In this document: positions 1 through 64,000 of the stretch, piece by piece
How positions within the stretch are numbered: the first letter of the stretch is position 1
Layout of the letters: each line of letters starts with the position of its first letter
Assembly: GCF_005780165.1 (NCBI RefSeq)
Contig: NZ_VAUV01000011.1
Coordinates: 62,001-126,000 of the forward strand
From: Phragmitibacter flavus
GTDB taxonomy: Bacteria; Verrucomicrobiota; Verrucomicrobiia; Verrucomicrobiales; Verrucomicrobiaceae
Direction: 5' to 3'
Length of the DNA: 64,000 nucleotides
Program-made: the position numbers and the translations under genes
Notes under the pieces: generated by a model
Databases searched by the model: none
Told to the model about the DNA's origin: nothing
Seen by the model: only the letters and a program-made list of their open reading frames with translations

Positions 1-642
1 CTGCTCTTTGCCTTCACATACATTTGTCTGTGCTCGTTCAAATACAGTTTCGGAAAAATTGATCATACCATCATGCTTCCGGCTGCTTTCTTCTGTCTTG
101 CATTGACTAATGCCGGCTGTCGATGGGCGATCATTCCCGACCGCGAAAAGTCATTCGTCCCCCGAGGTGAAACCTTGCTCTCCATCACGCTTGCTTTTGG
201 GATGTTCACAGCGGGATTACCGAAAGCCATCCACTGGCTTGACTTCGATTTAACTCACAATGGTTTCCTCTCATGGTTCTATCGGGGTTACTTCTCGATG
301 GAGCGGCAGCCTTTCGGTGCTTCATTGGTGTTTCAAATGCCAGCATGGCTCACCGAGGTCTTTGACTACTGCGCGGTGGCCTTCGAGCTCTCCCCGTTCT
401 TCTGCCTTCTGCTTGGTCGCACCTACTGGCGCACTTGGATCGTGGTAGCCTGCCTGTTTCATACATTCAACACCATCTTGTTGGGCATTCCATTTTTCAT
501 CAACATCGTTGCTTATCTTCCGTTCATCTTGTTGGATCGTCAGGCTATCGCTGCCCCACGCAAAAACCCTTTTGTAAGTCTTGTCGTCGTTTCTTTTGCA
601 CTCGCGGCTCTAACCATGCATTTCGCGCAAACCTTCAAATGA
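1..642 (+). CDS. HTTM-like integral membrane protein, 5' end missing
   Basis: The frame is open from the first base of the window, so the gene begins upstream and only its last 213 codons are present. The protein is strongly hydrophobic with about five membrane segments. It has a Trp/Phe-rich loop in the middle and a FHTFN...FFINIVAYLPF stretch near the end, which recalls the HTTM (vitamin K-dependent carboxylase-like) and DoxX-like membrane families. No catalytic residue can be assigned. The internal ATG at 73 is a poor start because the reading frame and its hydrophobic character continue upstream of it. It ends 136 bases before the convergent phosphodiester glycosidase gene. The family assignment is by general resemblance only. 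Confidence 0.55.
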   Translation: MLFAFTYICLCSFKYSFGKIDHTIMLPAAFFCLALTNAGCRWAIIPDREKSFVPRGETLLSITLAFGMFTAGLPKAIHWLDFDLTHNGFLSWFYRGYFSMERQPFGASLVFQMPAWLTEVFDYCAVAFELSPFFCLLLGRTYWRTWIVVACLFHTFNTILLGIPFFINIVAYLPFILLDRQAIAAPRKNPFVSLVVVSFALAALTMHFAQTFK

Positions 643-778
643 ATGGAGTTTCATTCGATTGCTCAATACTGCGTCAACCCCGACTACATCGCGCCACTCC
701 TCGCGACGCTCTGGGCTTTGTGCGGACTTTTTGCCGCCAGAAACCTATGGCTCTCACATATGAACCCGTCCCCAGAGG

Positions 779-1801
779 CTAATTTTCCCCCCTCTCCTTC
801 CGCTTCACCGCGATGAACACCGGCGACCTCTCCGGCTGCAACGGCTCTTTCTCGATGTCCAGCCAAGTATTAAACGCATGAAAATGATGCGGCAAACCCG
901 TGAACCGCATCGAATACTGCAACGCCTTTCCCCCATCCAGCAGCGTCGCATGCTGCACGTTTAACTTCCGCGCCAGTTCCGCCGCCTCGCCAATGTTCAT
1001 CAATCCCCCATTGCCCGACAATACCATTACCACCCGTCCATCCTGCCTCACCCCCGCCAGCGCACGATACGTCAGCCGGTCGCCATTAAAATACTTGTTT
1101 GGCGCCAGATCCACGTAGGAAAACACCGTGTGATTTTTTAACACCGACGGATACCCCTGCGAAGCCTCCGTCAATACCCCCGGCGTCTCTTCAAACAACG
1201 ACTTCGGCCCAAACCATGGTCGCCCGTCCTTCACAAAAAAATAACCGGTCCATGCCGTGAAAGGACGGCTCACCTGCTGACCCTTGCTCACCACCAGCCC
1301 CAATGGTTTGCCTTCAGGATCGCGAAAATTCGCCGTGATCGCAAACACCGCCTCTTCGGCCCCCAATCTTTCCCGCGCCGTCGTCAACTCAAACTTCTCC
1401 CGGAAACTCGTCACGAACTCATACTGCGCCGGATCAAACTCCACCACGTGGACCTCCGCCCCGATCACCGCCTGCGTCACATGCTGCCACAATCTCTGCG
1501 CCGGCCTGCGCACCTCCAGCGTTTTCCAAGTCGCCCCCGGCGTCCGTGCCTGATCATGCAACGCGCCGAAAAGCTCACTCATCCCCACCGACGCCACGTC
1601 CTTCCACTCGCCCGAATCCAATCTCACCTGCAACGCCTTCTTCGAATCCCGAAACGCCACAAACGTCAGGTTCCCCCGCAAGTTGAACACATAATCCACC
1701 GCCACCAGCGCCAGCACCCCGGCCAGCACCGCCAGCAATACCAGTTTGGTCAAACAGCCGAAACGAAACCGTCTGCGTTTGGATTTCCGGGGTTTTGTCA
1801 C
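779..1801 (-). CDS. Phosphodiester glycosidase (NAGPA/DUF2233)-like protein
   Basis: This 340-residue protein has a basic N-terminus followed by one membrane anchor at about residues 18-36, so the rest probably lies outside the membrane. The C-terminal half carries the marks of the NAGPA/DUF2233 family: VDLAPNKYFNGDRLTYRA near the middle, then VVMVLSGNGGLMNIGEAAELARKL and ATLLDGGKALQYSMRF near the end. Family members hydrolyse phosphodiester-linked sugars or act on cell-wall glycopolymers; the substrate here is unknown. It starts with GTG, which overlaps the stop of the upstream helicase gene by four bases, so the two are probably translationally coupled. Confidence 0.7.
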   Translation of the reverse strand: MTKPRKSKRRRFRFGCLTKLVLLAVLAGVLALVAVDYVFNLRGNLTFVAFRDSKKALQVRLDSGEWKDVASVGMSELFGALHDQARTPGATWKTLEVRRPAQRLWQHVTQAVIGAEVHVVEFDPAQYEFVTSFREKFELTTARERLGAEEAVFAITANFRDPEGKPLGLVVSKGQQVSRPFTAWTGYFFVKDGRPWFGPKSLFEETPGVLTEASQGYPSVLKNHTVFSYVDLAPNKYFNGDRLTYRALAGVRQDGRVVMVLSGNGGLMNIGEAAELARKLNVQHATLLDGGKALQYSMRFTGLPHHFHAFNTWLDIEKEPLQPERSPVFIAVKRKERGEN

Positions 1802-3840
1802 GACGAGAAACTACGCACGTTCCACACCTCCATCAACTCCTCAGGCAACTCTTCCACAAATCGCGACAACCGCACCATGATGTTCCCATCCCGCGCCTGA
1901 AAATTCACCATCGGACACAGCAAATACAACTCATCCTTCGCCCTGGTCAAGGTCACAAAAAACACCCGCCGCTCCTCCTCAATCGCCTCCAGACCGCCAC
2001 TGTCCACCACCCGCGAATTCGGAAACATCCCATCCGCCAGCCAGATCGCAAACACCGCATGCCACTCCAATCCCTTGGCCTGATGCACCGTTGTCAAAGT
2101 CACCGCATCTTCCACCTCCTTCACCTCCGCCTGCTTCGGCGACTCATCCGTGTCCAGTCCGCTCAACAACGCCAGCTGACTCAAAAACTCCTCGGTGCTC
2201 TCAAAGCGCCCGCTGTATTCCTCCAGCTGCTCAATGTCCTGACCACGTTGATCCGCATTCTTGAACTTCGCCTTCATGTAATCCTCATAAACCCCCTCCA
2301 CCACACTGCGAATCATCCGACCCGGCAACACCGGCACCCCATCTTTCCCCAACAACTCATCCAGCGTCCACGCCGTCTGCTCCCAAACCTTTTGCGCCTT
2401 CTTCGGCACCTTCAATTTCAACAACAATTCCGCAAAACCTTCCCCATCCATCACGATCCCCTTCGACGTCGACGTCACGTCCCCCATCCCCACCCACGCC
2501 GACCACATCTTCATTGCCGACGTCCCCCCAATCCCCGGCACCAACCTCACCATCCGCATGAACGAAACCTCATCGCGCGGATTGATCGCAAACTTCATAA
2601 AAGCTGAAACATCCTTTACATGCGCCTGCTCAAAAAACCTGAGCCCACTCGTAATCACAAACGGAATCCCCCGGTTCGTCAGCTCCAGCTGAATGTTCAA
2701 CGAATGGAAATGCGCCCGGTAAATCACCGCCATCTCCGCCAGCGGCACCCCCTCCTCATGCAACTCCAATATCCGCTGCGCCACGAACGACGCCTGTGCA
2801 TCCGGATTGTCCACCTTCACCAACCCCGGCAACATCCCCCGCCCCTCACGCGCCGAAACCAACGCCTTGCGAAACTGACCCGCATTGTGATTGATCGACT
2901 CGTTCGCCAGTTCCAGCACCTCCGGCACACTCCGATAGTTCGTCTCAATCTTGTAAATCCGCGCCCCCGCATGCCGCTCCCCGAACCTCAAAATGTTGTT
3001 CACGTCCGCCCCCCGCCACGAATAAATGCTCTGCGCATCATCTCCCACCACCATCAAATTTCCCTTCTCACCCGTCAATAAATCAATCATCCGACACTGC
3101 AACGCATTCGTGTCCTGATACTCATCCACCAGCACAAACTGAAACACCCGCCGATACCGCTCCAGCAAATCCTCATTCTCCTCCAGCAACTTCACTGTCA
3201 AGGCCAGCAGATCATCAAAATCCACATTGTTCGTCTCCAGCTTCTTCGCCACATAGGCGTCGCGAACCTTGTTGATCCCCTCCATCACCGGCTCAAACCA
3301 GTCATACTTCTCCTTCACCACCTCCTCCACCGACACCAGCATGTTGTCTGCGAGCGAACAAATGTCCCCGATCACCTCCGACTTCGGAAACCGATACGAC
3401 GTCACGTCCACCCCGCTCGACCCCACCACCGTCTCCATCAGATCCTTCTGGTCTTCCCGATCCATGATCGAAAACCCCTGCCGCAACCCCAACCTCTCGC
3501 CATGCAGCCTTAGCAGCCGATTCCCAATCGAGTGAAACGTCCCGCCCCACAGGCGCCTTGTCTCCACCGGCAAAAGCGACTGCACCCTCTCCAGCATCTC
3601 CCTCGCCGCCTTGTTCGTGAACGTTAGCAATAGAATATTTTCCGGCGCGATTCCATTCTGCAAAAGGTAAGCCACCCGAAAAGTCAGCGTCCGCGTCTTG
3701 CCACTTCCCGCCCCCGCAATCACCAGCGACTTCCCCGGCGGCGAAGTCACCGCCAAAAACTGCTGCTCATTCAGCTCCGCCTTAAAATCAATCCCCGTCC
3801 CCTGCGGCGAAGCCGAATGCAAAGTATAATCACGCGCCAT
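1798..3840 (-). CDS. UvrD/Rep/PcrA-type superfamily 1 ATP-dependent DNA helicase
   Basis: This is a 680-residue 3'-5' DNA helicase of the UvrD/Rep/PcrA family, which acts in repair and in clearing replication forks. Visible motifs are Walker A GAGSGKT at residues 43-49, LLTFTNKAAREM (Ia), Walker B DEYQDT at 239-244, NYRSVPEV (motif IV region), and near the C-terminus the V and VI regions TTVHQAKGLEWHAVF and EEERRVFFVTLTRAKDELYL. The start chosen is the ATG giving MARDYTLH. The frame stays open for 79 more codons upstream, but that stretch runs through a palindromic intergenic repeat, is rich in Gly, Arg and Cys, and resembles no helicase. The gene is coupled to the downstream glycosidase-like gene by a GTGA overlap. 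Confidence 0.92.
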   Translation of the reverse strand: MARDYTLHSASPQGTGIDFKAELNEQQFLAVTSPPGKSLVIAGAGSGKTRTLTFRVAYLLQNGIAPENILLLTFTNKAAREMLERVQSLLPVETRRLWGGTFHSIGNRLLRLHGERLGLRQGFSIMDREDQKDLMETVVGSSGVDVTSYRFPKSEVIGDICSLADNMLVSVEEVVKEKYDWFEPVMEGINKVRDAYVAKKLETNNVDFDDLLALTVKLLEENEDLLERYRRVFQFVLVDEYQDTNALQCRMIDLLTGEKGNLMVVGDDAQSIYSWRGADVNNILRFGERHAGARIYKIETNYRSVPEVLELANESINHNAGQFRKALVSAREGRGMLPGLVKVDNPDAQASFVAQRILELHEEGVPLAEMAVIYRAHFHSLNIQLELTNRGIPFVITSGLRFFEQAHVKDVSAFMKFAINPRDEVSFMRMVRLVPGIGGTSAMKMWSAWVGMGDVTSTSKGIVMDGEGFAELLLKLKVPKKAQKVWEQTAWTLDELLGKDGVPVLPGRMIRSVVEGVYEDYMKAKFKNADQRGQDIEQLEEYSGRFESTEEFLSQLALLSGLDTDESPKQAEVKEVEDAVTLTTVHQAKGLEWHAVFAIWLADGMFPNSRVVDSGGLEAIEEERRVFFVTLTRAKDELYLLCPMVNFQARDGNIMVRLSRFVEELPEELMEVWNVRSFSS

Positions 3841-3881
3841 GTGTCCGCAAAGGATTGCAATGGTTTGCCACCCTTTGCAAT

Positions 3882-3943
3882 CCCGAACGTGACACAGGCT
3901 TGCAGCCTGTGGGTGTGACAGGCATTTTGCCTGTCCCGAACGT
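3882..3943. repeat. Pair of palindromes flanked by a CCCGAACGT direct repeat
   Basis: Two perfect stem-loops stand side by side upstream of the helicase gene. The first is CACAGGCT-TGC-AGCCTGTG at 3893-3911. The second is GACAGGCA-TTT-TGCCTGTC at 3917-3935. Both share the core ACAGGC. The block is bounded on each side by CCCGAACGT (3882-3890 and 3935-3943). Such paired hairpins bounded by a repeat look like a dispersed intergenic element rather than a simple terminator, as no T run follows either stem. Confidence 0.7.
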
Positions 3944-4090
3944 CTCCTCGCACCTCCTCCATCCCACCTCCCCAAACCACCCCAAAAATTTGGACTGCGG
4001 TGGCAAGCCCTAAAGCGCGACACCGCTTTCGCCGAAGCCCAAATCGCCCTCACCTCCTCACCCCTCCCCAACCGCACTTCATCTCACCCT

Positions 4091-4118
4091 TCATTCCTCA
4101 TTCCTCATCCCTCATCCT
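4091..4118. repeat. Heptamer tandem repeat, TCATTCC type, four units
   Basis: Four 7-base units follow one another: TCATTCC, TCATTCC, TCATCCC and TCATCCT. The array ends 18 bases from the stop codon of the minus-strand permease gene. It belongs with the other heptamer arrays of this window. Confidence 0.75.
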
Positions 4119-4136
4119 TCCAACATCCCCTCCCCC

Positions 4137-5963
4137 TCACAGCGGAAACAACCACGGCACCACCAACACCGTCACCACCAGCACCAACAAGGTAAACGGC
4201 ACCCCCACCTTCACAAAATCCATGAACCGGTAATTCCCCGGCCCCATCACCAGCGTATTCACCGGCGAAGAAACCGGCGTCATGAACGCCGCCGATGCCG
4301 CAATCGCCACCACCATCGCAAAAGGCACCGGCGAAACCTCCAGATGCTTCGCCACGCTCAAAGCAATCGGTGCCATCAATACCGCCGTCGCCGTGTTCGA
4401 AATGAACAAACTCGTCAGCGCCGTCATAACAAAAACCCCGCCCAGCAACCACCTCACCCCCGCCCCTTCCATCAAACCCAAAAACCCCTCCACCGCCAAA
4501 CCCACCCCGCCCGTGCTCTCCAACGCCTGCGCAAACGGAATCATACCCGCAATCAAAATCAAACTCTGCCAGTGAATCGACTTGTAAGCACCCGCCAGAT
4601 CCACACACCGAAACAGCCCCATCAACAAACACGCCATCAACCCGGCAATCACATTCGGCACCCAGCCCCCCACCATCAGCACCACCATCAAAGCCAAAAC
4701 CCCCAGCGCATGCGGCAGCCGGTCTCTCGCCGGAGCCACGTCCTCCACCTCAGGCGGCAACCCCAACACAATAAAATCTCCCGCCATCCCCTGCAACTGG
4801 CGGATCGACTTCCACGGCCCCGCCACCAGCAAAACATCCCCCATCTTCAACTTCTCCTCCAACAACTGACCCTCAAACACCTTACCCTGCCTGCGCAATC
4901 CCACCACACTTAATCCATATCGCGACCGAAACCCCTGCTCCTGCACACTCTTCCCAATCGGCGGCGACTCTGGAGCAATCATCACCTCCACCATCCCCGC
5001 CTCATTCCAACTCTCCCGGAAATACCCGCCCTTCATCGGCAACAACTCCCACCCCATCTCCTCACAAAAACCCCCGATCTTCACCTCCTGCGAAAAATCC
5101 ACCAGCAACACATCCCCCACCCGCAATTCCATCCCCGCCCGCGGATTCAACAACACATGCCCAAACCTCCCCGCCCGCTCCACCGCCACCACATTCGCTC
5201 CATGCTCGCGCCGCAAATTCAGCGCATCCAAGCGCTTCCCATCCAGCCCGCATCCGGCCCCAATTCTCAAACGAAACCCCCGATTCTCCAACCGGTATTC
5301 CTTGATGAAATGCGATAATCCACGACGCACCGGCACCACCGCCCCCCCATCCGCCGCCCCCTTCAACCAACGCTGTGCCACCACCATATACCCAATCCCG
5401 AACGCCAAAATCAACAACCCCAGCGGCGTAAAACTAAAAAACGCAAAACCCTCAAACCCCTCCTGCCTCAACGCCCCATCCAATACCATGTTTGGCGGCG
5501 TCGCCACCAGCGTCAGCATGCCACCAATCAAACCCGCAAAGCTCAACGGCATCATCAACCTCCCCGGACTCACCTTCAAGCGCCGCGCCACTCCCAACGC
5601 CACCGGAATAAAAATCCCCACCACCCCGGTCGAACTCATCACCGACCCCAACCCCGCCACCACCAGCATTAACAAAACCACCAGTTTCATTTCGCTCTTC
5701 CCCGCCCGGCGAACCAGCCAGTCCCCCACTTCAAACGTCACCCCCGTTCGCACCAGCGCCTCCCCAATCACGAACAACAGCGCAATCAAAATCACATTCG
5801 GATCACTAAACCCCACCAACGCCTCTTGCACCGAAATCACCCCGCTCAAAGGCAGCAACACAATCACCATCAGCGCCACCACATCCATCCGCGGTTTGTT
5901 CACCACAAACAACACCATGCAAACCCCCAGCAACATCAGCACCATCAGCAAATCCCAACTCAT
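4137..5963 (-). CDS. SLC13/DASS-type anion permease with RCK_C (TrkA-C) domains
   Basis: This 608-residue membrane transporter has an N-terminal bundle of about five to six helices, then a soluble insert, then a second bundle of about six helices. The insert holds two TrkA-C (RCK_C)-like domains at about residues 210-400, each with a GDVLLV strand. The repeated features MSSTGVVGIFIPVALG in the first half and FISNTATAVLMAPIALSVAK in the second match the SLC13/divalent-anion:sodium symporter superfamily. Members carry sulfate, dicarboxylates or other anions; the substrate is not readable. The chosen start (MSWDLLMV) has GAGGGG about ten bases upstream. A longer reading would translate the adjacent heptamer array into LGSWFLV repeats and is rejected. 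Confidence 0.85.
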   Translation of the reverse strand: MSWDLLMVLMLLGVCMVLFVVNKPRMDVVALMVIVLLPLSGVISVQEALVGFSDPNVILIALLFVIGEALVRTGVTFEVGDWLVRRAGKSEMKLVVLLMLVVAGLGSVMSSTGVVGIFIPVALGVARRLKVSPGRLMMPLSFAGLIGGMLTLVATPPNMVLDGALRQEGFEGFAFFSFTPLGLLILAFGIGYMVVAQRWLKGAADGGAVVPVRRGLSHFIKEYRLENRGFRLRIGAGCGLDGKRLDALNLRREHGANVVAVERAGRFGHVLLNPRAGMELRVGDVLLVDFSQEVKIGGFCEEMGWELLPMKGGYFRESWNEAGMVEVMIAPESPPIGKSVQEQGFRSRYGLSVVGLRRQGKVFEGQLLEEKLKMGDVLLVAGPWKSIRQLQGMAGDFIVLGLPPEVEDVAPARDRLPHALGVLALMVVLMVGGWVPNVIAGLMACLLMGLFRCVDLAGAYKSIHWQSLILIAGMIPFAQALESTGGVGLAVEGFLGLMEGAGVRWLLGGVFVMTALTSLFISNTATAVLMAPIALSVAKHLEVSPVPFAMVVAIAASAAFMTPVSSPVNTLVMGPGNYRFMDFVKVGVPFTLLVLVVTVLVVPWLFPL

Positions 5964-6003
5964 CAACCACCCCTCGCCACAATAATAACAACCGCAACCA
6001 CGA

Positions 6004-6073
6004 ACTAAGCACCAAGAACCAAGAACCAAGAACCAAGAACCAAGAACCAAGAACCAAGAACTAAGAATCAGGA
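6004..6073. repeat. Heptamer tandem repeat, ACCAAGA type, about ten units
   Basis: Seven perfect copies of ACCAAGA run from 6011 to 6059. They are flanked by degenerate units ACTAAGC, ACTAAGA and ATCAGGA, for ten units in all. It is the longest such array in the window. It sits in the 115-base gap between two minus-strand genes and ends five bases from the stop codon of the SNF2 helicase. Confidence 0.9.
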
Positions 6074-6078
6074 ACCCT

Positions 6079-9000
6079 TCACCCCATCAACATCGCCTCC
6101 AACTCCTCATCACTCACCCCCGCCATCACCGTCGCGTCCTCCTCCATCGCCATGTCCATCACCGCCCGCTTCTTGGCCTGAAGCGCCAAGATCTTCTCCT
6201 CCACCGTCCCCCGCATCACAAACCGCTCCGCCGTCACCGGCCGACCCTGCCCAATCCGGTGCGCCCGGTCAATCGCCTGCGCCTCCACCGCCGGATTCCA
6301 CCACGGATCCATCAACAACACATGATCCGCCGCCGTCAGGTTCAATCCATAGCCACCCGCCTTCAAACTGATCAGGAAAAACCTCTTCCTGCTTCCCTCC
6401 GACTGAAACTCCGCCACCTGCCCCGCCCGATCCCGCGTCGACCCATCCAGATAACAGTATTCAATCCCCCCCTTGTCCAACCGCTCCCTCACCAGCTTCA
6501 GCATCCCCACAAACTGACTGAACACCAGCGCCCGATGGTCCCCCTCGATCAACTCCTGCAGCATCTCATCAAACCGATCCCACTTGCCACCCGTCGCCCC
6601 GTCCTCCGATTTCAATCCCACCAACCTCACATCATTACAAATCTGCCGCAGCCGCAACAACACCGTAAACATCGTCATCCGCGCCGACCCCTTGCCCGCC
6701 TTCTTCCGTGCCTGGCGAATCTCCTCACGACCTTCTTCCAAAATTCGCGTGTAAACCTCCCTCTGCATCGGAGTCAAATCACACCAAACCACCTGCTCCA
6801 TCTTCTCAGGCAAGTCCTTCACCACCTCACGCTTGGTCCTCCTCAACAAATAGGGCTTCACCAATCGCCGCAGCCTCTCCATCGCCGCGCGAGCCTGACG
6901 CGAATCCGCCTGCGCCATGTTTTTCACGTATCGCTCATGAAAAGCCTCCTTGCCCGGCAAATGCCCCGGCATCACAAACTCAAAAATCGACCACAGATCC
7001 TTCACCGAGTTTTCCACCGGTGTCCCTGTTAGCGCGAAACAAGCCCTCGACCGCAACTGCCTCACCGCCTTGGAAGTCACCGTTTCCGCGTTCCTGATGT
7101 AACTCGCCTCATCCAGCACCACGACCTCAAACATCACCTTGGAAAGAAACTCCAAATCCCTCGCCACCAACTGATACGAAGTGAATATCACATCGTAATC
7201 CTTCAAACGATCCCAATGTTCATGACGTCCGCCTTCGTGCGACACATGAATCCGTAGATCCGGCACAAACTTGCGCGCCTCGTCCGCCCAGTTGCCCAAC
7301 AACGATGTTGGACAAACCACCAGAGCCGGACCCACCTTTTCACTTCCAGAAAGCAATAAACGAAGCAGCCCCAAAGTCTGCACCGTCTTGCCCAATCCCA
7401 TCTCATCCGCCAGCAATCCCCCCAAGCCAGCGCGACCCAAGCGTTCCATCCAGCGAACGCCTTCGCGCTGATAATCCCGCAATCGATCCCCCAAGTTCCC
7501 CATTCTTTCCGCAAACACTCCACCACTCAAAACGCTCCCGACCTCACCAAAGCCAGCTCCTTTTTCCGTGAAATCCGTCAAAACGCCCACCTGGCGACGA
7601 CGGATTGCCAATTGCTCGCCACCGCGCTCCAGCTTGGCCGACAAATCATGCAAGGTTTCCTCAAGATCTTCACAGCCCTCCACATCCAGCACAAAACGTT
7701 TGCCACTTGCCGTCCGCCCCTGCCTCTGCCCGCTTCGAATCAATCTCAGCACCTCATTCCGCGACACCTGCACCCCATCCACCGACTCATAAGCCACTTC
7801 AAGATTCAGCCAATCCATCCCCGATCCCTCCTGCGACTCCGCCCCTTTTACCTCTCGAACATTCGGACGAATCACCGCCAAACTTCTCGACAACGATTTC
7901 CACTGATCTCCCTCCTGAATTTCGAAATCACGTCGTAAACGTGGTAATTCGGTCGACATGAAGCGTAACACTTCCGCCTCTCCAGAGATCTCCAACACTC
8001 CCACAGCAGCTTCCTTCAATCCCGACGCTTTGAGCCGATTCCAAGCCGACAGCTCTGCTGCTTCATTCCTTACATAATAAACCAATTCATTAGTCTCGTC
8101 TTCAACAGGATAAATATGGTTGTCAATATTTTCTCCATACCAATAAGATGCGTTAGAGAGCTTCATCTCCAATCGAGCCAGCAACCGCTTCAAATTGCCA
8201 TCCAAGTGCAACGTGAAAACAGGCACAACTGGCATCAATCTCAAGTCCGGCAACCAATCATCCAACAATCCAAACATTTTTACATATTCGGGCAATTTTG
8301 TGATCACCTCCCTCAACGGTAGCTGCAAACGTCCAGTCTCAAAAAAACGTGAAAACTCCACAGCTTGATCCTTGTCCGCCCGCACCAACACTGCCTGATC
8401 CCCCAGTTCAACCACCCCGATATTCGCCACGTTACTTTTGTATAATACCCTTTTTAAAAGACTAACAATGAGTGTTTTGTCAGATTTAATATGCGATATT
8501 TCTGTTAATCCGATCAACTCATTCTTAATCAACAATTTTTGAGCGCTTTTTATGTCGTTGCCACCATTAAAGACATGATTGGCACCCTCCAACACCCCCA
8601 GCAACTCACCAAGTTCTCTTGCACCAAGCCGCAATGCCTGAGTCCCCAAGCCCAATCCCACTCCACGCATCCAATTCCACAACTCCGGCGACACCTCCTC
8701 CTCACCATGTTCGTGACGAAAAAATACCGGAACTGTCCCTTTAGATTCTAGTCGATCCAACTGCGATAACATGATCGAAACATAAAAACGTCCACTTGGT
8801 GGTTTCTCCACTTTCACCATTCCTGAATCCACCTTGGCCGCAGGCGTCGCCGCCACCTTCACCGGAGCCGGTGCCGGAGCCATCGGCCCCTTGATCACCT
8901 GCAGAGCCACCGCCAGCACATGGGAACAAATCACCCCACGACGTCCTTCAACACATCCACACCTCCCCTCCACTTGGCCACGACCGTCCACCAACAAACT

Positions 9001-9156
9001 CGCTCTATACGCCCCCTTCCCAAGTCCAACAACTCCGTGGAAACCCTTCTCATCCTGCTTGGCATCAGCGACTTGCCCAAGCTTTACATGTTCTTTTGCC
9101 GCTTTGATTGCCTGCCAGCCACCAAAGTCGCTTAATCGTTGTTCCGTGATCTCCAT
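6079..9156 (-). CDS. SWIM zinc-finger SNF2-family helicase/ATPase
   Basis: This 1025-residue protein begins with a SWIM zinc finger, CxC at residues 66 and 68 and CSH at 77-79. A long, poorly conserved middle follows, then a full Swi2/Snf2 ATPase: Walker A LADEMGLGKT at about residue 585, the DEAH-box equivalent VVLDEAS at about 680, FALTGTPVEN, then the helicase C-terminal lobe with LISLKAGGYGLNL and RAHRIGQ at about 965. Bacterial members (RapA/HepA-like) remodel protein-nucleic acid complexes in an ATP-dependent way; the exact target is unknown. The ATG chosen is the first in frame, 60 bases from the divergent parA-like gene, so the two share a short promoter region. Confidence 0.93.
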   Translation of the reverse strand: MEITEQRLSDFGGWQAIKAAKEHVKLGQVADAKQDEKGFHGVVGLGKGAYRASLLVDGRGQVEGRCGCVEGRRGVICSHVLAVALQVIKGPMAPAPAPVKVAATPAAKVDSGMVKVEKPPSGRFYVSIMLSQLDRLESKGTVPVFFRHEHGEEEVSPELWNWMRGVGLGLGTQALRLGARELGELLGVLEGANHVFNGGNDIKSAQKLLIKNELIGLTEISHIKSDKTLIVSLLKRVLYKSNVANIGVVELGDQAVLVRADKDQAVEFSRFFETGRLQLPLREVITKLPEYVKMFGLLDDWLPDLRLMPVVPVFTLHLDGNLKRLLARLEMKLSNASYWYGENIDNHIYPVEDETNELVYYVRNEAAELSAWNRLKASGLKEAAVGVLEISGEAEVLRFMSTELPRLRRDFEIQEGDQWKSLSRSLAVIRPNVREVKGAESQEGSGMDWLNLEVAYESVDGVQVSRNEVLRLIRSGQRQGRTASGKRFVLDVEGCEDLEETLHDLSAKLERGGEQLAIRRRQVGVLTDFTEKGAGFGEVGSVLSGGVFAERMGNLGDRLRDYQREGVRWMERLGRAGLGGLLADEMGLGKTVQTLGLLRLLLSGSEKVGPALVVCPTSLLGNWADEARKFVPDLRIHVSHEGGRHEHWDRLKDYDVIFTSYQLVARDLEFLSKVMFEVVVLDEASYIRNAETVTSKAVRQLRSRACFALTGTPVENSVKDLWSIFEFVMPGHLPGKEAFHERYVKNMAQADSRQARAAMERLRRLVKPYLLRRTKREVVKDLPEKMEQVVWCDLTPMQREVYTRILEEGREEIRQARKKAGKGSARMTMFTVLLRLRQICNDVRLVGLKSEDGATGGKWDRFDEMLQELIEGDHRALVFSQFVGMLKLVRERLDKGGIEYCYLDGSTRDRAGQVAEFQSEGSRKRFFLISLKAGGYGLNLTAADHVLLMDPWWNPAVEAQAIDRAHRIGQGRPVTAERFVMRGTVEEKILALQAKKRAVMDMAMEEDATVMAGVSDEELEAMLMG

Positions 9157-9216
9157 GGGATTTTCTTGTTGCTGCGCCCCCGGTTTGTGATGGAATGGCA
9201 GCGCCAGTTACCCAAT

Positions 9217-9990
9217 ATGAGGATCGTCGCAATTGCCAACCAAAAAGGAGGTGTGGGGAAAACCACCACCGCCTTGAACCTATCCGCCTGCCTTGCCGCT
9301 GAAGGCGCCCGGATTCTCTTGATCGATCTCGATCCCCAAGCCAACGCCACCAGCGGTCTCGGCATCGCGCAGGAGGATGGCGGCAGCCTCTACCCCTGCC
9401 TCATTGGACAATATTCCGTTACTGACGTCATCCGCAGCACCCGCATCCCCAATCTCTCCATCATTCGTTCCCACCAAGAACTGGCAGGCTGCGAAATCGA
9501 ACTCGCCCAGGCCGGTGATCACCTCACCCGCATCCGCGATGTCCTCGCCCCGCTTAAAACCAGCGGCCATTTCGACTACGCCATTCTCGACTGCCCCCCT
9601 TCTCTCGGAGTGCTCATGACCGGAGCCCTCGCCGCGTCTGACGAACTGCTCATCCCCATCCAGTGCGAATATTTCGGACTCGAAGGCCTCTCCAAAATCG
9701 TTCAGATCGTCCCCCAAATCTGCGAAAGCGGTGCCAACCCCAACCTCACCATTGAGGGCATCGTCATGACCATGTTCGACTCCCGCATGAACCTCACCCA
9801 GCAGGTGGTCAATGACGTGCGAACCGTCTTCACCGATGTGGTTTATCAAACCGTCATCCCGCGCAGCATCCGGCTTGGCGAAGCCCCCAGCTTTGGCAAA
9901 ACCATCGTCGAATACGATCCCGGCGGCCGCGGCTCACTTGCTTACCAGGCCCTCGCCACCGAATTCCTCACCCGACATCGAAACAGCTAA
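9217..9990 (+). CDS. parA: ParA/Soj-type chromosome partitioning ATPase
   Basis: This 257-residue ATPase opens with MRIVAIANQ and the deviant Walker A KGGVGKTT at residues 10-17. It continues with LLIDLDPQANATSGLG (the A' region) and FDYAILDCPPSLGVL (Walker B region), and ends with the usual IPRSIRLGEAPSFGKTI block. These are the signatures of ParA/Soj, which forms ATP-dependent dimers on DNA and moves origins or cargo together with ParB. No parB is present in the window. The start chosen matches family length; the frame extends 26 codons upstream without family resemblance. A second ParA-like gene follows after 67 bases, suggesting an operon. Confidence 0.93.
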   Translation: MRIVAIANQKGGVGKTTTALNLSACLAAEGARILLIDLDPQANATSGLGIAQEDGGSLYPCLIGQYSVTDVIRSTRIPNLSIIRSHQELAGCEIELAQAGDHLTRIRDVLAPLKTSGHFDYAILDCPPSLGVLMTGALAASDELLIPIQCEYFGLEGLSKIVQIVPQICESGANPNLTIEGIVMTMFDSRMNLTQQVVNDVRTVFTDVVYQTVIPRSIRLGEAPSFGKTIVEYDPGGRGSLAYQALATEFLTRHRNS

Positions 9991-10057
9991 TTGCCTCTGC
10001 CCATTAGTCTCGGCCCTTTTCCCTTTTCTCTTATCTAAACTGGTATAACCTCCGCCC

Positions 10058-10864
10058 GTGATCGTATTCGCCACCGCCAGTCAAAAGGGAGGAGTCGGTA
10101 AAACCACCGTCTGCATCAATCTCGGCCACGCCCTCGCGCGCCGCGGCTGGAACACTCTTCTGGTCGACACCGACCCTCAAGGCGGCATCGGACTCTCCCT
10201 CTCCAAAAACACCCGCAAAAAACGCGGCTTCTACGACTTCATGGCCAAGGGCGGCGAAGCCCGACGCCTCATCATCCCCACCCGCCTGCCCGAGTTCAGC
10301 ATCCTCCCGAGCGGCAGTGCCGATGAGTTCATGCGCGGCACCGATTTCGAAAACGCCCCCGAAAAATTGCGCGACTTCCTCCGCCAGATTGACCTCCTCG
10401 GTTATGACTGCGTCATCCTCGACACCGCCGCCGGCATGACCAGCATGACCGAAACCGTCGTGCGCGGTGCCGACTGGATCGTCGTCCCCCAACAGGCCGA
10501 ACCCCTCGCCGTGCGCAGCATCCCCCTCCTCATGGAAACGCTCTCGCGATTCCGCAAGGAAGGCTCCCCCGTCCGCATCGCCGGCATCCTCCTGACGATG
10601 GTGCTCAACACCCACGAGGCCAGCCTCAAAGTCGTGCGCGAACTCCGCCAGATGCTTCCGCCGCAGCTCCTGTTCCAACAGGACATTCCTCGCGACAACC
10701 TCTTTTTGGAAGCCAGTGCCATGGGATTACCGATCGCCCTCATGCGCAAAAACCCACCCGCCACCGCCCTCATCTTCGATCAGCTTGCTGCCGAGCTCGA
10801 AGAACGCACCGGACTCGGCGACCGCAAAGAACAAGACCACAGCCATGCAAGTCTCCTGGATTGA
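10058..10864 (+). CDS. Second ParA/MinD-type ATPase
   Basis: This 268-residue protein has the same fold as its upstream neighbour but is clearly diverged. It starts with GTG, reads MIVFATASQ and has the deviant Walker A KGGVGKTT at residues 10-17. LLVDTDPQGGIGLSL forms the A' motif and DCVILDTAAGMTSM, at about 119-132, the Walker B region. The change from the usual DCPP to DTAAG is typical of orphan ParA proteins that place cargo other than the chromosome. The end overlaps the next gene by 20 bases, so the pair is translationally coupled. Partner and cargo are unknown; the coupled gene is the obvious candidate. Confidence 0.85.
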   Translation: MIVFATASQKGGVGKTTVCINLGHALARRGWNTLLVDTDPQGGIGLSLSKNTRKKRGFYDFMAKGGEARRLIIPTRLPEFSILPSGSADEFMRGTDFENAPEKLRDFLRQIDLLGYDCVILDTAAGMTSMTETVVRGADWIVVPQQAEPLAVRSIPLLMETLSRFRKEGSPVRIAGILLTMVLNTHEASLKVVRELRQMLPPQLLFQQDIPRDNLFLEASAMGLPIALMRKNPPATALIFDQLAAELEERTGLGDRKEQDHSHASLLD

Positions 10865-11612
10865 CCCCGAAGAAATCAGCGCCCTCGCCAAGGAGTTGCT
10901 AGATCCCCTCCCCAATGACCGCCACCGCGAACCGACGGTGGAACGCTTACCGGACGCCGCGACCCTCGCCTCCGCGCAACTGATCGACGACTCAACCGAA
11001 GAAGGAGCCTTCAGCCGCGCTCCCGATCACTCCCCTGAACTGGAGCAGATCCGCGCCAAACTCCGCCACATTCGCGACCGCGCCAAAGATGCCGGCCTGC
11101 TTCCCAATCCCTCCATACCGACTCCCGCTCCAACGCCCACACCAGCACCTACCCCCGTCGCTGCCAGCAATCCAACACCGGAATTTCAAGCCGCCCCAGA
11201 ACCTGAATCCGCGACCACTCCCGTTGAACCAAGCCCCAACTTCCAACCTCAGCCAGGTTCCATCTCCGATCGTCTCGACAGCTTCGCCAAATGGGCCATC
11301 ACCCAATCCAAAAGCGACAACCTTCTCATCCTCGACCATCACGGTGACATCCTCTGGGGCGTCCCCACCCGCGAAGATCTCGTTGTCCAAACGATGCTGC
11401 TCATCAACACCGCCACCATCAACGGCACCCCCGTCGAGCACGCCCTGAGCACCACCACCAGTTCGGAAAAACAGCTCACCGTCTTGCGCAGCCCTACCCG
11501 TTACGGCAGCGTCACCATCAGCATCCTAGCCCCTTATTCCCCCAACGAGGACACCCTCACCAGCCTCCGCGAGTCCCTCACCCTCGCCATCGACGAAGCA
11601 ATCGTTGGCTGA
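10845..11612 (+). CDS. Hypothetical protein with Pro-rich linker and possible roadblock/LC7-like C-terminal domain
   Basis: The protein has 255 residues. The N-terminus (MQVSWIDPEEISALAKELL) is acidic and helical. A linker at about residues 85-135 is built of repeated Pro-Thr and Pro-Ala steps. The last 115 residues, from SISDRLDSFAKW, read as alternating helices and strands: LLILDHHGDILWG, a long helix, LTVLRSPTRYGSVTISILAP, then a final helix. That pattern resembles roadblock/LC7 (MglB-like) domains, known partners of small GTPases and positioning systems. The start lies inside the end of the second ParA-type gene, so both are probably made together. A mutated second copy lies at about 15290-15519. 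The domain call is by pattern only. Confidence 0.6.
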   Translation: MQVSWIDPEEISALAKELLDPLPNDRHREPTVERLPDAATLASAQLIDDSTEEGAFSRAPDHSPELEQIRAKLRHIRDRAKDAGLLPNPSIPTPAPTPTPAPTPVAASNPTPEFQAAPEPESATTPVEPSPNFQPQPGSISDRLDSFAKWAITQSKSDNLLILDHHGDILWGVPTREDLVVQTMLLINTATINGTPVEHALSTTTSSEKQLTVLRSPTRYGSVTISILAPYSPNEDTLTSLRESLTLAIDEAIVG

Positions 11613-12010
11613 TTTAAAGGGTCAAGTAAGTAGAGTAGCTCCATCATGGAAGCACTCTCCATAACTCGGTAAGGCCGTGGAAACCTTCGCTTCGGGCTCA
11701 GTAGGCACGGGCACTCTGGGCATACATACGGGAGAGCTGGAAATAGACGTCAGCCGACATAGTTACCGGCGGGATATTGGGAAGAGATGGTGAATGTATG
11801 AACAACCCGATCTTCACACGGAAAAATGACCGGGCAAAAGAAGGGCTCGCTCTCAAAGATTGCACCTGATGAACGGTCACGAATACGTCAGCAGGAAAGC
11901 CTGGATGACCACTAGAGGTGAATTTTCTTCCTACTCATCGTCACCGACATTTTTTCGACAAGTGGACGATTAACAGTAAATTTCCCGAACGACTCTCAGC
12001 GGCTACTCCG
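11613..12010. other. Gap of about 400 bases without a recognised gene
   Basis: No convincing gene is seen here. The composition is visibly less G+C-rich than the flanks. A 60-codon open stretch on the minus strand (11698-11880) has no recognisable family and no clear ribosome binding site. The region marks the left edge of the glycosyltransferase/methyltransferase island and may hold decayed sequence plus the promoter of the glycosyltransferase. Confidence 0.5.
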
Positions 12011-13918
12011 ATGAATTCTTCCAACACCAATCCCCTTTCTCCGAGAAATATCCCGAATGTTGCACCCGTTCATTTCTTCGGCTTTTTGGGTGCCTCCACA
12101 GGCCTCGGCGAGACCGGAAGATTAATCATCAAGTCCATGCAAACTGCAGGCATTGACGTGCAGATTCACACCGTCCCGCTGCCGGGTCGTGATCATATAG
12201 CGCCACCCGCCAATGCCCACACCATATCCAAACTCACCCTCCCTCCAGAAGGAAGTCTCATCATCCTGTGTTTGGATCCTCAGAATGTCGCCAACCTCAC
12301 TGATCGAGTGCATCCAGACTTTTTCACCGGCAGACGCTACCATGTCGCCGTGTGGTTTTGGGAACTGAATGCCATTCCACTCTCGACCATCCGTGCCAGC
12401 CAGAATGTGGATGAAGTCTGGGTGGTCACCCCGTTCATTCGGGATGCGTTTGCACGCGAACTCACGATCCCCGTGCGCACGTTCCCGCATCCCATTGATC
12501 CTGCCATCCTGGATTCCATCAACCCGATCAAGGCCCCGGCGGTGGACGGTCGGTTTGTATTCCTTTTTTCTTTTGCTTACGACAGCTACGGCCCCAGAAA
12601 AAATCCAGAGGCCATTTGTCGTGCATTTGCATCGGCATTTCCAGAACCTACGGAAGACGGTCCGGTGCTGATCATCAAATCCTCCAAGTCGAATGAAACC
12701 TGGGTGATGAACCATACCCGCATGGTCACTGAATGGAGCCATCGCCCGGACATCTATTTTATCGATGGGGTCATGACCGACCAGGCCCGCCTGGAGCTGG
12801 TCAAACGCTGCGATTGTTATGTTTCCCTGCATCGATCTGAGGGGCTTGGGCTAACCATCATGGAGGCCATGGCACTCGGCAAACCCTGCATCGCCACCGG
12901 CTTCTCGGGAAACCTGTCTTTCATGAACGACGAAAACAGTGCCCTTGTCCCATGGGTTCCCACGCGCGACGGCCTGCACGCTCCCCCCTACAACGAACTT
13001 CCAGAAGCCGAATGGGCGGAACCCGACATCACGGCCGCCGCAGCGGCCATGCATCGCATCTTTCGTGATCCAGCCTATGCTCAAGCCATCGGACGACAAG
13101 CCGCCAGCGACATCCGCTCCATCTACAGCCTTCAAGCCGTGGGCGAGAAACTGCGGTCTCTTATCGACAGCTCTCCCGTTCCAGCGGCTCCTGGGGATGA
13201 ACCGCACCCTGGTCATCGATTCTCTTCGCCAATCTCCGACGCCGTTTCAATCCCCACGCTAACTGGCAATTCCATCGAGTCCTGTTACGCTCAAGCCACC
13301 AGAGCTTTGAAAGCCATCAAACTCGAAATCCAGAATCGCCCCCCTGCATCTCCCCTGTCATCCCCCAGCGGCAGCAACCACCAGGAGCTTGCAACGTTCC
13401 TCACCCAACTCGTCGACGTTTGCCAGCTTTCCCTCACCGCTCTCAAGGAGAAGGAGAAAAGTTTGGTGACCATTGTTCGCGATCTTAACAGTCTGTTTGG
13501 CTCCATCCAGATCCCCGCCCTCTCGGACCTTGATGCGGAAACGACCGAGATGCTTCTCACCACCTCCTCATCACGCCCGTCCACTGAAACGTTTCACACC
13601 AAAGCCGTCCGGTCTTTGAATGCATTCAAGAGTGATCTCAAGCAGCGCAAAAACGGTCAAAGCTCCAACAGCAAGATCTCAACCGAGGAAGCTGCCGCCT
13701 TTCTCTCACAGCTAACCGACTCCTGTCATCTCGCCTTGAAGGCCGTCAAGGAAAAGGAGGAGAGCATCATGTCTGCGGTGCGTGGGATTGATGCACGCCT
13801 GATTCTGATGGAGGATCAAGTCTCCAAACTCTTCCCTCTCGTCGCCGCCCTTTCGAAAGCGCAGCACTCCAAAAGCTCAGACTGGGAACGTCTCGGCATT
13901 GAGGCTCCCAGTTATTAA
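12011..13918 (+). CDS. GT4-type glycosyltransferase with duplicated C-terminal helical repeat
   Basis: The protein has about 635 residues. The first 400 form a GT-B glycosyltransferase: an N-terminal FGFLGASTGLGETGRL loop, then HRSEGLGLTIMEAMALGKP at about residue 273, which contains the EX7E nucleotide-sugar motif of family GT4. The last 200 residues are unusual. Two helical units of about 70 residues, starting near 425 and 530, share the pattern A-x-R-(S/A)-L-(K/N)-A, then L-x-x-(L/F)-L-x-Q-L-x-D-x-C-x-L-x-L, then A-x-K-E-K-E. The unit appears duplicated in tandem and may form a coiled coil. The start is uncertain: the frame opens 31 codons earlier at 11918. The methyltransferase follows after 14 bases. 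Donor and acceptor sugars are unknown. Confidence 0.85.
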   Translation: MNSSNTNPLSPRNIPNVAPVHFFGFLGASTGLGETGRLIIKSMQTAGIDVQIHTVPLPGRDHIAPPANAHTISKLTLPPEGSLIILCLDPQNVANLTDRVHPDFFTGRRYHVAVWFWELNAIPLSTIRASQNVDEVWVVTPFIRDAFARELTIPVRTFPHPIDPAILDSINPIKAPAVDGRFVFLFSFAYDSYGPRKNPEAICRAFASAFPEPTEDGPVLIIKSSKSNETWVMNHTRMVTEWSHRPDIYFIDGVMTDQARLELVKRCDCYVSLHRSEGLGLTIMEAMALGKPCIATGFSGNLSFMNDENSALVPWVPTRDGLHAPPYNELPEAEWAEPDITAAAAAMHRIFRDPAYAQAIGRQAASDIRSIYSLQAVGEKLRSLIDSSPVPAAPGDEPHPGHRFSSPISDAVSIPTLTGNSIESCYAQATRALKAIKLEIQNRPPASPLSSPSGSNHQELATFLTQLVDVCQLSLTALKEKEKSLVTIVRDLNSLFGSIQIPALSDLDAETTEMLLTTSSSRPSTETFHTKAVRSLNAFKSDLKQRKNGQSSNSKISTEEAAAFLSQLTDSCHLALKAVKEKEESIMSAVRGIDARLILMEDQVSKLFPLVAALSKAQHSKSSDWERLGIEAPSY

Positions 13919-13932
13919 CCTTTTTTCCCAGC

Positions 13933-15120
13933 ATGCCTTTCCCCCACCAAGATCGTTGCTGGCATGAGGTGGCCACGTTTGTCCAAAGACACGCTACCCC
14001 CAATGCCGCTCTGCTCGCTCCAGACGAGTTTGTCGAAATTTTCGACAACGTCTATTCCTACGAAGCGCCAGGACTCGATCCCACCATCAAATACGACTGG
14101 ATCATTATCCACAAAGGCCTTTGCGACAGACTCGATCAGGTCTTCATCAATTCCGTGGTCGCCGCTGTTCCCCCACTGCTCGCCAACGATGTCTTTGTGG
14201 TTTTCTCCAAAACGGCCGGCCTGAACCCCCTGCCCCCAAACTCCGTCCATATCAACGCCCTGCGCCATGCTTTGCGCAGTCTCCCCAAACAAGCGCACGC
14301 TCCCGTCCACCCTTCGGCACGCATCCGACCCGTCAACTTTACCAAGCTCGACGTCGAAGGCGTTCGCGAAGCCATGAACTCGCGTTACCGCCAGGACGAA
14401 CACGATGAATTCGGCGGATACGAGCATCCTCATCTGTGGGATCAGGTTCGATATCACGAGGTCGACCGGCTGTTCCACCAACTCATCGGCGATGTTCGTG
14501 AACTCGATGTGTTGGAGATCGGCTGCGGCATTGGACGCAACACCAAATTTTTTGAACATGCGGCCAGCTATCTCGGAACCGATCTCTCCGACGTCGCCAT
14601 TGCCAAAGCGCAGCAGCGGGGGTTCGATCCCACCCATTTCAAATTTCAGCCCATGGACGCCATGGACCTCCAACTTCCCGACGCACAATTCGATCTGGTG
14701 TTAGGGGCTGAAATCATCGAACACGTTCAGGACTCCGACCAGATGCTCCGCGAAGTTCACCGTGTCCTCAAACCCGGGGGGCGCTTCCTCTTCAACTCGG
14801 CCAATCGCGACAGTCTTCATTTGCGCATCATCCGTGGCATGGGTCATCCCGAAGTCCGCAGCACCTATGAACATTTTCGGGAATACGGTTACATTGAGAT
14901 CCAGGGGATACTCGATCAAATTGGCTTTGCGGTCACCGCCAGCGAAGGCGTTTTCATCCACCCCTATCTCAGCATTCCCGGAATCGATGAAAGCGTAAAA
15001 AACATCATCCTCGACGATCCCCACATCGTGGAAAGCCTGCGTGAAATCGGCAACCGTGCCGGCCCCGAGTTTTGTTTTGAATTCATGATCGCAGCGACCA
15101 AAATTCCGAACCCTGCCTGA
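13933..15120 (+). CDS. Class I SAM-dependent methyltransferase
   Basis: This 395-residue protein has two parts. The first 140 residues form an alpha/beta domain without a recognised motif. The second is a class I methyltransferase: motif I VLEIGCGIGRNT at about residues 193-204, an acidic strand end YLGTDLSD, DLVLGAEIIEHV, and LKPGGRFLFN (post-III). Its position 14 bases after the glycosyltransferase suggests that it modifies the same glycan, lipid or glycoprotein, for instance by O-methylation of a sugar; this is inference from context. It is the last intact gene before about 1.3 kb of gene remnants. Confidence 0.85.
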   Translation: MPFPHQDRCWHEVATFVQRHATPNAALLAPDEFVEIFDNVYSYEAPGLDPTIKYDWIIIHKGLCDRLDQVFINSVVAAVPPLLANDVFVVFSKTAGLNPLPPNSVHINALRHALRSLPKQAHAPVHPSARIRPVNFTKLDVEGVREAMNSRYRQDEHDEFGGYEHPHLWDQVRYHEVDRLFHQLIGDVRELDVLEIGCGIGRNTKFFEHAASYLGTDLSDVAIAKAQQRGFDPTHFKFQPMDAMDLQLPDAQFDLVLGAEIIEHVQDSDQMLREVHRVLKPGGRFLFNSANRDSLHLRIIRGMGHPEVRSTYEHFREYGYIEIQGILDQIGFAVTASEGVFIHPYLSIPGIDESVKNIILDDPHIVESLREIGNRAGPEFCFEFMIAATKIPNPA

Positions 15121-15289
15121 AGCGCCCCTCGGTTTGCCGACAATGCCCGGATGATCGGGATCATCGATGGGGAATTCGAGCACTCGCAATCGCCCGTCTC
15201 AAAGCCGGGATGAGTGTCCCCGTTTTGTGCCACACCATCCGTCCCGGAATCGCATCCATCCATCCATCCATACGACTCAACCAGCGCGC

Positions 15290-15519
15290 CAAGCACCTTG
15301 GGAACCCCCTCCGCGCAACTCACATTGGCGATTCCACCGAGGAAGGCGTCCCCGCCCGCGAAGATCTCGCTGTCCAAACAGCTCACCGTGTTGCGCAGCC
15401 CCACCCGCTACGGCAGCGTCACCATCAGCATCCTAGCCCCTTATTCCCCCAGCGAGGACACCCTCACCAGCCGCCGCGAGTCCCTCACCCTCGCCATCGA
15501 CGAAGCCCTTATCAGTTAA
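15290..15519 (+). pseudogene. Deleted, frameshifted second copy of the roadblock-like gene (10845-11612)
   Basis: Three blocks match the intact gene in order. CTCCGCGCAACT plus the codons for DSTEEG matches its residues near 48. GVPAREDLAVQ matches GVPTREDLVVQ near 172. From CAGCTCACCGT to the end, QLTVLRSPTRYGSVTISILAPYSP and the following codons match its C-terminus almost base for base. Sequence between the blocks is missing, and the last junction changes frame. The joint lies where AAAC occurs on both sides in the intact copy, which suggests deletion by microhomology. The product cannot be functional. With the intact gene it flanks the glycosyltransferase/methyltransferase pair as direct repeats. 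Confidence 0.8.
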
Positions 15520-15873
15520 CGAAGCGCGACATCTTCGGCCAATTCTCACGAGCACCAAACGTGCGCCCCAGGAAGCTTGTAATGAACGACAAGGCTAACC
15601 ACTGAGCACAACCAGCAGAAGCGTCGCAGTATCCACATCCATAAATTCACTTTTTAGCTTGATTGCACGTAGAGAAAACAATCCTTATGATGCAATTCAT
15701 CGGTTGTTTGCGGGCATTCAACACAAATCACCCACCCCAAAGCCCCATCCCTTTTTTAGCGACTTAGTTGTGCTTATTTGCGGACACGGTTATGCAGCGA
15801 ATTTTGCCTTGTTCAAAATCATCGATCGCGACATCAAAAGCAGCAGCAACGGCTACAACGTTCCGGAGAATAG
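15520..15873. other. Gap of about 350 bases between two gene remnants
   Basis: No gene is recognised. An open stretch on the plus strand from 15659 crosses this region, but its translation resembles no family and changes character along its length. It runs into the decayed PEP-CTERM remnant in another frame. The stretch is probably further degraded sequence of the same island. Confidence 0.5.
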
Positions 15874-16331
15874 GATATCTTCAACGCCACAACCGGCCTC
15901 GCCTGAGTTCGCTAGGGCTTCACCCCTGACGGTCAAAACGACATCGAAGTCAAAGTCACCTCATTCGGCACCGGCCCCGTAAGCGGCGTCCCCTACAAAG
16001 TAAGCGTCGACGACTCCACCGCCACAGGTCTGGTCAGCAGCTTGTCAAACAAGACCAGCCCATCCACCAACAACAATGGCCACAGTTGGGGCAACAGCAT
16101 CGACATCCTTTTTCTCTCAAACACCACCATTACCCCAAATCAGATCAGCGACTACCCCTTCTCCAGAGGAATACCGCAGCCACAACGTGGGAGGATTGCT
16201 TGACTGCCGCCACCATTACCGATATGGCCCTCAATAACTTCACCCTCATCACCGTCACGGAACCCTCTCGTTTCTCCCTGCTCCTCGGTGCATTGACACC
16301 GCCCCTTCTTCATCGCGCCCTTCTGATCTAG
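15874..16331 (+). pseudogene. Decayed PEP-CTERM protein gene
   Basis: Reading from 15874 gives DIFNATTGLA, a stop at 15904, a second stop at 15913, and then a long sensible stretch that includes FTPDGQNDIEVKVTSFGTGP and NSIDILFLSNTTITPNQISDYPF, with a stop at about 16201. In another frame, the last 30 codons to 16331 give TVTEPSRFSLLLGAL followed by basic residues. That is a recognisable PEP-CTERM tail: the E-P-S-R motif, one membrane helix, then Arg/His. A single ancestral gene broken by stops and at least one frameshift explains this best. Confidence 0.65.
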
Positions 16332-16430
16332 AAGCTTTATCTCCACCCGCCCTATTTTGTCGAAACGAACCCAAGACAAATCGATGGACTTCAGATAAAA
16401 AGGATTCCCTCCTTTCACAAGTCCTCATCA

Positions 16431-19043
16431 ATGTCTTCGTTTAACGCTACTACCACCCACCCCTTCCGCCTTCACAGCTTTAGCACCCCCCTCCTCAGCC
16501 TACTGCTCACCACATTCTTCCTCGTTTACCCGGCCCAAGCCAACGAGCCTGTCAGCTTTGAAATAGCCGCCGCCCCGTCCTGGGTCCTCCCTATCACCCC
16601 TCCAACAGGCAACCAAAACAGCCCCGACACCATTGAGGGCGGCATCGACTTCCTGCTTCTCGACAACCAGGAAAACTTCGCCACCAAATCCGTCTACTAC
16701 CATCAGGCACGCCAGATCCTCACCGATCAAGGCGTGCAAGACGGTTCCGACATCTCCGTGTCATTCGACCCCACCTACCAAAAACTTACCTTCCACTACA
16801 TTCGCGTCAGTCGCGCAGGCACCCCCGCCCCCACCGACCACCTTGATCGCAAACACTTCCAAATCCTGCGCCGCGAAACCGAAATGGAATACTTCCTCCT
16901 TGATGGCCGCTACACCGCCCAGTGTGTCCTCGAAGACGTTCGCGTCGGCGACATTATCGAATACGCCTACACCATCGACGGCGCCAATCCCGTCATGGCA
17001 GGCAAAAACTCCGCCATCTACTACACCACATGGCGCGTGCCAGTCGGCCACATCGTTGTCCGTTTCCTCTACCCGCAAAATCATCCCATCCACTTCCAGG
17101 CCACCAATAAGAACATCACCCCAAAAATCACCTCGACCAACGGCCTCACCGAATGGTTTTGGGAAGAGCACAACGTCGCCCCCAGACAACAGGACCCCTC
17201 AACTCCCGCCGATTACGATCCCTACAGTAGAATCGAAGCCAGCGATTTTCTCAGTTGGAATGAAGTCGTTGAATGGGCCCTGCCGTTCTACACCCCCATA
17301 AAAACACTCTCCCCAAACCTCAACGCCGAAGTCCAAAAACTCCGCGACATTATCGATGCCGACAGGCGCATCCTCGCCGCCATGGCTTTTGTCCAAGACG
17401 AGATCCGCTACCTGTCAGTCTCCTCAAGCATCCACTCCCACCAGCCCAGCGCACCCGAAGAAGTGCTGCGCCGTCGATTTGGCGACTGCAAAGACAAAAC
17501 CCTGCTATGCGCCACCCTGCTGGAACACTGCGGCATCTCCGTCTCCCCCGTCCTCGTCAGCAGCAGCAACCGCAGCACCGTCATCGACATGTTGCCCTCC
17601 CCTTACGCCTTCGACCACGTCATCCTTCAAGTCGAGACCCCACGCAACACCTACTGGCTTGACGTCACTGGCTCCAACCAACGCGGCCCGCTCGACCAAG
17701 TTTACATCTCCAACTTCGGCCAGGGACTGGTCATTACCCCAGGAAAAAGCCTCCTCACCGCCTTTAAAGCCCCCGCCACATCCATCCCAAAAACCACCAT
17801 CCAGGAAAACTACATCATCCGCGAACCCGGCCAAAACAGCCTCCTCGACGTCACCACCATCTATCACGGTGCCGCCGCCGACAGCACACGTTCCAACTTC
17901 AAAAACGAAAGCCGCGCCACCCTCCAAAAAAACTACCTCAAATACTACTTCCCCAAATTCCCCGAAATCACCGCGCGCCAGCCTCTCAAAATCACCGAAC
18001 TACCCGACCAAAACGCCTGCAAAGTCGAAGAGCAATACACCCTCACCAACATCTGGAAACTCAACGAAAAAGAAAACACCTACACCCTCTCCATCAGCTC
18101 CTCTGAACTGCTCTCCCAACTTGGCGACCCCATCGCCCTCCCACGCGAAGATCCCGTCGCCTGGCATCACCCCGCCAAACTCAGCCACGAAATCAACCTC
18201 CAATTCTTCCAACCTTGGGAAATTGAAGGAGAATCCACGCACGCCACCAGCGACGCTTTTCAATTCGATCACTCCACCAAAGTCAAGGCCTCCACCATCA
18301 CCCTCAACTACCAATACCAAACCCTGGCAGATCGAGTTCTCGCCAACAAAATTCCCGCCCATAACCAAGCCGTGGAAAAAGCCACCGGTGCCCTCGGCTA
18401 CACCTTCACCTACCGGACTCCCGAACAGCAAACCCTCACCCTGGCCAATCAACCAAACAACCCCAATTGGCTCATCCTGCTCTGCTCAGCCCTCATCTTC
18501 GTCGCTTCAATCATCGGCTGCATTGTCATCTACAAGTGCACCGCCAAAGTTCCACCACTGCTCCCCTCAATCGAAAACGCCGCTTACGAAGGCCTCAGTG
18601 GCTGGCTCGTCATCGTCGGATTACAAACCATCGCCCGCCCCATTTCATTGATCGCCTACATGGTCCCCCTCTTCGCCATCTTCGATCAAACCCGCTGGAA
18701 CGCTCTCACCCATCCATCCTCCACTCAATACCACCCCATGTGGATGCCCGTCCTGCTCTTCGAATGGACTTTCAACCTTCTCGCACTGGTCTTCAGCACC
18801 ATGCTCATCATCATGTATTTCAAAAAACGTGCCTTCTTTCGCACCGGCACCATCATCATTCTAGCGGCCTCCGTATTGGGGCTCAGCATCGATTACCTCA
18901 TCTCCGAAGACCTGCTCTCCGTCGTCTCTCCAGAGACCCCCGACGATGTCATGTCAGACATCATGCGAACCATCGTTGCCTCCTCCATCTGGATCCCCTA
19001 CATGCTCATCTCCAAACGAGCCAAAGCAACTTTTCGCCATTAA
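16431..19043 (+). CDS. DUF3857/transglutaminase-like protein with C-terminal DUF2569 membrane domain
   Basis: This 870-residue exported protein starts with a signal peptide that probably ends after AQA at residue 38. A DUF3857 beta domain follows, then a transglutaminase-like core with the triad Cys in RRRFGDCKDKT (about 353), His in AFDHVILQ (about 396) and Asp in YWLDVTG (about 411). A further beta-rich region leads to a membrane helix near 680. The last 150 residues, from YEGLSGWLVIVGLQ, form a four-helix DUF2569 domain. DUF3857-transglutaminase proteins are common in Bacteroidota and Verrucomicrobiota and are thought to act on proteins or peptides at the envelope; no substrate is established. 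Fusion to DUF2569 fixes the enzyme to the membrane. Confidence 0.85.
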   Translation: MSSFNATTTHPFRLHSFSTPLLSLLLTTFFLVYPAQANEPVSFEIAAAPSWVLPITPPTGNQNSPDTIEGGIDFLLLDNQENFATKSVYYHQARQILTDQGVQDGSDISVSFDPTYQKLTFHYIRVSRAGTPAPTDHLDRKHFQILRRETEMEYFLLDGRYTAQCVLEDVRVGDIIEYAYTIDGANPVMAGKNSAIYYTTWRVPVGHIVVRFLYPQNHPIHFQATNKNITPKITSTNGLTEWFWEEHNVAPRQQDPSTPADYDPYSRIEASDFLSWNEVVEWALPFYTPIKTLSPNLNAEVQKLRDIIDADRRILAAMAFVQDEIRYLSVSSSIHSHQPSAPEEVLRRRFGDCKDKTLLCATLLEHCGISVSPVLVSSSNRSTVIDMLPSPYAFDHVILQVETPRNTYWLDVTGSNQRGPLDQVYISNFGQGLVITPGKSLLTAFKAPATSIPKTTIQENYIIREPGQNSLLDVTTIYHGAAADSTRSNFKNESRATLQKNYLKYYFPKFPEITARQPLKITELPDQNACKVEEQYTLTNIWKLNEKENTYTLSISSSELLSQLGDPIALPREDPVAWHHPAKLSHEINLQFFQPWEIEGESTHATSDAFQFDHSTKVKASTITLNYQYQTLADRVLANKIPAHNQAVEKATGALGYTFTYRTPEQQTLTLANQPNNPNWLILLCSALIFVASIIGCIVIYKCTAKVPPLLPSIENAAYEGLSGWLVIVGLQTIARPISLIAYMVPLFAIFDQTRWNALTHPSSTQYHPMWMPVLLFEWTFNLLALVFSTMLIIMYFKKRAFFRTGTIIILAASVLGLSIDYLISEDLLSVVSPETPDDVMSDIMRTIVASSIWIPYMLISKRAKATFRH

Positions 19044-19206
19044 TCACCCCACCTCCTCTCGCGACCTCAAATAAACTTCTTCACTTGACCCAATACCCAC
19101 GCCAGCCTGACTCTTTCCCTTGACTGGCCTTTAACCTGCTCACCCATCGGTTGACACCCAGCCATCCCCTTTTAAGCTGCACCCCCTTTTTCAACATCGA
19201 CCATCC

Positions 19207-20361
19207 ATGAGCACTGAGGCCACCAACAAGCCGGTTTACAATCTTAAGAATCCGTTTTTCGCCAACCTGATTCGCGCCCATGACCTGACCGGCCCCGGTG
19301 CTGCCAAAAACACCCGTCATTACGAAATCGACCTCAGCGGCTCCGGCATGGAGTTCATCCCCGGCGACTCCCTCGCCATCCTGCCCACCAACGATCCGAA
19401 TCTCATCGACAGCCTTCTCACCGCCCTCAATTTCAGCGGTGATGAAATGGTTGAAAACCCCAAAGGCGAGCAAGTCTCCATTCGTCAGGCGCTGTTCGAA
19501 AGCTACTCCATCACCGAAGTCGACACCAAACTGCTGCGTGCCCTCGCCGAAAAGACCGGCCACAGCTCCCTCGCCACCCTGGTTCTGCCTGATCAAAAAA
19601 TTCGTCTCAAAGAATACCTCTGGGGCAAAGACGTGTTCGACATCATCCAGGAAAATCCCGGCACCCACTTCGAAGCCGCCGAATTCGTCACGCTGTTGCG
19701 CCGACTCAACATTCGTCTCTATTCGATCTCCTCCAGCCTCGCGGCCTACCCGGAGCAGGTGCATCTGACCGTCGCCACCGTCCGCTACGAAAGCCAGGGC
19801 CGCGCCCGTGGCGGGGTCTGCTCCACCTTCCTGTCCGATCGCATTGACGAAACCACCAAGTTCCCCACCTTCATCAAAGCCGGTGCAGGATTCCGCCTCC
19901 CGGCTCCAGAAGACGAAACCCCCGTCATTTTCTGCGGACCCGGCACCGGCATCGCCCCGTTCCGCGCTTTTCTTCAGGAACGCAAAGCCACCGCCGCCAA
20001 AGGCAAAGCCTGGCTTTTCTTCGGCGAAATCAACCGCTCGACCTGCTTCTTCTACGAAGACGAATTCAACGGTTATCTCGCCGATGGCACCCTGGCCAAA
20101 CTCGACGTCGCCTTCTCCCGCGATCAGGAGCAAAAACTCTACGTTCAACACAAGATGCTGGAGAACAGCAAAGAGCTGTTCGAATGGCTCGAAGCCGGCG
20201 CCATCTTCTACATCTGCGGCGATGCCTCACGCATGGCCGTCGATGTCGACAACGCCCTTCGCGACATCGTTGCCAAAGAAGGCGGCAAATCCCCCGAAGA
20301 AGTCGACGCCTACATGGAAAATCTCAAGAAGTCCAAGCGCTACCGCAAAGACGTCTATTGA
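19207..20361 (+). CDS. CysJ-type FAD/NADPH reductase without flavodoxin domain
   Basis: The 384-residue protein matches the C-terminal part of sulfite reductase flavoprotein alpha-subunits and cytochrome P450 reductases. The FAD contact RLYSISSS lies at residues 169-176, GGVCSTFL near 203, the NADPH-binding GPGTGIAPFRAFLQER at about 244-259, and a YRKDVY terminus is typical of the family. The flavodoxin (FMN) domain found in CysJ is absent, so electrons must pass from FAD straight to a partner, or through a separate flavodoxin or ferredoxin. The partner could be a sulfite reductase haemoprotein encoded elsewhere. The gene stands alone and converges on the nuo operon. Confidence 0.88.
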   Translation: MSTEATNKPVYNLKNPFFANLIRAHDLTGPGAAKNTRHYEIDLSGSGMEFIPGDSLAILPTNDPNLIDSLLTALNFSGDEMVENPKGEQVSIRQALFESYSITEVDTKLLRALAEKTGHSSLATLVLPDQKIRLKEYLWGKDVFDIIQENPGTHFEAAEFVTLLRRLNIRLYSISSSLAAYPEQVHLTVATVRYESQGRARGGVCSTFLSDRIDETTKFPTFIKAGAGFRLPAPEDETPVIFCGPGTGIAPFRAFLQERKATAAKGKAWLFFGEINRSTCFFYEDEFNGYLADGTLAKLDVAFSRDQEQKLYVQHKMLENSKELFEWLEAGAIFYICGDASRMAVDVDNALRDIVAKEGGKSPEEVDAYMENLKKSKRYRKDVY

Positions 20362-20388
20362 TTTGATCCAAATGGGAGAAGGGACATT

Positions 20389-20446
20389 CCTGTCCCTTTC
20401 CTCTCGTTGATCCAAACAAGGCTCGAGACGAGCCTTCTACTTTCGG
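20389..20446. repeat. Two stem-loops between convergent genes
   Basis: The first stem-loop is AAGGGACA-TTCC-TGTCCCTT at 20389-20408, 28 bases after the reductase stop. It may act as a terminator although only a short pyrimidine run follows. The second is AAGGCTCG-AGA-CGAGCCTT at 20428-20446. The same arms recur at 31120-31138 with a different loop, so this is a dispersed palindrome. Both lie in the 229-base gap between the plus-strand reductase and the minus-strand nuoN. Confidence 0.7.
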
Positions 20447-20590
20447 GGCCTTGCGCGACGCGGCGAACCAGGGCAACATCCATTTGCCAGCCATGCCAAA
20501 TGGGCAGTTCTCTCCCATTACGCAAATCTGTCTGCGGCGTGGTCTAATTCGACTCTTACCATCCCACCGTCAAGACGTCTGCTCGGGCTC

Positions 20591-22084
20591 TCACTTCACC
20601 ACCGCCACCGCCTCAACCTTCTTCGTCCCTTTCAGCATGCCCTGAACTGATTTCGGATAAACCCCGATCACCACAATCGCCGCCGTCAACACCGCCAACG
20701 TCACCCGTGACAAACGGCTCAACTTGATCGTCGGCGTCGCTCCATCCGGCTTCGCATACAACACCAGGATCACCTTGAAATAATAATAGAATCCCGTGAT
20801 CGCGCCGATCACCGCCAAAGCCAATACCAAATAACTGCCATCATACGCCGCTGAAAAAATCACCAGCATCTTGCCCATGAACCCCGCCGTCAACGGCAAC
20901 CCCGCCAGCGACGCCAGCGCCAGCATCAAAGCCCCCGCCAACACCGGACACTTCTTCGCCAATCCCGTCAAGCTCACGATCTCATCACTCAATCCCTGCG
21001 CACGAGCGGCACTCAACACCAGGAAGCACACAAAGGTCATCGGCACATAAGTCGCCAGATAGAACGCCGCAATCTCTGCCGGGCTGAACCCACTCACCGA
21101 ATGCCGGCTTCCCAGCGCCAGCAACAAAAAGCCCGCATGTGCGATGCTCGAATACGCCAGCAACCGTTTGAAATTGGTCTGCCTGATCGCCGCAAAGTTC
21201 CCCACCAAAATCGTCACCCCCGCGAGGATCAACACAAACTGGGTCAGAGGTTGCCCGACCACCGATCCACCCACCACCAGGCTCTCAAACACCCGCGTTA
21301 AAACAATCACCCCGCTCGCCTTCGAGCCCACCGAAAGAAAGGCCGTCACCGGCGTTGGTGCGCCCTGATAAACATCCGGAACCCAAATTTGAAACGGCAC
21401 GGCCGCCACCTTGAACCCGAGCCCCGCCAGCACCAGAACCGACGCAAACAAAGGGGCCGTCACGCCACCTTCCCAATTCACCAGTTTTTCACTGATCCCC
21501 GCCAGCGTCGTTTGTCCCGTCAACCCATACAACCAGGCCATTCCGTAAACCAGCAATCCCGTGCTCAGCGCCCCTAGAATGAGATATTTCACGCCCGCCT
21601 CGAGCGACAACGCATTGCGCCGCATGAACGACACCAGCACATAAAAGCTGATCGTCACCAGCTCCAGCGCCACAAAAATCGTGATCATGTCCACCGCTGA
21701 CGCCATCACCATCATGCCCACACAAACAAACAACGGCAGACAGAAGAACTCCCCCAATCCCGCCTCCTTCGTCTGCTCCGGCTTGGCCGAAACGAACTGG
21801 TTGATCACCGATGCATATTCCAGCGACAACACGATCACCACCAACGTGCTCACCAACGCCAAACCCTTGTAAAACAACGCCAGCCGGTCCACCACATAAA
21901 ACTCCTGCATCCCCGCAGGCACCGCACCTCCCGCCAGACCCGTCACCAACAAAACCAAAGCCGCCGCGACGCCAGCGATCGCGATGTAGGCGATGCTTTT
22001 ACGCGGGATAAACGAAAACGACTCCGCCACCAGCAGCAGCAGGCCGAGAACGCCAAGTCCTAGTTCTAAAGAAAGTGTATTCAT
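20591..22084 (-). CDS. nuoN: NADH-quinone oxidoreductase subunit N
   Basis: This 497-residue, 14-helix protein is the NuoN antiporter-like subunit of respiratory complex I, one of three proton-pumping channels in the membrane arm. Family marks include the VALELVTISFYVLVSF helix with its key Glu, FKVAAVPFQIWVPDVYQGAPTPVTAFL in the discontinuous helix region, and NFKRLLAYSSIAHAGF. The start chosen (MNTLSLELG) fits the family; the frame extends 16 codons further upstream. It is the last gene of the nuo cluster, 28 bases after nuoM. Confidence 0.95.
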   Translation of the reverse strand: MNTLSLELGLGVLGLLLLVAESFSFIPRKSIAYIAIAGVAAALVLLVTGLAGGAVPAGMQEFYVVDRLALFYKGLALVSTLVVIVLSLEYASVINQFVSAKPEQTKEAGLGEFFCLPLFVCVGMMVMASAVDMITIFVALELVTISFYVLVSFMRRNALSLEAGVKYLILGALSTGLLVYGMAWLYGLTGQTTLAGISEKLVNWEGGVTAPLFASVLVLAGLGFKVAAVPFQIWVPDVYQGAPTPVTAFLSVGSKASGVIVLTRVFESLVVGGSVVGQPLTQFVLILAGVTILVGNFAAIRQTNFKRLLAYSSIAHAGFLLLALGSRHSVSGFSPAEIAAFYLATYVPMTFVCFLVLSAARAQGLSDEIVSLTGLAKKCPVLAGALMLALASLAGLPLTAGFMGKMLVIFSAAYDGSYLVLALAVIGAITGFYYYFKVILVLYAKPDGATPTIKLSRLSRVTLAVLTAAIVVIGVYPKSVQGMLKGTKKVEAVAVVK

Positions 22085-22112
22085 CAAAGAAAAGACAACG
22101 ACAGCCAAAGGT

Positions 22113-23591
22113 TCACTTAAAGCCCAACGCACCGAGCGAGAACTGCATCAAATTCAACAACAAGCCAGGCTGACATCCCACCACCAACAGCACCCCAGCC
22201 AGCACCACCAATGGAATCCGCTGCGAGATCCCTGGATCACTCACAAAAATCCCGCTCACTGCCTTGCCAAAGAAAATCTTGCGATACGCCCGCAACATAT
22301 ACACCGCACTGATCACCACACCCCAAAGAGACAAGATGGTCGCCACCTGCAAAAAGGTAAATCCTTCAGCCGCATCGAAATCCTTGAACGCCCCCAGAAA
22401 CACCAGCACCTCGCCCGCGAAGTTCGCCAGTCCCGGCAACCCGATGGAAGCAAACGCTGCAATCCCAAAGACCAAGCTCAAGAACGGCGCATTGCCTGCC
22501 AACCCGCCCAACTTCTCAAACTCCAAAGTCCCGGCCTGACTGCGCAACTTCCCACAAAGCAGGAACAGCAAGGCAATCGAGATCCCGTGTGCAAACATCA
22601 GCAACAACGCCCCATTCACGCCCAGCGCATTTCCCGCCGCAAGGCCGAGGAAAATGTAGCCCATGTGCATGACGCTCGAATTGGCCAGCAATCCGTCCAA
22701 CCGGCGCTGATGAATGGTCACCAATCCCATCACCAAAATGTTGCCCAGCAACATGTAAAGCAGCGCATGCTGAATCCAGGTCGCCTGCGCCGCTTCCGGC
22801 AGCAAGGGCATCGCGATCCGGATCAATCCATACAAACCAAACTTCTTCAACACCCCAGCATGCAACATCGCCACCGGCGTCGGAGCCGCCGCATAAGCCG
22901 GAGCTGCCCAACTATGAAACGGGAACAAACTCACCAACGTTCCAAAGCCTATCAACAAGGTGAAATAGGTCGCCTCCACCCACCACTTCGCATAACCCGA
23001 ATCCGCCGTCACCGGCTCAAGCGCCAGCAAATCAAACGTGATCTTGTTGTCTGGACTGCACAACCACACCAACCCCGCCAATCCCGCCAGCAGAATCAGA
23101 CTTCCCGCCCCCAGATACAAAGTGATCTTCCACGCCACCGCCTTACGATCCCCGTAGCCATACAGTGCGATCATCAAGAACGTCGGAATCAACGCCAGCT
23201 CATGAAACGCGTAGATGAAAAACAGATCCGTGCAAAGAAACGCTCCGAAAGCCCCGCCCGCAATCAGCAGCGAAGCGATGTAATAAATCGCATCCTTGCC
23301 CACCGTGCTCCACACCGCCGCCATCGTCACCAGCGCGGTCAAAAGCGCCAACGTCAAACTGATCCCGTCCGCTCCCACCGCAAACTGAATGTGCGGCTGA
23401 TCCAAAACGGTAAACGCACTCTTGAATGCCATCCCTCCTTCAAGACCCATCCCTTGATACTGCCAGATCAAACCCAGCACCAGCAGCAGGTTCACCCCCG
23501 ACGCCAGAATGGAGGTGATACGTCCGGGCGCACCCAGCCACACCGCAAGGGCGGCCAGCAGAGGAAGCAGAATGATGATTTGCAGAATCAC
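22113..23591 (-). CDS. nuoM: NADH-quinone oxidoreductase subunit M
   Basis: This 492-residue antiporter-like membrane subunit of complex I shows FIYAFHELALIPTFLMIALYG with the conserved Glu, LFPFHSWAAPAYAAAPTPVAMLHAGVLKKFGLYG with the conserved Lys and His of the proton path, and RRLDGLLANSSVMHMGYIFLG. Length and hydropathy fit NuoM. It starts 12 bases after nuoL ends, which points to one transcript with coupled translation. Confidence 0.95.
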   Translation of the reverse strand: MILQIIILLPLLAALAVWLGAPGRITSILASGVNLLLVLGLIWQYQGMGLEGGMAFKSAFTVLDQPHIQFAVGADGISLTLALLTALVTMAAVWSTVGKDAIYYIASLLIAGGAFGAFLCTDLFFIYAFHELALIPTFLMIALYGYGDRKAVAWKITLYLGAGSLILLAGLAGLVWLCSPDNKITFDLLALEPVTADSGYAKWWVEATYFTLLIGFGTLVSLFPFHSWAAPAYAAAPTPVAMLHAGVLKKFGLYGLIRIAMPLLPEAAQATWIQHALLYMLLGNILVMGLVTIHQRRLDGLLANSSVMHMGYIFLGLAAGNALGVNGALLLMFAHGISIALLFLLCGKLRSQAGTLEFEKLGGLAGNAPFLSLVFGIAAFASIGLPGLANFAGEVLVFLGAFKDFDAAEGFTFLQVATILSLWGVVISAVYMLRAYRKIFFGKAVSGIFVSDPGISQRIPLVVLAGVLLVVGCQPGLLLNLMQFSLGALGFK

Positions 23592-23603
23592 AAGGAAACA
23601 ACG

Positions 23604-25463
23604 CTATGACTTCGCCGCGAAAAACACGGCCAGATAAACCGCCACGACAATGCCGAGGCCCAACAAAAAGGTGTAAGTCTGCAAACTGCCCGACTGCATC
23701 CTACGAAATCCTCCGCCCAACACATTCACCAATGCCGTTGGCAGTCGAACCGTCACTCCATCCACAAAAATATGCTCAAACGCATTCACCAGCCAGGCCA
23801 GCCGATCCTGCCCATACTTAACGATCCCGGCATACAGTTCATCAAAGTAAAACTTGTTCGCCAGCAACGGCAGATTCACCGGGTCTTTGTCCTTCCCGAC
23901 ATAAGTGCGCATCCCCAACAAAAACCCAATGATCAACACCACAATCGAGGCCACCATCACCACATAATACCCTTCACCATGCCCATGCGGAGCCAAAGCC
24001 TGCAAAGGCCCGGTGAACAAATGCGAAGCAGATGCCAGCGATGGAATTGCCAGTAACACCAGCGGAATGATCATCAACACGGGAGCCTCATGCGCATGAT
24101 CCGCATCCTTACTCCGAGCCTTGCCACAAAATGCCACCACCACCAGACGCGTCATGTAAAACGCCGTGAGCAACGCCGTAAACAGCCCAATCAAAAACAA
24201 CACCTTGTTCTGACCATAGGCCGCCACCAAGATCGCCTCCTTGCTGTAAAATCCACTGGTGATGAACGGCACGCCCATCAACGCCGCCGTCCCAATCACA
24301 AACGTGATGAACGTCACCGGCATCTTCTTGCGCAATCCCCCCATCTTCCACATGTCCTGCTCATGATGGCAGGCATGAATCACCGCTCCAGCCCCGAGGA
24401 ACAACAGCGCCTTGAAAAACGCATGGGTATACAGATGGAACATGCTCTCCTCCGGCGACCTCAAGCCCACCGCCATCACCATGTAACCCAGCTGCGACAA
24501 GGTCGAATACGCCAGCACCTTCTTGATGTCGTTCTGCTGCAACGCGATCAATGCCGCCATCAACGCCGTGATGCCACCAATCCACGCAATCGTGATCGTT
24601 GCCACCCCGCCCGGCAGGAAAAGAAAATCGACCCGCACCAGCATGTAAACCCCGGCCGCCACCATCGTCGCCGCGTGAATCAAAGCCGAAACCGGCGTCG
24701 GACCTTCCATCGCATCCGGCAACCACACATGCAGCGGAGCCTGCGCACTCTTGCCCACTGCCCCGAGGAAAATTCCCAATGCTGCCAGCGTAAAAATCGC
24801 CGAAGAGTTTTCCGAAGCATGCTTCAACGGACTGGACGCCACCTCCATGGAATCCTTCAACCCTTCAAAGGACAAATCCCCACTGCCCAACGCAAACAAA
24901 ATCAAAATGCCCGTCATGAACCCAAAGTCACCAATGCGGTTCGTCAAGAACGCCTTCTTCGCCGCATCGCTCGCCTCAGGTTTTTTGAACCAATGTCCAA
25001 TCAACAAATAACTGCTCACCCCAACCAGTTCCCAGAACAGGAACATCATCAAAAGGTTGTCAGCAAACACGATCCCGATCATCGAGAACATGAACAACGA
25101 CAACGCCCCGAAAAACCGCGCCTTTGCATCGTCGTCCTTCATGTAGGCCATCGAATACAAATGCACCAGGAAACCGACGAAGGTGACGATGAACAACATC
25201 CCGCGGCTCTGACGATCCACCGTAATCCCAATGTGCGCCTGAAAATCCCCCACGTTTAAAAAGGGCAGCAAGGGAAACGTTGCATCATCCGCACCCAGCA
25301 ACATGCACGAGGCCACCAAGATGATCAGCGCCACCCCGGTGCTGATCACGTGCGCCACATTTTTCAGCAAGCCGTGGGCCAGCATGATCGTCAGCGCCGA
25401 CATCAACGGCAGCAGCAGGATGGTGCCTGTTAACGATTGAAGTTTTGATAAATCCGGGTCCAT
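23604..25463 (-). CDS. nuoL: NADH-quinone oxidoreductase subunit L
   Basis: This 619-residue protein is the distal antiporter-like subunit of complex I. Recognisable parts are DRQSRGMLFIVTFVGFLVHLYS, LMMFLFWELVGVSSYLLIGHW with the key Glu, GKSAQAPLHVWLPDAMEGPTPVSALIHAATMVAAGVYML, and a long C-terminal region with the lateral helix expected of NuoL. The length is typical (E. coli NuoL has 613 residues). It lies 13 bases after nuoK. Confidence 0.96.
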   Translation of the reverse strand: MDPDLSKLQSLTGTILLLPLMSALTIMLAHGLLKNVAHVISTGVALIILVASCMLLGADDATFPLLPFLNVGDFQAHIGITVDRQSRGMLFIVTFVGFLVHLYSMAYMKDDDAKARFFGALSLFMFSMIGIVFADNLLMMFLFWELVGVSSYLLIGHWFKKPEASDAAKKAFLTNRIGDFGFMTGILILFALGSGDLSFEGLKDSMEVASSPLKHASENSSAIFTLAALGIFLGAVGKSAQAPLHVWLPDAMEGPTPVSALIHAATMVAAGVYMLVRVDFLFLPGGVATITIAWIGGITALMAALIALQQNDIKKVLAYSTLSQLGYMVMAVGLRSPEESMFHLYTHAFFKALLFLGAGAVIHACHHEQDMWKMGGLRKKMPVTFITFVIGTAALMGVPFITSGFYSKEAILVAAYGQNKVLFLIGLFTALLTAFYMTRLVVVAFCGKARSKDADHAHEAPVLMIIPLVLLAIPSLASASHLFTGPLQALAPHGHGEGYYVVMVASIVVLIIGFLLGMRTYVGKDKDPVNLPLLANKFYFDELYAGIVKYGQDRLAWLVNAFEHIFVDGVTVRLPTALVNVLGGGFRRMQSGSLQTYTFLLGLGIVVAVYLAVFFAAKS

Positions 25464-25476
25464 GCAATCAACAACC

Positions 25477-25794
25477 TTAGCCTTTCATCTTCTCCACCGC
25501 GCCGATATCGACACTCTGTTTCGCACGATACAGCGCCACGATGATCGCAAGTCCAACGGCGACTTCTGCGGCTGCCACCGTGATGGTGAAAAACACCAGC
25601 GCCTGCGCACTGTAGTCGGGCAATCCATCCACCAGATTGAATCGGGAAAATGCCACCAAGGTCAGATTCGCCGCGCTCAACATCATCTCCAGACACATGA
25701 AGATGGTCAAGATGTTGCGCCGCGCCACCACCCCTGTTAGCCCGATGGCAAACAGAAGACCGCTGACAAACAAGTAGTGGTTAAGGGTGATCAT
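25477..25794 (-). CDS. nuoK: NADH-quinone oxidoreductase subunit K
   Basis: This 105-residue, three-helix subunit of complex I has the normal NuoK length. The second helix contains the conserved Glu in IFMCLEMMLSAANL and the third has the Glu in TVAAAEVAVGLAIIVALYR; both belong to the central hydrophilic axis that links quinone reduction to proton transfer. It is 25 bases downstream of nuoJ. Confidence 0.96.
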   Translation of the reverse strand: MITLNHYLFVSGLLFAIGLTGVVARRNILTIFMCLEMMLSAANLTLVAFSRFNLVDGLPDYSAQALVFFTITVAAAEVAVGLAIIVALYRAKQSVDIGAVEKMKG

Positions 25795-25819
25795 GTCTTC
25801 AATGTTCGCTCATCTCGAT

Positions 25820-26383
25820 TCAGCTAACTTCCTTCTTGCTCATGATCACCACCCCGACGGTGCTGACCAGCAACAGAACTCCAACCAACTGAATCTGAAA
25901 GTAATAGCGGTGGAACAACTCCTCACCCACCAGCTTCGCATCCGGCAATGTCCGCTCCTGCAAATCCGTCTTGATCGTCTCAATCTTCGCCTTCTCAGCC
26001 GCCACCACGTAGTCAATCGGCACATCCGCCAGAGTCTTCTCACCCGCCTTGTGCTCATTCAAGATCACCGCCAGTTGCACTCCAAAAACCAACGCCAGTC
26101 CAATCCCGCCCACCACCGCTGCCACATTCGGCTTGCGACCTTCTTCAGCCTTGATGTCCAGCAACATGATGATGAACAAAAACAGCACCATCACCGCCCC
26201 GGCATAAACCAGGATCTGAATGATCCCAATGAAGTAGGCGTCCAGACTGATGAACAACGCCGCCAATCCCACAAAGCTCATCACCAGCGACAGCGCACTC
26301 GCCACCGGGTTCCTGCAAATCACCACCATCGCCCCAAAGCCGAGCGTGACGATTGCAAAAAGATAAAACAGGGCAGCAGGCAT
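25820..26383 (-). CDS. nuoJ: NADH-quinone oxidoreductase subunit J
   Basis: This 187-residue membrane subunit of complex I has five predicted helices. The third helix, YFIGIIQILVYAGAVMVLFLFIIML, contains the pi-bulge region and conserved Tyr of NuoJ. A hydrophilic loop of about 50 residues between helices four and five is rich in Lys and Glu. The 126-base gap on its upstream side, towards nuoI, is the only long spacer inside nuoI-N and holds an inverted pair of heptamer arrays. Confidence 0.94.
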   Translation of the reverse strand: MPAALFYLFAIVTLGFGAMVVICRNPVASALSLVMSFVGLAALFISLDAYFIGIIQILVYAGAVMVLFLFIIMLLDIKAEEGRKPNVAAVVGGIGLALVFGVQLAVILNEHKAGEKTLADVPIDYVVAAEKAKIETIKTDLQERTLPDAKLVGEELFHRYYFQIQLVGVLLLVSTVGVVIMSKKEVS

Positions 26384-26391
26384 AGGTTAAA

Positions 26392-26508
26392 AGTCGGAAG
26401 TCGGAAGTCGGAAGTCGGAAGTGCCAGAAAGCCAGATGACGTCATCATGCCGTCCAGTGATCAACACCAAACAACTTCCGACTTCCGCTTTCCGACTTCC
26501 GACTTTCA
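26392..26508. repeat. Inverted pair of AGTCGGA heptamer arrays between nuoI and nuoJ
   Basis: Four AGTCGGA units run from 26392 to 26419. After 54 bases, five units of the complementary sense (ACTTCCG, one of them CTTTCCG, the last ACTTTCA) run from 26474 to 26508. The two arrays can pair as a long stem. The loop between them contains the perfect 12-base palindrome GATGACGTCATC at 26435-26446. The element fills almost the entire spacer inside the operon. Confidence 0.9.
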
Positions 26509-26509
26509 T

Positions 26510-27055
26510 CTATTTCAGTTCGTTCCACTTGTTGACCAATCCGGTGCGCACGCCGCCGATTTGGTAAAGTTTCGTTTTGTCGTGCACCATCTCCGCACGG
26601 GTCTCACCGGTAATCGCATAATCCTTGCGCAGGAAAATGGCCTGCTCTGGACAAACTTCTTCACACATGCCGCAGTAAATGCAGCGGATCATATCAATCG
26701 TAAACTGACGCGGCCTCTTCTCCACCTTCGCCCATGGATCATTGGAGGGAATCTCCTCTGGCACGATGGTGATTGCCCGTGGCGGACAAATGAACTCGCA
26801 CAACTGACATGACACACAGCGCTCCCGGCCATGCTCGTCCGTCACCAATGCAGGAGCCCCGCGATAATGTTCTGGAAGCTGGGAATCCCACTTCTCCTCC
26901 GGGTATTGCATTGTCACTTCCGTCCTGCCGCCCACGATGGAGCGAAAGGTGCGCACCGCGTGACCAAAAGTAATCGCCATGCCTCTGGCGAACGTGGAGA
27001 TAAACCAGCGTTCATGCCATTTCAGCTTGGGGCGTTGAACAACAACAGTAGCCAT
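26510..27055 (-). CDS. nuoI: NADH-quinone oxidoreductase subunit I
   Basis: This 181-residue iron-sulfur subunit of complex I has two ferredoxin-type 4Fe-4S motifs: Cys 80, 83, 86 and 90 (CVSCQLCEFICP) and Cys 125, 128, 131 and 135 (CIYCGMCEEVCP). These bind clusters N6a and N6b, which carry electrons towards the quinone site. It begins nine bases after nuoH ends. Confidence 0.96.
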   Translation of the reverse strand: MATVVVQRPKLKWHERWFISTFARGMAITFGHAVRTFRSIVGGRTEVTMQYPEEKWDSQLPEHYRGAPALVTDEHGRERCVSCQLCEFICPPRAITIVPEEIPSNDPWAKVEKRPRQFTIDMIRCIYCGMCEEVCPEQAIFLRKDYAITGETRAEMVHDKTKLYQIGGVRTGLVNKWNELK

Positions 27056-27064
27056 GACAACAAG

Positions 27065-28306
27065 TTAGATTTTGAAAAACAACATCAGCACCGCCGTGAG
27101 AATCACATTGGCCAGCGCCAGTTCGAAAAACACCAACCAGCCCAGTTTCATCAACTGGTCATATCGGAAACGCGGCAAGGTCCAGCGCACCCAGATGAAA
27201 ACAATGATGCAAACCACCACCTTGGTCAGGAAGCTCGCAATGTGCAGCAGGCCCAGCCAGAACGGCGTCACCCCGGCCTCATGACTCAATCCCAAATAAG
27301 GTGCAAAAGGAATGCTCCAACCGCCGAAAAACAAGGTCACTGCCAATCCCGAACCAATGATCATGGCTGCATACTCACCCATGAAGAACAGCGCAAACTT
27401 CATCGAACTGTATTCCGTGTGATAACCCGCCACCAACTCCGTCTCGCACTCCGGCAAGTCAAATGGTGCCCGGTTGGTCTCCGCAAACATCGAGATCATG
27501 AAAATCACGAACGAAATCGCAATCGGCACCAGCAGCACCCAGCGTCCTACCGACAAACCATCCCCCCACAATGGCAACAGCAACCAGCCATGCGCATCTT
27601 GATACTCCGTCATCTTCGACAGGTTCAGCTCTCCGAAAATCATCAACAATGGCACAATCGAAAGCCCCAGCGAGATCTCATACGAAATCATCTGCGACGA
27701 ACTGCGCACGCCACCAAGAAACGGATACTTTGAATTGGACGACCACCCCGCCAGCACAATCCCGTAAACCCCCAAGGACGAGATCGCAAAAATAAACAGC
27801 GGCCCCACATTCAGATCCGCAATCACCAACGGCACCGGCTCGTAAATCCATGAACTCGTCACCCCGAAATTTGCCAGCCAGCTAAAGTTCAACTCACTGC
27901 CGAAAGGAACCACCGCCGCCGTCACCATGGCCGGCACCATCACCAGAGCCGGAGCCAGCCAGAAATAAAACTTGTTCACGTGCGCCGGAGTGAAATCCTC
28001 CTTCAGGAAAAACTTCAATCCATCCGCCAACGGTTGAATCAATCCACCGATCCCAAAAATTCCCACGTCCTTCTTGAATCCAAACAGCGTCAACGGAATC
28101 CCCGTGCGGTTCGGCCCCACCCGATCCTGAATGATCGCGCTCACCCGACGTTCGGCATACACCGAATAGGCCACCATGGGCAAAATGACCATGAACGCAA
28201 AAAACACGATCTTCAACACCGAGGCGATGAGGAAAACGAAGTCGATGGTGGCGAGGGTGAGAGTCATGCCAAACGGACGGCCAAAAAATTGGATACCCCC
28301 CATCAT
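27065..28306 (-). CDS. nuoH: NADH-quinone oxidoreductase subunit H
   Basis: This membrane subunit of complex I forms much of the quinone chamber. Diagnostic stretches are AERRVSAIIQDRVGPNRTG near the N-terminus, LADGLKFFLKEDFTP, FAETNRAPFDLPECETELVAGYHTEYSSMKFALFFMGEY and VRWTLPRFRYDQLMKLGW. The longest reading is 413 residues; a second ATG 13 codons in (MTLTLATIDF, at 28267) is about as likely, and neither has a clear ribosome binding site. A Rex-type palindrome lies 31 bases upstream of the first start. NuoH thus begins a transcript nuoH-N that can be controlled apart from nuoG. Confidence 0.94.
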   Translation of the reverse strand: MMGGIQFFGRPFGMTLTLATIDFVFLIASVLKIVFFAFMVILPMVAYSVYAERRVSAIIQDRVGPNRTGIPLTLFGFKKDVGIFGIGGLIQPLADGLKFFLKEDFTPAHVNKFYFWLAPALVMVPAMVTAAVVPFGSELNFSWLANFGVTSSWIYEPVPLVIADLNVGPLFIFAISSLGVYGIVLAGWSSNSKYPFLGGVRSSSQMISYEISLGLSIVPLLMIFGELNLSKMTEYQDAHGWLLLPLWGDGLSVGRWVLLVPIAISFVIFMISMFAETNRAPFDLPECETELVAGYHTEYSSMKFALFFMGEYAAMIIGSGLAVTLFFGGWSIPFAPYLGLSHEAGVTPFWLGLLHIASFLTKVVVCIIVFIWVRWTLPRFRYDQLMKLGWLVFFELALANVILTAVLMLFFKI

Positions 28307-28336
28307 GCGATTGAAGCGCCAACCAGCAACCCGAAT

Positions 28337-28354
28337 TTGTGAAAAATTTCACAA
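28337..28354. promoter_or_regulatory. Rex-type operator upstream of nuoH
   Basis: The sequence TTGTGAAAAATTTCACAA is an 18-base palindrome that matches the established binding consensus of Rex repressors, TTGTGAA-N4-TTCACAA. Rex senses the NADH/NAD+ ratio and represses respiratory and fermentative genes when NADH is low. The site lies 31 bases before the longest nuoH reading, where it could block transcription. An identical copy stands before nuoG. It would also fit the CRP spacing TGTGA-N6-TCACA, but the NADH dehydrogenase context favours Rex. Confidence 0.75.
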
Positions 28355-28498
28355 GCGCCCGTTTTCAGCCGCTATTCCTGCTGAAAACTTGAGGTTCGAC
28401 ACCGGAATTCCATGATCATCAGGACACATCGCCACTCCGGCAATGAGCGCGACAAACCCACCCCGACCGTTGGTTGACTCCTCCACCCCTGTTCGAGC

Positions 28499-29164
28499 TT
28501 AAAATCGGCCCTTGCGACGCCCACCAAACAAAACCGCACACCCCACCATCGCTAGCAACGCCCGGGATGGTTCTGGGACCGCCACCAACGAAAGATAATC
28601 CACATTGATCCATCCCGCATTGCCTCCAGTGCGCACCCACGACAACACGTGCTCCCCCTCACTCAAGGTGCTCACATCAATGCCATTGACCACCATGAGC
28701 TGGCCCGCAGCCGTCATTCCTGTCACCGTATGAAACTTCACATCGTTCAAGTAAAAATCGATATCGTGCGTCGTTCCAGGCAACCCCGCACCCTGTCCAC
28801 CCCCATAAAAATCGACGGTAAATGTCAAACTCTTATCGGTCCCCACCTCATCCGCCCCAAGCTGGAAATAGATATGGTGGGTCGTTGCACCGGAAGTGAT
28901 CGCACGGGCAAACCCCAAAATGGATGAAGCATCCAGCCACGGCTCCATCCCCGAGGTCCAAAGCTCACCCACCGAGCCACTGATGCCATCCACCGTGGTG
29001 TAATCACCGTTCTCCCAATAATACTTGTTATCGACTCGACCTCCCCCCTCCTGCTCAAACTCTCCAGTCCCAGTGTTATCGATCCCGATATAAAAAACCG
29101 TCGATGCAGGACTCACCACCACCAACAACGCAAGCGCGATAAAAACGGTCAGTAAACTCTTCAT
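28499..29164 (-). CDS. PEP-CTERM sorting domain protein within the nuo cluster
   Basis: This 221-residue secreted protein starts MKSLLTVFIALALLVVV, a signal peptide, and ends VAVPEPSRALLAMVGCAVLF followed by GGRRKGRF, a textbook PEP-CTERM tail recognised by exosortase. The body is beta-rich and reads like a carbohydrate-binding sandwich: HIYFQLGADEVG, LTFTVDFYGG, DIDFYLNDVKFHTV, and HVLSWVRTGGNAGWINVDYLSL. The frame extends 14 codons upstream, but the start chosen gives a proper signal peptide. Its place between nuoH and nuoG on the same strand is odd and has no obvious functional link to complex I. Confidence 0.88.
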   Translation of the reverse strand: MKSLLTVFIALALLVVVSPASTVFYIGIDNTGTGEFEQEGGGRVDNKYYWENGDYTTVDGISGSVGELWTSGMEPWLDASSILGFARAITSGATTHHIYFQLGADEVGTDKSLTFTVDFYGGGQGAGLPGTTHDIDFYLNDVKFHTVTGMTAAGQLMVVNGIDVSTLSEGEHVLSWVRTGGNAGWINVDYLSLVAVPEPSRALLAMVGCAVLFGGRRKGRF

Positions 29165-29289
29165 AACAACAACCCCGGCAACGCCAACCTTACAAAAGTC
29201 GGCCAAAACGAGTCAACAGTATTCTGCACAGCCCAGCCTCACGCCGAATTCACACCCGTGGGGAAAATGGCCAAAACCACCGCTCATCC

Positions 29290-31029
29290 TCACCCAACAA
29301 TCAAACCCTTGGCGATGCGATCCTTCTCGCGTTCCAAGAGCGGAATCGTCTCGCCGGTTTCCATTACCTGAACCCCAAGCTCACCAATTCGCGTCAGCGT
29401 CAAACCGGCAAAGATATCCACCTCCGCCGCCAGCCGCTTGAACACATCATCCACCGAATGCAGCCCATTCGACCCACTCACTGCCAGCACCAGATCCCGC
29501 AGAATCTCCCAGTCCTCACGCGCATCGCCCGGCGACTCAATCGCCTTGGCAAGCCGCTGCAAACGACCGGTCACGTTGATCATGCTGCCACGCTTCTCCG
29601 CATAGGTCGCTCCCGCCAGCACCACATCCGACAACTCCGCCACGGCATTGGCCAGCACATGACTCGAAGCCAGAAACTCCAGCTTCTCCAAATGCGCTTT
29701 CTCCAAGCCGATCTTCAGCAGGTTCTCACCCAGGCTCAACACCACACGGATCTTCCCACCAATGATGTCGGCAACGATCCCCTCCAGCCTCGCCCCTGGC
29801 TCAATGCCGAGCACCTTGCGAACGCCGTTGCTGTTCGGATTCATGTCCGCTGCGCGCAGGTAGTTGTCCGGCTCCCGCATCCGCGGCACCACATCCACAT
29901 GCGGCGTTTTCACCGATGCCACCAGCGACTTGAGCAAATACAACTCCTCATTGGTCATGCGGGCGGAGGCAATGATCGCCACCTGATCCGCTGGAACGCT
30001 CTTCAGCCCCTCCGCAATCCGCTCAACTGCCTGCTTCCAAGTCGCCGCCTGGTGACGGCCATCCACCTTGATCATCGGCTGCGTCAGACGGAACTCGCTG
30101 TTCACATAGTGAAAATCCAAACGCCCGCGATCGCACATCCAGGTGCTGTTCACCTCATTGTTTTCACGCGGCGTCTGACGGTAAATCGTTTCCTGACGTG
30201 AACTCACCGTCATGTTGCAACCCCGACCACACTGCGTGCAGATCGTGTTGGTCTCCTTCAAGAACCACACGCGCTGTTGAAAGCGGAAATCGTTCGAAGT
30301 CAGCGCCCCCACCGGACAAATGTCCACCGTGTTGAGCGAATAGTTGTTCTCCAAGCGCTTGCCCGGATGCACCGTCAGCGTCGTAAAGCTGCCCCGCTCA
30401 GTAAATCCGAGCACCGGATCATCCACAATCTCCGAACAGAACCGGATACAACGCGAACACATGATGCAGCGCTCATCATCCAGTCGGATGCGCGGCCCAA
30501 TGTCCACATTCTTCGGTTTTTTGACCTTCTCCTCACGGAAATCACTGCCGCCCTTGCCGTGCTCCACACTGTATTCCTGAAGACGACACTCCCCCGCCTG
30601 ATCACAAATCGGACAATCCAAAGGGTGATTAATCAACAAAAACTCCATCACTCCACGGCGGCATTCCTCGCTCAACTTGCCTTCCGTGCGAATCCCCATG
30701 CCGTCCGCCACCGTGTTCGCACAAGCGATCACTGGTCTCGGCATCCAGCCAATCTTGGCAAATCCAGATTCATCCTTTTCCACCTCCTGACCCGGCGTCG
30801 GACGCGGCGGCATGCCCATCTCCACCAAACACATCCGGCAATTGCCCGGAGAGGTCAGCTTCGGATGGTAGCAGTAATGCGGCACCAGCGCCTCAACCTG
30901 GCGACACGCTTCAATCATGCGTGTGCCCTTGGGGAACTTGTGCCAGCTACCGTTGATTTGCACATTTACCATGTCCACCGGAGGTGGAGTGGCCGGTGCA
31001 GCTGGTGCAGGCGTCGCAGTAGTGCTCAT
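29290..31029 (-). CDS. nuoG: NADH-quinone oxidoreductase subunit G
   Basis: This 579-residue peripheral-arm subunit of complex I has a ferredoxin-type 2Fe-2S site (Cys 53, 64, 67 and about 103), the His-Cys3 cluster site HPLDCPICDQAGEC, two 4Fe-4S motifs around CIMCSRCIRFC, and CTQCGRGCNMT for a further 4Fe-4S cluster at the front of a molybdopterin-oxidoreductase-like domain. It is much shorter than E. coli NuoG (about 900 residues), as in many other phyla. A Pro/Ala-rich leader of about 18 residues precedes the ferredoxin domain. A Rex-type operator lies 62 bases upstream. Genes nuoA to nuoF are not beside it. Confidence 0.94.
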   Translation of the reverse strand: MSTTATPAPAAPATPPPVDMVNVQINGSWHKFPKGTRMIEACRQVEALVPHYCYHPKLTSPGNCRMCLVEMGMPPRPTPGQEVEKDESGFAKIGWMPRPVIACANTVADGMGIRTEGKLSEECRRGVMEFLLINHPLDCPICDQAGECRLQEYSVEHGKGGSDFREEKVKKPKNVDIGPRIRLDDERCIMCSRCIRFCSEIVDDPVLGFTERGSFTTLTVHPGKRLENNYSLNTVDICPVGALTSNDFRFQQRVWFLKETNTICTQCGRGCNMTVSSRQETIYRQTPRENNEVNSTWMCDRGRLDFHYVNSEFRLTQPMIKVDGRHQAATWKQAVERIAEGLKSVPADQVAIIASARMTNEELYLLKSLVASVKTPHVDVVPRMREPDNYLRAADMNPNSNGVRKVLGIEPGARLEGIVADIIGGKIRVVLSLGENLLKIGLEKAHLEKLEFLASSHVLANAVAELSDVVLAGATYAEKRGSMINVTGRLQRLAKAIESPGDAREDWEILRDLVLAVSGSNGLHSVDDVFKRLAAEVDIFAGLTLTRIGELGVQVMETGETIPLLEREKDRIAKGLIVG

Positions 31030-31090
31030 AAATAGGAAACAAAGAGGGCAACCCCACTATTTCGCCAGCCACCCAACCATCAAGCTCAAT

Positions 31091-31108
31091 TTGTGAAAAA
31101 TTTCACAA
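31091..31108. promoter_or_regulatory. Rex-type operator upstream of nuoG
   Basis: An exact copy of the palindrome before nuoH, TTGTGAAAAATTTCACAA, lies 62 bases upstream of the nuoG start codon. Two identical 18-base palindromes 2.7 kb apart, each just before a complex I gene on the same strand, are best read as operators of one regulator. Confidence 0.78.
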
Positions 31109-31119
31109 GCAAAACGTTG

Positions 31120-31138
31120 AAGGCTCGTCCCGAGCCTT
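31120..31138. repeat. AAGGCTCG palindrome, second copy
   Basis: AAGGCTCG-TCC-CGAGCCTT has the same arms as the stem-loop at 20428-20446 with a different three-base loop. It lies 12 bases beyond the Rex-type site. A decayed partial copy (GCCCGGGACGGACCTTCTAC) follows at about 31161-31180, and CCTTCTAC also follows the copy at 20428. Confidence 0.75.
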
Positions 31139-31179
31139 TCATTCCCATTCCCCACCCAAAGCCCGGGACGGACCTTCTA

Positions 31180-31200
31180 CTCTCCACTTTCCACTTTCCA
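31180..31200. repeat. Short heptamer array, CTTTCCA type, three units
   Basis: The units are CTCTCCA, CTTTCCA and CTTTCCA. The array ends 15 bases from the stop codon of the minus-strand toxin gene. It is the shortest array accepted here and is supported mainly by its likeness to the others. Confidence 0.5.
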
Positions 31201-31215
31201 CTACCCCGATCCTTT

Positions 31216-31515
31216 TTACTCGCCCAAATGTCGACGAATCCACTCTGGATCGCGCCGACCATCGATCACAGCCCAAACAACCACCTCATCATCTTCGAAC
31301 GTGTAAAAAATCGAGAAGGGGAATACCCGCGCGAGAAGTCGATGATAGTCCAGATAAACTCGACGGTGAATTCCCGCTGAAATCCTCAAGCCCTCAATTT
31401 CTGCCCTCAAACTGACGGCGAAATAATCTCCAAGCCCGACCTCCTGAGCCTCATAAAACCAAAACCCTTCATCCAAATCGGCGAACGCTTCCTCAGAAAT
31501 GCGGAGCTTGATCAT
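31216..31515 (-). CDS. RelE/ParE-family toxin
   Basis: This 99-residue basic protein has the ParE/RelE fold pattern: an N-terminal MIKLRISEEAFADLDEGFWFYE helix region, then VYLDYHRLLARVFPFSIFYTFEDDEVVVWAVIDGRRDPEWI, in which the strand FSIFYTFEDDEVVVWAVIDGRR is the family hallmark. Members cleave mRNA on the ribosome (RelE) or poison gyrase (ParE); which applies here cannot be told. Its ATG overlaps the stop of the antitoxin gene in an ATGA, the usual arrangement of a type II toxin-antitoxin operon with the antitoxin first. Confidence 0.85.
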   Translation of the reverse strand: MIKLRISEEAFADLDEGFWFYEAQEVGLGDYFAVSLRAEIEGLRISAGIHRRVYLDYHRLLARVFPFSIFYTFEDDEVVVWAVIDGRRDPEWIRRHLGE

Positions 31516-31721
31516 TTTTTGCCAATCATGAGTTTCGCCTCATCCCAATCAAGTAGGCGCGAATTTCCAGCCGTCACACGCTCACGCCTCGCATCAAGCA
31601 ACCTTCTCTGCTCCAAAGGAACATCCACTTCATCCGCACGTTCCCTTAAATCCTGCCAGATCGCCTCCATGATCTGAAGCTTCTCACGAAGAGGGAGTTT
31701 TGAAACTTCGGCCACACTCAT
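31512..31721 (-). CDS. Addiction-module antitoxin (TIGR02574-like)
   Basis: The 69-residue antitoxin reads MSVAEVSKLPLREKLQIMEAIWQDL and then DVPLEQRRLLDARRERV, with GNSRLLDWDEAKLMI near the end. This matches the short addiction-module component proteins that precede ParE/RelE toxins: the LREKLQIMEAIW helix and the final W-x-E-A-K motif are typical. The frame is open 30 codons further upstream into the end of uvrB, but the ATG chosen gives the family length. It should bind and neutralise the downstream toxin. Confidence 0.85.
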   Translation of the reverse strand: MSVAEVSKLPLREKLQIMEAIWQDLRERADEVDVPLEQRRLLDARRERVTAGNSRLLDWDEAKLMIGKK

Positions 31722-31776
31722 TGTCTTCCATCTTAATTCAGTCGATCGGCCGTGCCAATTCATTCTTGTTGCGTTA

Positions 31777-34005
31777 TCACCCTTTGCCCTTTTTCCCCTT
31801 CTTAAATCCATATTTCACCGGCTTCCGATTCATCATCGTCGCATCTTCCGGCAGCCCGGCCTGCTTCTTCAACTCTCGAATCTGATCCCGCAGCAACGCC
31901 GCCTTCTCATACTCGAGTTTGCCCGCCGCCTCCGCCATCTCCTGCTCCAGCTCGCGCAACACCTCCGTCACCTCAAATCCACCCGCCTCTTCCTTCACCA
32001 CCGACTCCTCCACCTGCCGACCCGCCTCCCAACCGTGCAAACTCTCCTGCACCGCCCGCTTCACCGTCTGCGGCGTGATCCCATGTTTTGTATTGTGCCG
32101 CTCCTGCCGATCCCGACGATAGGCACTGATGTTCAACAACGCCTGAATGCTGTCCGTCACCTGATCCGCAAACAACACCACTTCGCCATTGATGTGCCGT
32201 GCCGCCCGACCCGCCGTCTGCAGCAACGAGGTCTCGCTCCGCAAAAACCCTTCCTTATCCGCATCAAGAATACAAACCAGACTCACCTCCGGCAAATCCA
32301 GCCCCTCCCTCAGCAAGTTGATCCCCACCAACACATCAAAACTTCCCGCCCTCAGCGCCCGCAAAATCTCCACCCGCTCGATCGCATCAATATCGCTGTG
32401 CAAATAGCGCACCTTGAAATCCAGATTGCGCAAATAATCCGTCAAATCCTCCGCCGTCCGCTTCGTCAATGTCGTCACCAACACCCGTTCGCCCTTCTCA
32501 ATCCGTGCCCGGCAAAGCTCCATCGTTTCATCGATCTGCCCCTTCAACGGCTTCATCGTCACGACCGGATCCAGCAACCCTGTCGGACGGATGATCTGCT
32601 CCACAATCAGCGCCCGGCCCTTCGTCGCTACATCAAACTTCTCCAACGGCTCCGCGCTCCCCGACACCCGCACCGTCGGCTTCGGCAACGCCGCTGAAAT
32701 CCCACTGTCCTTGTGCTCCTTTTTCGTGTCCCGAAACCCCACGTTCCCCACCACGCTGTTCTCGATCTCAAACCTCCCCGGCGTCGCGCTCACATACAAC
32801 ACCTGCTCCACCTTGTCCATGAACTCAGGAAACCTCAACGGCCGGTTGTCCAACGCACTCGGCAACCGAAACCCATGCTCCACCAGCACCGTTTTCCGCG
32901 ACCGATCCCCCTCATACATCCCCCCGATCTGTGGCACCGTCGCATGACTCTCATCCAAAAACACCTGCAGCTTCCCTGGAAAAAAATCCAGCAACGTCCC
33001 CGGCGTGCCGCCTGTTGGCCGCCCCGTCAAATGCCGCGAGTAGTTCTCGATCCCCTGACAAAACCCCATCTCCTGCATCATCTCGATGTCATACTCCGTG
33101 CGCATCCGAATTCGCTGCGCCTCCAGCAACCGCCCTTCCCGTTCAAACAACGCCACCCGCTCATCCAGTTCCGCCCGGATGCTCACAATCGCCCGCTTCA
33201 GCTTCTCCATCGGCGTCACAAACTGCTTCGCCGGATTCAAAGTGTAGTTTTGCAACTGATGCATCGCTGCCCCCGTCAGCGGATCGAAAACCGAAATCCG
33301 ATCGATCTCATCACCAAAAAACTCCACCCGGATCGCCTCATTGTCCAGATACGCCGGAAAAACCTCCACCACGTCCCCCCTTGCCCGGAACTTCCCGCGT
33401 GTAAACGCGATGTCATTGCGCTCATACAGCATGTCCACCAGCTTCGTCAAAAACACCTCCCGCTGCATCTGCATCCCCACATGCACCGGCACCATCATCC
33501 CTTCATAATCTTCCGGCGACCCCAAACCATAAATGCACGACACACTCGCCACCACAATCACGTCTTGTCTCGATAAAAGCGCCCCCATCGACGACAACCG
33601 CAGACGCTCAATCTCATCATTCACATTCGAATCCTTCTCAATGTAAGTATCCGTCCGCGGAATGTAGGCCTCCGGTTGGTAATAATCGAAATAGCTCACA
33701 AAATACTCCACCGCATTGTTCGGAAAGAAATTCTTGAACTCCGAATACAACTGCGCCGCCAGTGTCTTGTTGTGCGACATGATCAGCGTCGGTTTCCCCA
33801 CATTGGCGATAATGTTCGCCATCGTAAATGTCTTCCCCGACCCCGTCACCCCCAGCAACGTCTGATGCATGTTCCCCGCCAGCATCGACTTCGTCAATTT
33901 CGCAATCGCCTGCGCCTGATCGCCCTGCGGCGAATACTCCGAATTCAGTTCAAACACCTTGCTCACAAAAGCAGATAACGTTTCGCAGCCCATTCGCAAC
34001 CGCAC
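31777..34005 (-). CDS. uvrB: Excinuclease ABC subunit B
   Basis: UvrB verifies damage in nucleotide excision repair, taking over from UvrA and recruiting UvrC. Walker A GVTGSGKTFT lies at residues 52-61, the beta-hairpin YYQPEAYIPRTDTYIEKD follows, and helicase motifs continue through RAGSFDVLVGINLLREGLDLPEVSLV and QTAGRAARHINGEVVLFAD. The C-terminal UVR motif LEYEKAALLRDQIRELKKQ binds UvrC. The longest start is GTG at 34005 with GGAG four bases before it; the ATG at 33993 is the alternative. At 742 residues it is slightly longer than E. coli UvrB because of a basic Lys/Gly-rich tail. Confidence 0.96.
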   Translation of the reverse strand: MRLRMGCETLSAFVSKVFELNSEYSPQGDQAQAIAKLTKSMLAGNMHQTLLGVTGSGKTFTMANIIANVGKPTLIMSHNKTLAAQLYSEFKNFFPNNAVEYFVSYFDYYQPEAYIPRTDTYIEKDSNVNDEIERLRLSSMGALLSRQDVIVVASVSCIYGLGSPEDYEGMMVPVHVGMQMQREVFLTKLVDMLYERNDIAFTRGKFRARGDVVEVFPAYLDNEAIRVEFFGDEIDRISVFDPLTGAAMHQLQNYTLNPAKQFVTPMEKLKRAIVSIRAELDERVALFEREGRLLEAQRIRMRTEYDIEMMQEMGFCQGIENYSRHLTGRPTGGTPGTLLDFFPGKLQVFLDESHATVPQIGGMYEGDRSRKTVLVEHGFRLPSALDNRPLRFPEFMDKVEQVLYVSATPGRFEIENSVVGNVGFRDTKKEHKDSGISAALPKPTVRVSGSAEPLEKFDVATKGRALIVEQIIRPTGLLDPVVTMKPLKGQIDETMELCRARIEKGERVLVTTLTKRTAEDLTDYLRNLDFKVRYLHSDIDAIERVEILRALRAGSFDVLVGINLLREGLDLPEVSLVCILDADKEGFLRSETSLLQTAGRAARHINGEVVLFADQVTDSIQALLNISAYRRDRQERHNTKHGITPQTVKRAVQESLHGWEAGRQVEESVVKEEAGGFEVTEVLRELEQEMAEAAGKLEYEKAALLRDQIRELKKQAGLPEDATMMNRKPVKYGFKKGKKGKG

Positions 34006-34031
34006 AAAGCTCCGATGAAGCTTTCAGGATC

Positions 34032-34066
34032 TTTATCCCTTATCCTTTATCCTTTATCCTTTCCTG
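34032..34066. repeat. Heptamer tandem repeat, TTTATCC type, overlapping the trmL stop
   Basis: The units are TTTATCC, CTTATCC, TTTATCC, TTTATCC and a degenerate TTTCCTG. The trmL gene, read on the minus strand, enters the array and its TAA stop is formed by a repeat unit (GGATAA). A related TTTATCC array lies directly before the ABC permease gene at 55791. Confidence 0.85.
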
Positions 34067-34509
34067 ATCTGCCTCTGCCCCTCATAAAGCACAATCCCCA
34101 CCGACGTCGCCAGATTCAAACTCCGTGTCCCTTCCATCGGAATCCGCAAACAACCCTCCTCAAACTCCTTCAACATCCCCTCCGGCAACCCGCGCGACTC
34201 CGGACCAAACACCAGATAACTCCCGTCCGCGAACTCCGCGTCCCAAAACCCCCGCGTCGTTTTTGTCGTCAAAAAAAACATCTTCGCCCCCTCCCTCTCC
34301 GCCACCGCCCGCAATTCTTCAAACGACTCCCAAACCACAACCTTCACCTCCTTCCAATAATCCAACCCCGCCCGCTTCAACTGCTTGTCATCAATGCTGA
34401 ACCCCAACGGCTTCACCAGATGCAACACCGCCCCCGTCGCCAGACACAAACGTCCCACCGCCCCCGTATTGTGCGGAATTTCCGGTTGATAAAGCACCAC
34501 GTTAAACAT
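34054..34509 (-). CDS. trmL: tRNA (cytidine/uridine-34-2'-O)-methyltransferase TrmL
   Basis: This 151-residue SPOUT-class methyltransferase modifies the ribose of the wobble nucleotide in leucine tRNAs, with SAM as donor. The family motifs are clear: HNTGAVGRLCLATGA near the N-terminus, LVFGPESRGLPEGML, and RSLNLATSVGIVLYEG, which together build the trefoil knot. Length matches TrmL (about 155 residues). The last codons and the stop lie in a heptamer array, so the repeat has grown up to or into the end of the gene. It lies upstream of uvrB on the same strand, 48 bases away. Confidence 0.93.
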   Translation of the reverse strand: MFNVVLYQPEIPHNTGAVGRLCLATGAVLHLVKPLGFSIDDKQLKRAGLDYWKEVKVVVWESFEELRAVAEREGAKMFFLTTKTTRGFWDAEFADGSYLVFGPESRGLPEGMLKEFEEGCLRIPMEGTRSLNLATSVGIVLYEGQRQIRKG

Positions 34510-34698
34510 CGGTAAATAACCCGCTCCACCCCTTGCACGCCCGGGCGTCCAGCGCCATTAAAATGAAACATCACTTGCCATTCTGCCAGGTTGTGGAACT
34601 CTGCTTGCCGCCAATTCCAAACCTTAGTATCCCTGCAATCAAGCAGGCCCAAGTGAAATCATCGAATCCAATCTTGGAATAGCGCGGGAACTAAAGTT

Positions 34699-36585
34699 AT
34701 GGAAAAGAAACTCTTCACTGAACTCGGCCTGTCTACCGAAGTTCTCCAGGCCGTCGCCGCGCTCGGCTTCGAACAACCCTCCCCAGTTCAGGCCCAATGC
34801 ATCCCGCCCGCCCTTGAAGGCCGCGACGTCGTCGGCCAGTCCCAAACCGGCTCGGGCAAGACCATGGCCTTCGCCATCCCCATCATCCAGCGCCTCGACG
34901 CACGCGAACGTGGCGTTCGCGCCCTCATCATGTGCCCCACCCGCGAACTTGCCATGCAGGTCTGCGAAGAGGTCGCCAAACTCACCATCCACAAACCCGG
35001 CCTCAAAGCTCTCCCCATTTACGGCGGTGCCACCTACACCCGTCAGATTCGCGGCCTACAGGACGGCGCTCAAATCGTCGTCGGCACCCCAGGTCGTATC
35101 CTCGACTTCATCAACAAAGGCTTGCTCAAGCTCGACAAACTGCAGATGCTCGTCTTCGATGAAGCCGACGAAATGCTCGACATGGGCTTCCGTGAAGACA
35201 TCGAATCCCTCATCGAGATCGTCCCGCCCACGCGCCAGACCCTGTTCTTTTCTGCCACCCTCGACGGCCCCATTCGTCACCTGGTCGAAAGCTTCACCAA
35301 AGATCCCGTCCTCGTCTCCATCGAGCACAAGGCCCTCACGGTTCCGACCATCGAACAACGCTACTACGAGGTCAACAGCCGCTCCAAAATCGAGGTCCTC
35401 TGCCGCCTTCTCGACCTCGAGAACCCACGTCTTGCCATCGTTTTCGCCAACACCAAACGCGCTGTCGATGACATCACCGATGCCCTCAACGCCCGCGGTT
35501 ACGCGATCGACCGACTCCATGGCGACCTTAACCAGACCATGCGCGACCGCGTCATGAAAAACTTCCGTGCCGGCACCGTCGAAATCCTCGCCGCCACCGA
35601 TGTCGCCGCCCGTGGACTCGACGTTGATGACGTCGATCTCGTCTTCAACTACGACCTCCCCTACGACGAAGAAGACTATGTCCACCGCATCGGCCGCACC
35701 GGTCGTGCCGGACGCTCCGGAAAAGCCTTCGCCCTCGCCAGCGGACGCGACATCTTCCTCCTCCAGCGCATCCAACGCTACGCCAAAGTCAAAATCGAAC
35801 GCCACAAAGTCCCCACCCGCGAAGAAGTCGAAGGCAAACGCGTCGACAGCCACTTCGCCAAAGTGCAGGCCCTCCTCGAAGGCGGCAGCTTCACCAACCA
35901 CGAAAGCACCATTCAACGCCTCCTCGACGCCGGCCACTCCAGCACCGACATCGCCAGCGCCTTGATCCACATCATCCTCGCCGACGACGGACGCGAATCC
36001 CAGGAAATCCTCGAAGACCGCCCACGTCCCGAGCGTCCCGAACGCCGCGACCCACGTGACCGCGAACGCGGCCCCCGTCCTGACTACCAGGACAACCGCG
36101 ACAACTCCAACTCCGCGCCGCGCGAAGCCCGTCCCCCACGCGTTGATCCTCCTGGCGGTTACACCCGCATGTTCATCAACGTGGGTTCCATCGACGAAGT
36201 CACCCCACGCGAAATCTCCGGTGCCATCTACAGCACCGCCAGCCTCCCCCCCGGCAGCCTCGGCAAAATCGAAATTTTCGCCAAGTGCAGCTACGTCGGC
36301 ATCAAACCCGAACACGTCCAGCAAGTCCTCAGCGGCATCGAAGGCGCCAGCCTCCGCAATCGCGCCCTCCGCATGGACGTCGCCGAAGAACAACAATTTC
36401 AAGCCCGCCCTCCTCGCCCCAACTATGGTGGTGGCGGCGATGACCGTGGCAACGACCGACGCCCCCCCTTCCGCCCCCACGGCGGTGGTGGCGGCACCAG
36501 TCGCCCCCCCGGCGGCCCCGGCGGCTTCAAAAAGTTCGGTGGCTTCAAAAAGAACCGCCCGCCTACCGAGAGCTGGGACGAATAG
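34699..36585 (+). CDS. deaD: DEAD-box RNA helicase of the DeaD/CsdA type
   Basis: This 628-residue ATP-dependent RNA helicase acts in ribosome assembly and cold-shock RNA unwinding. Motifs in order are GFEQPSPVQAQCIP (Q motif), SQTGSGKT (I), PTRELAMQV (Ia), DEADEML (II), FSATL (III), ATDVAARGLDVDDVD (V) and HRIGRTGRAGRSGKA (VI). After the core, a DbpA-type RNA-binding domain at about residues 485-560 (YTRMFINVGSIDEVTPREI) and a Gly/Arg/Pro-rich tail of about 60 residues follow. This order matches DeaD/CsdA. The gene is preceded by a leader of almost 190 bases without a gene, which could hold a cold-responsive 5' untranslated region. Confidence 0.92.
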   Translation: MEKKLFTELGLSTEVLQAVAALGFEQPSPVQAQCIPPALEGRDVVGQSQTGSGKTMAFAIPIIQRLDARERGVRALIMCPTRELAMQVCEEVAKLTIHKPGLKALPIYGGATYTRQIRGLQDGAQIVVGTPGRILDFINKGLLKLDKLQMLVFDEADEMLDMGFREDIESLIEIVPPTRQTLFFSATLDGPIRHLVESFTKDPVLVSIEHKALTVPTIEQRYYEVNSRSKIEVLCRLLDLENPRLAIVFANTKRAVDDITDALNARGYAIDRLHGDLNQTMRDRVMKNFRAGTVEILAATDVAARGLDVDDVDLVFNYDLPYDEEDYVHRIGRTGRAGRSGKAFALASGRDIFLLQRIQRYAKVKIERHKVPTREEVEGKRVDSHFAKVQALLEGGSFTNHESTIQRLLDAGHSSTDIASALIHIILADDGRESQEILEDRPRPERPERRDPRDRERGPRPDYQDNRDNSNSAPREARPPRVDPPGGYTRMFINVGSIDEVTPREISGAIYSTASLPPGSLGKIEIFAKCSYVGIKPEHVQQVLSGIEGASLRNRALRMDVAEEQQFQARPPRPNYGGGGDDRGNDRRPPFRPHGGGGGTSRPPGGPGGFKKFGGFKKNRPPTESWDE

Positions 36586-36630
36586 CCGTTCGTTCCTTTT
36601 CCGGCGACCGCCGCCCAGACCAAAGTCCAC

Positions 36631-36649
36631 GACCGACGACAAGTCGGTC
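36631..36649. repeat. Stem-loop after the RNA helicase gene
   Basis: GACCGAC-GACAA-GTCGGTC is a perfect 7-base stem 45 bases after the helicase stop. No T run follows, so a role as an intrinsic terminator is doubtful. Confidence 0.5.
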
Positions 36650-36759
36650 AAGCCATCGCGCCTGCCCCTTTGTAGTCCGCTCTCCTTTCTCTATTGACGA
36701 TTTCCAACTCTCTGGTCATCATGGAGTTAGCCATCGGAAGAACCCCGAGATCCAGCTGC

Positions 36760-37665
36760 ATGCACCGAATTCTTCCCATCGTTAAAGCATCAATCATGGT
36801 GTGGTTGATTGTTTTCACCGGCGTCGTCCCCCTACATGCCCTTACCGTATTCGACGGCTACGATCCCGACCTGCACAACCGCTTCGCCGACTGGGAAAAT
36901 TCCAATTACGCCGTCAACAACAACGTCTCAGTTGCCTCCATGACCGGCCTCGGCTGGAGCTCCGGCTTCGGTTCATCCAACGACCTCACCTACGCCGCCA
37001 TCACCAATCAACACATCGTCGGTGGACACGTTGATCTCGCCGTCGGCACGGTCGTTTATTTTCACGGCGACAACGGCAGCATCATCAGCCGCACCGTTGC
37101 CTCTTCCACTTTCATTGGCGGCACCATGCGCATTTACACCTTGAACCAGCCCATCACCGACGCCTCATTCGCTCCAATCCCCATCATCATCGGAGGCAAC
37201 GCCGCCGACTACGCCAACATGACCGTCGCCATGTTCGGACAAGACGGACGGGTGGTCACCGACCAGCTCGCCCCCCTCAATCAAATTGGACAAAATGTCC
37301 TCAACTCGCCGCTCGGTTCGTTTAACGGCACCAACATCACTCCCACCACTTCATTCGTTCCCCCGGACGGAAGCACCATGGTCGGCAAAATCCTCGGGAA
37401 CGAAGGAAAATATGTGAGCGGCGACTCCAATGATTCCGTTCTCGGCTACTACAACGGCCAGTGGGGCCTTCTCGGCACCGCCTATCTCACTGATTCCGGT
37501 GCTGTTGGGTCAAGCTACTTCGACCTCCTCGCTTCTTACTATCAGAACATCCCCGGTGCCATCTCCGCGACGTTCATCGTCATTCCCGAACCTTCCCGCG
37601 TCCTTCTTCTCCTGTCTTCGCTCGCACTCCTTGTCCTGCATCGACGCCGCCCTTGCGCTCATTGA
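36760..37665 (+). CDS. PEP-CTERM protein resembling a trypsin-like protease
   Basis: The protein has 301 residues from the ATG chosen, which gives a signal peptide (MHRILPIVKASIMVWLIVF) ending near HA. The frame opens 22 codons earlier. The C-terminus, IVIPEPSRVLLLLSSLALLV then HRRRP, is a PEP-CTERM tail for exosortase processing. The body recalls chymotrypsin-fold proteins: AITNQHIVGGHVDL fits the His region, and YVSGDSNDSVLGYYNGQWGLLGT fits the Ser region, with GDSN where active enzymes have GDSG. A catalytic Asp is not obvious. It may be an active secreted peptidase or a degenerate binding protein. Confidence 0.8.
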   Translation: MHRILPIVKASIMVWLIVFTGVVPLHALTVFDGYDPDLHNRFADWENSNYAVNNNVSVASMTGLGWSSGFGSSNDLTYAAITNQHIVGGHVDLAVGTVVYFHGDNGSIISRTVASSTFIGGTMRIYTLNQPITDASFAPIPIIIGGNAADYANMTVAMFGQDGRVVTDQLAPLNQIGQNVLNSPLGSFNGTNITPTTSFVPPDGSTMVGKILGNEGKYVSGDSNDSVLGYYNGQWGLLGTAYLTDSGAVGSSYFDLLASYYQNIPGAISATFIVIPEPSRVLLLLSSLALLVLHRRRPCAH

Positions 37666-37707
37666 TATTGATACAATGACCCCGGTCTCGCCGTATTCAT
37701 CTGCGGC

Positions 37708-40700
37708 ATGAACCGCCTTCACCGCACCGCTCTCATCCTCCTTGCCTGCCAAGTCTTTGGCACCTCCAGCATCTTTGCGGCCGCACCCGCCGTCGACTTC
37801 GCTCGCGACGTCCGCCCCATCCTCTCCAACCGTTGCTTCAAATGCCATGGCCCGGATGAAGGCACTCGTGAGGGCGGACTTCGTCTCGACCTGCGCGAAT
37901 CGGCGCTCGCCGAAGCCAAATCCGGCGAAATCGCCATCGTCCCCGGCAAACCCCTCGACAGCGAAATGATCCGACGCCTGCATGCTGAAGATCCCGACGA
38001 ACGCATGCCGCCCGCCTCCGCCAAAATGGAGCTGACCGACGCCGAAAAAAACATCCTCAATCAATGGATCGCCCAAGGCGCCGAATACCGACCTCACTGG
38101 GCCTTCATCGCTCCGCAAAAACCTGCCGCCAATTCCATCGACGAGTTCATCGTCCAAAAACTCACCACAGAAAATCTCCAACCCTCCCCTCAAGCTGACA
38201 AATACCAGCTCATCCGCCGCGTCACCCTCGACCTCACCGGCCTGCCCCCGACACCCGAAGAGACCAAAACCTTCATAGAAGACCGCTCTCCCAATGCCTA
38301 CGAAAAACTCGTCGACCGCCTCCTCGCCTCTCCTCACTACGGCGAACGCTGGGCGCGCCGCTGGCTCGACCTTGCCCGTTATGCCGACACCAACGGTTAC
38401 GAAAAAGACCGCGAACGGCAAATCTGGCCCTGGCGCGACTGGGTCATCCGCGCCCTCAACGCCGACATGCCGTTCGACCAGTTTACCATCAAACAACTCG
38501 CCGGCGACATGCTCCCCGAGGCCACCCCCGACGACATCACCGCGACCGGATTCCATCGCAACAGCATGCTCAACGAAGAAGGCGGCAACGACCCTCTTGA
38601 GTTTCGCTATCATGCCATGGCCGATCGTGTCGCCACCACCGGCACCACCTGGCTTGGACTCACCCTCGGCTGCGCCCAATGCCACACCCACAAATACGAC
38701 CCCATCCTGCACACCGAATATTTCGGTCTGATGGCGTTTCTCAACAATGCCGACGACATTCATCAGGACCTCCCCGATTCAAACACGGCCAAAACACAAG
38801 CCGACCGCACCCGACGAGCCGAGGCCCTGATCGCCGATCTGCCAAAAAAATGGCCGCTGGAAAAACGCCCCGATGCGCAATGGACCACGCCACCCCTCGC
38901 CGCCGTCACCACCGCCTCCGACGAACTCCCAAGAATCACCGACAACCACACCGTCGTCTTTGCCGCCAAAGGTTCTGAAAAAGACACCTACGAAATCCGC
39001 TTCACCGCCGACACCAACACCCCAGGCGTCGACCGACTGCGCCTCGAAACCCTTGCCGACCCGGTCGTCCCTTCAGGTGGCCCCGGCAGAACGGGCCACG
39101 GCAACTTCGTCCTCAGCGAAATCGAAATTTTCACCCGCCCGAAGACTTCCGCCGATTCCCCATGGCAGAAACTCACCCTCGTCAAAGCCACCGCCGATGC
39201 CGAGCAACCCGGTTTCCCCGTCGCCTCCGCCATTGACGGCAAACCTGACACCGGCTGGGCCGTTCAAGTCGAAGGCGGCTCCCACAAAAAGAACCGCACC
39301 GCCGTTTTCCATTTCGACAAACCCCTCCCATTCCCGTCCTCCGATCTTGAATTCAAAGTCACCCTCGCTCAGAACTTCGGCACCCATCACACCATCGGTG
39401 CCTTCCGCCTGTCCCTCGGCAAACCCCTCGAACTGCCCGTCCCGCAACTCACCGACGAGCAACGCCGCCAGCAGGCCCTCGATCTCGCTTTCAATCAATG
39501 GCTCGAAAAAGTTCAGACCGACACCGTCCCCTGGACCCCTCTAAAACCCGACACCCTCGACTCCAACGAACCGATCCTCAACCTTGAAGCTGACAACATC
39601 ATCTTCGTCTCCGGCGACACCACCAAAGACGACCGCTTCACCCTGACCTTCAAAAACGTCCCCGCCGGAACCACCGCCCTGCGACTCGAAACCCTCACCG
39701 ACGAACGCCTCCCCGGCTTCGGCCCCGGCAAAGTTTATTACGAAGGCAGCGCCGGCGACTTTTTCCTCTACAATCTCACCGTCAAGACTGGCGACCAACC
39801 CATCGCCCTTAACGACGCCACCTCCACCATCGGCGACGCCAAACTCGCCATCGACAGCGACAATCTCACCGGCTGGACCATCAAACCGCAATCCGGCGAA
39901 AACCAAACCGCCGTCTTCCAACTCGCCCAGCCCCTTCCAGCCAGCACTGACCTCACCATTGAAATGCAGATGGGCCGTTATTTCGCCTCCACCCTCGGTA
40001 AGTTTCGCTTTTCCGTCACCGATGCCGCCCACAAAACCACCGCCCGAGTCCTTCCCGACAACGCCGACCGTGCCACCCTCTTCCGCCATTTCCTGCTCAG
40101 CGCCCCGCCCTTGGCCGAACATGCCAAAACCATCCGCGACCTCCTGAAACCCCTCACCCCCCAGCGCACCTTGGTCCTTCGCGAACGCGATCAGCATTCA
40201 CGCAAAACCCGCCTCCACAACCGGGGCGAATTCACCCAGCCCGCCCAGGAAATCCAGCCCCACACCCCAGCCTTCCTGCCACCGCTCTCCCCCAACCTCC
40301 CCGCCAACCGTCTCGGCTTTGCGCACTGGCTCGTCTCCAAAGAAAACCCCCTCACCGCCCGCGTCACCGTCAACCGCCACTGGCAGGCCTTCTTCGGCAC
40401 CGGCCTCGTCAAAACCCTCGATGACTTCGGCTTCCAAGGCGAAATCCCCAGCCATCCCGAACTCCTCGACTGGCTCGCCCTCACCTTCATGGACAACGGC
40501 TGGTCCGTGAAAAATCTCCACCGTCTCATCGTCACCAGCAACACCTACAAACAGGACTCCCGCATCACACCCGAGCTCCTCGAAAAAGATCCACAAAACC
40601 AACTTCTCGCTCGCGGACCTCGCCTCCGCATCGAAGCCGAAATGATCCGCGACCTCACCCTCAGTGCCTCCGGCCTGCTCACTGCCAAATCCTATGGACC

Positions 40701-41217
40701 CTCCGTGCGCCCGCCCCAACCCGCCAGCGTCAACGAAGGCGCTTATGGCGGCATGACCTGGAAGGTCAGCGAAGGCGAAGACCGCTATCGACGTGGACTC
40801 TACACTTTCGCCAAACGCTCCACACCCTTCGCCTCCTTCCAGACCTTCGACGCCCCCACCGGAGAAGCCTGCGTTGCCCGTCGCGAAGTCTCCAACACCC
40901 CCCTCCAGTCCCTCGTCCTTCTCAACGACGAAGCCTTCTTCGAAACTGCCCAGGCCCTCGGCAAAAAAACCGCCGCCCACCCCGGGACCCCATCCGAAAA
41001 AGCCGCCTACGCCTTCCAGCGCTGCCTCACCCGGCCGCCCTCCGAGTCCGAAACCCAAAAGCTCGCCTACTTTTATCAGGATCAGCTCACCCGCATTCGT
41101 GCTGGCGAACTCAACCCCACCGACCTCATGCCCCCTGACTCCACCCCCGAAGAGACAGCCTGGATGACCGTCGCCCGCATCCTCCTCAACCTCGACGAAA
41201 CCATCACCAAAAACTAA
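37708..41217 (+). CDS. PSCyt1-DUF1549-DUF1553 (PSD1) secreted cytochrome-like protein
   Basis: The protein has 1169 residues with a signal peptide ending near IFAAA. A planctomycete-type cytochrome c domain follows with the haem motif CFKCH at residues 43-47 and an axial-Met candidate in DERMPPAS. DUF1549 begins around VQKLTTENLQPSP and contains ERWARRWLDLARYADTNGYEKD. The middle third is beta-rich with two related F5/8C-like halves (GKPDTGWAVQ and SDNLTGWTIKP). DUF1553 at the end shows NRHWQAFFGTGLVKTLDDFG and NTPLQSLVLLNDEAFFE. Such proteins are abundant in Planctomycetota and Verrucomicrobiota, nearly always beside a DUF1501 gene, and are linked to glycan use; the reaction is not established. 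Confidence 0.92.
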   Translation: MNRLHRTALILLACQVFGTSSIFAAAPAVDFARDVRPILSNRCFKCHGPDEGTREGGLRLDLRESALAEAKSGEIAIVPGKPLDSEMIRRLHAEDPDERMPPASAKMELTDAEKNILNQWIAQGAEYRPHWAFIAPQKPAANSIDEFIVQKLTTENLQPSPQADKYQLIRRVTLDLTGLPPTPEETKTFIEDRSPNAYEKLVDRLLASPHYGERWARRWLDLARYADTNGYEKDRERQIWPWRDWVIRALNADMPFDQFTIKQLAGDMLPEATPDDITATGFHRNSMLNEEGGNDPLEFRYHAMADRVATTGTTWLGLTLGCAQCHTHKYDPILHTEYFGLMAFLNNADDIHQDLPDSNTAKTQADRTRRAEALIADLPKKWPLEKRPDAQWTTPPLAAVTTASDELPRITDNHTVVFAAKGSEKDTYEIRFTADTNTPGVDRLRLETLADPVVPSGGPGRTGHGNFVLSEIEIFTRPKTSADSPWQKLTLVKATADAEQPGFPVASAIDGKPDTGWAVQVEGGSHKKNRTAVFHFDKPLPFPSSDLEFKVTLAQNFGTHHTIGAFRLSLGKPLELPVPQLTDEQRRQQALDLAFNQWLEKVQTDTVPWTPLKPDTLDSNEPILNLEADNIIFVSGDTTKDDRFTLTFKNVPAGTTALRLETLTDERLPGFGPGKVYYEGSAGDFFLYNLTVKTGDQPIALNDATSTIGDAKLAIDSDNLTGWTIKPQSGENQTAVFQLAQPLPASTDLTIEMQMGRYFASTLGKFRFSVTDAAHKTTARVLPDNADRATLFRHFLLSAPPLAEHAKTIRDLLKPLTPQRTLVLRERDQHSRKTRLHNRGEFTQPAQEIQPHTPAFLPPLSPNLPANRLGFAHWLVSKENPLTARVTVNRHWQAFFGTGLVKTLDDFGFQGEIPSHPELLDWLALTFMDNGWSVKNLHRLIVTSNTYKQDSRITPELLEKDPQNQLLARGPRLRIEAEMIRDLTLSASGLLTAKSYGPSVRPPQPASVNEGAYGGMTWKVSEGEDRYRRGLYTFAKRSTPFASFQTFDAPTGEACVARREVSNTPLQSLVLLNDEAFFETAQALGKKTAAHPGTPSEKAAYAFQRCLTRPPSESETQKLAYFYQDQLTRIRAGELNPTDLMPPDSTPEETAWMTVARILLNLDETITKN

Positions 41218-41250
41218 ATTTCCAAACTCACCGATCACCTCCCCCTCATC

Positions 41251-41354
41251 CATTCGTGTCAATTCGTGTCAATTCGTGTCCATTCGTGTCCATTCGTGGT
41301 TCCTCCCCATCATCATCAGTTCCCCATCTGTGTTAATCTGTGTCCATCTGTGGT
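41251..41354. repeat. Two decamer tandem arrays, CATTCGTGTC and CATCTGTGTT types
   Basis: Five ten-base units of the type (C/A)ATTCGTGTC run from 41251 to 41300, the last ending in GGT. After 24 bases, three units CATCTGTGTT, AATCTGTGTC and CATCTGTGGT run from 41325 to 41354. Both arrays close with GTGGT and share the spacing of GTG. They fill the spacer before the DUF1501 gene. The second type returns as an inverted pair at 60553-60645. Confidence 0.88.
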
Positions 41355-41381
41355 TTCCCTTCCCCTAGTCCAAATCACCCC

Positions 41382-42806
41382 ATGAACTGCCAACACCGCT
41401 CCTTCGCTCCCGACGGCTCCCAAAGCCGCCGCTGGTTCCTCCGCGAATGCGGACTCGGCCTCGGCAAAATCGGTCTCGCCTCCCTCATCGGCAACAACTT
41501 CGCCCAGGCCGCCGCACCATCGCTTTCTCACCTCCCCGGCAAAGCCAAGGCCGTCATCCACCTCTTCATGGCCGGAGCCCCTTCGCAGCTCGACCTTTTT
41601 GATCCCAAACCCGCCCTCGAAAAACTGGACGGCAAACCTCTCCCTCCTTCCGTCATCGGCAACCAGCGCCTCGCCTTCATCCGGCCGGACGCTGGCGTCA
41701 TGGCCTCCCGATTCAAATTCGCCCAACACGGCCAGTCCGGTGCCTGGATCAGCGAACTGCTCCCTCACACTGCTCAGATCGCCGACGACCTTTGTTTCAT
41801 CCGTTCCGTCAAAACCGACCAGTTCAACCACGCCCCCGCACAAATCTTCTTCAACACCGGCTTCCTCCAGCCTGGCCGACCCAGCATCGGCTCATGGGTG
41901 ACCTATGGGCTTGGTTCCATGAACAACGACCTCCCGTCTTTCGTCGTCCTCAGCACCGGTGCCGGCATCAGCGGAGGTGCCGCCAACTGGTCCAGCGGCT
42001 TCATCCCCACCGTCCATGCCGGCGTGCGCTTCCGCAATTCCGGCGATCCGATCCTCAACACCGCCTCCCCCAAAGGCGTCGATCAAAAACTTCAGCGCGA
42101 AACCATCAACCTCATTGGCGATCTCAACTGCCTCCAGCTCGACACCGTCGGCGATCCCGAAATCGCCACCCGCATCGCCTCCCACGAGATGGCCTTCCGA
42201 CTCCAACAAAGCGCCCCCGAACTTACCGACCTTTCCGGCGAACCCGAATCCATCCTCAAACTCTACGGCATCACCGACATCAACCAACCAAGCTATGCCC
42301 GCGCCTGCCTCCTCGCCCGTCGCATGATCGAACGCGGCGTCCGCTACATCAACATCTACAACGAGGGCTGGGACGCCCACTCCGACCTCGCCGGCAACCA
42401 CGGCAAACTCTGCAAAGCCACTGACCAGGCCAGCGCCGCGCTCGTCACCGACCTCAAACAACGCGGACTCCTCGACGAAACCCTCGTTGTCTGGGGCGGC
42501 GAATTTGGCCGCACTCCGATGGTTGAAACCAACCCCTCGCTCGGTCGTGCCCTCGGTCGCGACCATCATCCCTCCGCCTTCACCATCTGGATGGCCGGCG
42601 GCGGCATCCAGGGCGGCCAAAGCTACGGAGAAACCGATGAACTCGGCTACCACATCGTCGATAAACCCGTCCACGTCCACGACGTCCAGGCCACCATCCT
42701 TCATTGCCTCGGCCTCGACCACGAACGCCTCACCTATCTCCACGCCGGGCGTCACTTCCGCCTCACCGACGTCCACGGTCACGTCGTGAAAGCACTCCTG
42801 GCTTAA
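41382..42806 (+). CDS. DUF1501 family secreted protein
   Basis: This 474-residue protein starts MNCQHRSFAPDG and carries a twin-arginine-like export signal, SRRWFLRECGLGLGKIGLASL (RR at residues 16-17). The DUF1501 body resembles the alkaline phosphatase/sulfatase superfamily: AVIHLFMAGAPSQLDLFDPKP, SDLAGNHGKLCKATDQA, VVWGGEFGRTPMVE and GRDHHPSAFTIWMAGGGIQGG. The gene follows the PSCyt1-DUF1549-DUF1553 gene by 164 bases, the usual pairing, so the two products probably work as one unit outside the cytoplasm. Reading from an earlier ATG at 41340 would translate the decamer repeat and is rejected. Confidence 0.92.
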   Translation: MNCQHRSFAPDGSQSRRWFLRECGLGLGKIGLASLIGNNFAQAAAPSLSHLPGKAKAVIHLFMAGAPSQLDLFDPKPALEKLDGKPLPPSVIGNQRLAFIRPDAGVMASRFKFAQHGQSGAWISELLPHTAQIADDLCFIRSVKTDQFNHAPAQIFFNTGFLQPGRPSIGSWVTYGLGSMNNDLPSFVVLSTGAGISGGAANWSSGFIPTVHAGVRFRNSGDPILNTASPKGVDQKLQRETINLIGDLNCLQLDTVGDPEIATRIASHEMAFRLQQSAPELTDLSGEPESILKLYGITDINQPSYARACLLARRMIERGVRYINIYNEGWDAHSDLAGNHGKLCKATDQASAALVTDLKQRGLLDETLVVWGGEFGRTPMVETNPSLGRALGRDHHPSAFTIWMAGGGIQGGQSYGETDELGYHIVDKPVHVHDVQATILHCLGLDHERLTYLHAGRHFRLTDVHGHVVKALLA

Positions 42807-42882
42807 CCACTCAGTTCATCCATCGCAATCTCGATACAAATCCCATCTCGACAGAACTGACCTCCGCCCTCATCATCGCTCC

Positions 42883-43209
42883 ATGAACCCGCACAGTCAG
42901 GAGCTTTCGATTCTCAAAGAAATCATCAAGGTCTACACGGAAACCACATCAACCACTCAACGTTGCCGCCGCCTGTCCATCATCATCGGCTGCATTGCCC
43001 CAGCGTTGATCATACTCGCCATCGCTGGCAACGTTTCAGCCATTCTGCAGACGAGAGACAATCTAGTTTTGGCAGTCTTCGGGGGCATTGCTTGCGGATT
43101 AAGTTTTCTCTACCGCTGCGCTGCCATGCAGGCTCCTTACTTTGCGAAGTATACCACGCTGGATGCCGAATCCATTCGCCAACGCATCAGGGAAATCGAA
43201 TCCATCTAA
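42883..43209 (+). CDS. Small hypothetical protein with two membrane segments
   Basis: This 108-residue protein has no recognised family. A polar helical N-terminus of about 30 residues (MNPHSQELSILKEIIKVYTE) is followed by two membrane helices, LSIIIGCIAPALIILAIAG and LVLAVFGGIACGLSFLYRC, and a charged helix TLDAESIRQRIREIESI. It lies between the DUF1501 gene and the sialidase gene on the same strand, with 37 bases to the sialidase. A role cannot be inferred. Confidence 0.6.
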   Translation: MNPHSQELSILKEIIKVYTETTSTTQRCRRLSIIIGCIAPALIILAIAGNVSAILQTRDNLVLAVFGGIACGLSFLYRCAAMQAPYFAKYTTLDAESIRQRIREIESI

Positions 43210-43246
43210 GTCATTTCCACCTCATCTACCCTTCTGTATCACTTCA

Positions 43247-45493
43247 ATGATCACGTTCATTCGCATTCTAGTTTTACTGACATTCGTTACTTCTCCCCTC
43301 CAAGCCGAACAGCCATTTCTCGAAAAACAAGAACTCTTCGCCGCCGGCCAGTCCGGCTTTTCCCTCTACCGCATCCCCGGCATCGTCGTCACCAATCAAG
43401 GCACCATCCTCGCCTACTGCGAAGCCCGTAAACACGGTGGCAAAGACTGGGGCGAAATCGAAATCCATCTCTGTCGCAGCACCGACAATGGTCTAACCTT
43501 CAGCCCCCCTCAACACATCGCCCATCACGGCGAACGCATCCCTCTCACCGTCAAAACCACGGAAGGGCGCATCGAACAAACCGTCAACAATCCCGTCGCC
43601 ATCAACGACACCAAAACCGGCGTCATTCATTTCCTCTACTGCGTCAACTACGCCCGCGCCTTCCACATCCAGAGCTCCGACGATGGTCTCACCTGGACGT
43701 CCCCCATCGAAATCACCGCCACCTTCGAAACCTTCCGCCAAAAACACCACTACTCCTGGACCGTCCTCGCCACTGGCCCCGGCCACGGCATCCAGCTCAA
43801 AAACGACCGCCTCATCGTGCCCGTCTGGCTCGCCAGCGGCAAAGACGGTGCCCACCATCCCTCCGTCGCCGCCACCATTTACAGCGACGACCAAGGCAAA
43901 ACCTGGCACGCCGGTGACATCGCCCTCCCCAACGACCCCGACCACACCAACCCCAACGAAACCGTCATCGCCCAACTCTCCGACGGCAGAGTCATGCTCA
44001 ACGCCCGCAGCACTTCCAAAGCCAGCCGCCGTCTCATCACCACCAGCCCCGACGGCTCCGCCAACTGGAACACCCCCGCTTTTGATCCCGCACTCCCCGA
44101 CCCTCAGTGCATGGGCAGCCTCATCACCCATCCCAACCCACCCAACGGCAAACCCCTCCTCATCTTTGCCAATCCCCACAGCCTCAAACGCGACGCCGAA
44201 CACCACGAAATCCCCGGCGCATCCGGCCCGCGCGAAAACCTCACCATCAAACTCAGCGAAGACGACGGCAAAACCTGGCCCATCCAGAAAACCCTCGAGC
44301 CCGGCGGCTCAGGCTACTCCGACCTCGCCGTTCTTCCCGATGGCACCATTCTCTGCTTTTATGAGCGCAGCCCCGATGGACTAAATTCGGTCGGCCTTCT
44401 CACCCTCGCCCGCCTCAACCTCGCCTGGCTAAAACAAAAGGAAGACATCCGCCCTACCCAAACCATGCAGGAAGCCGGAACCGCCGTCGCCAACCGTGTC
44501 ATCGCCACCAGCAGCAAACAAACCGGCTACATGTTCGACCTCACCCTCGAAGCCCTTCTCGAACTGTCCCGCATCACCAACAATTCCACCTATCGCGACC
44601 ATGTCCTGCGCATCGCCACCAACCAGCGCAAACTCACCCCCACCACCCCGGCCCCCTGGCGTCAACAACCCTTCAACTGCCTCACCTTCGCCCTCTTCGA
44701 AGCCACCCAGGACAAATCCTGGCTCCCCATCTTTCTCAGCGAATCCGAACGCTGCCGCAACGAAATCTGGCGCGACCCAGACGGCATCATCCTCCACCCC
44801 CGCGGCACAAAACGCGGCGGCGGCGAAGCCATGCTCATTGATGCCCTCCAGGAATACACCAGTCGCATGGCCCGCACCGGATTCATCACCAAAGACCCCG
44901 CATGGTTCGCCGAATGCGCCCGCCAGTTCCGCCTCTACCGCCCCATCGTCCGCTACCCCGACAGCGGCCTCTGGTCCCAAGGCCGAGGCTGGATCAGCGG
45001 TCAACCCAGCACCCTTTCCCCCGGTGCCTGGTCGCGCGGTCATGGCTGGCTCATCCGCGGCATGGAACAGTCTCTTCGCTACATCCCCCGCGACGCCGCT
45101 GAATACCAAGAGATTCAAACCCACCTCTCCGAACTTGCCGATGCCCTCCTCGCCGTCCAACTCCCCTCCGGCATGTGGTCCTGTCTGCTCACCCGAAGCC
45201 CCGACCAATCCCCAGCCGAAACCAGCGGCACTGCCATGATCGCCTGGCACCTCGCCCGCGCCATCCACGACGGACACCTCACCGATCCCAAATACCTCGC
45301 ATCCGTCAAAAAAGCCCTCGCCGCCCTTCCTCAATACGTCCTCACCGACGGCACCGTGTTCAACACCAGTCCCGGCCCCGGCCCCCTCGAAACCGAAGAG
45401 CCCTGGCTCAAATCCGAATACCCACCCGGCGACCCCCACGGCACCTTCTCCATCCTTTTCGCCGCCGCCGCCGCCTACCTGCTCGACAACTAA
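43247..45493 (+). CDS. Bidomain sialidase (GH33-like) fused to GH88/GH105-like hydrolase
   Basis: This 748-residue exported protein has a signal peptide ending after LQA at residue 20. Residues about 25-395 form a six-bladed sialidase: YRIP at 41-44, the arginine-bearing RIP motif, and Asp boxes STDNGLTF, SSDDGLTW, SDDQGKTW and SEDDGKTW. Residues about 405-748 form an alpha/alpha-barrel like GH88/GH105 unsaturated glycuronyl hydrolases: QTGYMFDLTLEALLELSRIT, GGGEAMLIDALQEY, and WSRGHGWLIRGM at about 596-607. It may cleave a terminal sialic acid and then act on a neighbouring sugar; this is inference. The longer frame from 43142 lacks a signal peptide and overlaps the previous gene. Confidence 0.88.
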   Translation: MITFIRILVLLTFVTSPLQAEQPFLEKQELFAAGQSGFSLYRIPGIVVTNQGTILAYCEARKHGGKDWGEIEIHLCRSTDNGLTFSPPQHIAHHGERIPLTVKTTEGRIEQTVNNPVAINDTKTGVIHFLYCVNYARAFHIQSSDDGLTWTSPIEITATFETFRQKHHYSWTVLATGPGHGIQLKNDRLIVPVWLASGKDGAHHPSVAATIYSDDQGKTWHAGDIALPNDPDHTNPNETVIAQLSDGRVMLNARSTSKASRRLITTSPDGSANWNTPAFDPALPDPQCMGSLITHPNPPNGKPLLIFANPHSLKRDAEHHEIPGASGPRENLTIKLSEDDGKTWPIQKTLEPGGSGYSDLAVLPDGTILCFYERSPDGLNSVGLLTLARLNLAWLKQKEDIRPTQTMQEAGTAVANRVIATSSKQTGYMFDLTLEALLELSRITNNSTYRDHVLRIATNQRKLTPTTPAPWRQQPFNCLTFALFEATQDKSWLPIFLSESERCRNEIWRDPDGIILHPRGTKRGGGEAMLIDALQEYTSRMARTGFITKDPAWFAECARQFRLYRPIVRYPDSGLWSQGRGWISGQPSTLSPGAWSRGHGWLIRGMEQSLRYIPRDAAEYQEIQTHLSELADALLAVQLPSGMWSCLLTRSPDQSPAETSGTAMIAWHLARAIHDGHLTDPKYLASVKKALAALPQYVLTDGTVFNTSPGPGPLETEEPWLKSEYPPGDPHGTFSILFAAAAAYLLDN

Positions 45494-45583
45494 TCGATCT
45501 CAACGTTCGCCACGCTCGGATGTCCAAAGGAAACCTCTCCTTTCCAATCTTCTCTTCTGCCCTATCGTCCTCAGCATTGCCCC

Positions 45584-47032
45584 ATGAAGAAAAAGCTCCT
45601 CATCTTCACCGCCTCCCTCTTCGCCCTACTCGGCATCGGAACCTTCGCCGGCTATTCCTGGCTCACCGCCCGCTTTGAGAAAGACGCGGTCATCGCCCAG
45701 GTCGAACAATGGTGGGACTGCCGCGCCACCCTCGAATCCAGCACCGTCAACCTCCTCTCCACCCCAGCTACCGTCGAACTGCGCGGCCTCAAACTCGCCA
45801 TTAGCGATGACGAAGTCACCAAACCCTACGCCCAGCGCAGCGCTTTCCCGGAAGACCAGGCTCTGCTCGTCGCCGAACACGCCACCCTGTCCGTCACCCT
45901 CAAAGACCTGCTCAGTCGCCGCTACAACATCGAGAAACTGCACATCTCCAACCTTCGACTGCGCACCGAGATCGACACCGAAGGCGACAGCACCCTCGAC
46001 ATGATGTTCGACTCCCCCGAAGATGAAAGCGAACCCCTCCCTGCCGAACAAGTCCAGACCAAGCGCCCCTTAAACGCCCTCGCCGCCAACATCAGCAGCG
46101 AACCACCGCAAACCGGCGACCCTGCCAAACCCAAAAAGAAGAGAACCAAAAAACGCAAAAAAGACAAGGAACCCTTCAAGGCCAGCGACCTCGGTCTCGC
46201 CCTCCAGGTTCAGGAAGCCAGCGTCAACAACGGCAGCTTTGAGATCGTCGATTTCAAAAATCAAACCCACATGACCCTGAGCAACATCGCGCTCACTCTT
46301 TCCGATATCGACGTCGATCCCAACAACCTCGCCGCGCACAATCGCAGCAACCTCAAATTCGCCGGCGACATCAAAACCGCCAAAACCGACTCCACCGAAG
46401 TCACCGCCAATTTTAACGTCCAGGGCGACGGCGTGTTCCACCCTTTTGCCCCCGACACCGGCCTGTGGTTCCCCGATCTCGGACTCAACATCCTCATCAA
46501 AAAAGGCAGCAGCTTTGGCGGCGCGCCGCTTGAAACTCAAATGCGCGAGAAGGACATGAAAAAGATGCGCGAATACGGACTAGACCTCACCGGCCTCGCC
46601 ATGGGCGGCGTCCTTCAGGACGACCTCGTCACCCAGATCCACGCCATCGGCAGCAAAATGATCATTGGTCGCGACACCCATCTCATCTGCCCCGACTACG
46701 GCATCACCCTCCTGCAAAAGAGTTGGATCAACGCCGCCGAAGACGACCATCGCCTCAACGGCCGGTTCACCGCCAACCCCGAACTCAGCCAGCGTGTCCT
46801 CTCCGGAGCCCAGGCCAAACTCGGCGAAAAATACGGTGATACCGTTGCCGCCCTCGCCCAGGCCACCATCAACGCCACCTTCATGGACGAGCAAAAACGT
46901 CTCATCATTCCCATCAAATCCCGCGGCCCCTTGTCCAAACCCGATGTCAGTCTCGACGGCACCATCGGCGACATCACCGACAGCCTCAAAAGCGCTGGCA
47001 AGAGCCTCCTTGAAGGCCTCCTCAACAACTGA
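45584..47032 (+). CDS. AsmA-like membrane-anchored protein
   Basis: This 482-residue protein has one N-terminal membrane helix (LLIFTASLFALLGIGTFAGY) and a long periplasmic part. Paired beta segments such as LKLAISDDEV, IEKLHISNLRLRTEID, ASVNNGSFEIVDF and MTLSNIALTLSDIDVDPNN are typical of the AsmA/DUF748 group, relatives of the bridge-like lipid transfer proteins. A Lys-rich segment at about residues 180-200 (KPKKKRTKKRKKDKE) separates two halves. It may take part in outer membrane assembly or lipid traffic. The TPR gene follows after 72 bases. Confidence 0.65.
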   Translation: MKKKLLIFTASLFALLGIGTFAGYSWLTARFEKDAVIAQVEQWWDCRATLESSTVNLLSTPATVELRGLKLAISDDEVTKPYAQRSAFPEDQALLVAEHATLSVTLKDLLSRRYNIEKLHISNLRLRTEIDTEGDSTLDMMFDSPEDESEPLPAEQVQTKRPLNALAANISSEPPQTGDPAKPKKKRTKKRKKDKEPFKASDLGLALQVQEASVNNGSFEIVDFKNQTHMTLSNIALTLSDIDVDPNNLAAHNRSNLKFAGDIKTAKTDSTEVTANFNVQGDGVFHPFAPDTGLWFPDLGLNILIKKGSSFGGAPLETQMREKDMKKMREYGLDLTGLAMGGVLQDDLVTQIHAIGSKMIIGRDTHLICPDYGITLLQKSWINAAEDDHRLNGRFTANPELSQRVLSGAQAKLGEKYGDTVAALAQATINATFMDEQKRLIIPIKSRGPLSKPDVSLDGTIGDITDSLKSAGKSLLEGLLNN

Positions 47033-47104
47033 AAAAGTCACCCTTCTTCGCGACATCACTTCCTGTTTGTCACCCCATCTCCAACCGCTAGTATCCATCC
47101 CATC

Positions 47105-47830
47105 ATGACGCTCCGACACTTTTCCGCGATCCTTGCCGCCTGCCTCCTTGTCACGCCATTCCTTCAAATCCAGGCCCAGGAAGGTCAGCCACCAAGCCCA
47201 GAAGCCATTGCTGAAAACGAAAAATTCGGCAAACTCGTCAGCGAAGCCCAGCAATTCCAGGCGCAGAGCCAGCTGCTCGATGCCATGGAAAAAATCAACG
47301 AAGCCGAAGCCATCAAACCCGGCACCGCCATCCTTCATAACATGCGCGGCAGCGTCTACACCGCCATGCGCGACTTCGACAAAGCCCAGGAGCAGTTCGA
47401 AAAAGCCCAGGTCCTCCACCCCGGTGCCTTCGAGCCCCGCTTCAATCTCCTCGAGCTCAACTATGTCCGCGGTCAATACACCGAGGCCGAAAAAGGCTTC
47501 ACCGAACTCCTCAACACCTACCCCAAACTGCGCGTCGAAATCCGCCACATCACCCTATTCAAAATTCTCGTCTCCCAACTCAAACAGGACAAGCTGACCG
47601 CCGCTGAAGAAACCATGAAAAACTTCACCTTCATGGACGACACCCCCGCCTATTATTATGCCCGCGCCGCCATGTCATTTCACAAAAAAGACAAAGTCGA
47701 CGGCCACACCTGGCTCAACAAAGGTTCCCAAATTTTCAAACAACCCGAGCAAACCGTTCCTTACGTCGACTCCCTCATCGAAGCCCGCTGGATCGACAGC
47801 CTCGGCATTCCCGACGAGCTCCAAAAATAA
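47105..47830 (+). CDS. Secreted TPR-repeat protein
   Basis: This 241-residue protein has a signal peptide (MTLRHFSAILAACLLVTPFL, cut near AQA). It then has three to four tetratricopeptide units at about residues 40-150, for example AILHNMRGSVYTAMRDFDKAQEQFEKAQVLHPG and PRFNLLELNYVRGQYTEAEKGFTELLNTYP, with the usual small and aromatic TPR positions. TPR proteins serve as protein-binding scaffolds. Ligand unknown. It converges on the anti-sigma-like gene, with only 39 bases between. Confidence 0.8.
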   Translation: MTLRHFSAILAACLLVTPFLQIQAQEGQPPSPEAIAENEKFGKLVSEAQQFQAQSQLLDAMEKINEAEAIKPGTAILHNMRGSVYTAMRDFDKAQEQFEKAQVLHPGAFEPRFNLLELNYVRGQYTEAEKGFTELLNTYPKLRVEIRHITLFKILVSQLKQDKLTAAEETMKNFTFMDDTPAYYYARAAMSFHKKDKVDGHTWLNKGSQIFKQPEQTVPYVDSLIEARWIDSLGIPDELQK

Positions 47831-47869
47831 TCTGCGCCGAGGGCAAGAGACCGCGAATTTGCACTTCGC

Positions 47870-48649
47870 TCAAACAATCAAAAAGCTCCGACTCCCTTTG
47901 TCCATCAAAGTCGCAAACACCCCCTTCAAAACCTCCTCAGAAGCCTTTGTTGCCAGCATGTAACGCTGACCTCCCTTGTTCCATGTCGCCACCTGCCATT
48001 CACCGCGACTTTCGAACTTCGTTGCTGCTTCCGGCACCCCCGGCTCAACGCCCACCATCACCAAATGGGCTTCCTGACCCGGCGCAATTTCAAAACAAAT
48101 CACTGAGGCTGGACGCCCCTCCACCTCAAACACCTTGCAGCCAAGACTGCGCATCGCCGCAAACCCATCAGGCAACTCCTCCGGCATCGGCGATCCCACT
48201 TCCTTAAGCGACGCCTTCAACAAGGCCAGGTCGCCAGAAAAACGGTCCAATCTCACCTCGTGCGAATCAATCGATTTCACCATCGACAGCGCCTGCCTCT
48301 CCCAATCCTTCCCCGTTCCTCCCGCATCGTTCCACCACCAGACACCCGCCAGCGCGATCACCACCGCCATCGTCAACAACAAGGGCAACATCCCCACCCT
48401 CCGTTTGGACACTGACGGCTCCAAATCGCGCTCCATTTCCATCGCTTTCAAGATGTCATCGTTCAATCCCGCAGGCACCGGAATCTCACCCAACGCCCCG
48501 GCCACCTGTTCATCAAACTGGCTCCGTTTTTCCAACCACTGCTGAAGTTCTGCATCCCCCGCCGCCAAGGCACGGCTTGCCTCCGAAGCATCCCCTGGGC
48601 GCAACGTGCTGGCATCCAATTCGTTTCTGGCATCTTCCGGTCTCATCAT
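47870..48649 (-). CDS. Anti-sigma-factor-like membrane protein
   Basis: This 259-residue protein has a cytosolic N-terminus of about 85 residues, one membrane helix at about 86-103 (GMLPLLLTMAVVIALAG) and a C-terminal domain outside. The N-terminal part is helical (EASRALAAGDAELQQWLEKRSQFDEQV), as in anti-sigma factors, but lacks the HxxxCxxC zinc motif. It begins 14 bases after the ECF sigma gene, the standard layout for a sigma/anti-sigma pair. It should hold the sigma factor at the membrane until a signal, plausibly metal or cysteine-peptide status given the neighbours, releases it. The assignment rests mainly on position and topology. Confidence 0.7.
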   Translation of the reverse strand: MMRPEDARNELDASTLRPGDASEASRALAAGDAELQQWLEKRSQFDEQVAGALGEIPVPAGLNDDILKAMEMERDLEPSVSKRRVGMLPLLLTMAVVIALAGVWWWNDAGGTGKDWERQALSMVKSIDSHEVRLDRFSGDLALLKASLKEVGSPMPEELPDGFAAMRSLGCKVFEVEGRPASVICFEIAPGQEAHLVMVGVEPGVPEAATKFESRGEWQVATWNKGGQRYMLATKASEEVLKGVFATLMDKGSRSFLIV

Positions 48650-48663
48650 CTTCGCATCAAAAA

Positions 48664-49239
48664 CTATTCCACCGCCCCCCTGCTGGTAGTTACGTTCTGG
48701 GTCCTGTTTAAGATATCACGCAACAACCCCTTGCCCCTCGACAATCTCGACATCACCGTCCCCACGGGAATGTCCAAAGCCTCCGCAATCTCTTTATAAG
48801 ACAACTCCTTCAAATAAAACAGCACCAACGGCGCTCGGTAACCCACCGCCAGCTCGTCGAGGGCACGTTGCAACATCGCCCCATCGACCTCCACCGGTTC
48901 AGCTGCAGGCTCATCCACCGCCTCGTGTCTCTCCGGTTCAAACTCCACCGACTCGAACCTTTTTTCCCGACGCGCCACCGCCAGCCATTCCCGATACAGC
49001 GTCGTAAACAACCAGGTCTTCACCTTCGTCGCATCCTTCAACGCATGCCCCTTCCTCGCCCACAATAGAAACGTCTGCTGCACCAGATCCTTCGCCTGCG
49101 CTTCAGCCCGGCACATGCTGAAGGCAAAGCGATACAATGCCGCATAATGCCCATCCACCAGTTGCTGAAAATCCACCTTGGAATCCATTGATGGCACAGC
49201 CAACCGAACATCCTCCCCTTGGTCAACGGAAAACTCCAT
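48664..49239 (-). CDS. ECF-family RNA polymerase sigma factor
   Basis: The protein has about 191 residues. Region 2 reads FQQLVDGHYAALYRFAFSMCRAEAQAKDLVQQTFLLWARKG, and the helix-turn-helix of region 4 is LVLFYLKELSYKEIAEALDIPVGTVMSRLSRGKGLL. These are standard marks of extracytoplasmic-function sigma factors, which redirect RNA polymerase under envelope or metal stress. The start is uncertain among 49239, 49188 and the open frame to 49341; none has a strong ribosome binding site. It is followed by the anti-sigma-like gene and lies downstream of the MNIO/DUF2063/DoxX genes, so it probably controls that operon. Confidence 0.88.
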   Translation of the reverse strand: MEFSVDQGEDVRLAVPSMDSKVDFQQLVDGHYAALYRFAFSMCRAEAQAKDLVQQTFLLWARKGHALKDATKVKTWLFTTLYREWLAVARREKRFESVEFEPERHEAVDEPAAEPVEVDGAMLQRALDELAVGYRAPLVLFYLKELSYKEIAEALDIPVGTVMSRLSRGKGLLRDILNRTQNVTTSRGAVE

Positions 49240-49279
49240 GAATAACAGCAGGTTCAACCAACTCAGGCCCGTCTGCACC

Positions 49280-49759
49280 TCATGCCCGGCGAGATTTAAG
49301 CAACAAAACATCCGCCGAATACCTCCCTGGGCCAAAGACAAACACCAGCACGGAAGCCAGCAAAAACAAGAAAGGTGCCGCCGTCACAAACGCATCAGAG
49401 TCCGAAAACATCCCCTTCAACTCCTCCACATGCGCCGTTGCATAGGCCACCATCATCACCACGATCAACGGCAGCGCCGCAAGTCGGGAACACAATCCCG
49501 CCAGCAACAACAATCCTCCAACACACTCCACTCCCCCGGCCATCATTGCCTGAAACTTCGGCAACGGCAGCCCAAGCTCACCGAAAAACTCCGCCGTTCC
49601 ATCCAGATTCATCAGCTTGCCTTTCCCCGTCAGAAAGAACTGCCAACCCCAATAAAACCGGATCAATAGCAACACTGGATCAACCAACGATGATCCTATC
49701 CTGGCGAGCCCCTCGTTCAACCCGAGCCAACCGCGTTTCAGTTTCGAATCTTCACTCAT
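49280..49759 (-). CDS. DoxX-family membrane protein of the MNIO cluster
   Basis: This 159-residue protein has four membrane helices. LVDPVLLLIRFYWGWQFFLTGKGKL is the typical first helix of DoxX proteins, followed by FFGELGLPLPKFQAMMAGGVECVGGLLLLAGLCSRLAALPL. DoxX-like proteins regularly accompany DUF692 (MNIO), DUF2063 and cysteine-rich precursor genes in bufferin-type operons (the HvfD/BufD position), with a probable role in redox or quinone chemistry at the membrane that is not settled. It lies 38 bases after the DUF2063 gene. Confidence 0.85.
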   Translation of the reverse strand: MSEDSKLKRGWLGLNEGLARIGSSLVDPVLLLIRFYWGWQFFLTGKGKLMNLDGTAEFFGELGLPLPKFQAMMAGGVECVGGLLLLAGLCSRLAALPLIVVMMVAYATAHVEELKGMFSDSDAFVTAAPFLFLLASVLVFVFGPGRYSADVLLLKSRRA

Positions 49760-49797
49760 AAAGTCACCTTTTCACATTTCGTTCGCTTCACCTCACT

Positions 49798-50712
49798 TCA
49801 CTTACAAAACCAACCGAGTGCTGCCCATTGCTCAAACCACCCGCGCACCTTCACCATCCAGTCCATCGCTCCATCCGCATCGGCCAAAGCCAGATCCAAC
49901 GCCCTCGCCAAACCATCCCCGCGACCCAACGCCTCCAGCAACAGAAACGCCTCCTTCTCCAACCTCAAAAAATACAGATCATTGTCGCACCGATGCACCA
50001 CCAGATGAACTCGCTCCCTCACAGGCAACTTCACCTTCCTGCGCACCTTCTTCCTCGACTCACCCGTCATCGCATGACTCGCCTCTTTGCGCATGCCTGA
50101 CTCAAACTTTCGCACCGCCATGAAATACACATCCACCGCATGATCCAGTTCGAGCAGCACCACATAAGGCTGCAACCTCAAACACAACTCATCCAAATTC
50201 TTCCCCAACAGCTCATCCACCTTCAAGGCCGGTCGCTTTGCCTCATCAAACGCCACCGTCTGAGCCCATTCAAATCGCGCCACATCCACCGCCATCGACT
50301 GAAGTTCTCCCGTCCACACCGGTTCCGCACGAAGAAACTCCTCCAAGCGCGATCCCAAATTGCGCAACGTAAACGACTGACTCGGACACTTGCTCAAATA
50401 AGCCACACACATCCTCTGAAATCGCCGTTGCCCCAGCAAAACGCGCAATCCGGGGTAATCCTCATACAAACAGTCCAGCAACCGAAACCAATACTGCCGG
50501 TTGTATATCTCTAACCGATCAAACCCATTCATCTGTTCATTCCCCTTCATGAATGAAGCAACCACCGACCTCGTCCTTTTCCCATCCTCCCAGGTTCGAC
50601 GCATCCCCTCGTCGGCAGCGAGTGGACGCATGACCGCGTGAGCCATCAAACGCTGCACCTCAGCAAGACCCTGCAACGAGTCGATATCAGACGGGCAATA
50701 CGGCGTTTTCAT
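49798..50712 (-). CDS. DUF2063 (HvfC/BufC-type) MNIO partner protein
   Basis: This 304-residue protein matches the DUF2063 family, once called putative DNA-binding and now known as the partner of MNIO enzymes that recognises the precursor peptide. The N-terminal region GFDRLEIYNRQYWFRLLDCLYEDYPGLRVLLGQRRFQRMC is the family signature (Y-x-x-x-x-x-R-L-x-x-x-L-x-x-x-Y-P-x-L). The C-terminal half has winged-helix-like character. Its ATG lies within the end of the DUF692 gene (26-base overlap), which points to coupled translation in equal amounts. Confidence 0.87.
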   Translation of the reverse strand: MKTPYCPSDIDSLQGLAEVQRLMAHAVMRPLAADEGMRRTWEDGKRTRSVVASFMKGNEQMNGFDRLEIYNRQYWFRLLDCLYEDYPGLRVLLGQRRFQRMCVAYLSKCPSQSFTLRNLGSRLEEFLRAEPVWTGELQSMAVDVARFEWAQTVAFDEAKRPALKVDELLGKNLDELCLRLQPYVVLLELDHAVDVYFMAVRKFESGMRKEASHAMTGESRKKVRRKVKLPVRERVHLVVHRCDNDLYFLRLEKEAFLLLEALGRGDGLARALDLALADADGAMDWMVKVRGWFEQWAALGWFCK

Positions 50713-51535
50713 GAAGATAAAGATTCGCTTTTAATGCTTCGTCATGCACCTCGTCAAAACTCGGAATGCGATCGTCCCATTCCAGCAACGTCGCCGTATG
50801 CCCGCAGCATCTAATCGTCTCCGCATACAAGGCCCAAACCGGATCAGGCACCGGCTGATCATGAGTGTCCAGAATCACCTTCTCCAACCTCGAATGCCCG
50901 GCGAGATGAATCTGCCCCACGCGGTGGGCCGGCACATTCCTCACATAATCCAAAGGATCAAACCCGTGATTCTCCGACGAAACATAGATGTTGTTCACAT
51001 CCAACAAAATCCCGCAATCCGCCGCCTCCGCCACCTCCGTCAAAAAATCCCATTCTGTCATGTTACTCTGATGAAACTCCGCATAACTGCTCACATTCTC
51101 CACACAGATCGGAACCTCCAAAAAATCCTGGGCCTCGCGGATTTTTGAAGCCGTATGTTTCGCCACCGCCATCGTGTAAGGCATCGGCAGCAAATCATGC
51201 GTATACCTGCCATCCACACTGCCCCAGCATAAATGGTCCGACAGCCATGGCGTATTCGTCCGCTTCACCAGACGTTTCAACTTCTTCAAATGCTCCCGAT
51301 TCAGCGGCTCCGCACTCCCGAAATACATCGACACCCCATGCTGCACCACCCGGTATTGTTCCAGGATCTGATCCAAAATCTCCAACGGCCTTCCCCCATC
51401 CACCATAAAATTTTCAGAAATGATCTCAAACCAATCCACCACCGGCTTCTTTTCCAGAATGTGGCGGTAATGCGGAACCCGAAGTCCCACGCCCACACCA
51501 TAGTCGGTATGATTGTTGAAAAAATTGGCAGGCAT
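50687..51535 (-). CDS. DUF692 multinuclear non-haem iron oxidase (MNIO, HvfB/BufB type)
   Basis: This 282-residue TIM-barrel enzyme belongs to DUF692, the MNIO family that includes MbnB, TglH and HvfB. Iron-binding and family stretches are visible: VGVGLRVPHYRHIL, DWFEIISENFMVDGG, VVQHGVSMYFGSAEPL, WLSDHLCWGSVDG, VCVENVSSYAEF-like PICVENVSSY, DCGILLDVNNIYVSSENHGFDP and VGQIHLAGHS. Family members use mixed-valence iron and oxygen to convert cysteine residues of small peptides into oxazolone/thioamide or thiooxazole groups that bind copper. The natural substrate here is the six-cysteine peptide encoded just upstream. Confidence 0.93.
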   Translation of the reverse strand: MPANFFNNHTDYGVGVGLRVPHYRHILEKKPVVDWFEIISENFMVDGGRPLEILDQILEQYRVVQHGVSMYFGSAEPLNREHLKKLKRLVKRTNTPWLSDHLCWGSVDGRYTHDLLPMPYTMAVAKHTASKIREAQDFLEVPICVENVSSYAEFHQSNMTEWDFLTEVAEAADCGILLDVNNIYVSSENHGFDPLDYVRNVPAHRVGQIHLAGHSRLEKVILDTHDQPVPDPVWALYAETIRCCGHTATLLEWDDRIPSFDEVHDEALKANLYLHENAVLPV

Positions 51536-51570
51536 AACAGCTTCTCAATGTGAGTTTCCATTCATCAAAC

Positions 51571-51599
51571 CGCCATCAGGGCACGCGACCCTGATGGCG
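51571..51599 (-). terminator. Intercistronic stem-loop between precursor peptide and MNIO genes
   Basis: The arms CGCCATCAGGG and CCCTGATGGCG (11 bases, perfect) enclose a 7-base loop. The hairpin lies 15 bases after the precursor stop and 35 bases before the MNIO start. No T run follows, so it may be a partial terminator or an RNA-stabilising element. Either would raise precursor mRNA above that of the enzymes, a common need in RiPP operons. Confidence 0.75.
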
Positions 51600-51614
51600 C
51601 TGATCGACCCGCGA

Positions 51615-51869
51615 CTACTTGTCTTTCTTGGTGGCGCAGCCGCCTTTGCCTTTGCAGGAGTTCTTGCCCTTGCAACCATTGTCGCCGGACTTGCAACCAC
51701 CCTGGCCCTTGCATTCGTTGTGTCCTTTGCAGGCATGCTCGCCTTTGCTGGCCATTTTTTCAATCAACACGCCCGGAGCATCCGTGACGGGATTTTGATG
51801 GGAGGAAGCGTAGGCTCCTGAGAGAAGACCTGCAAATGCGGCGCTGGCAATAAGATGTTTGGTGCTCAT
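51615..51869 (-). CDS. Cysteine-rich bufferin-like precursor peptide
   Basis: This 84-residue peptide starts with a signal sequence (MSTKHLIASAAFAGLLSGAYA) and should be exported. A 20-residue spacer (DAPGVLIEKMASKGEH) leads to a core with six cysteines in two repeats: CKGHNECKGQGGC and CKGKNSCKGKGGC, joined by KSGDNG. Within each repeat the Cys residues are six apart, and every Cys but the last is followed by Lys. Position directly before MNIO, DUF2063 and DoxX genes makes it the substrate peptide of a bufferin/HvfA-type copper-binding RiPP. Modification and metal are inferred from the family. Confidence 0.88.
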   Translation of the reverse strand: MSTKHLIASAAFAGLLSGAYASSHQNPVTDAPGVLIEKMASKGEHACKGHNECKGQGGCKSGDNGCKGKNSCKGKGGCATKKDK

Positions 51870-52002
51870 GATATTCGTGGTTAGTGGTAACTGATGGTTT
51901 CAATTTTGCTAAGTTGACCAGACCGCTTTTGCGGACAGTCGAACGTAGGAGCAACAAGGCCGGCACTTATTCCCAGATTGATAAAAAAATAAAAATACTT
52001 TC

Positions 52003-55000
52003 ATGACTTCGACACCCACCTGGCGCATCGCAGCAGACACCGGCGGAACCTTTACCGACTGCCACGCCCTCGCCCCCGACGGCACCGAGCACCGCGCCAA
52101 AGTCCTCTCCAGCGGCTGCCTGCGCGCCGTCGCTGAAAAATGGATCAATGCCAACACCGTTCAGCTATCCGATCTTTGGGACCAACAAGACGACTTCTTC
52201 AACGGCTACACCCTGCGCTTCCTAACCTCCAGCGGCACCTCGCACCCCATCCTCAGCTCCCGGGTTGTAAACCATCGCACGCTCGTCGAACTCGACGCCC
52301 CGCCTTTTCCAACAACCGAAGGCCTGCTCGTCGAACTCACAGCCCACGAAGCCGCCCCCGTTCTCGCCGCCCGCCTGATCACCCACACCCCCCTTCACCA
52401 CCCTTTCCCCAAAGTCGACTTCCGCCTCGCCACCACCCGCGCCACCAACGCCCTGCTCGAACGCAAAGGCACCGACATCGCCCTGTTCATCACCGCCGGA
52501 TTTGCCGACCTGCTTGTCATCGGCGACCAACGCCGCGCCGACCTCTTCGCCCTTCATCACCCACCCCGCGAACTCCACTACCATCAAGTCTGCGAAGTCC
52601 ACGAACGACTCACCGCCAAAGGAGAAATCCTCACCCCGCTCGACGAACCCGCCCTCCTCCAAGCCGCTCAATCGATCATCCAAAAAGGCATCCACACCGC
52701 CGCCGTCGCCCTCCTCCACAGCGACCTCAATCCCCGCCACGAACAACGCGTCCGCGAACTTCTTCTTCAATCCGGCTTCACCCACGTCTCCCTCAGCAGC
52801 GAACTCGCCCCCTTCATCAAAATCCTCCCACGCGCCCAAAGCGCGGTCGCCAATGCCTACCTCACCGGCCCCGTGGAAAAGTTCATCCGTGACGTCAAAT
52901 CGCCCCTCTCTTCCGACTCCACCCTGCACCTCATGACCAGCGCCGCGTCCCTCGAACCGGCCGACACCATTCAACCCAAAGACCTCCTCCTCTCCGGCCC
53001 CGCCGCTGGCGTCCTCGGTGCCCTCAACTCCGCCCGCGACCTCGGCTTCAAAAACATCATCACCTTCGACATGGGCGGCACAAGCACCGATGTCGCCCGG
53101 CTCGACGGCACCGTCAGTTACCGCTTTCAACAAAACGTCGGAGGCCTCACCCTGTTGAGTCCCTGCATCGCCATCGAAACCGTCGCCGCCGGCGGCGGCA
53201 GCATTTGCTGTTGGACTCCCAGCGGCCTCGCCGTCGGCCCTCACAGCGCCGGATCCGACCCCGGACCCGCCTGTTACGGCAAAGGCGGCCCCCTCACCGT
53301 CACCGACATCAATCTCCTCCTCAACCGCTTCGACCCCGACCGCGCTCCCATCCCCCTGCAACGCGCCGCCGCCCAGTTTCGCCTCACCGAACTGCTCGAC
53401 CAAATCAACCAACAAAGCGGTCGCCACATGACCGCATCCGAACTTCTTGACTCCCTCCTCGCCCTTGCGAACCAGCACATGGCCGACGCCATCCGCAAGA
53501 TCTCGGTCCTCGAAGGATACGACCCCGCCAACTATGCCCTCCTCGCTTTCGGCGGAGCCGGCCCCCAGCACGCCTGCGACCTGGCAAACGCCCTCGGCAT
53601 GCACACCATCCTCATCCCCCATCACGCCGGCATCCTCAGCGCCGTCGGCCTCCAACAAGCCCAACCCGAACGCTTCGCCCAACGCCAGATTCTCAAGCCC
53701 CTCGACCACGTCCAACCCGACCTCCCTCTCATCCTCAGCGACCTCAGTCACGAAGCCGCCAAACAACTTCTCACCATCACCCGGAACGATGAAACCCCTC
53801 TCCTTCGAAGCATCGCCGAACTCCGACTCACCGGCCAGGACACGCCACTTCAAATCGAGTTCCACGACCCCGCCTCACTTCATCAAGACTTCCGTCAGCG
53901 ATACCTGAACCTCTTCGGTTATCCCGCCCCCACCACCAAAAAGATCGAACTCGTCAGCCTTCGCGTGATTGCCACCGCCGTCGGAAGTTACGGAGTCGCC
54001 ACGCCCTCCCCACCCACCCAAACCATCTCCGGTCCCGACCTCATTCAGGACGCCTTCAGCACCCTCGTCATCGCCAAAGGCTGGATGGCCAACAATCACC
54101 CTCCCCACGGCTGGATCCTCCGCTCAGACTCACAACCCTCAACCACCAACCATCAACTCCCCCTCGATCTCCTCCGCCACCGCCTCCATGGCATCGTCGA
54201 AGACATGGGTGCCCTGCTGCGTCGCACCGCCCTTTCCACCAACATCCGCGAACGACTCGACTTCTCCTGCGCCCTTCTCACTTCCGAAGGCACCCTTCTC
54301 ACCAGCGCCCCCCACATCCCTGTTCACCTCGGTGCCCTAGGCGTCTGCGTCCGCGAAGTGCTCAAACAACATCCCCCCGAACCCGGCACCACCCTCATCA
54401 CCAATCACCCCGCCTTCGGTGGCTCCCATCTTCCTGACGTCACCCTGATCACCCCCGTCTTCGACGACCAAAACCAGCTCCTCGGCATCATCGCCAACCG
54501 TGCCCATCACGCCGAAATCGGAGGCATCTCCCCCGGCTCCATGCCCGCCAACGCCACCACCCTCGAACAAGAAGGCGTCATCATCCCCCCCATGCCCCTC
54601 GTCTTTCAAGGCGAACCCCAATTCGACACCATCCGCGACCTCCTTCTCAACGCCAAACATCCCACCCGATCCATCGACGACAACCTCGCCGACCTCCACG
54701 CCCAACTCGCCGCCAACCGACTCGGCACCCAACGTCTCCTCGAACTCCATCGCGAATCCCCCCATCTCACCGAAAGCATGCAAACCATCCTCGCCGAATC
54801 CCGGCAGGTCATGCAGCACTTCATCCCCAACCTCACCACCGGCACCGCCCAGGAATCCCTCGACGACGGCAACCTCATCAACGTCACCATCTCCACCACC
54901 CCCAATACCATCCACATCGACTTCACCGGCACCAGTCCCCAACATCCCGGCAACCTCAACGCCACCCCCGCCATCGTCCACAGCGCCATCCTCTACGTCC

Positions 55001-55674
55001 TCCGTCTCGCCCTCCAACAAAACCTCCCCCTCAACGAAGGGCTCCTCACCGACGTCCACATCACCATCCCCCCCGGCACCCTCCTCAACCCCAATTTCAA
55101 CACTTCTCCGCTTCCCGCCGTCGTCGGAGGCAATGTCGAAATCAGCCAGCGCGTCGTCGACACCCTCATCAAAGCTCTTGACCTCCAAGCCTGCAGCCAG
55201 GGCACCATGAACAACTTCCTGTTTGGCAATGACCAGTTCGGTTACTACGAAACCATCTGCGGCGGCACTGGCGCAGGCCCCGGCTATCACGGAGCCGACG
55301 CCCGTCACAGTCACATGACCAACACCGCCATCACCGACCCTGAAGTCCTCGAACGCAGGTATCCCGTCCGACTTCATCAATTCTCCATCCGCCCCGACTC
55401 GGGCGGCCAGGGTCAATGGAACGGCGGCAACGGCGTCATTCGCGAAATCGAATGGCTCGCCCCACTGACCGTCTCACTACTTACCCAACACCGCACCACC
55501 ACCCCCTTTGGAAAACACGGTGGTCAAAATGCCCAACCCGGTCAACAATCCCTCATCCGTCCTAATCAGCCACCTCAACCCTTGCCCAGCAGCATCACCT
55601 TCAATGTAGAAACAAACGACCGTCTCATCATCGAAACCCCCGGCGGCGGAGCCTGGGGCAGCCCATCATCTTAA
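52003..55674 (+). CDS. 5-oxoprolinase-type fused hydantoinase A/B protein
   Basis: This 1223-residue protein joins the two halves of the hydantoinase/oxoprolinase superfamily. Residues 8-200 form the HyuA N-terminal domain ([16 protein letters not shown], the phosphate-binding loop, and [13 protein letters not shown]). Residues about 215-520 form the HyuA ATPase core ([19 protein letters not shown] and [21 protein letters not shown]). Residues about 715-1215 form HyuB ([45 protein letters not shown] and [22 protein letters not shown]). Such fused enzymes hydrolyse 5-oxoproline to glutamate with ATP. It diverges from the cysteine-rich peptide gene across about 130 bases. No clear ribosome binding site precedes the ATG. 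Confidence 0.93.
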
Positions 55675-55683
55675 TCCGAATCC

Positions 55684-55705
55684 ATGGGCATCAATCCGTG
55701 CCCAT
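55684..55705 (+). terminator. Possible terminator hairpin after the oxoprolinase gene
   Basis: ATGGGCA-TCAATCCG-TGCCCAT is a perfect 7-base stem nine bases after the stop codon. The T run is weak (CTGTGCTT). The second arm also resembles a decayed CATCTGTG decamer unit, so repeat origin is possible. Confidence 0.45.
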
Positions 55706-55790
55706 CTGTGCTTAAAAGAAAATTCCAAATCACAGATATTTACCAGTCCCTGATCCATTCCCCACTCCTCCTGCGGCTGTATTCCGTGTT

Positions 55791-55818
55791 TTTATCCTTC
55801 ATCCTTTCGCCTTTATCC
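55791..55818. repeat. Heptamer tandem repeat, TTTATCC type, at the ABC permease start
   Basis: The units are TTTATCC, TTCATCC, TTTCGCC and TTTATCC. The array ends five bases before the ATG of the permease gene, in the place where a ribosome binding site is expected, and replaces it with a pyrimidine-rich stretch. The same core unit is found at 34032. Confidence 0.8.
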
Positions 55819-55823
55819 TTTCA

Positions 55824-57041
55824 ATGAAAATCGGCCCCACCTTCCGCATCGCCGCCCGCGCCCTCCGCCGCAATAAAATGCGCTCCATCCTCACCATGCT
55901 CGGCATCATCATCGGCGTCGGCGCCGTCATCGCCATGGTCGGCATCGGCAACGGCGCCCGCGCCCAAGTCGAAAACCAGATCGCCGCCCTCGGCGAAAAC
56001 ATGATCCTAATCTTCAGCGGCAGCAGCAGCACCTCCGGCGTTCGCAGCGGTTGGGGCGGAGCCGGCACCCTCACCATCGAAGACGCCCTCGCCATCGGAC
56101 GCGAACTCCCCAGTGTCCGCGCCGTCAGCCCCGAAGTTCGCGACGGCACCCAAGTCGCTGCCGGCAACCAAAATTGGTTCACCAACCTCCTCGGCCAGTC
56201 CTCCGACTACTTTGAAATGCGTCAATGGGCCTTCGAATCGGGCACCGGCTTCACCGAACAAGACGTCCGCACCGCCGCCAAAGTCGCCGTGATCGGGAAA
56301 ACCACCGCTAGCCAACTCTTCGGCAACATCGATCCCGTCGGCCAGACCTTCCGCACCCAGGGCGTCCCCTTCACCATCGTCGGCCTGCTCGCCAGCAAAG
56401 GCACCTCACTCATGGGCAGCGACCAGGACGACACCGTCGTCGTCCCCTACACCACCGCCATGAAACGCCTCACTGGTGCCAATCGCGTCCGCCTCATCAA
56501 TGTCCAGGCCCGCAGCGCCGAAGAAGTCGCATCCGCTCAGGAACAAATCACCTCCCTGCTCCGCCAACGCCACAACATCGGGCCTGGACGCGACGACGAC
56601 TTCACCGTCCGCACCCAGGACGAAATCTCCGAAATGGCCACCTCCACCTCCCGTGTCATGACCATGCTCCTCGGTGCCATCGCCTCCGTCTCCCTCCTCG
56701 TCGGCGGCATCGGCATCATGAACATCATGCTCGTCAGCGTCACCGAACGCACCCGCGAAATCGGCATCCGCATGGCCGTCGGTGCCCACGGCAGCGACAT
56801 CATGCTGCAATTCCTCATCGAAGCCATCACCCTCAGCTGCCTCGGCGGAGTCATCGGCATCATCCTCGGCTACGGCACCGCCGAAGCCCTCAGTCACTTC
56901 GCCGGCTGGCCCACCTTCGTCTCCACCACCGCCGTCCTCACCGCCTTCGGCTTCAGCGCCGCCGTCGGAGTCTTCTTCGGACTCTACCCCGCCAAGAAAG
57001 CCGCCGCCCTCGACCCCATCGATGCCCTCCGCTACGAGTAA
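55824..57041 (+). CDS. MacB-like ABC transporter permease
   Basis: This 405-residue protein has the MacB/FtsX permease plan. A first membrane helix (MLGIIIGVGAVIAMVGIG, about residues 30-47) follows RALRRNKMRS. A large MacB-type periplasmic domain runs to about residue 270, and the FtsX domain has three helices, including IASVSLLVGGIGIMNIMLVSVTERTREIGIRMAVGA, the coupling region. Members work with a separate ATPase in export of macrolides, peptides or lipoproteins. No ATPase gene is adjacent in this window, so the partner must be elsewhere. The start is directly preceded by a heptamer array and has no clear Shine-Dalgarno sequence. Confidence 0.9.
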   Translation: MKIGPTFRIAARALRRNKMRSILTMLGIIIGVGAVIAMVGIGNGARAQVENQIAALGENMILIFSGSSSTSGVRSGWGGAGTLTIEDALAIGRELPSVRAVSPEVRDGTQVAAGNQNWFTNLLGQSSDYFEMRQWAFESGTGFTEQDVRTAAKVAVIGKTTASQLFGNIDPVGQTFRTQGVPFTIVGLLASKGTSLMGSDQDDTVVVPYTTAMKRLTGANRVRLINVQARSAEEVASAQEQITSLLRQRHNIGPGRDDDFTVRTQDEISEMATSTSRVMTMLLGAIASVSLLVGGIGIMNIMLVSVTERTREIGIRMAVGAHGSDIMLQFLIEAITLSCLGGVIGIILGYGTAEALSHFAGWPTFVSTTAVLTAFGFSAAVGVFFGLYPAKKAAALDPIDALRYE

Positions 57042-57089
57042 AACCATCCCCATCTTGCCAATCACCCTTCAAGTGCGTGTCCTCCAGCC

Positions 57090-57317
57090 ATGAACCTGCT
57101 GAACCGAATCACCCTCGAATCAGGCAAATGCGGCGGGCAACCCTGCATTCGTGGATACCGTTTCCGGGTTACCGACCTCCTCGACCTGCTCGCCCACGGC
57201 GCCACCCACGAAGAAATCCTCGAAGACTATCCCTTCCTCGAAAAAGATGACATCTTCGCAGCACTGCAATACGCCGCCCATCAGACCGATCATGCCGTCC
57301 TCACCGCGAGTGCGTGA
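57090..57317 (+). CDS. DUF433 antitoxin
   Basis: This 75-residue DUF433 protein shows the family signature: RITLESGKCGGQPCIRGYRFRVTDLLDLLAHGATHEEILEDYPFLEKDDIFAALQYAAH. It contains a winged helix-turn-helix and neutralises a PIN-like DUF5615 toxin, with which it is commonly paired. Its TGA overlaps the GTG start of the toxin gene by four bases. The toxin frame is broken, so this antitoxin may now be a remnant. Confidence 0.88.
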   Translation: MNLLNRITLESGKCGGQPCIRGYRFRVTDLLDLLAHGATHEEILEDYPFLEKDDIFAALQYAAHQTDHAVLTASA

Positions 57318-57642
57318 AATTTCTCGTTGATAACCAACTCCCCACACAGTTGCCCGATGGATAACCTCCCTCGGTCACAACGCCATCCATGTCTTGGACA
57401 TCGGCCTCGCAAAGACAGACGATCGCACCTTGTGGAATATTACCAAAGAACAACCGCGGTTGATGGTCAGCAAGGACGAAGATTTCCTGTTCCTTGCCAC
57501 CCGCCCCAACGATCAAGGTCGTCTCCTTTGGTTGCGCCTGGGAAACTGTCGAAAACAAACACTGCTGCTAGTTCTGGAGAACAACTGGCCTCATATCGAA
57601 GCCGCATTCACCAACCACCAGCGGATCGTTGAAGTGCGTTAA
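57314..57642 (+). pseudogene. DUF5615 PIN-like toxin, broken by a single-base deletion
   Basis: The gene starts with GTG inside the antitoxin stop and reads KFLVDNQLPTQLPDG before a stop at about 57362. One frame over, the sequence continues without loss as RWITSLGHNAIHVLDIGLAK and on through VSKDEDFLFLATRP to the end. Family members read N-Q-L-P, then L-A-R-W; restoring one G in TTGCCCGATGG (57350-57360) would give LARW and a complete toxin of about 110 residues. The defect could be a real inactivating mutation or a sequencing error. The last four bases overlap the convergent polA stop. Confidence 0.85.
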
Positions 57643-60479
57643 TGCGCCTCCAGCCACGTCCCCCCCGTGCCCGTCTCCACCACCACCGGCACCTCTAGCT
57701 TCAAGGCCCCCTCCATCGCATCCTTGATTAGAGGCTTCACCCGCTCCACCTCTTCCAGCGGCACTTCAAACAGCAATTCATCGTGCACCTGCAACAACAT
57801 GCGCGACCTCATCCTATTCACCCGCAACGCCTCATCCACGCGCACCATCGCCAGCTTGATCATGTCCGCCGCCGTCCCCTGAATCGGCGCATTCATCGCC
57901 ATCCGCTCCACCCCGCTCCGCGTTGCCGCATTGCTTGTGTTGATGTCCCGCAGATACCGCCGTCTTCCCGACAACGTCTCCACATAACCATCCCGACGCG
58001 CATCTTCCACCACCTTCTCCATATAAAACTTCACCCCAGGATACTGCTTGAAGTAACTCTCGATAATCACCCCCGCTTCCGTCCGTGACACATTCCCCAG
58101 ACGCTGCGCCAATCCAAACGCGCTGATCCCATAAATAATCCCAAAGTTCACCATCTTCGCCGTCCGCCTCATCTCCGGCAACACCCCCTCCAACTCCACC
58201 CCAAACACCCGCGCCGCCGTCGCCAGGTGAATGTCCAATCCCTCCTTAAACGCCTCCATCATCGCCACATCCCCACTTAGCGACGCCATGATGCGCAACT
58301 CAATCTGCGAGTAATCCGCACTCAACAAAACCCATCCATTTTTCTCCGGCACAAACGCCTTCCGAATCTCCCTTCCTAACCCCGTGCGAATCGGAATGTT
58401 CTGCAAATTCGGATCACTCGAAGCCATCCTCCCCGTCGCCGCCATCAACTGATGAAACGTCGTGTGCACCCGACCTGACGCCTCACTCACCGCCTGCGGC
58501 AACGCATCCACATAAGTATTCTTCAACTTCGTCATCTCCCGATACGACAAGATATACTCAATAATCGGATGTTTCCCATTCAACGACTGCAACGTCTGTT
58601 CATTCGTCTGATACTGTCCCGTCGCCGTCTTCTTCGGTTTTTCCGCCAGCTTCAAATGCTCAAACAACACTTCTCCCAACTGCTTGGGTGAATTCAAGTT
58701 AAACGGCACCCCCGCCAGCTCATTGATCTTCGACTTAAACTCCCCCGCCTGCTTCTCCAGCTCCAATCCAAACTCTTCCAACGTCGGCACATCCACCTTC
58801 ACCCCCGCCTGCTCCATCGCCGCCAGCACCGGCAACAACGGACCTTCAATTTCCTCATACACCTTCGCCTGATTCAGTTTCTCCAGCTCCGGCTTCAACC
58901 GCTGCGCCAACTGCCACGTCACATCCGCATCCTCCGCGGCATACTCTGCCAACTTGTCCAACGGCACATCCGCCATGCTCGTCTGAATCCCCTTCTTGTC
59001 ACCAATCAAAGTCGTGATCGACACCGGCGAGTAACTCAAATAACGCTCGCTCAAATAATCCATCCCATGCCGCTGATCCGGCTCCACCAATGCATGCACC
59101 AGCATCGTGTCAAAAAACGGTCCGCTAACTTCAATGTGATGCGCCTTTAACACCCGCAAATCAAACTTCAAGTTATGCCCGATCTTAACCGCCTTCGATA
59201 ACTCCAACACCGGCTTCAACTCTTTCAACACCGCCAGATGCTCCGCCGGTTCCGCCGGAATATGCCAGTAACAACCCTCATGCGCCCCCACCGAAAACGC
59301 CACCCCCAACATCCGCGCCGTCAACGCATCCAATCCATCCGTCTCCGTATCAAAACAAAACTCGTCCACCGCACTCAACTTATCCACCCAACGCTTCCGA
59401 TCCTCCGCCGTCACCACCAATTCATACCGATGCTCCACCTCCGCCATCGTCTTCAACGCCGGATCTTTAAACACCTCCACCGCGACCTTCTCCACCTTGG
59501 TCACTCCCGCCGCCGAAACCTTGTCCGCCACCCCAAACAAATCCACATCTCCACCAACACCCACCGCCGCCGCCACCGATTGCCGACCCCGCCCCGCCTT
59601 AAAATCCTCCCCAAACAACCGCCGACCCAGCGCATTAAACTCGAACTCCACCAGCATCGCCTTCAACGTCTCGTCATCAAACCCCTTCAACTCCAACTCA
59701 TCCAATCCCACCGGCAAAGGCGCATCTTCCATGATCGTCGCCAGCACCTTCGATAATTTCGCCATCTCCGCCCCTTCCGCGATCTTGTCCTTCAACTTCC
59801 CTTGCACCTTGTCCACATTCGCCAACAACCCTTCCACCGAGCCAAACTCCGCAATCAGCTTCGCCGCCGTTTTCTCGCCAACGCCCTTTACCCCTGGAAT
59901 GTTGTCACTCGCATCCCCCATCAGGCCCAGCAAATCAATCACCTGCAGCGGACTCGACACCCCCCAGCGTTCGCACACTTCCTTCACACCCAGAATCTCC
60001 GTATCGCTTCCCTGCCTGCCCGGCTTGTAAATAAAAGTCCGCGCATCCACCAACTGCCCAAAATCTTTGTCCGGCGTCACCATGTAAGTCTCAAAATCCC
60101 CCCGCAACTCCGCCACCCGCGCCAGCGTTCCGATCAAATCATCCGCCTCATACCCATCCACCTCCAACACCGGAATCCGCATCGCATTCAGCAATCGTTT
60201 TGCCGCCGGAATCGCCAAAGCCAGATCCTCCGGCATCGCCTCCCGTTGCGCCTTGTAATCCGGAAACAACGTGTGCCTCGGCGTCGGCACCGCATTGTCA
60301 AATGCCGCCCCCAAATGCGTCGGCTTCTGCGACTGCATGATCTCCAGCACCGTGTTCGCAAACCCAAACAGCGCCGACGTATTCACCCCATCGCTCGTAA
60401 AGATCGGCTTTTTGATCAACGCAAAATGCGCCCGATAAAGCAAAGCCATGCAGTCGAGGAGGAAGAGACGATTCGCCAT
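57639..60479 (-). CDS. polA: DNA polymerase I
   Basis: This 946-residue protein has all three domains. The 5'-3' exonuclease at about 1-290 shows LFPDYKAQREAMPEDLA, VLEVDGYEADDLIGTLA, TPDKDFGQLVD and MGDASDNIPGVKGVGEKTA. The 3'-5' proofreading domain at about 340-530 keeps its acidic residues in EFCFDTETDGLDA and IGHNLKFDLRVL, so it should be active. The polymerase domain shows LLSADYSQIELRIMA (motif A), RRTAKMVNFGIIYGIS (motif B) and LLQVHDELLFEV (motif C). It fills gaps and removes RNA primers. It ends in a four-base overlap with the broken toxin gene on the other strand. Confidence 0.97.
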   Translation of the reverse strand: MANRLFLLDCMALLYRAHFALIKKPIFTSDGVNTSALFGFANTVLEIMQSQKPTHLGAAFDNAVPTPRHTLFPDYKAQREAMPEDLALAIPAAKRLLNAMRIPVLEVDGYEADDLIGTLARVAELRGDFETYMVTPDKDFGQLVDARTFIYKPGRQGSDTEILGVKEVCERWGVSSPLQVIDLLGLMGDASDNIPGVKGVGEKTAAKLIAEFGSVEGLLANVDKVQGKLKDKIAEGAEMAKLSKVLATIMEDAPLPVGLDELELKGFDDETLKAMLVEFEFNALGRRLFGEDFKAGRGRQSVAAAVGVGGDVDLFGVADKVSAAGVTKVEKVAVEVFKDPALKTMAEVEHRYELVVTAEDRKRWVDKLSAVDEFCFDTETDGLDALTARMLGVAFSVGAHEGCYWHIPAEPAEHLAVLKELKPVLELSKAVKIGHNLKFDLRVLKAHHIEVSGPFFDTMLVHALVEPDQRHGMDYLSERYLSYSPVSITTLIGDKKGIQTSMADVPLDKLAEYAAEDADVTWQLAQRLKPELEKLNQAKVYEEIEGPLLPVLAAMEQAGVKVDVPTLEEFGLELEKQAGEFKSKINELAGVPFNLNSPKQLGEVLFEHLKLAEKPKKTATGQYQTNEQTLQSLNGKHPIIEYILSYREMTKLKNTYVDALPQAVSEASGRVHTTFHQLMAATGRMASSDPNLQNIPIRTGLGREIRKAFVPEKNGWVLLSADYSQIELRIMASLSGDVAMMEAFKEGLDIHLATAARVFGVELEGVLPEMRRTAKMVNFGIIYGISAFGLAQRLGNVSRTEAGVIIESYFKQYPGVKFYMEKVVEDARRDGYVETLSGRRRYLRDINTSNAATRSGVERMAMNAPIQGTAADMIKLAMVRVDEALRVNRMRSRMLLQVHDELLFEVPLEEVERVKPLIKDAMEGALKLEVPVVVETGTGGTWLEAH

Positions 60480-60552
60480 CCCCCACCATAAACAGGAACC
60501 CCAACCGCGAAATCAGAAATCTCTCCTCACAACAAATCCTTCAACATCTTTC

Positions 60553-60645
60553 AACCACAGATGGACACAGATTAACACAGATGTCCTGACTTCCGGTTCG
60601 CATATTGGAAACCATATCTGTGTTTATCTGTGTCCATCTGTGGTT
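60553..60645. repeat. Inverted pair of decamer arrays with 30-base arms
   Basis: Arm 1 (60553-60582) consists of three ten-base units, AACCACAGAT, GGACACAGAT and TAACACAGAT. Arm 2 (60616-60645) is its reverse complement with one mismatch. The 33 bases between them are unrelated. Arm 2 reads CATCTGTG in the same sense as the array before the DUF1501 gene at 41325. The element lies 73 bases upstream of polA. Confidence 0.9.
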
Positions 60646-60666
60646 AAAAAAAGCCCTCCATGGACC

Positions 60667-60683
60667 GCGAAGTTTCACTTCGC
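60667..60683. repeat. Palindrome GCGAAGT-TTC-ACTTCGC
   Basis: A perfect 7-base stem with a 3-base loop, preceded by GGACC. A decayed relative, GACCGCGAATTTGCACTTCGC, lies at about 47850-47869 between the TPR and anti-sigma genes. It is probably another dispersed intergenic palindrome. Confidence 0.55.
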
Positions 60684-60693
60684 ATCAGATCCC

Positions 60694-60782
60694 GTAGCAG
60701 CCGACGTGAGGAGGCTCCATATCAATCTCCGCACGCCCCCAACCACCCTCCTAGTTCAGAGCCTCCTCACGTCGGCTACTAC
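60694..60782. repeat. Long inverted repeat with 24-base arms at the hisD 3' end
   Basis: Arm 1 (60694-60717) starts GTAGCAGCCGACGTGAGGAG and arm 2 (60759-60782) is its reverse complement with one mismatch; the loop is 41 bases. Arm 2 ends ten bases from the hisD stop. The size and the near-perfect arms suggest a miniature mobile element or a strong transcript-end structure. There is no open reading frame inside. Confidence 0.85.
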
Positions 60783-60792
60783 TTCCATCCCC

Positions 60793-62085
60793 CTACAAAA
60801 CCCTCCCCCGAATCGCCACCGACTCCCCGTGCGCATCCAACCCCTCAATCTCACTAAACACCCGAACGATCGGTTCGCTCTTCGCACAAGCCTCCTTGCT
60901 CAACCTTACCACACTCGTCCTCCTCGAAAACATCTCGGTCGTCAACCCCGGAAACGACTTCCCGGCCCCGCCCGTCGGCAAGGTGTGACTCGGCCCTGCA
61001 AGAAAATCCCCCACCGCCACCGGCGACGCATTCCCCAGGAAGATCGCCCCTGCCGTGCGCACCATCTGCATGATCTCCTCCTCACGCTCCGCAATCAAAC
61101 TCAAGTGCTCCGGCGCATACGCATTCACCAGCTCCACCCCATCCTCCAGGGTCGGCACCAAAATCAACACACACTCCTTCTCCAGCACCGACTTGATCAT
61201 CTGCTGCCTGCTCAACTTCTCTCCCTGCACCTCCATCTCCCTCACCACATCCCCTAGTAACCCCTCATCATCCGTAATGAACGCCACGCCGCTATCTTTC
61301 CCGTGCTCCGCCTGCGCCAGCAAATCCGCCGCAATGCACGCCGCGTTCCCCGTCTTGTCCGCCAGCACCATCACCTCACTCGGTCCCGGCAAAAGATCCA
61401 CCGACACCACCCCAAACACCTGCCGTTTCGCCTCCACCACATACGCATTTCCCGGCCCAAAAATCTTCACCACGGGCTTGATCGTCCCCGTCCCATAAGC
61501 CATCGCCGCAATCGCCTGCGAACCGCCCACCCGATAAACCTCCGTCGCCCCCGCCAGCTTCAGAGCCGCCAGCAAACCCGGATTCACCGTCCCATCCTTG
61601 CCACAAGGCGTGCAAACCACGATCTCCGGCACTCCTGCAGCTGCCGCAATCGCCACCGTCATCAACGAAGTGCTCACCAACGGCGCCGTCCCGCCAGGCA
61701 CATACAAGCCCACCCGCTGATACGGATGAAACACCTCGCCCACCTCCGCCCCCTGCTCATTCACCATGCTCCAGTTCTTGCGCATACTCTGCCGCGCAAA
61801 CTCCGACACATTCCGATGCGAAGCCTCCAACGCCTCACGCACCCTAGGCTCCACCCCATCCCAAGCCGCCTGCAACTCGTCCTGCGAAACCCGCAAATCC
61901 CGCACCCGCAACTCCGCCGCATCAAACTTCTTCGTCAGCTCAATCAACGCCTCATCCCCTCGCTCCCGCACCGCCTTCACCACGTCTCCCACCACTTCAC
62001 GCACCGCCTCCGACGCCTCGGCACGACGGTCAAATCGACGCAGTTCATCAACAAAAAAGGCGTCCGTGTAACGAATGATTTTCAT
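60793..62085 (-). CDS. hisD: Histidinol dehydrogenase
   Basis: This 430-residue enzyme performs the last two steps of histidine synthesis, oxidising L-histidinol to L-histidine with two NAD+. Family regions are VGLYVPGGTAPLVSTSLM, VYRVGGSQAIAAMAYGT, KIFGPGNAYVVEAKR, DLLPGPSEVMVLAD, AQAEHGKDSGVAFIT with the zinc-binding Gln/His, NAYAPEHLSLI, and SPVAVGDFLAGPSHTLPTGG. The start giving MKIIRYTDAFF fits the family; the frame stays open for 78 more codons upstream without resemblance. No other his gene is adjacent. Confidence 0.95.
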   Translation of the reverse strand: MKIIRYTDAFFVDELRRFDRRAEASEAVREVVGDVVKAVRERGDEALIELTKKFDAAELRVRDLRVSQDELQAAWDGVEPRVREALEASHRNVSEFARQSMRKNWSMVNEQGAEVGEVFHPYQRVGLYVPGGTAPLVSTSLMTVAIAAAAGVPEIVVCTPCGKDGTVNPGLLAALKLAGATEVYRVGGSQAIAAMAYGTGTIKPVVKIFGPGNAYVVEAKRQVFGVVSVDLLPGPSEVMVLADKTGNAACIAADLLAQAEHGKDSGVAFITDDEGLLGDVVREMEVQGEKLSRQQMIKSVLEKECVLILVPTLEDGVELVNAYAPEHLSLIAEREEEIMQMVRTAGAIFLGNASPVAVGDFLAGPSHTLPTGGAGKSFPGLTTEMFSRRTSVVRLSKEACAKSEPIVRVFSEIEGLDAHGESVAIRGRVL

Positions 62086-62206
62086 GCAGGAAATAGATAA
62101 AACGAATGAACCCGCACCATAGAATCCCTTCCCCACCTTCGCAACCTCCCAATCAACCTTCCCAATTTCAGGTTGCCCCCCGAAACCCCAGCAGCTAACA
62201 AAACCC

Positions 62207-62791
62207 ATGGAACCCATCAGCGAACCAGCCGCCTCGACCCTCGTCGACCAAATCAAAACCTTCGCCACCGACAATCCCATCGTGGCCCTCATCGCCGGTC
62301 TGATCCTCCTTCTCATCATCGGCTCCTATATTCTAAAGATCCTCAAAGCCGCCAAACACAACGCTGCCATCAGTGCCGCCGCCGCCCAGGTCCGCAAAGG
62401 CGTCGCCCATCCCAAAGTCGGTCAGGCCGACATCATCCCCGGCTCCCGCAGCACCTGCGTCGAAATCATCAACGAGTCCAAAGCCACCTTCATCATCTCC
62501 AGCGTCATCCTCATCCGCAACAAAACCGAATTCCCTCTCAAACTTGCCTACTCCGGCCGCATCTCCCCACCCCGCACCCTCCCTCCCATCACCAATATCC
62601 ACAACGGCCCCGCTGAACTCAAACCCCAGGACATCTTCGTCTTCACCCACCCCACCAACGCCATCTTCATCCTCCAGGAAAAAGAATCCTTCCAGGTGGC
62701 CTTCGACGTCAAATTCACCGCCGACGGCACCACCCAAAAACTCCGCATCCCCTCCGCCACCTTCAAAAAGAAACACCTCGAAAACTGGTGA
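62207..62791 (+). CDS. Hypothetical membrane-anchored protein
   Basis: This 194-residue protein has one membrane helix at about residues 24-43 (PIVALIAGLILLLIIGSYIL) and a C-terminal beta-rich domain of about 130 residues (STCVEIINESKATFIISSVILI and SFQVAFDVKFTADGTTQKL). No family is recognised. It lies between hisD, which it faces away from, and topB, on the same strand as topB with a 74-base gap. Confidence 0.6.
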   Translation: MEPISEPAASTLVDQIKTFATDNPIVALIAGLILLLIIGSYILKILKAAKHNAAISAAAAQVRKGVAHPKVGQADIIPGSRSTCVEIINESKATFIISSVILIRNKTEFPLKLAYSGRISPPRTLPPITNIHNGPAELKPQDIFVFTHPTNAIFILQEKESFQVAFDVKFTADGTTQKLRIPSATFKKKHLENW

Positions 62792-62865
62792 TCGGCCCCC
62801 ATTCGCCCACGACAATCAAACTCCCCATTTGACATTTCCCTAGGCAACGTGCCTTTGTGAGAAAC

Positions 62866-64000
62866 ATGTCGAAGTCCCTCATCATCGCCGAAAAGCCCAG
62901 TGTTGCCGCCGATCTCGCCCGCGCCCTGGCCAAAGCCCCCGGCATGACCGCCTTCTCCAAAGACAAGGACTTCTACGAAAACGACACCCACGTCATCACC
63001 TCCGCCGTCGGCCACCTCCTCGAACAGGAAATGCCCATGAAAGACGGCAAAAAAATCGGCTGGGGATTCACCACCCTCCCCATCCTCCCCGAAAAATTCG
63101 ACCTCAAACCCATCGCCACCAGCGCCGACCGCTACCGCATCGTCGCCCGCCTCATCAAACGCAAGGACGTCACCGAAATCATCAACGCCTGTGATGCCGG
63201 CCGCGAAGGAGAACTCATCTTCCGCAACATCATCGAAGCCACCGGCGCCAAAAAACCCATCCGCCGCATGTGGATGCAGTCGATGACCAACAACTCCATC
63301 CTCGAAGCGTTTAAAAAACTGCGCTCCGACGACGAACTCCAGCCCCTCGCCGATGCCGCCAAATGCCGCAGCGAATCCGACTGGATCATCGGGATCAACA
63401 GCACCCGCGCCCTCACCGCCCTCAACTCCCGCCACGGCGGATTCCGCCTCACCCCCGTCGGCCGCGTCCAGACTCCGACCCTCACCATCCTCGCCAAACG
63501 CGAACGCGAAATCGCCGACTTCATTCCCCGCACTTATTACGAAGTCCACGCCGATTTCGAAGTCAAAGCCGGCCAATACCCTGGTCGCTGGCTCGACACC
63601 ACCTTCAAAAAAGACGAAACCGACGAACACAAAAAAGCCGAACGCCTCTGGGACATCGCCCAGGCCGAAGCCATCGTCGCTCGCTGCACCGGCAAAGACG
63701 CCATCGTCGAAGAGCAGACCAAACCCACCAAACAGATCGCCCCCCTACTCTACGATCTCACCTCCCTCCAGCGCGAAGCCAGCAACCGCTTCGGCTTCAG
63801 CGCCCGCCGCACCCTGCAAATCGCCCAGGCGCTCTACGAAAAATTCAAAGTCCTCACCTACCCAAGGACCGACTCTCGCTACCTCCCCAACGACTACATC
63901 GGCACCGCCACCGATGTCATCCGCGACTTCGCCAAACTCACCCCAGCCAAAGCCGGCAACTTCCCCACCGAGCTCATCCCCCACTGCGAAAAAATCCTCA
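62866..64000 (+). CDS. topB: DNA topoisomerase III (type IA), 3' end missing
   Basis: The first 378 codons are present and the gene runs off the window. The Toprim domain opens [21 protein letters not shown] with the catalytic Glu, and [17 protein letters not shown] holds the DxD-type metal site. The type IA core contains [16 protein letters not shown] and [17 protein letters not shown]. The active-site tyrosine is Tyr332 in [12 protein letters not shown]. The enzyme relaxes and decatenates DNA through a single-strand break. The start is the ATG directly followed by this motif series. Confidence 0.93.

Follow-up and report, generated by a model that had tools for sequence, protein, structure and literature searches.

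What does a bufferin operon sense, and which regulator answers to the signal? Bufferins are among the largest groups of RiPPs, and to our knowledge their regulation has been described only in a few Pseudomonadota. The question is raised again by a locus of Phragmitibacter flavus, where six minus-strand open reading frames span positions 47870-51869 of the window, i.e., the whole 64-kb stretch of DNA analysed here. We consider it probable that these six genes form a Buf2-like bufferin (captophorin) operon with its own ECF switch, in which copper buffering and MsrP repair belong to a single response. The features, in operon order, are as follows.

51946..51973, minus strand: predicted ECF promoter, GGAATAA-N15-CTCCTA, located 76 bp ahead of the start codon of bufA
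51615..51869, minus strand: bufA, 84 aa, BufA2-like six-Cys precursor with a Sec signal peptide (MSTKHLIASAAFAGLLSGAYA/S)
51571..51599, minus strand: stem-loop with a 12-bp stem, predicted by RNA folding in the bufA-bufB gap
50687..51535, minus strand: bufB, 282 aa, MNIO (DUF692) maturase (NF050167, PF05114)
49798..50712, minus strand: bufC, 304 aa, DUF2063 partner with an RRE-like C-terminal domain (PME-type 1)
49280..49759, minus strand: doxX, HvfX-like membrane protein, 159 aa (PF07681)
48664..49239, minus strand: ECF sigma factor, 191 aa from the likely ATG, regions 2 and 4
47870..48649, minus strand: predicted anti-sigma protein, 259 aa, with a helical N-terminal domain, a single transmembrane segment and a periplasmic domain

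A sequence-only reading had listed the six minus-strand genes in this order, and all six were found, with the span it gave exact; its 26-base overlap between the MNIO gene (bufB) and the DUF2063 gene (bufC) likewise follows from the coordinates. The remaining intergenic gaps are 79 (bufA-bufB), 38, 40 and 14 bases. Its broader proposal, that a verrucomicrobium carries a bufferin-like operon equipped with an ECF/anti-sigma pair of its own, is borne out by the family matches described below, by the nearest relatives, which are Verrucomicrobiaceae, and by gene order. The order bufB-bufC-doxX-sigma-anti-sigma, computed directly as were the gene identities, is kept in 14 of the 20 family genomes with an MNIO gene, and since it recurs in most of them the arrangement is not due to chance. 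Absent from that reading were the hairpin between bufA and bufB, the promoter motif that is likely to be cognate, and the regulon of MsrP and MsrB; our literature search for verrucomicrobial MNIO RiPPs found no paper.

One criterion of BufA2 membership is six (or twelve) conserved cysteines in a short exported peptide encoded directly before the MNIO gene. BufA is such a six-Cys peptide, with a signal peptide assigned by eye, and its gene lies directly before bufB. It matches the BufA2 model NF050166 with E=4.8e-9 and 36.3 bits, under the curated cut-off of 60 bits, and the same model is matched by 80 of its 81 distinct relatives (best E 4.3e-14). Such precursors, about 80 distinct sequences, come from Verrucomicrobiota and Acidobacteriota; their cysteines (positions 47, 53, 59, 66, 72 and 78) are 93-100% conserved, and the core CKGxNxCKGxGGC-6-CKGKNSCKGKGGC is conserved across the 81. 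The peptide had been called an unusual CKG-repeat peptide, a description that loses its support because the core is conserved in 81 precursors and 80 match BufA2; these relatives also rule out a lineage-specific oddity. Judged by sequence, the BufA clade is a distinct, Buf2-like precursor clade. Family searches gave no match to the Buf1 (DUF2282) or EGKCG/HvfA types, and no plasmid copies of the peptide were found when searched for.

By all family criteria the bufB product is assigned as a BufB-type MNIO (NF050167, 352.6 bits, above the cut-off of 310; PF05114, E=1.6e-106, above the gathering score), and the motifs that hold its probable iron-binding residues (H66, H101, E146, D179/N181, H210, D223, H225 and E252) are invariant in 88 sequences. 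BufC scores 53 bits against PF09836, above the gathering score, and its AlphaFold model (pLDDT 92) has its best PDB matches in NGO1945 (3dee) and the TglHI complex (8hi7), matching 3dee and the TglHI partner along most of their lengths; the modelled combination of DUF2063 and an RRE-type domain places BufC in PME-type 1. DoxX scores 74 bits against PF07681, above the gathering score, and 78.1 bits against NF050144 (HvfX), whose cut-off is 80. The hairpin in the bufA-bufB gap has a fold z-score of -2.3 in P. flavus, and 63 of 74 homologous gaps fall below -2 (mean -3.6) despite their differing sequences. Lying 3' of bufA, the hairpin would probably favour the production of more precursor than enzyme.

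The longest open reading frame of the sigma gene begins with TTG at 49341, within doxX. Its product scores above the gathering scores of PF04542 and PF08281, carries regions 2 and 4 only and finds its best PDB matches among ECF structures, and on this basis it is classed as an ECF sigma factor. The predicted anti-sigma protein resembles the class I membrane type, with a helical N-terminus, a single membrane helix (approximately residues 88-109; model pLDDT 86), a putative periplasmic sensor and a co-encoded ECF, and sigma binding is accordingly a prediction from architecture. Its match to the generic model NF052375 is weak (26.9 bits, below the cut-off), no paralogue was found in the P. flavus genome, and periplasmic Cys171 and Cys185 are invariant in the alignment of homologues. 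NrsF (PF06532) was considered as its identity and rejected, since the protein matches nothing in Pfam and its model shows a single membrane-type helix where NrsF has six. The periplasmic domain is weakly similar to the C-terminal domain of RseB/MucB (Foldseek E 6.7e-4; Z 7.8, rmsd 3.2, 91 residues), although a Z of 7.8 can merely reflect a common arrangement; a fold missing from the list of structure matches was counted against no reading.

A Buf2-like operon with an ECF/anti-sigma pair runs contrary to the published MNIO survey, which places sigma/anti-sigma genes in Buf1 and not in Buf2 clusters (Antoine et al. 2025, PMC12452194). The sequence-only reading had likened the module to that of Pseudomonadota, which was too general: the sigma association reported there is sigma/NrsF with Buf1, not Buf2 (PMC12452194), and the P. 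flavus anti-sigma is of a type other than NrsF. What is new at this locus is the predicted regulation, with ECF/anti-sigma pairs accompanying Buf2-like clusters and predicted anti-sigma proteins of different types in two phyla.

The pattern GGAATA-N14-18-CTCnnA, scanned on both strands, has a single match in the window, the site before bufA. Of 83 distinct bufA genes, 36 carry it in their upstream sequence, where shuffled sequences would give 0.05, and in family genomes it precedes 17 of 27 MsrP and 23 of 30 MsrB genes; approximately 410 kb of MsrP/MsrB loci (both strands counted) contains no other match. NCBIfam confirmed the identities of MsrP, MsrQ and MsrB, and the MsrB preceded by the motif in relatives is exported. 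Family genomes without bufferin genes carry the motif before orthologous stand-alone sigma/anti-sigma pairs, for which no conserved operon partner was found. The motif precedes bufA and msrP in P. flavus, where the strict pattern is near background across the whole genome (7 matches vs 4 in the control). In the same genome it also lies close upstream of DsbD-like (G000:C3) and NDH-2 (G000:C7) genes, which may be further targets, but each is an isolated case at a rate close to background. A scan for sigma-70 promoters and terminators gave results near shuffle level, and these were left aside.

The motif also precedes bufA at 19 of 43 loci that lack a local sigma gene, and the link between motif and sigma therefore rests partly on genomes with the pair elsewhere; among such loci the anti-sigma was present in 13/13 genomes with the motif vs 12/18 without it (p=0.03). 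In Verrucomicrobiota, the motif is missing from 4 of the 21 upstream regions whose locus includes a sigma gene. From these distributions we infer that the sigma factor pairs with GGAATAA-N15-CTCnnA, and the SigF-type regulon content (bufferin, MsrP and sigma operon) shares this predicted promoter. A defined motif and a small predicted regulon would pair copper buffering with the repair of oxidised envelope proteins, and what bufferin operons sense becomes testable by reporters and point mutations.

In the mechanism we propose, BufA would be made with its Sec signal peptide, BufB and BufC would oxidise the cysteines of its core, with 5-thiooxazoles as the most likely outcome, and the exported product would bind Cu(I)/Cu(II) once in the periplasm. 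The anti-sigma would tether the ECF sigma to the inner membrane until a signal in the periplasm (probably copper, thiol oxidation or both) acts on Cys171/Cys185 and frees the sigma to recognise its motif. The freed sigma would switch on the buf operon, including its own gene and that of the anti-sigma (autoregulation), and the distant gene for MsrP, a periplasmic methionine-sulfoxide reductase, so that metal buffering is joined to envelope repair.

The sigma/anti-sigma pair could instead be a mere neighbour, with buf transcribed from another promoter and the ECF serving an unrelated envelope stress. Most family genomes do have the pair but no buf (anti-sigma in 53/68, MNIO in 20/68), and some buf loci lack both local sigma and motif, but the motif of the stand-alone sigma genes recurs before bufA as its sole copy in the window, the gene order is conserved, and Acidobacteriota have an ECF with a zinc-finger anti-sigma at the same operon position; we regard mere neighbourhood as unlikely. 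The chemistry also has a rival reading: BufA falls under the BufA2 cut-off and might be an unmodified metallothionein-like chelator or carry a modification other than thiooxazole. Against this stand a BufB above its cut-off with conserved ligand motifs, an encoded BufC, the co-occurrence of bufA and bufB in the same family genomes, and the invariant A11 and G14 of the signal peptide, expected if BufBC read the signal peptide, and such a peptide seems to us improbable.

A stronger competitor, tentative but well short of remote, is that oxidants (HOCl, peroxide, disulfide stress), not copper, are what the switch detects, with the peptide serving chiefly as a sacrificial thiol or to counter metal released by oxidation. 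MsrP, MsrQ and MsrB are the other recurrent targets, Brucella BcrS (PMC8315932) and Haemophilus RpoE2 (PMC7907618) respond to HOCl, and DoxX is tied to thiol stress in the BcrS/RpoE2 literature. However, the Caulobacter SigF regulon, of the same content (buf1 operons and MsrPQ), is copper-induced and required for copper tolerance (PMC8224329). The two signals are hard to tell apart because copper oxidises periplasmic thiols and Met.

The inferred P. flavus regulon closely matches that copper-induced regulon at the level of sequence prediction. Both systems have an ECF, an anti-sigma with two conserved periplasmic cysteines (PMC3511200 for NrsF) and a small autoregulated regulon of bufferin, DoxX and MsrP (PMC3511200, PMC8224329), predicted in our case. 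They differ in the peptide, which is Buf1 (DUF2282) in Caulobacter, in the anti-sigma (six-helix NrsF vs a single-pass protein without an NrsF match), in the additional MsrB of verrucomicrobial relatives and in the sigma and anti-sigma genes closing the P. flavus operon. RseB and MucB are separate proteins, whereas the weakly RseB-like domain here is fused to the anti-sigma. We give roughly even odds to the wider proposal that an ECF switch coupling bufferin production to periplasmic methionine-sulfoxide repair arose in Verrucomicrobiota independently of Pseudomonadota (and likewise in Acidobacteriota, there with the zinc-finger anti-sigma and a different promoter), and that it uses an undescribed single-pass anti-sigma whose RseB-like domain senses copper or oxidants via the invariant Cys pair. 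That distant phyla share this regulon content under different anti-sigma proteins suggests that the pairing is functionally important.

Other known systems share parts of this arrangement. Buf2/BufA2 bufferins (PMC12452194) have the six-Cys exported precursor, the order bufA-bufB-bufC(-doxX), BufB and the DUF2063-RRE partner; the P. flavus precursor clade differs in lying under the cut-off and the operon in its added ECF sigma/anti-sigma. In H. influenzae, RpoE2/HrsE is likewise an ECF system over an MNIO cluster and methionine-sulfoxide repair, controlling msrAB and a doxX/DUF692/DUF2063 cluster under HOCl (PMC7907618), but with an EGKCG-type peptide, a 67-aa cytoplasmic anti-sigma and the sigma gene outside the MNIO operon. 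Brucella BcrS/AbcS (PMC8315932) is also an autoregulated ECF system over the MsrPQ methionine-sulfoxide reductase, with a methionine-rich peptide in place of a bufferin.

The sequence-only reading had described a bufferin-like RiPP operon with its own ECF sigma/anti-sigma pair and an unusual CKG-repeat peptide. This proved mostly right, with the regulation turning out to be more interesting than that reading had suggested. All six minus-strand genes exist, and their coordinates are exact in the window sequence. The features discussed here are:

47870-51869, minus strand: operon of bufA (peptide precursor), bufB (MNIO/DUF692 enzyme), bufC (DUF2063 partner), doxX, ECF sigma and anti-sigma genes
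51571-51599: strong stem-loop in the bufA-bufB gap, directly after the precursor gene
51973-51946, minus strand: the single copy in the whole window of the motif GGAATA(A)-N14-18-CTCnnA
52003-55674, plus strand: gene for a 1223-aa fused hydantoinase/oxoprolinase-like protein, divergent from bufA, matching the caprolactamase alpha and beta models

Intergenic distances from bufA to the anti-sigma gene are 79, -26, 38, 40 and 14 bases. The enzyme exceeds the NCBIfam BufB cut-off (352.6 against 310), the partner protein contains the DUF2063 domain, and the DoxX protein scores slightly below the HvfX cut-off. All MNIO metal-ligand motifs, judged against the reference structures 3bww, TglH 8hci and MbnB 7dz9, were found in BufB and are invariant across 88 sequences; H66, H101, E146, D179/N181, H210, D223, H225 and E252 are presumably the metal ligands, judging by the alignment and by what is generally known of such enzymes. 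The BufC model (pLDDT 92) has NGO1945 (3dee) and the TglHI complex as its top structural matches and therefore has a DUF2063-RRE architecture.

The regulatory pair belongs to the bufferin operon. Among 68 genomes of the host's family, Verrucomicrobiaceae, 20 carry the MNIO, and the order bufB-bufC-doxX-sigma-anti was found in 14 of these, with extra DNA separating doxX from sigma in two. The remainder comprise two loci split at contig ends (G003, G011), one with doxX and the anti-sigma gene but no sigma called, one remnant and two without the pair nearby, while in other Verrucomicrobiota the pair sits directly upstream of bufA (L025, L026, L032, L045). In the remnant (L121; G041:C60:103600-113800) the MNIO and DUF2063 pieces are truncated, bufA was not found at this locus and doxX is absent from it, and the sigma and anti-sigma genes are intact, which suggests that bufferin genes can disappear while the switch stays. 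The anti-sigma gene occurs in 53 of the 68 family genomes, compared with 20 for the MNIO. Other family genomes contain a second clade of such sigma/anti-sigma pairs, more distantly related (L196-L202, L205, L206), some members also having the promoter motif upstream; both clades occur together in G013 and G016.

This motif, a predicted promoter, would link bufA, the sigma gene and further targets. It lies upstream of bufA in 36 of 83 distinct regions, against 0.05 expected from dinucleotide shuffles, mostly with a GGAATAA to CTC spacing of 15, and its stricter pattern is about 10 times commoner than the reversed control across the 68 genomes. Verrucomicrobial bufA upstreams carried it more often with a local sigma gene (17/21) than without (19/43; p=0.007). 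Genomes with orthologous pairs but no bufferin provided an independent test, and in most of these the motif lies immediately ahead of the sigma gene, the pattern expected of an autoregulated ECF. Where a motif-bearing bufA had no nearby sigma gene, the anti-sigma was always found elsewhere in the genome (13/13), compared with 12/18 where bufA had neither (p=0.03, kinship ignored); this co-occurrence is consistent with the linkage, though not decisive.

Recurrent family matches pointed to two more predicted targets: MsrP, with MsrQ after it, and an MsrB that is exported. Of the MsrP genes 17 of 27, and of the MsrB genes 23 of 30, carry the motif a few tens of bases upstream; the MsrP gene of the window's own genome is among them (GGAATATTTTTGATCGTCGCTTCTCTCA). 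These 57 loci (about 410 kb, both strands counted) show no additional match. Within the own genome, seven strict-pattern matches compare with four in the control, which leaves just the bufA and msrP sites as credible. Near this background, motif copies 39 bp ahead of a DsbD-like gene (G000:C3:407-434) and 94 bp ahead of an NDH-2-like gene (G000:C7:212661-212689) mark possible additional targets.

The predicted anti-sigma protein has no Pfam match and no paralogue in its own genome. A helical domain at the N-terminus is followed by a membrane-type helix (88-109) and then by a C-terminal domain with two invariant cysteines, Cys171 and Cys185, and a nearly invariant His195. The two cysteines sit on adjacent strands, 167-176 and 179-189, which are predicted to form a hairpin, and could therefore make a disulfide or metal site. 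The C-terminal domain weakly resembles that of RseB/MucB (Foldseek E 6.7e-4; Z 7.8, rmsd 3.2 over 91 residues).

By analogy, the verrucomicrobial system may work like those of Caulobacter SigF and Haemophilus RpoE2, although its peptide clade, anti-sigma and operon layout differ. The SigF regulon, made up of two Buf1 operons, DoxX, MsrPQ and SigF itself, is copper-induced, and mutating sigF renders the bacterium copper-sensitive (PMC8224329). In NrsF, the anti-sigma of SigF, substituting either of two conserved periplasmic cysteine positions is not needed for repression of other genes. RpoE2 controls msrAB and a doxX/DUF692/DUF2063 cluster under hypochlorite (PMC7907618). The most complete MNIO cluster survey places sigma and NrsF genes in Buf1, not Buf2, clusters (PMC12452194).

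The peptide is not as unusual as first described. Its NCBIfam BufA2 match (E 4.8e-9, 36.3 bits) is below the 60-bit cut-off, and loci selected via the MNIO yielded 83 distinct precursors, of which 80 of the 81 aligned match BufA2. The core CKGxNxCKGxGGC, about 6 residues and then CKGKNSCKGKGGC is conserved in the 81, with six cysteines spaced 6-6-7-6-6. Within the family, 19 genomes have bufA and 20 have BufB, the sets being essentially identical. In the signal peptide A11 and G14 are invariant and A10 and G18 nearly so, consistent with the published suggestion that BufBC reads it (PMC12452194). Because 5-thiooxazole is reported in all characterised MNIO-PME1 products (PMC13097082), it would be the default expectation for the BufA cysteines. 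Four loci (L028, L037, L049, L080) encode variants with a lipobox-like cysteine ending the signal peptide (e.g., VTGCS, TSGCA), which are probably membrane-anchored. Two bufA copies share one locus in L004 and L080, the second in L004 lying a few hundred bases ahead of the sigma gene.

The bufA-bufB stem-loop is conserved as structure, not sequence: in 63 of 74 homologous gaps the folding energy is over 2 s.d. lower than in mononucleotide shuffles (mean z -3.6), and T runs follow some. On the simplest reading it would serve as a partial terminator or as a 3' stabiliser, lifting the precursor above the enzyme.

In nine acidobacterial loci the sigma gene lies directly downstream of the buf genes, and the protein encoded next is each time 82-92 aa long and bears a zinc-finger motif, typical of small anti-sigmas (zf-HC2 confirmed by Pfam in one). 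Ahead of bufA in L036, L058, L070 and other acidobacterial loci stands a different promoter-like motif, TGTTACC-N about 17-TCTAAC, seen in 6/12 with a nearby sigma gene and 0/7 without.
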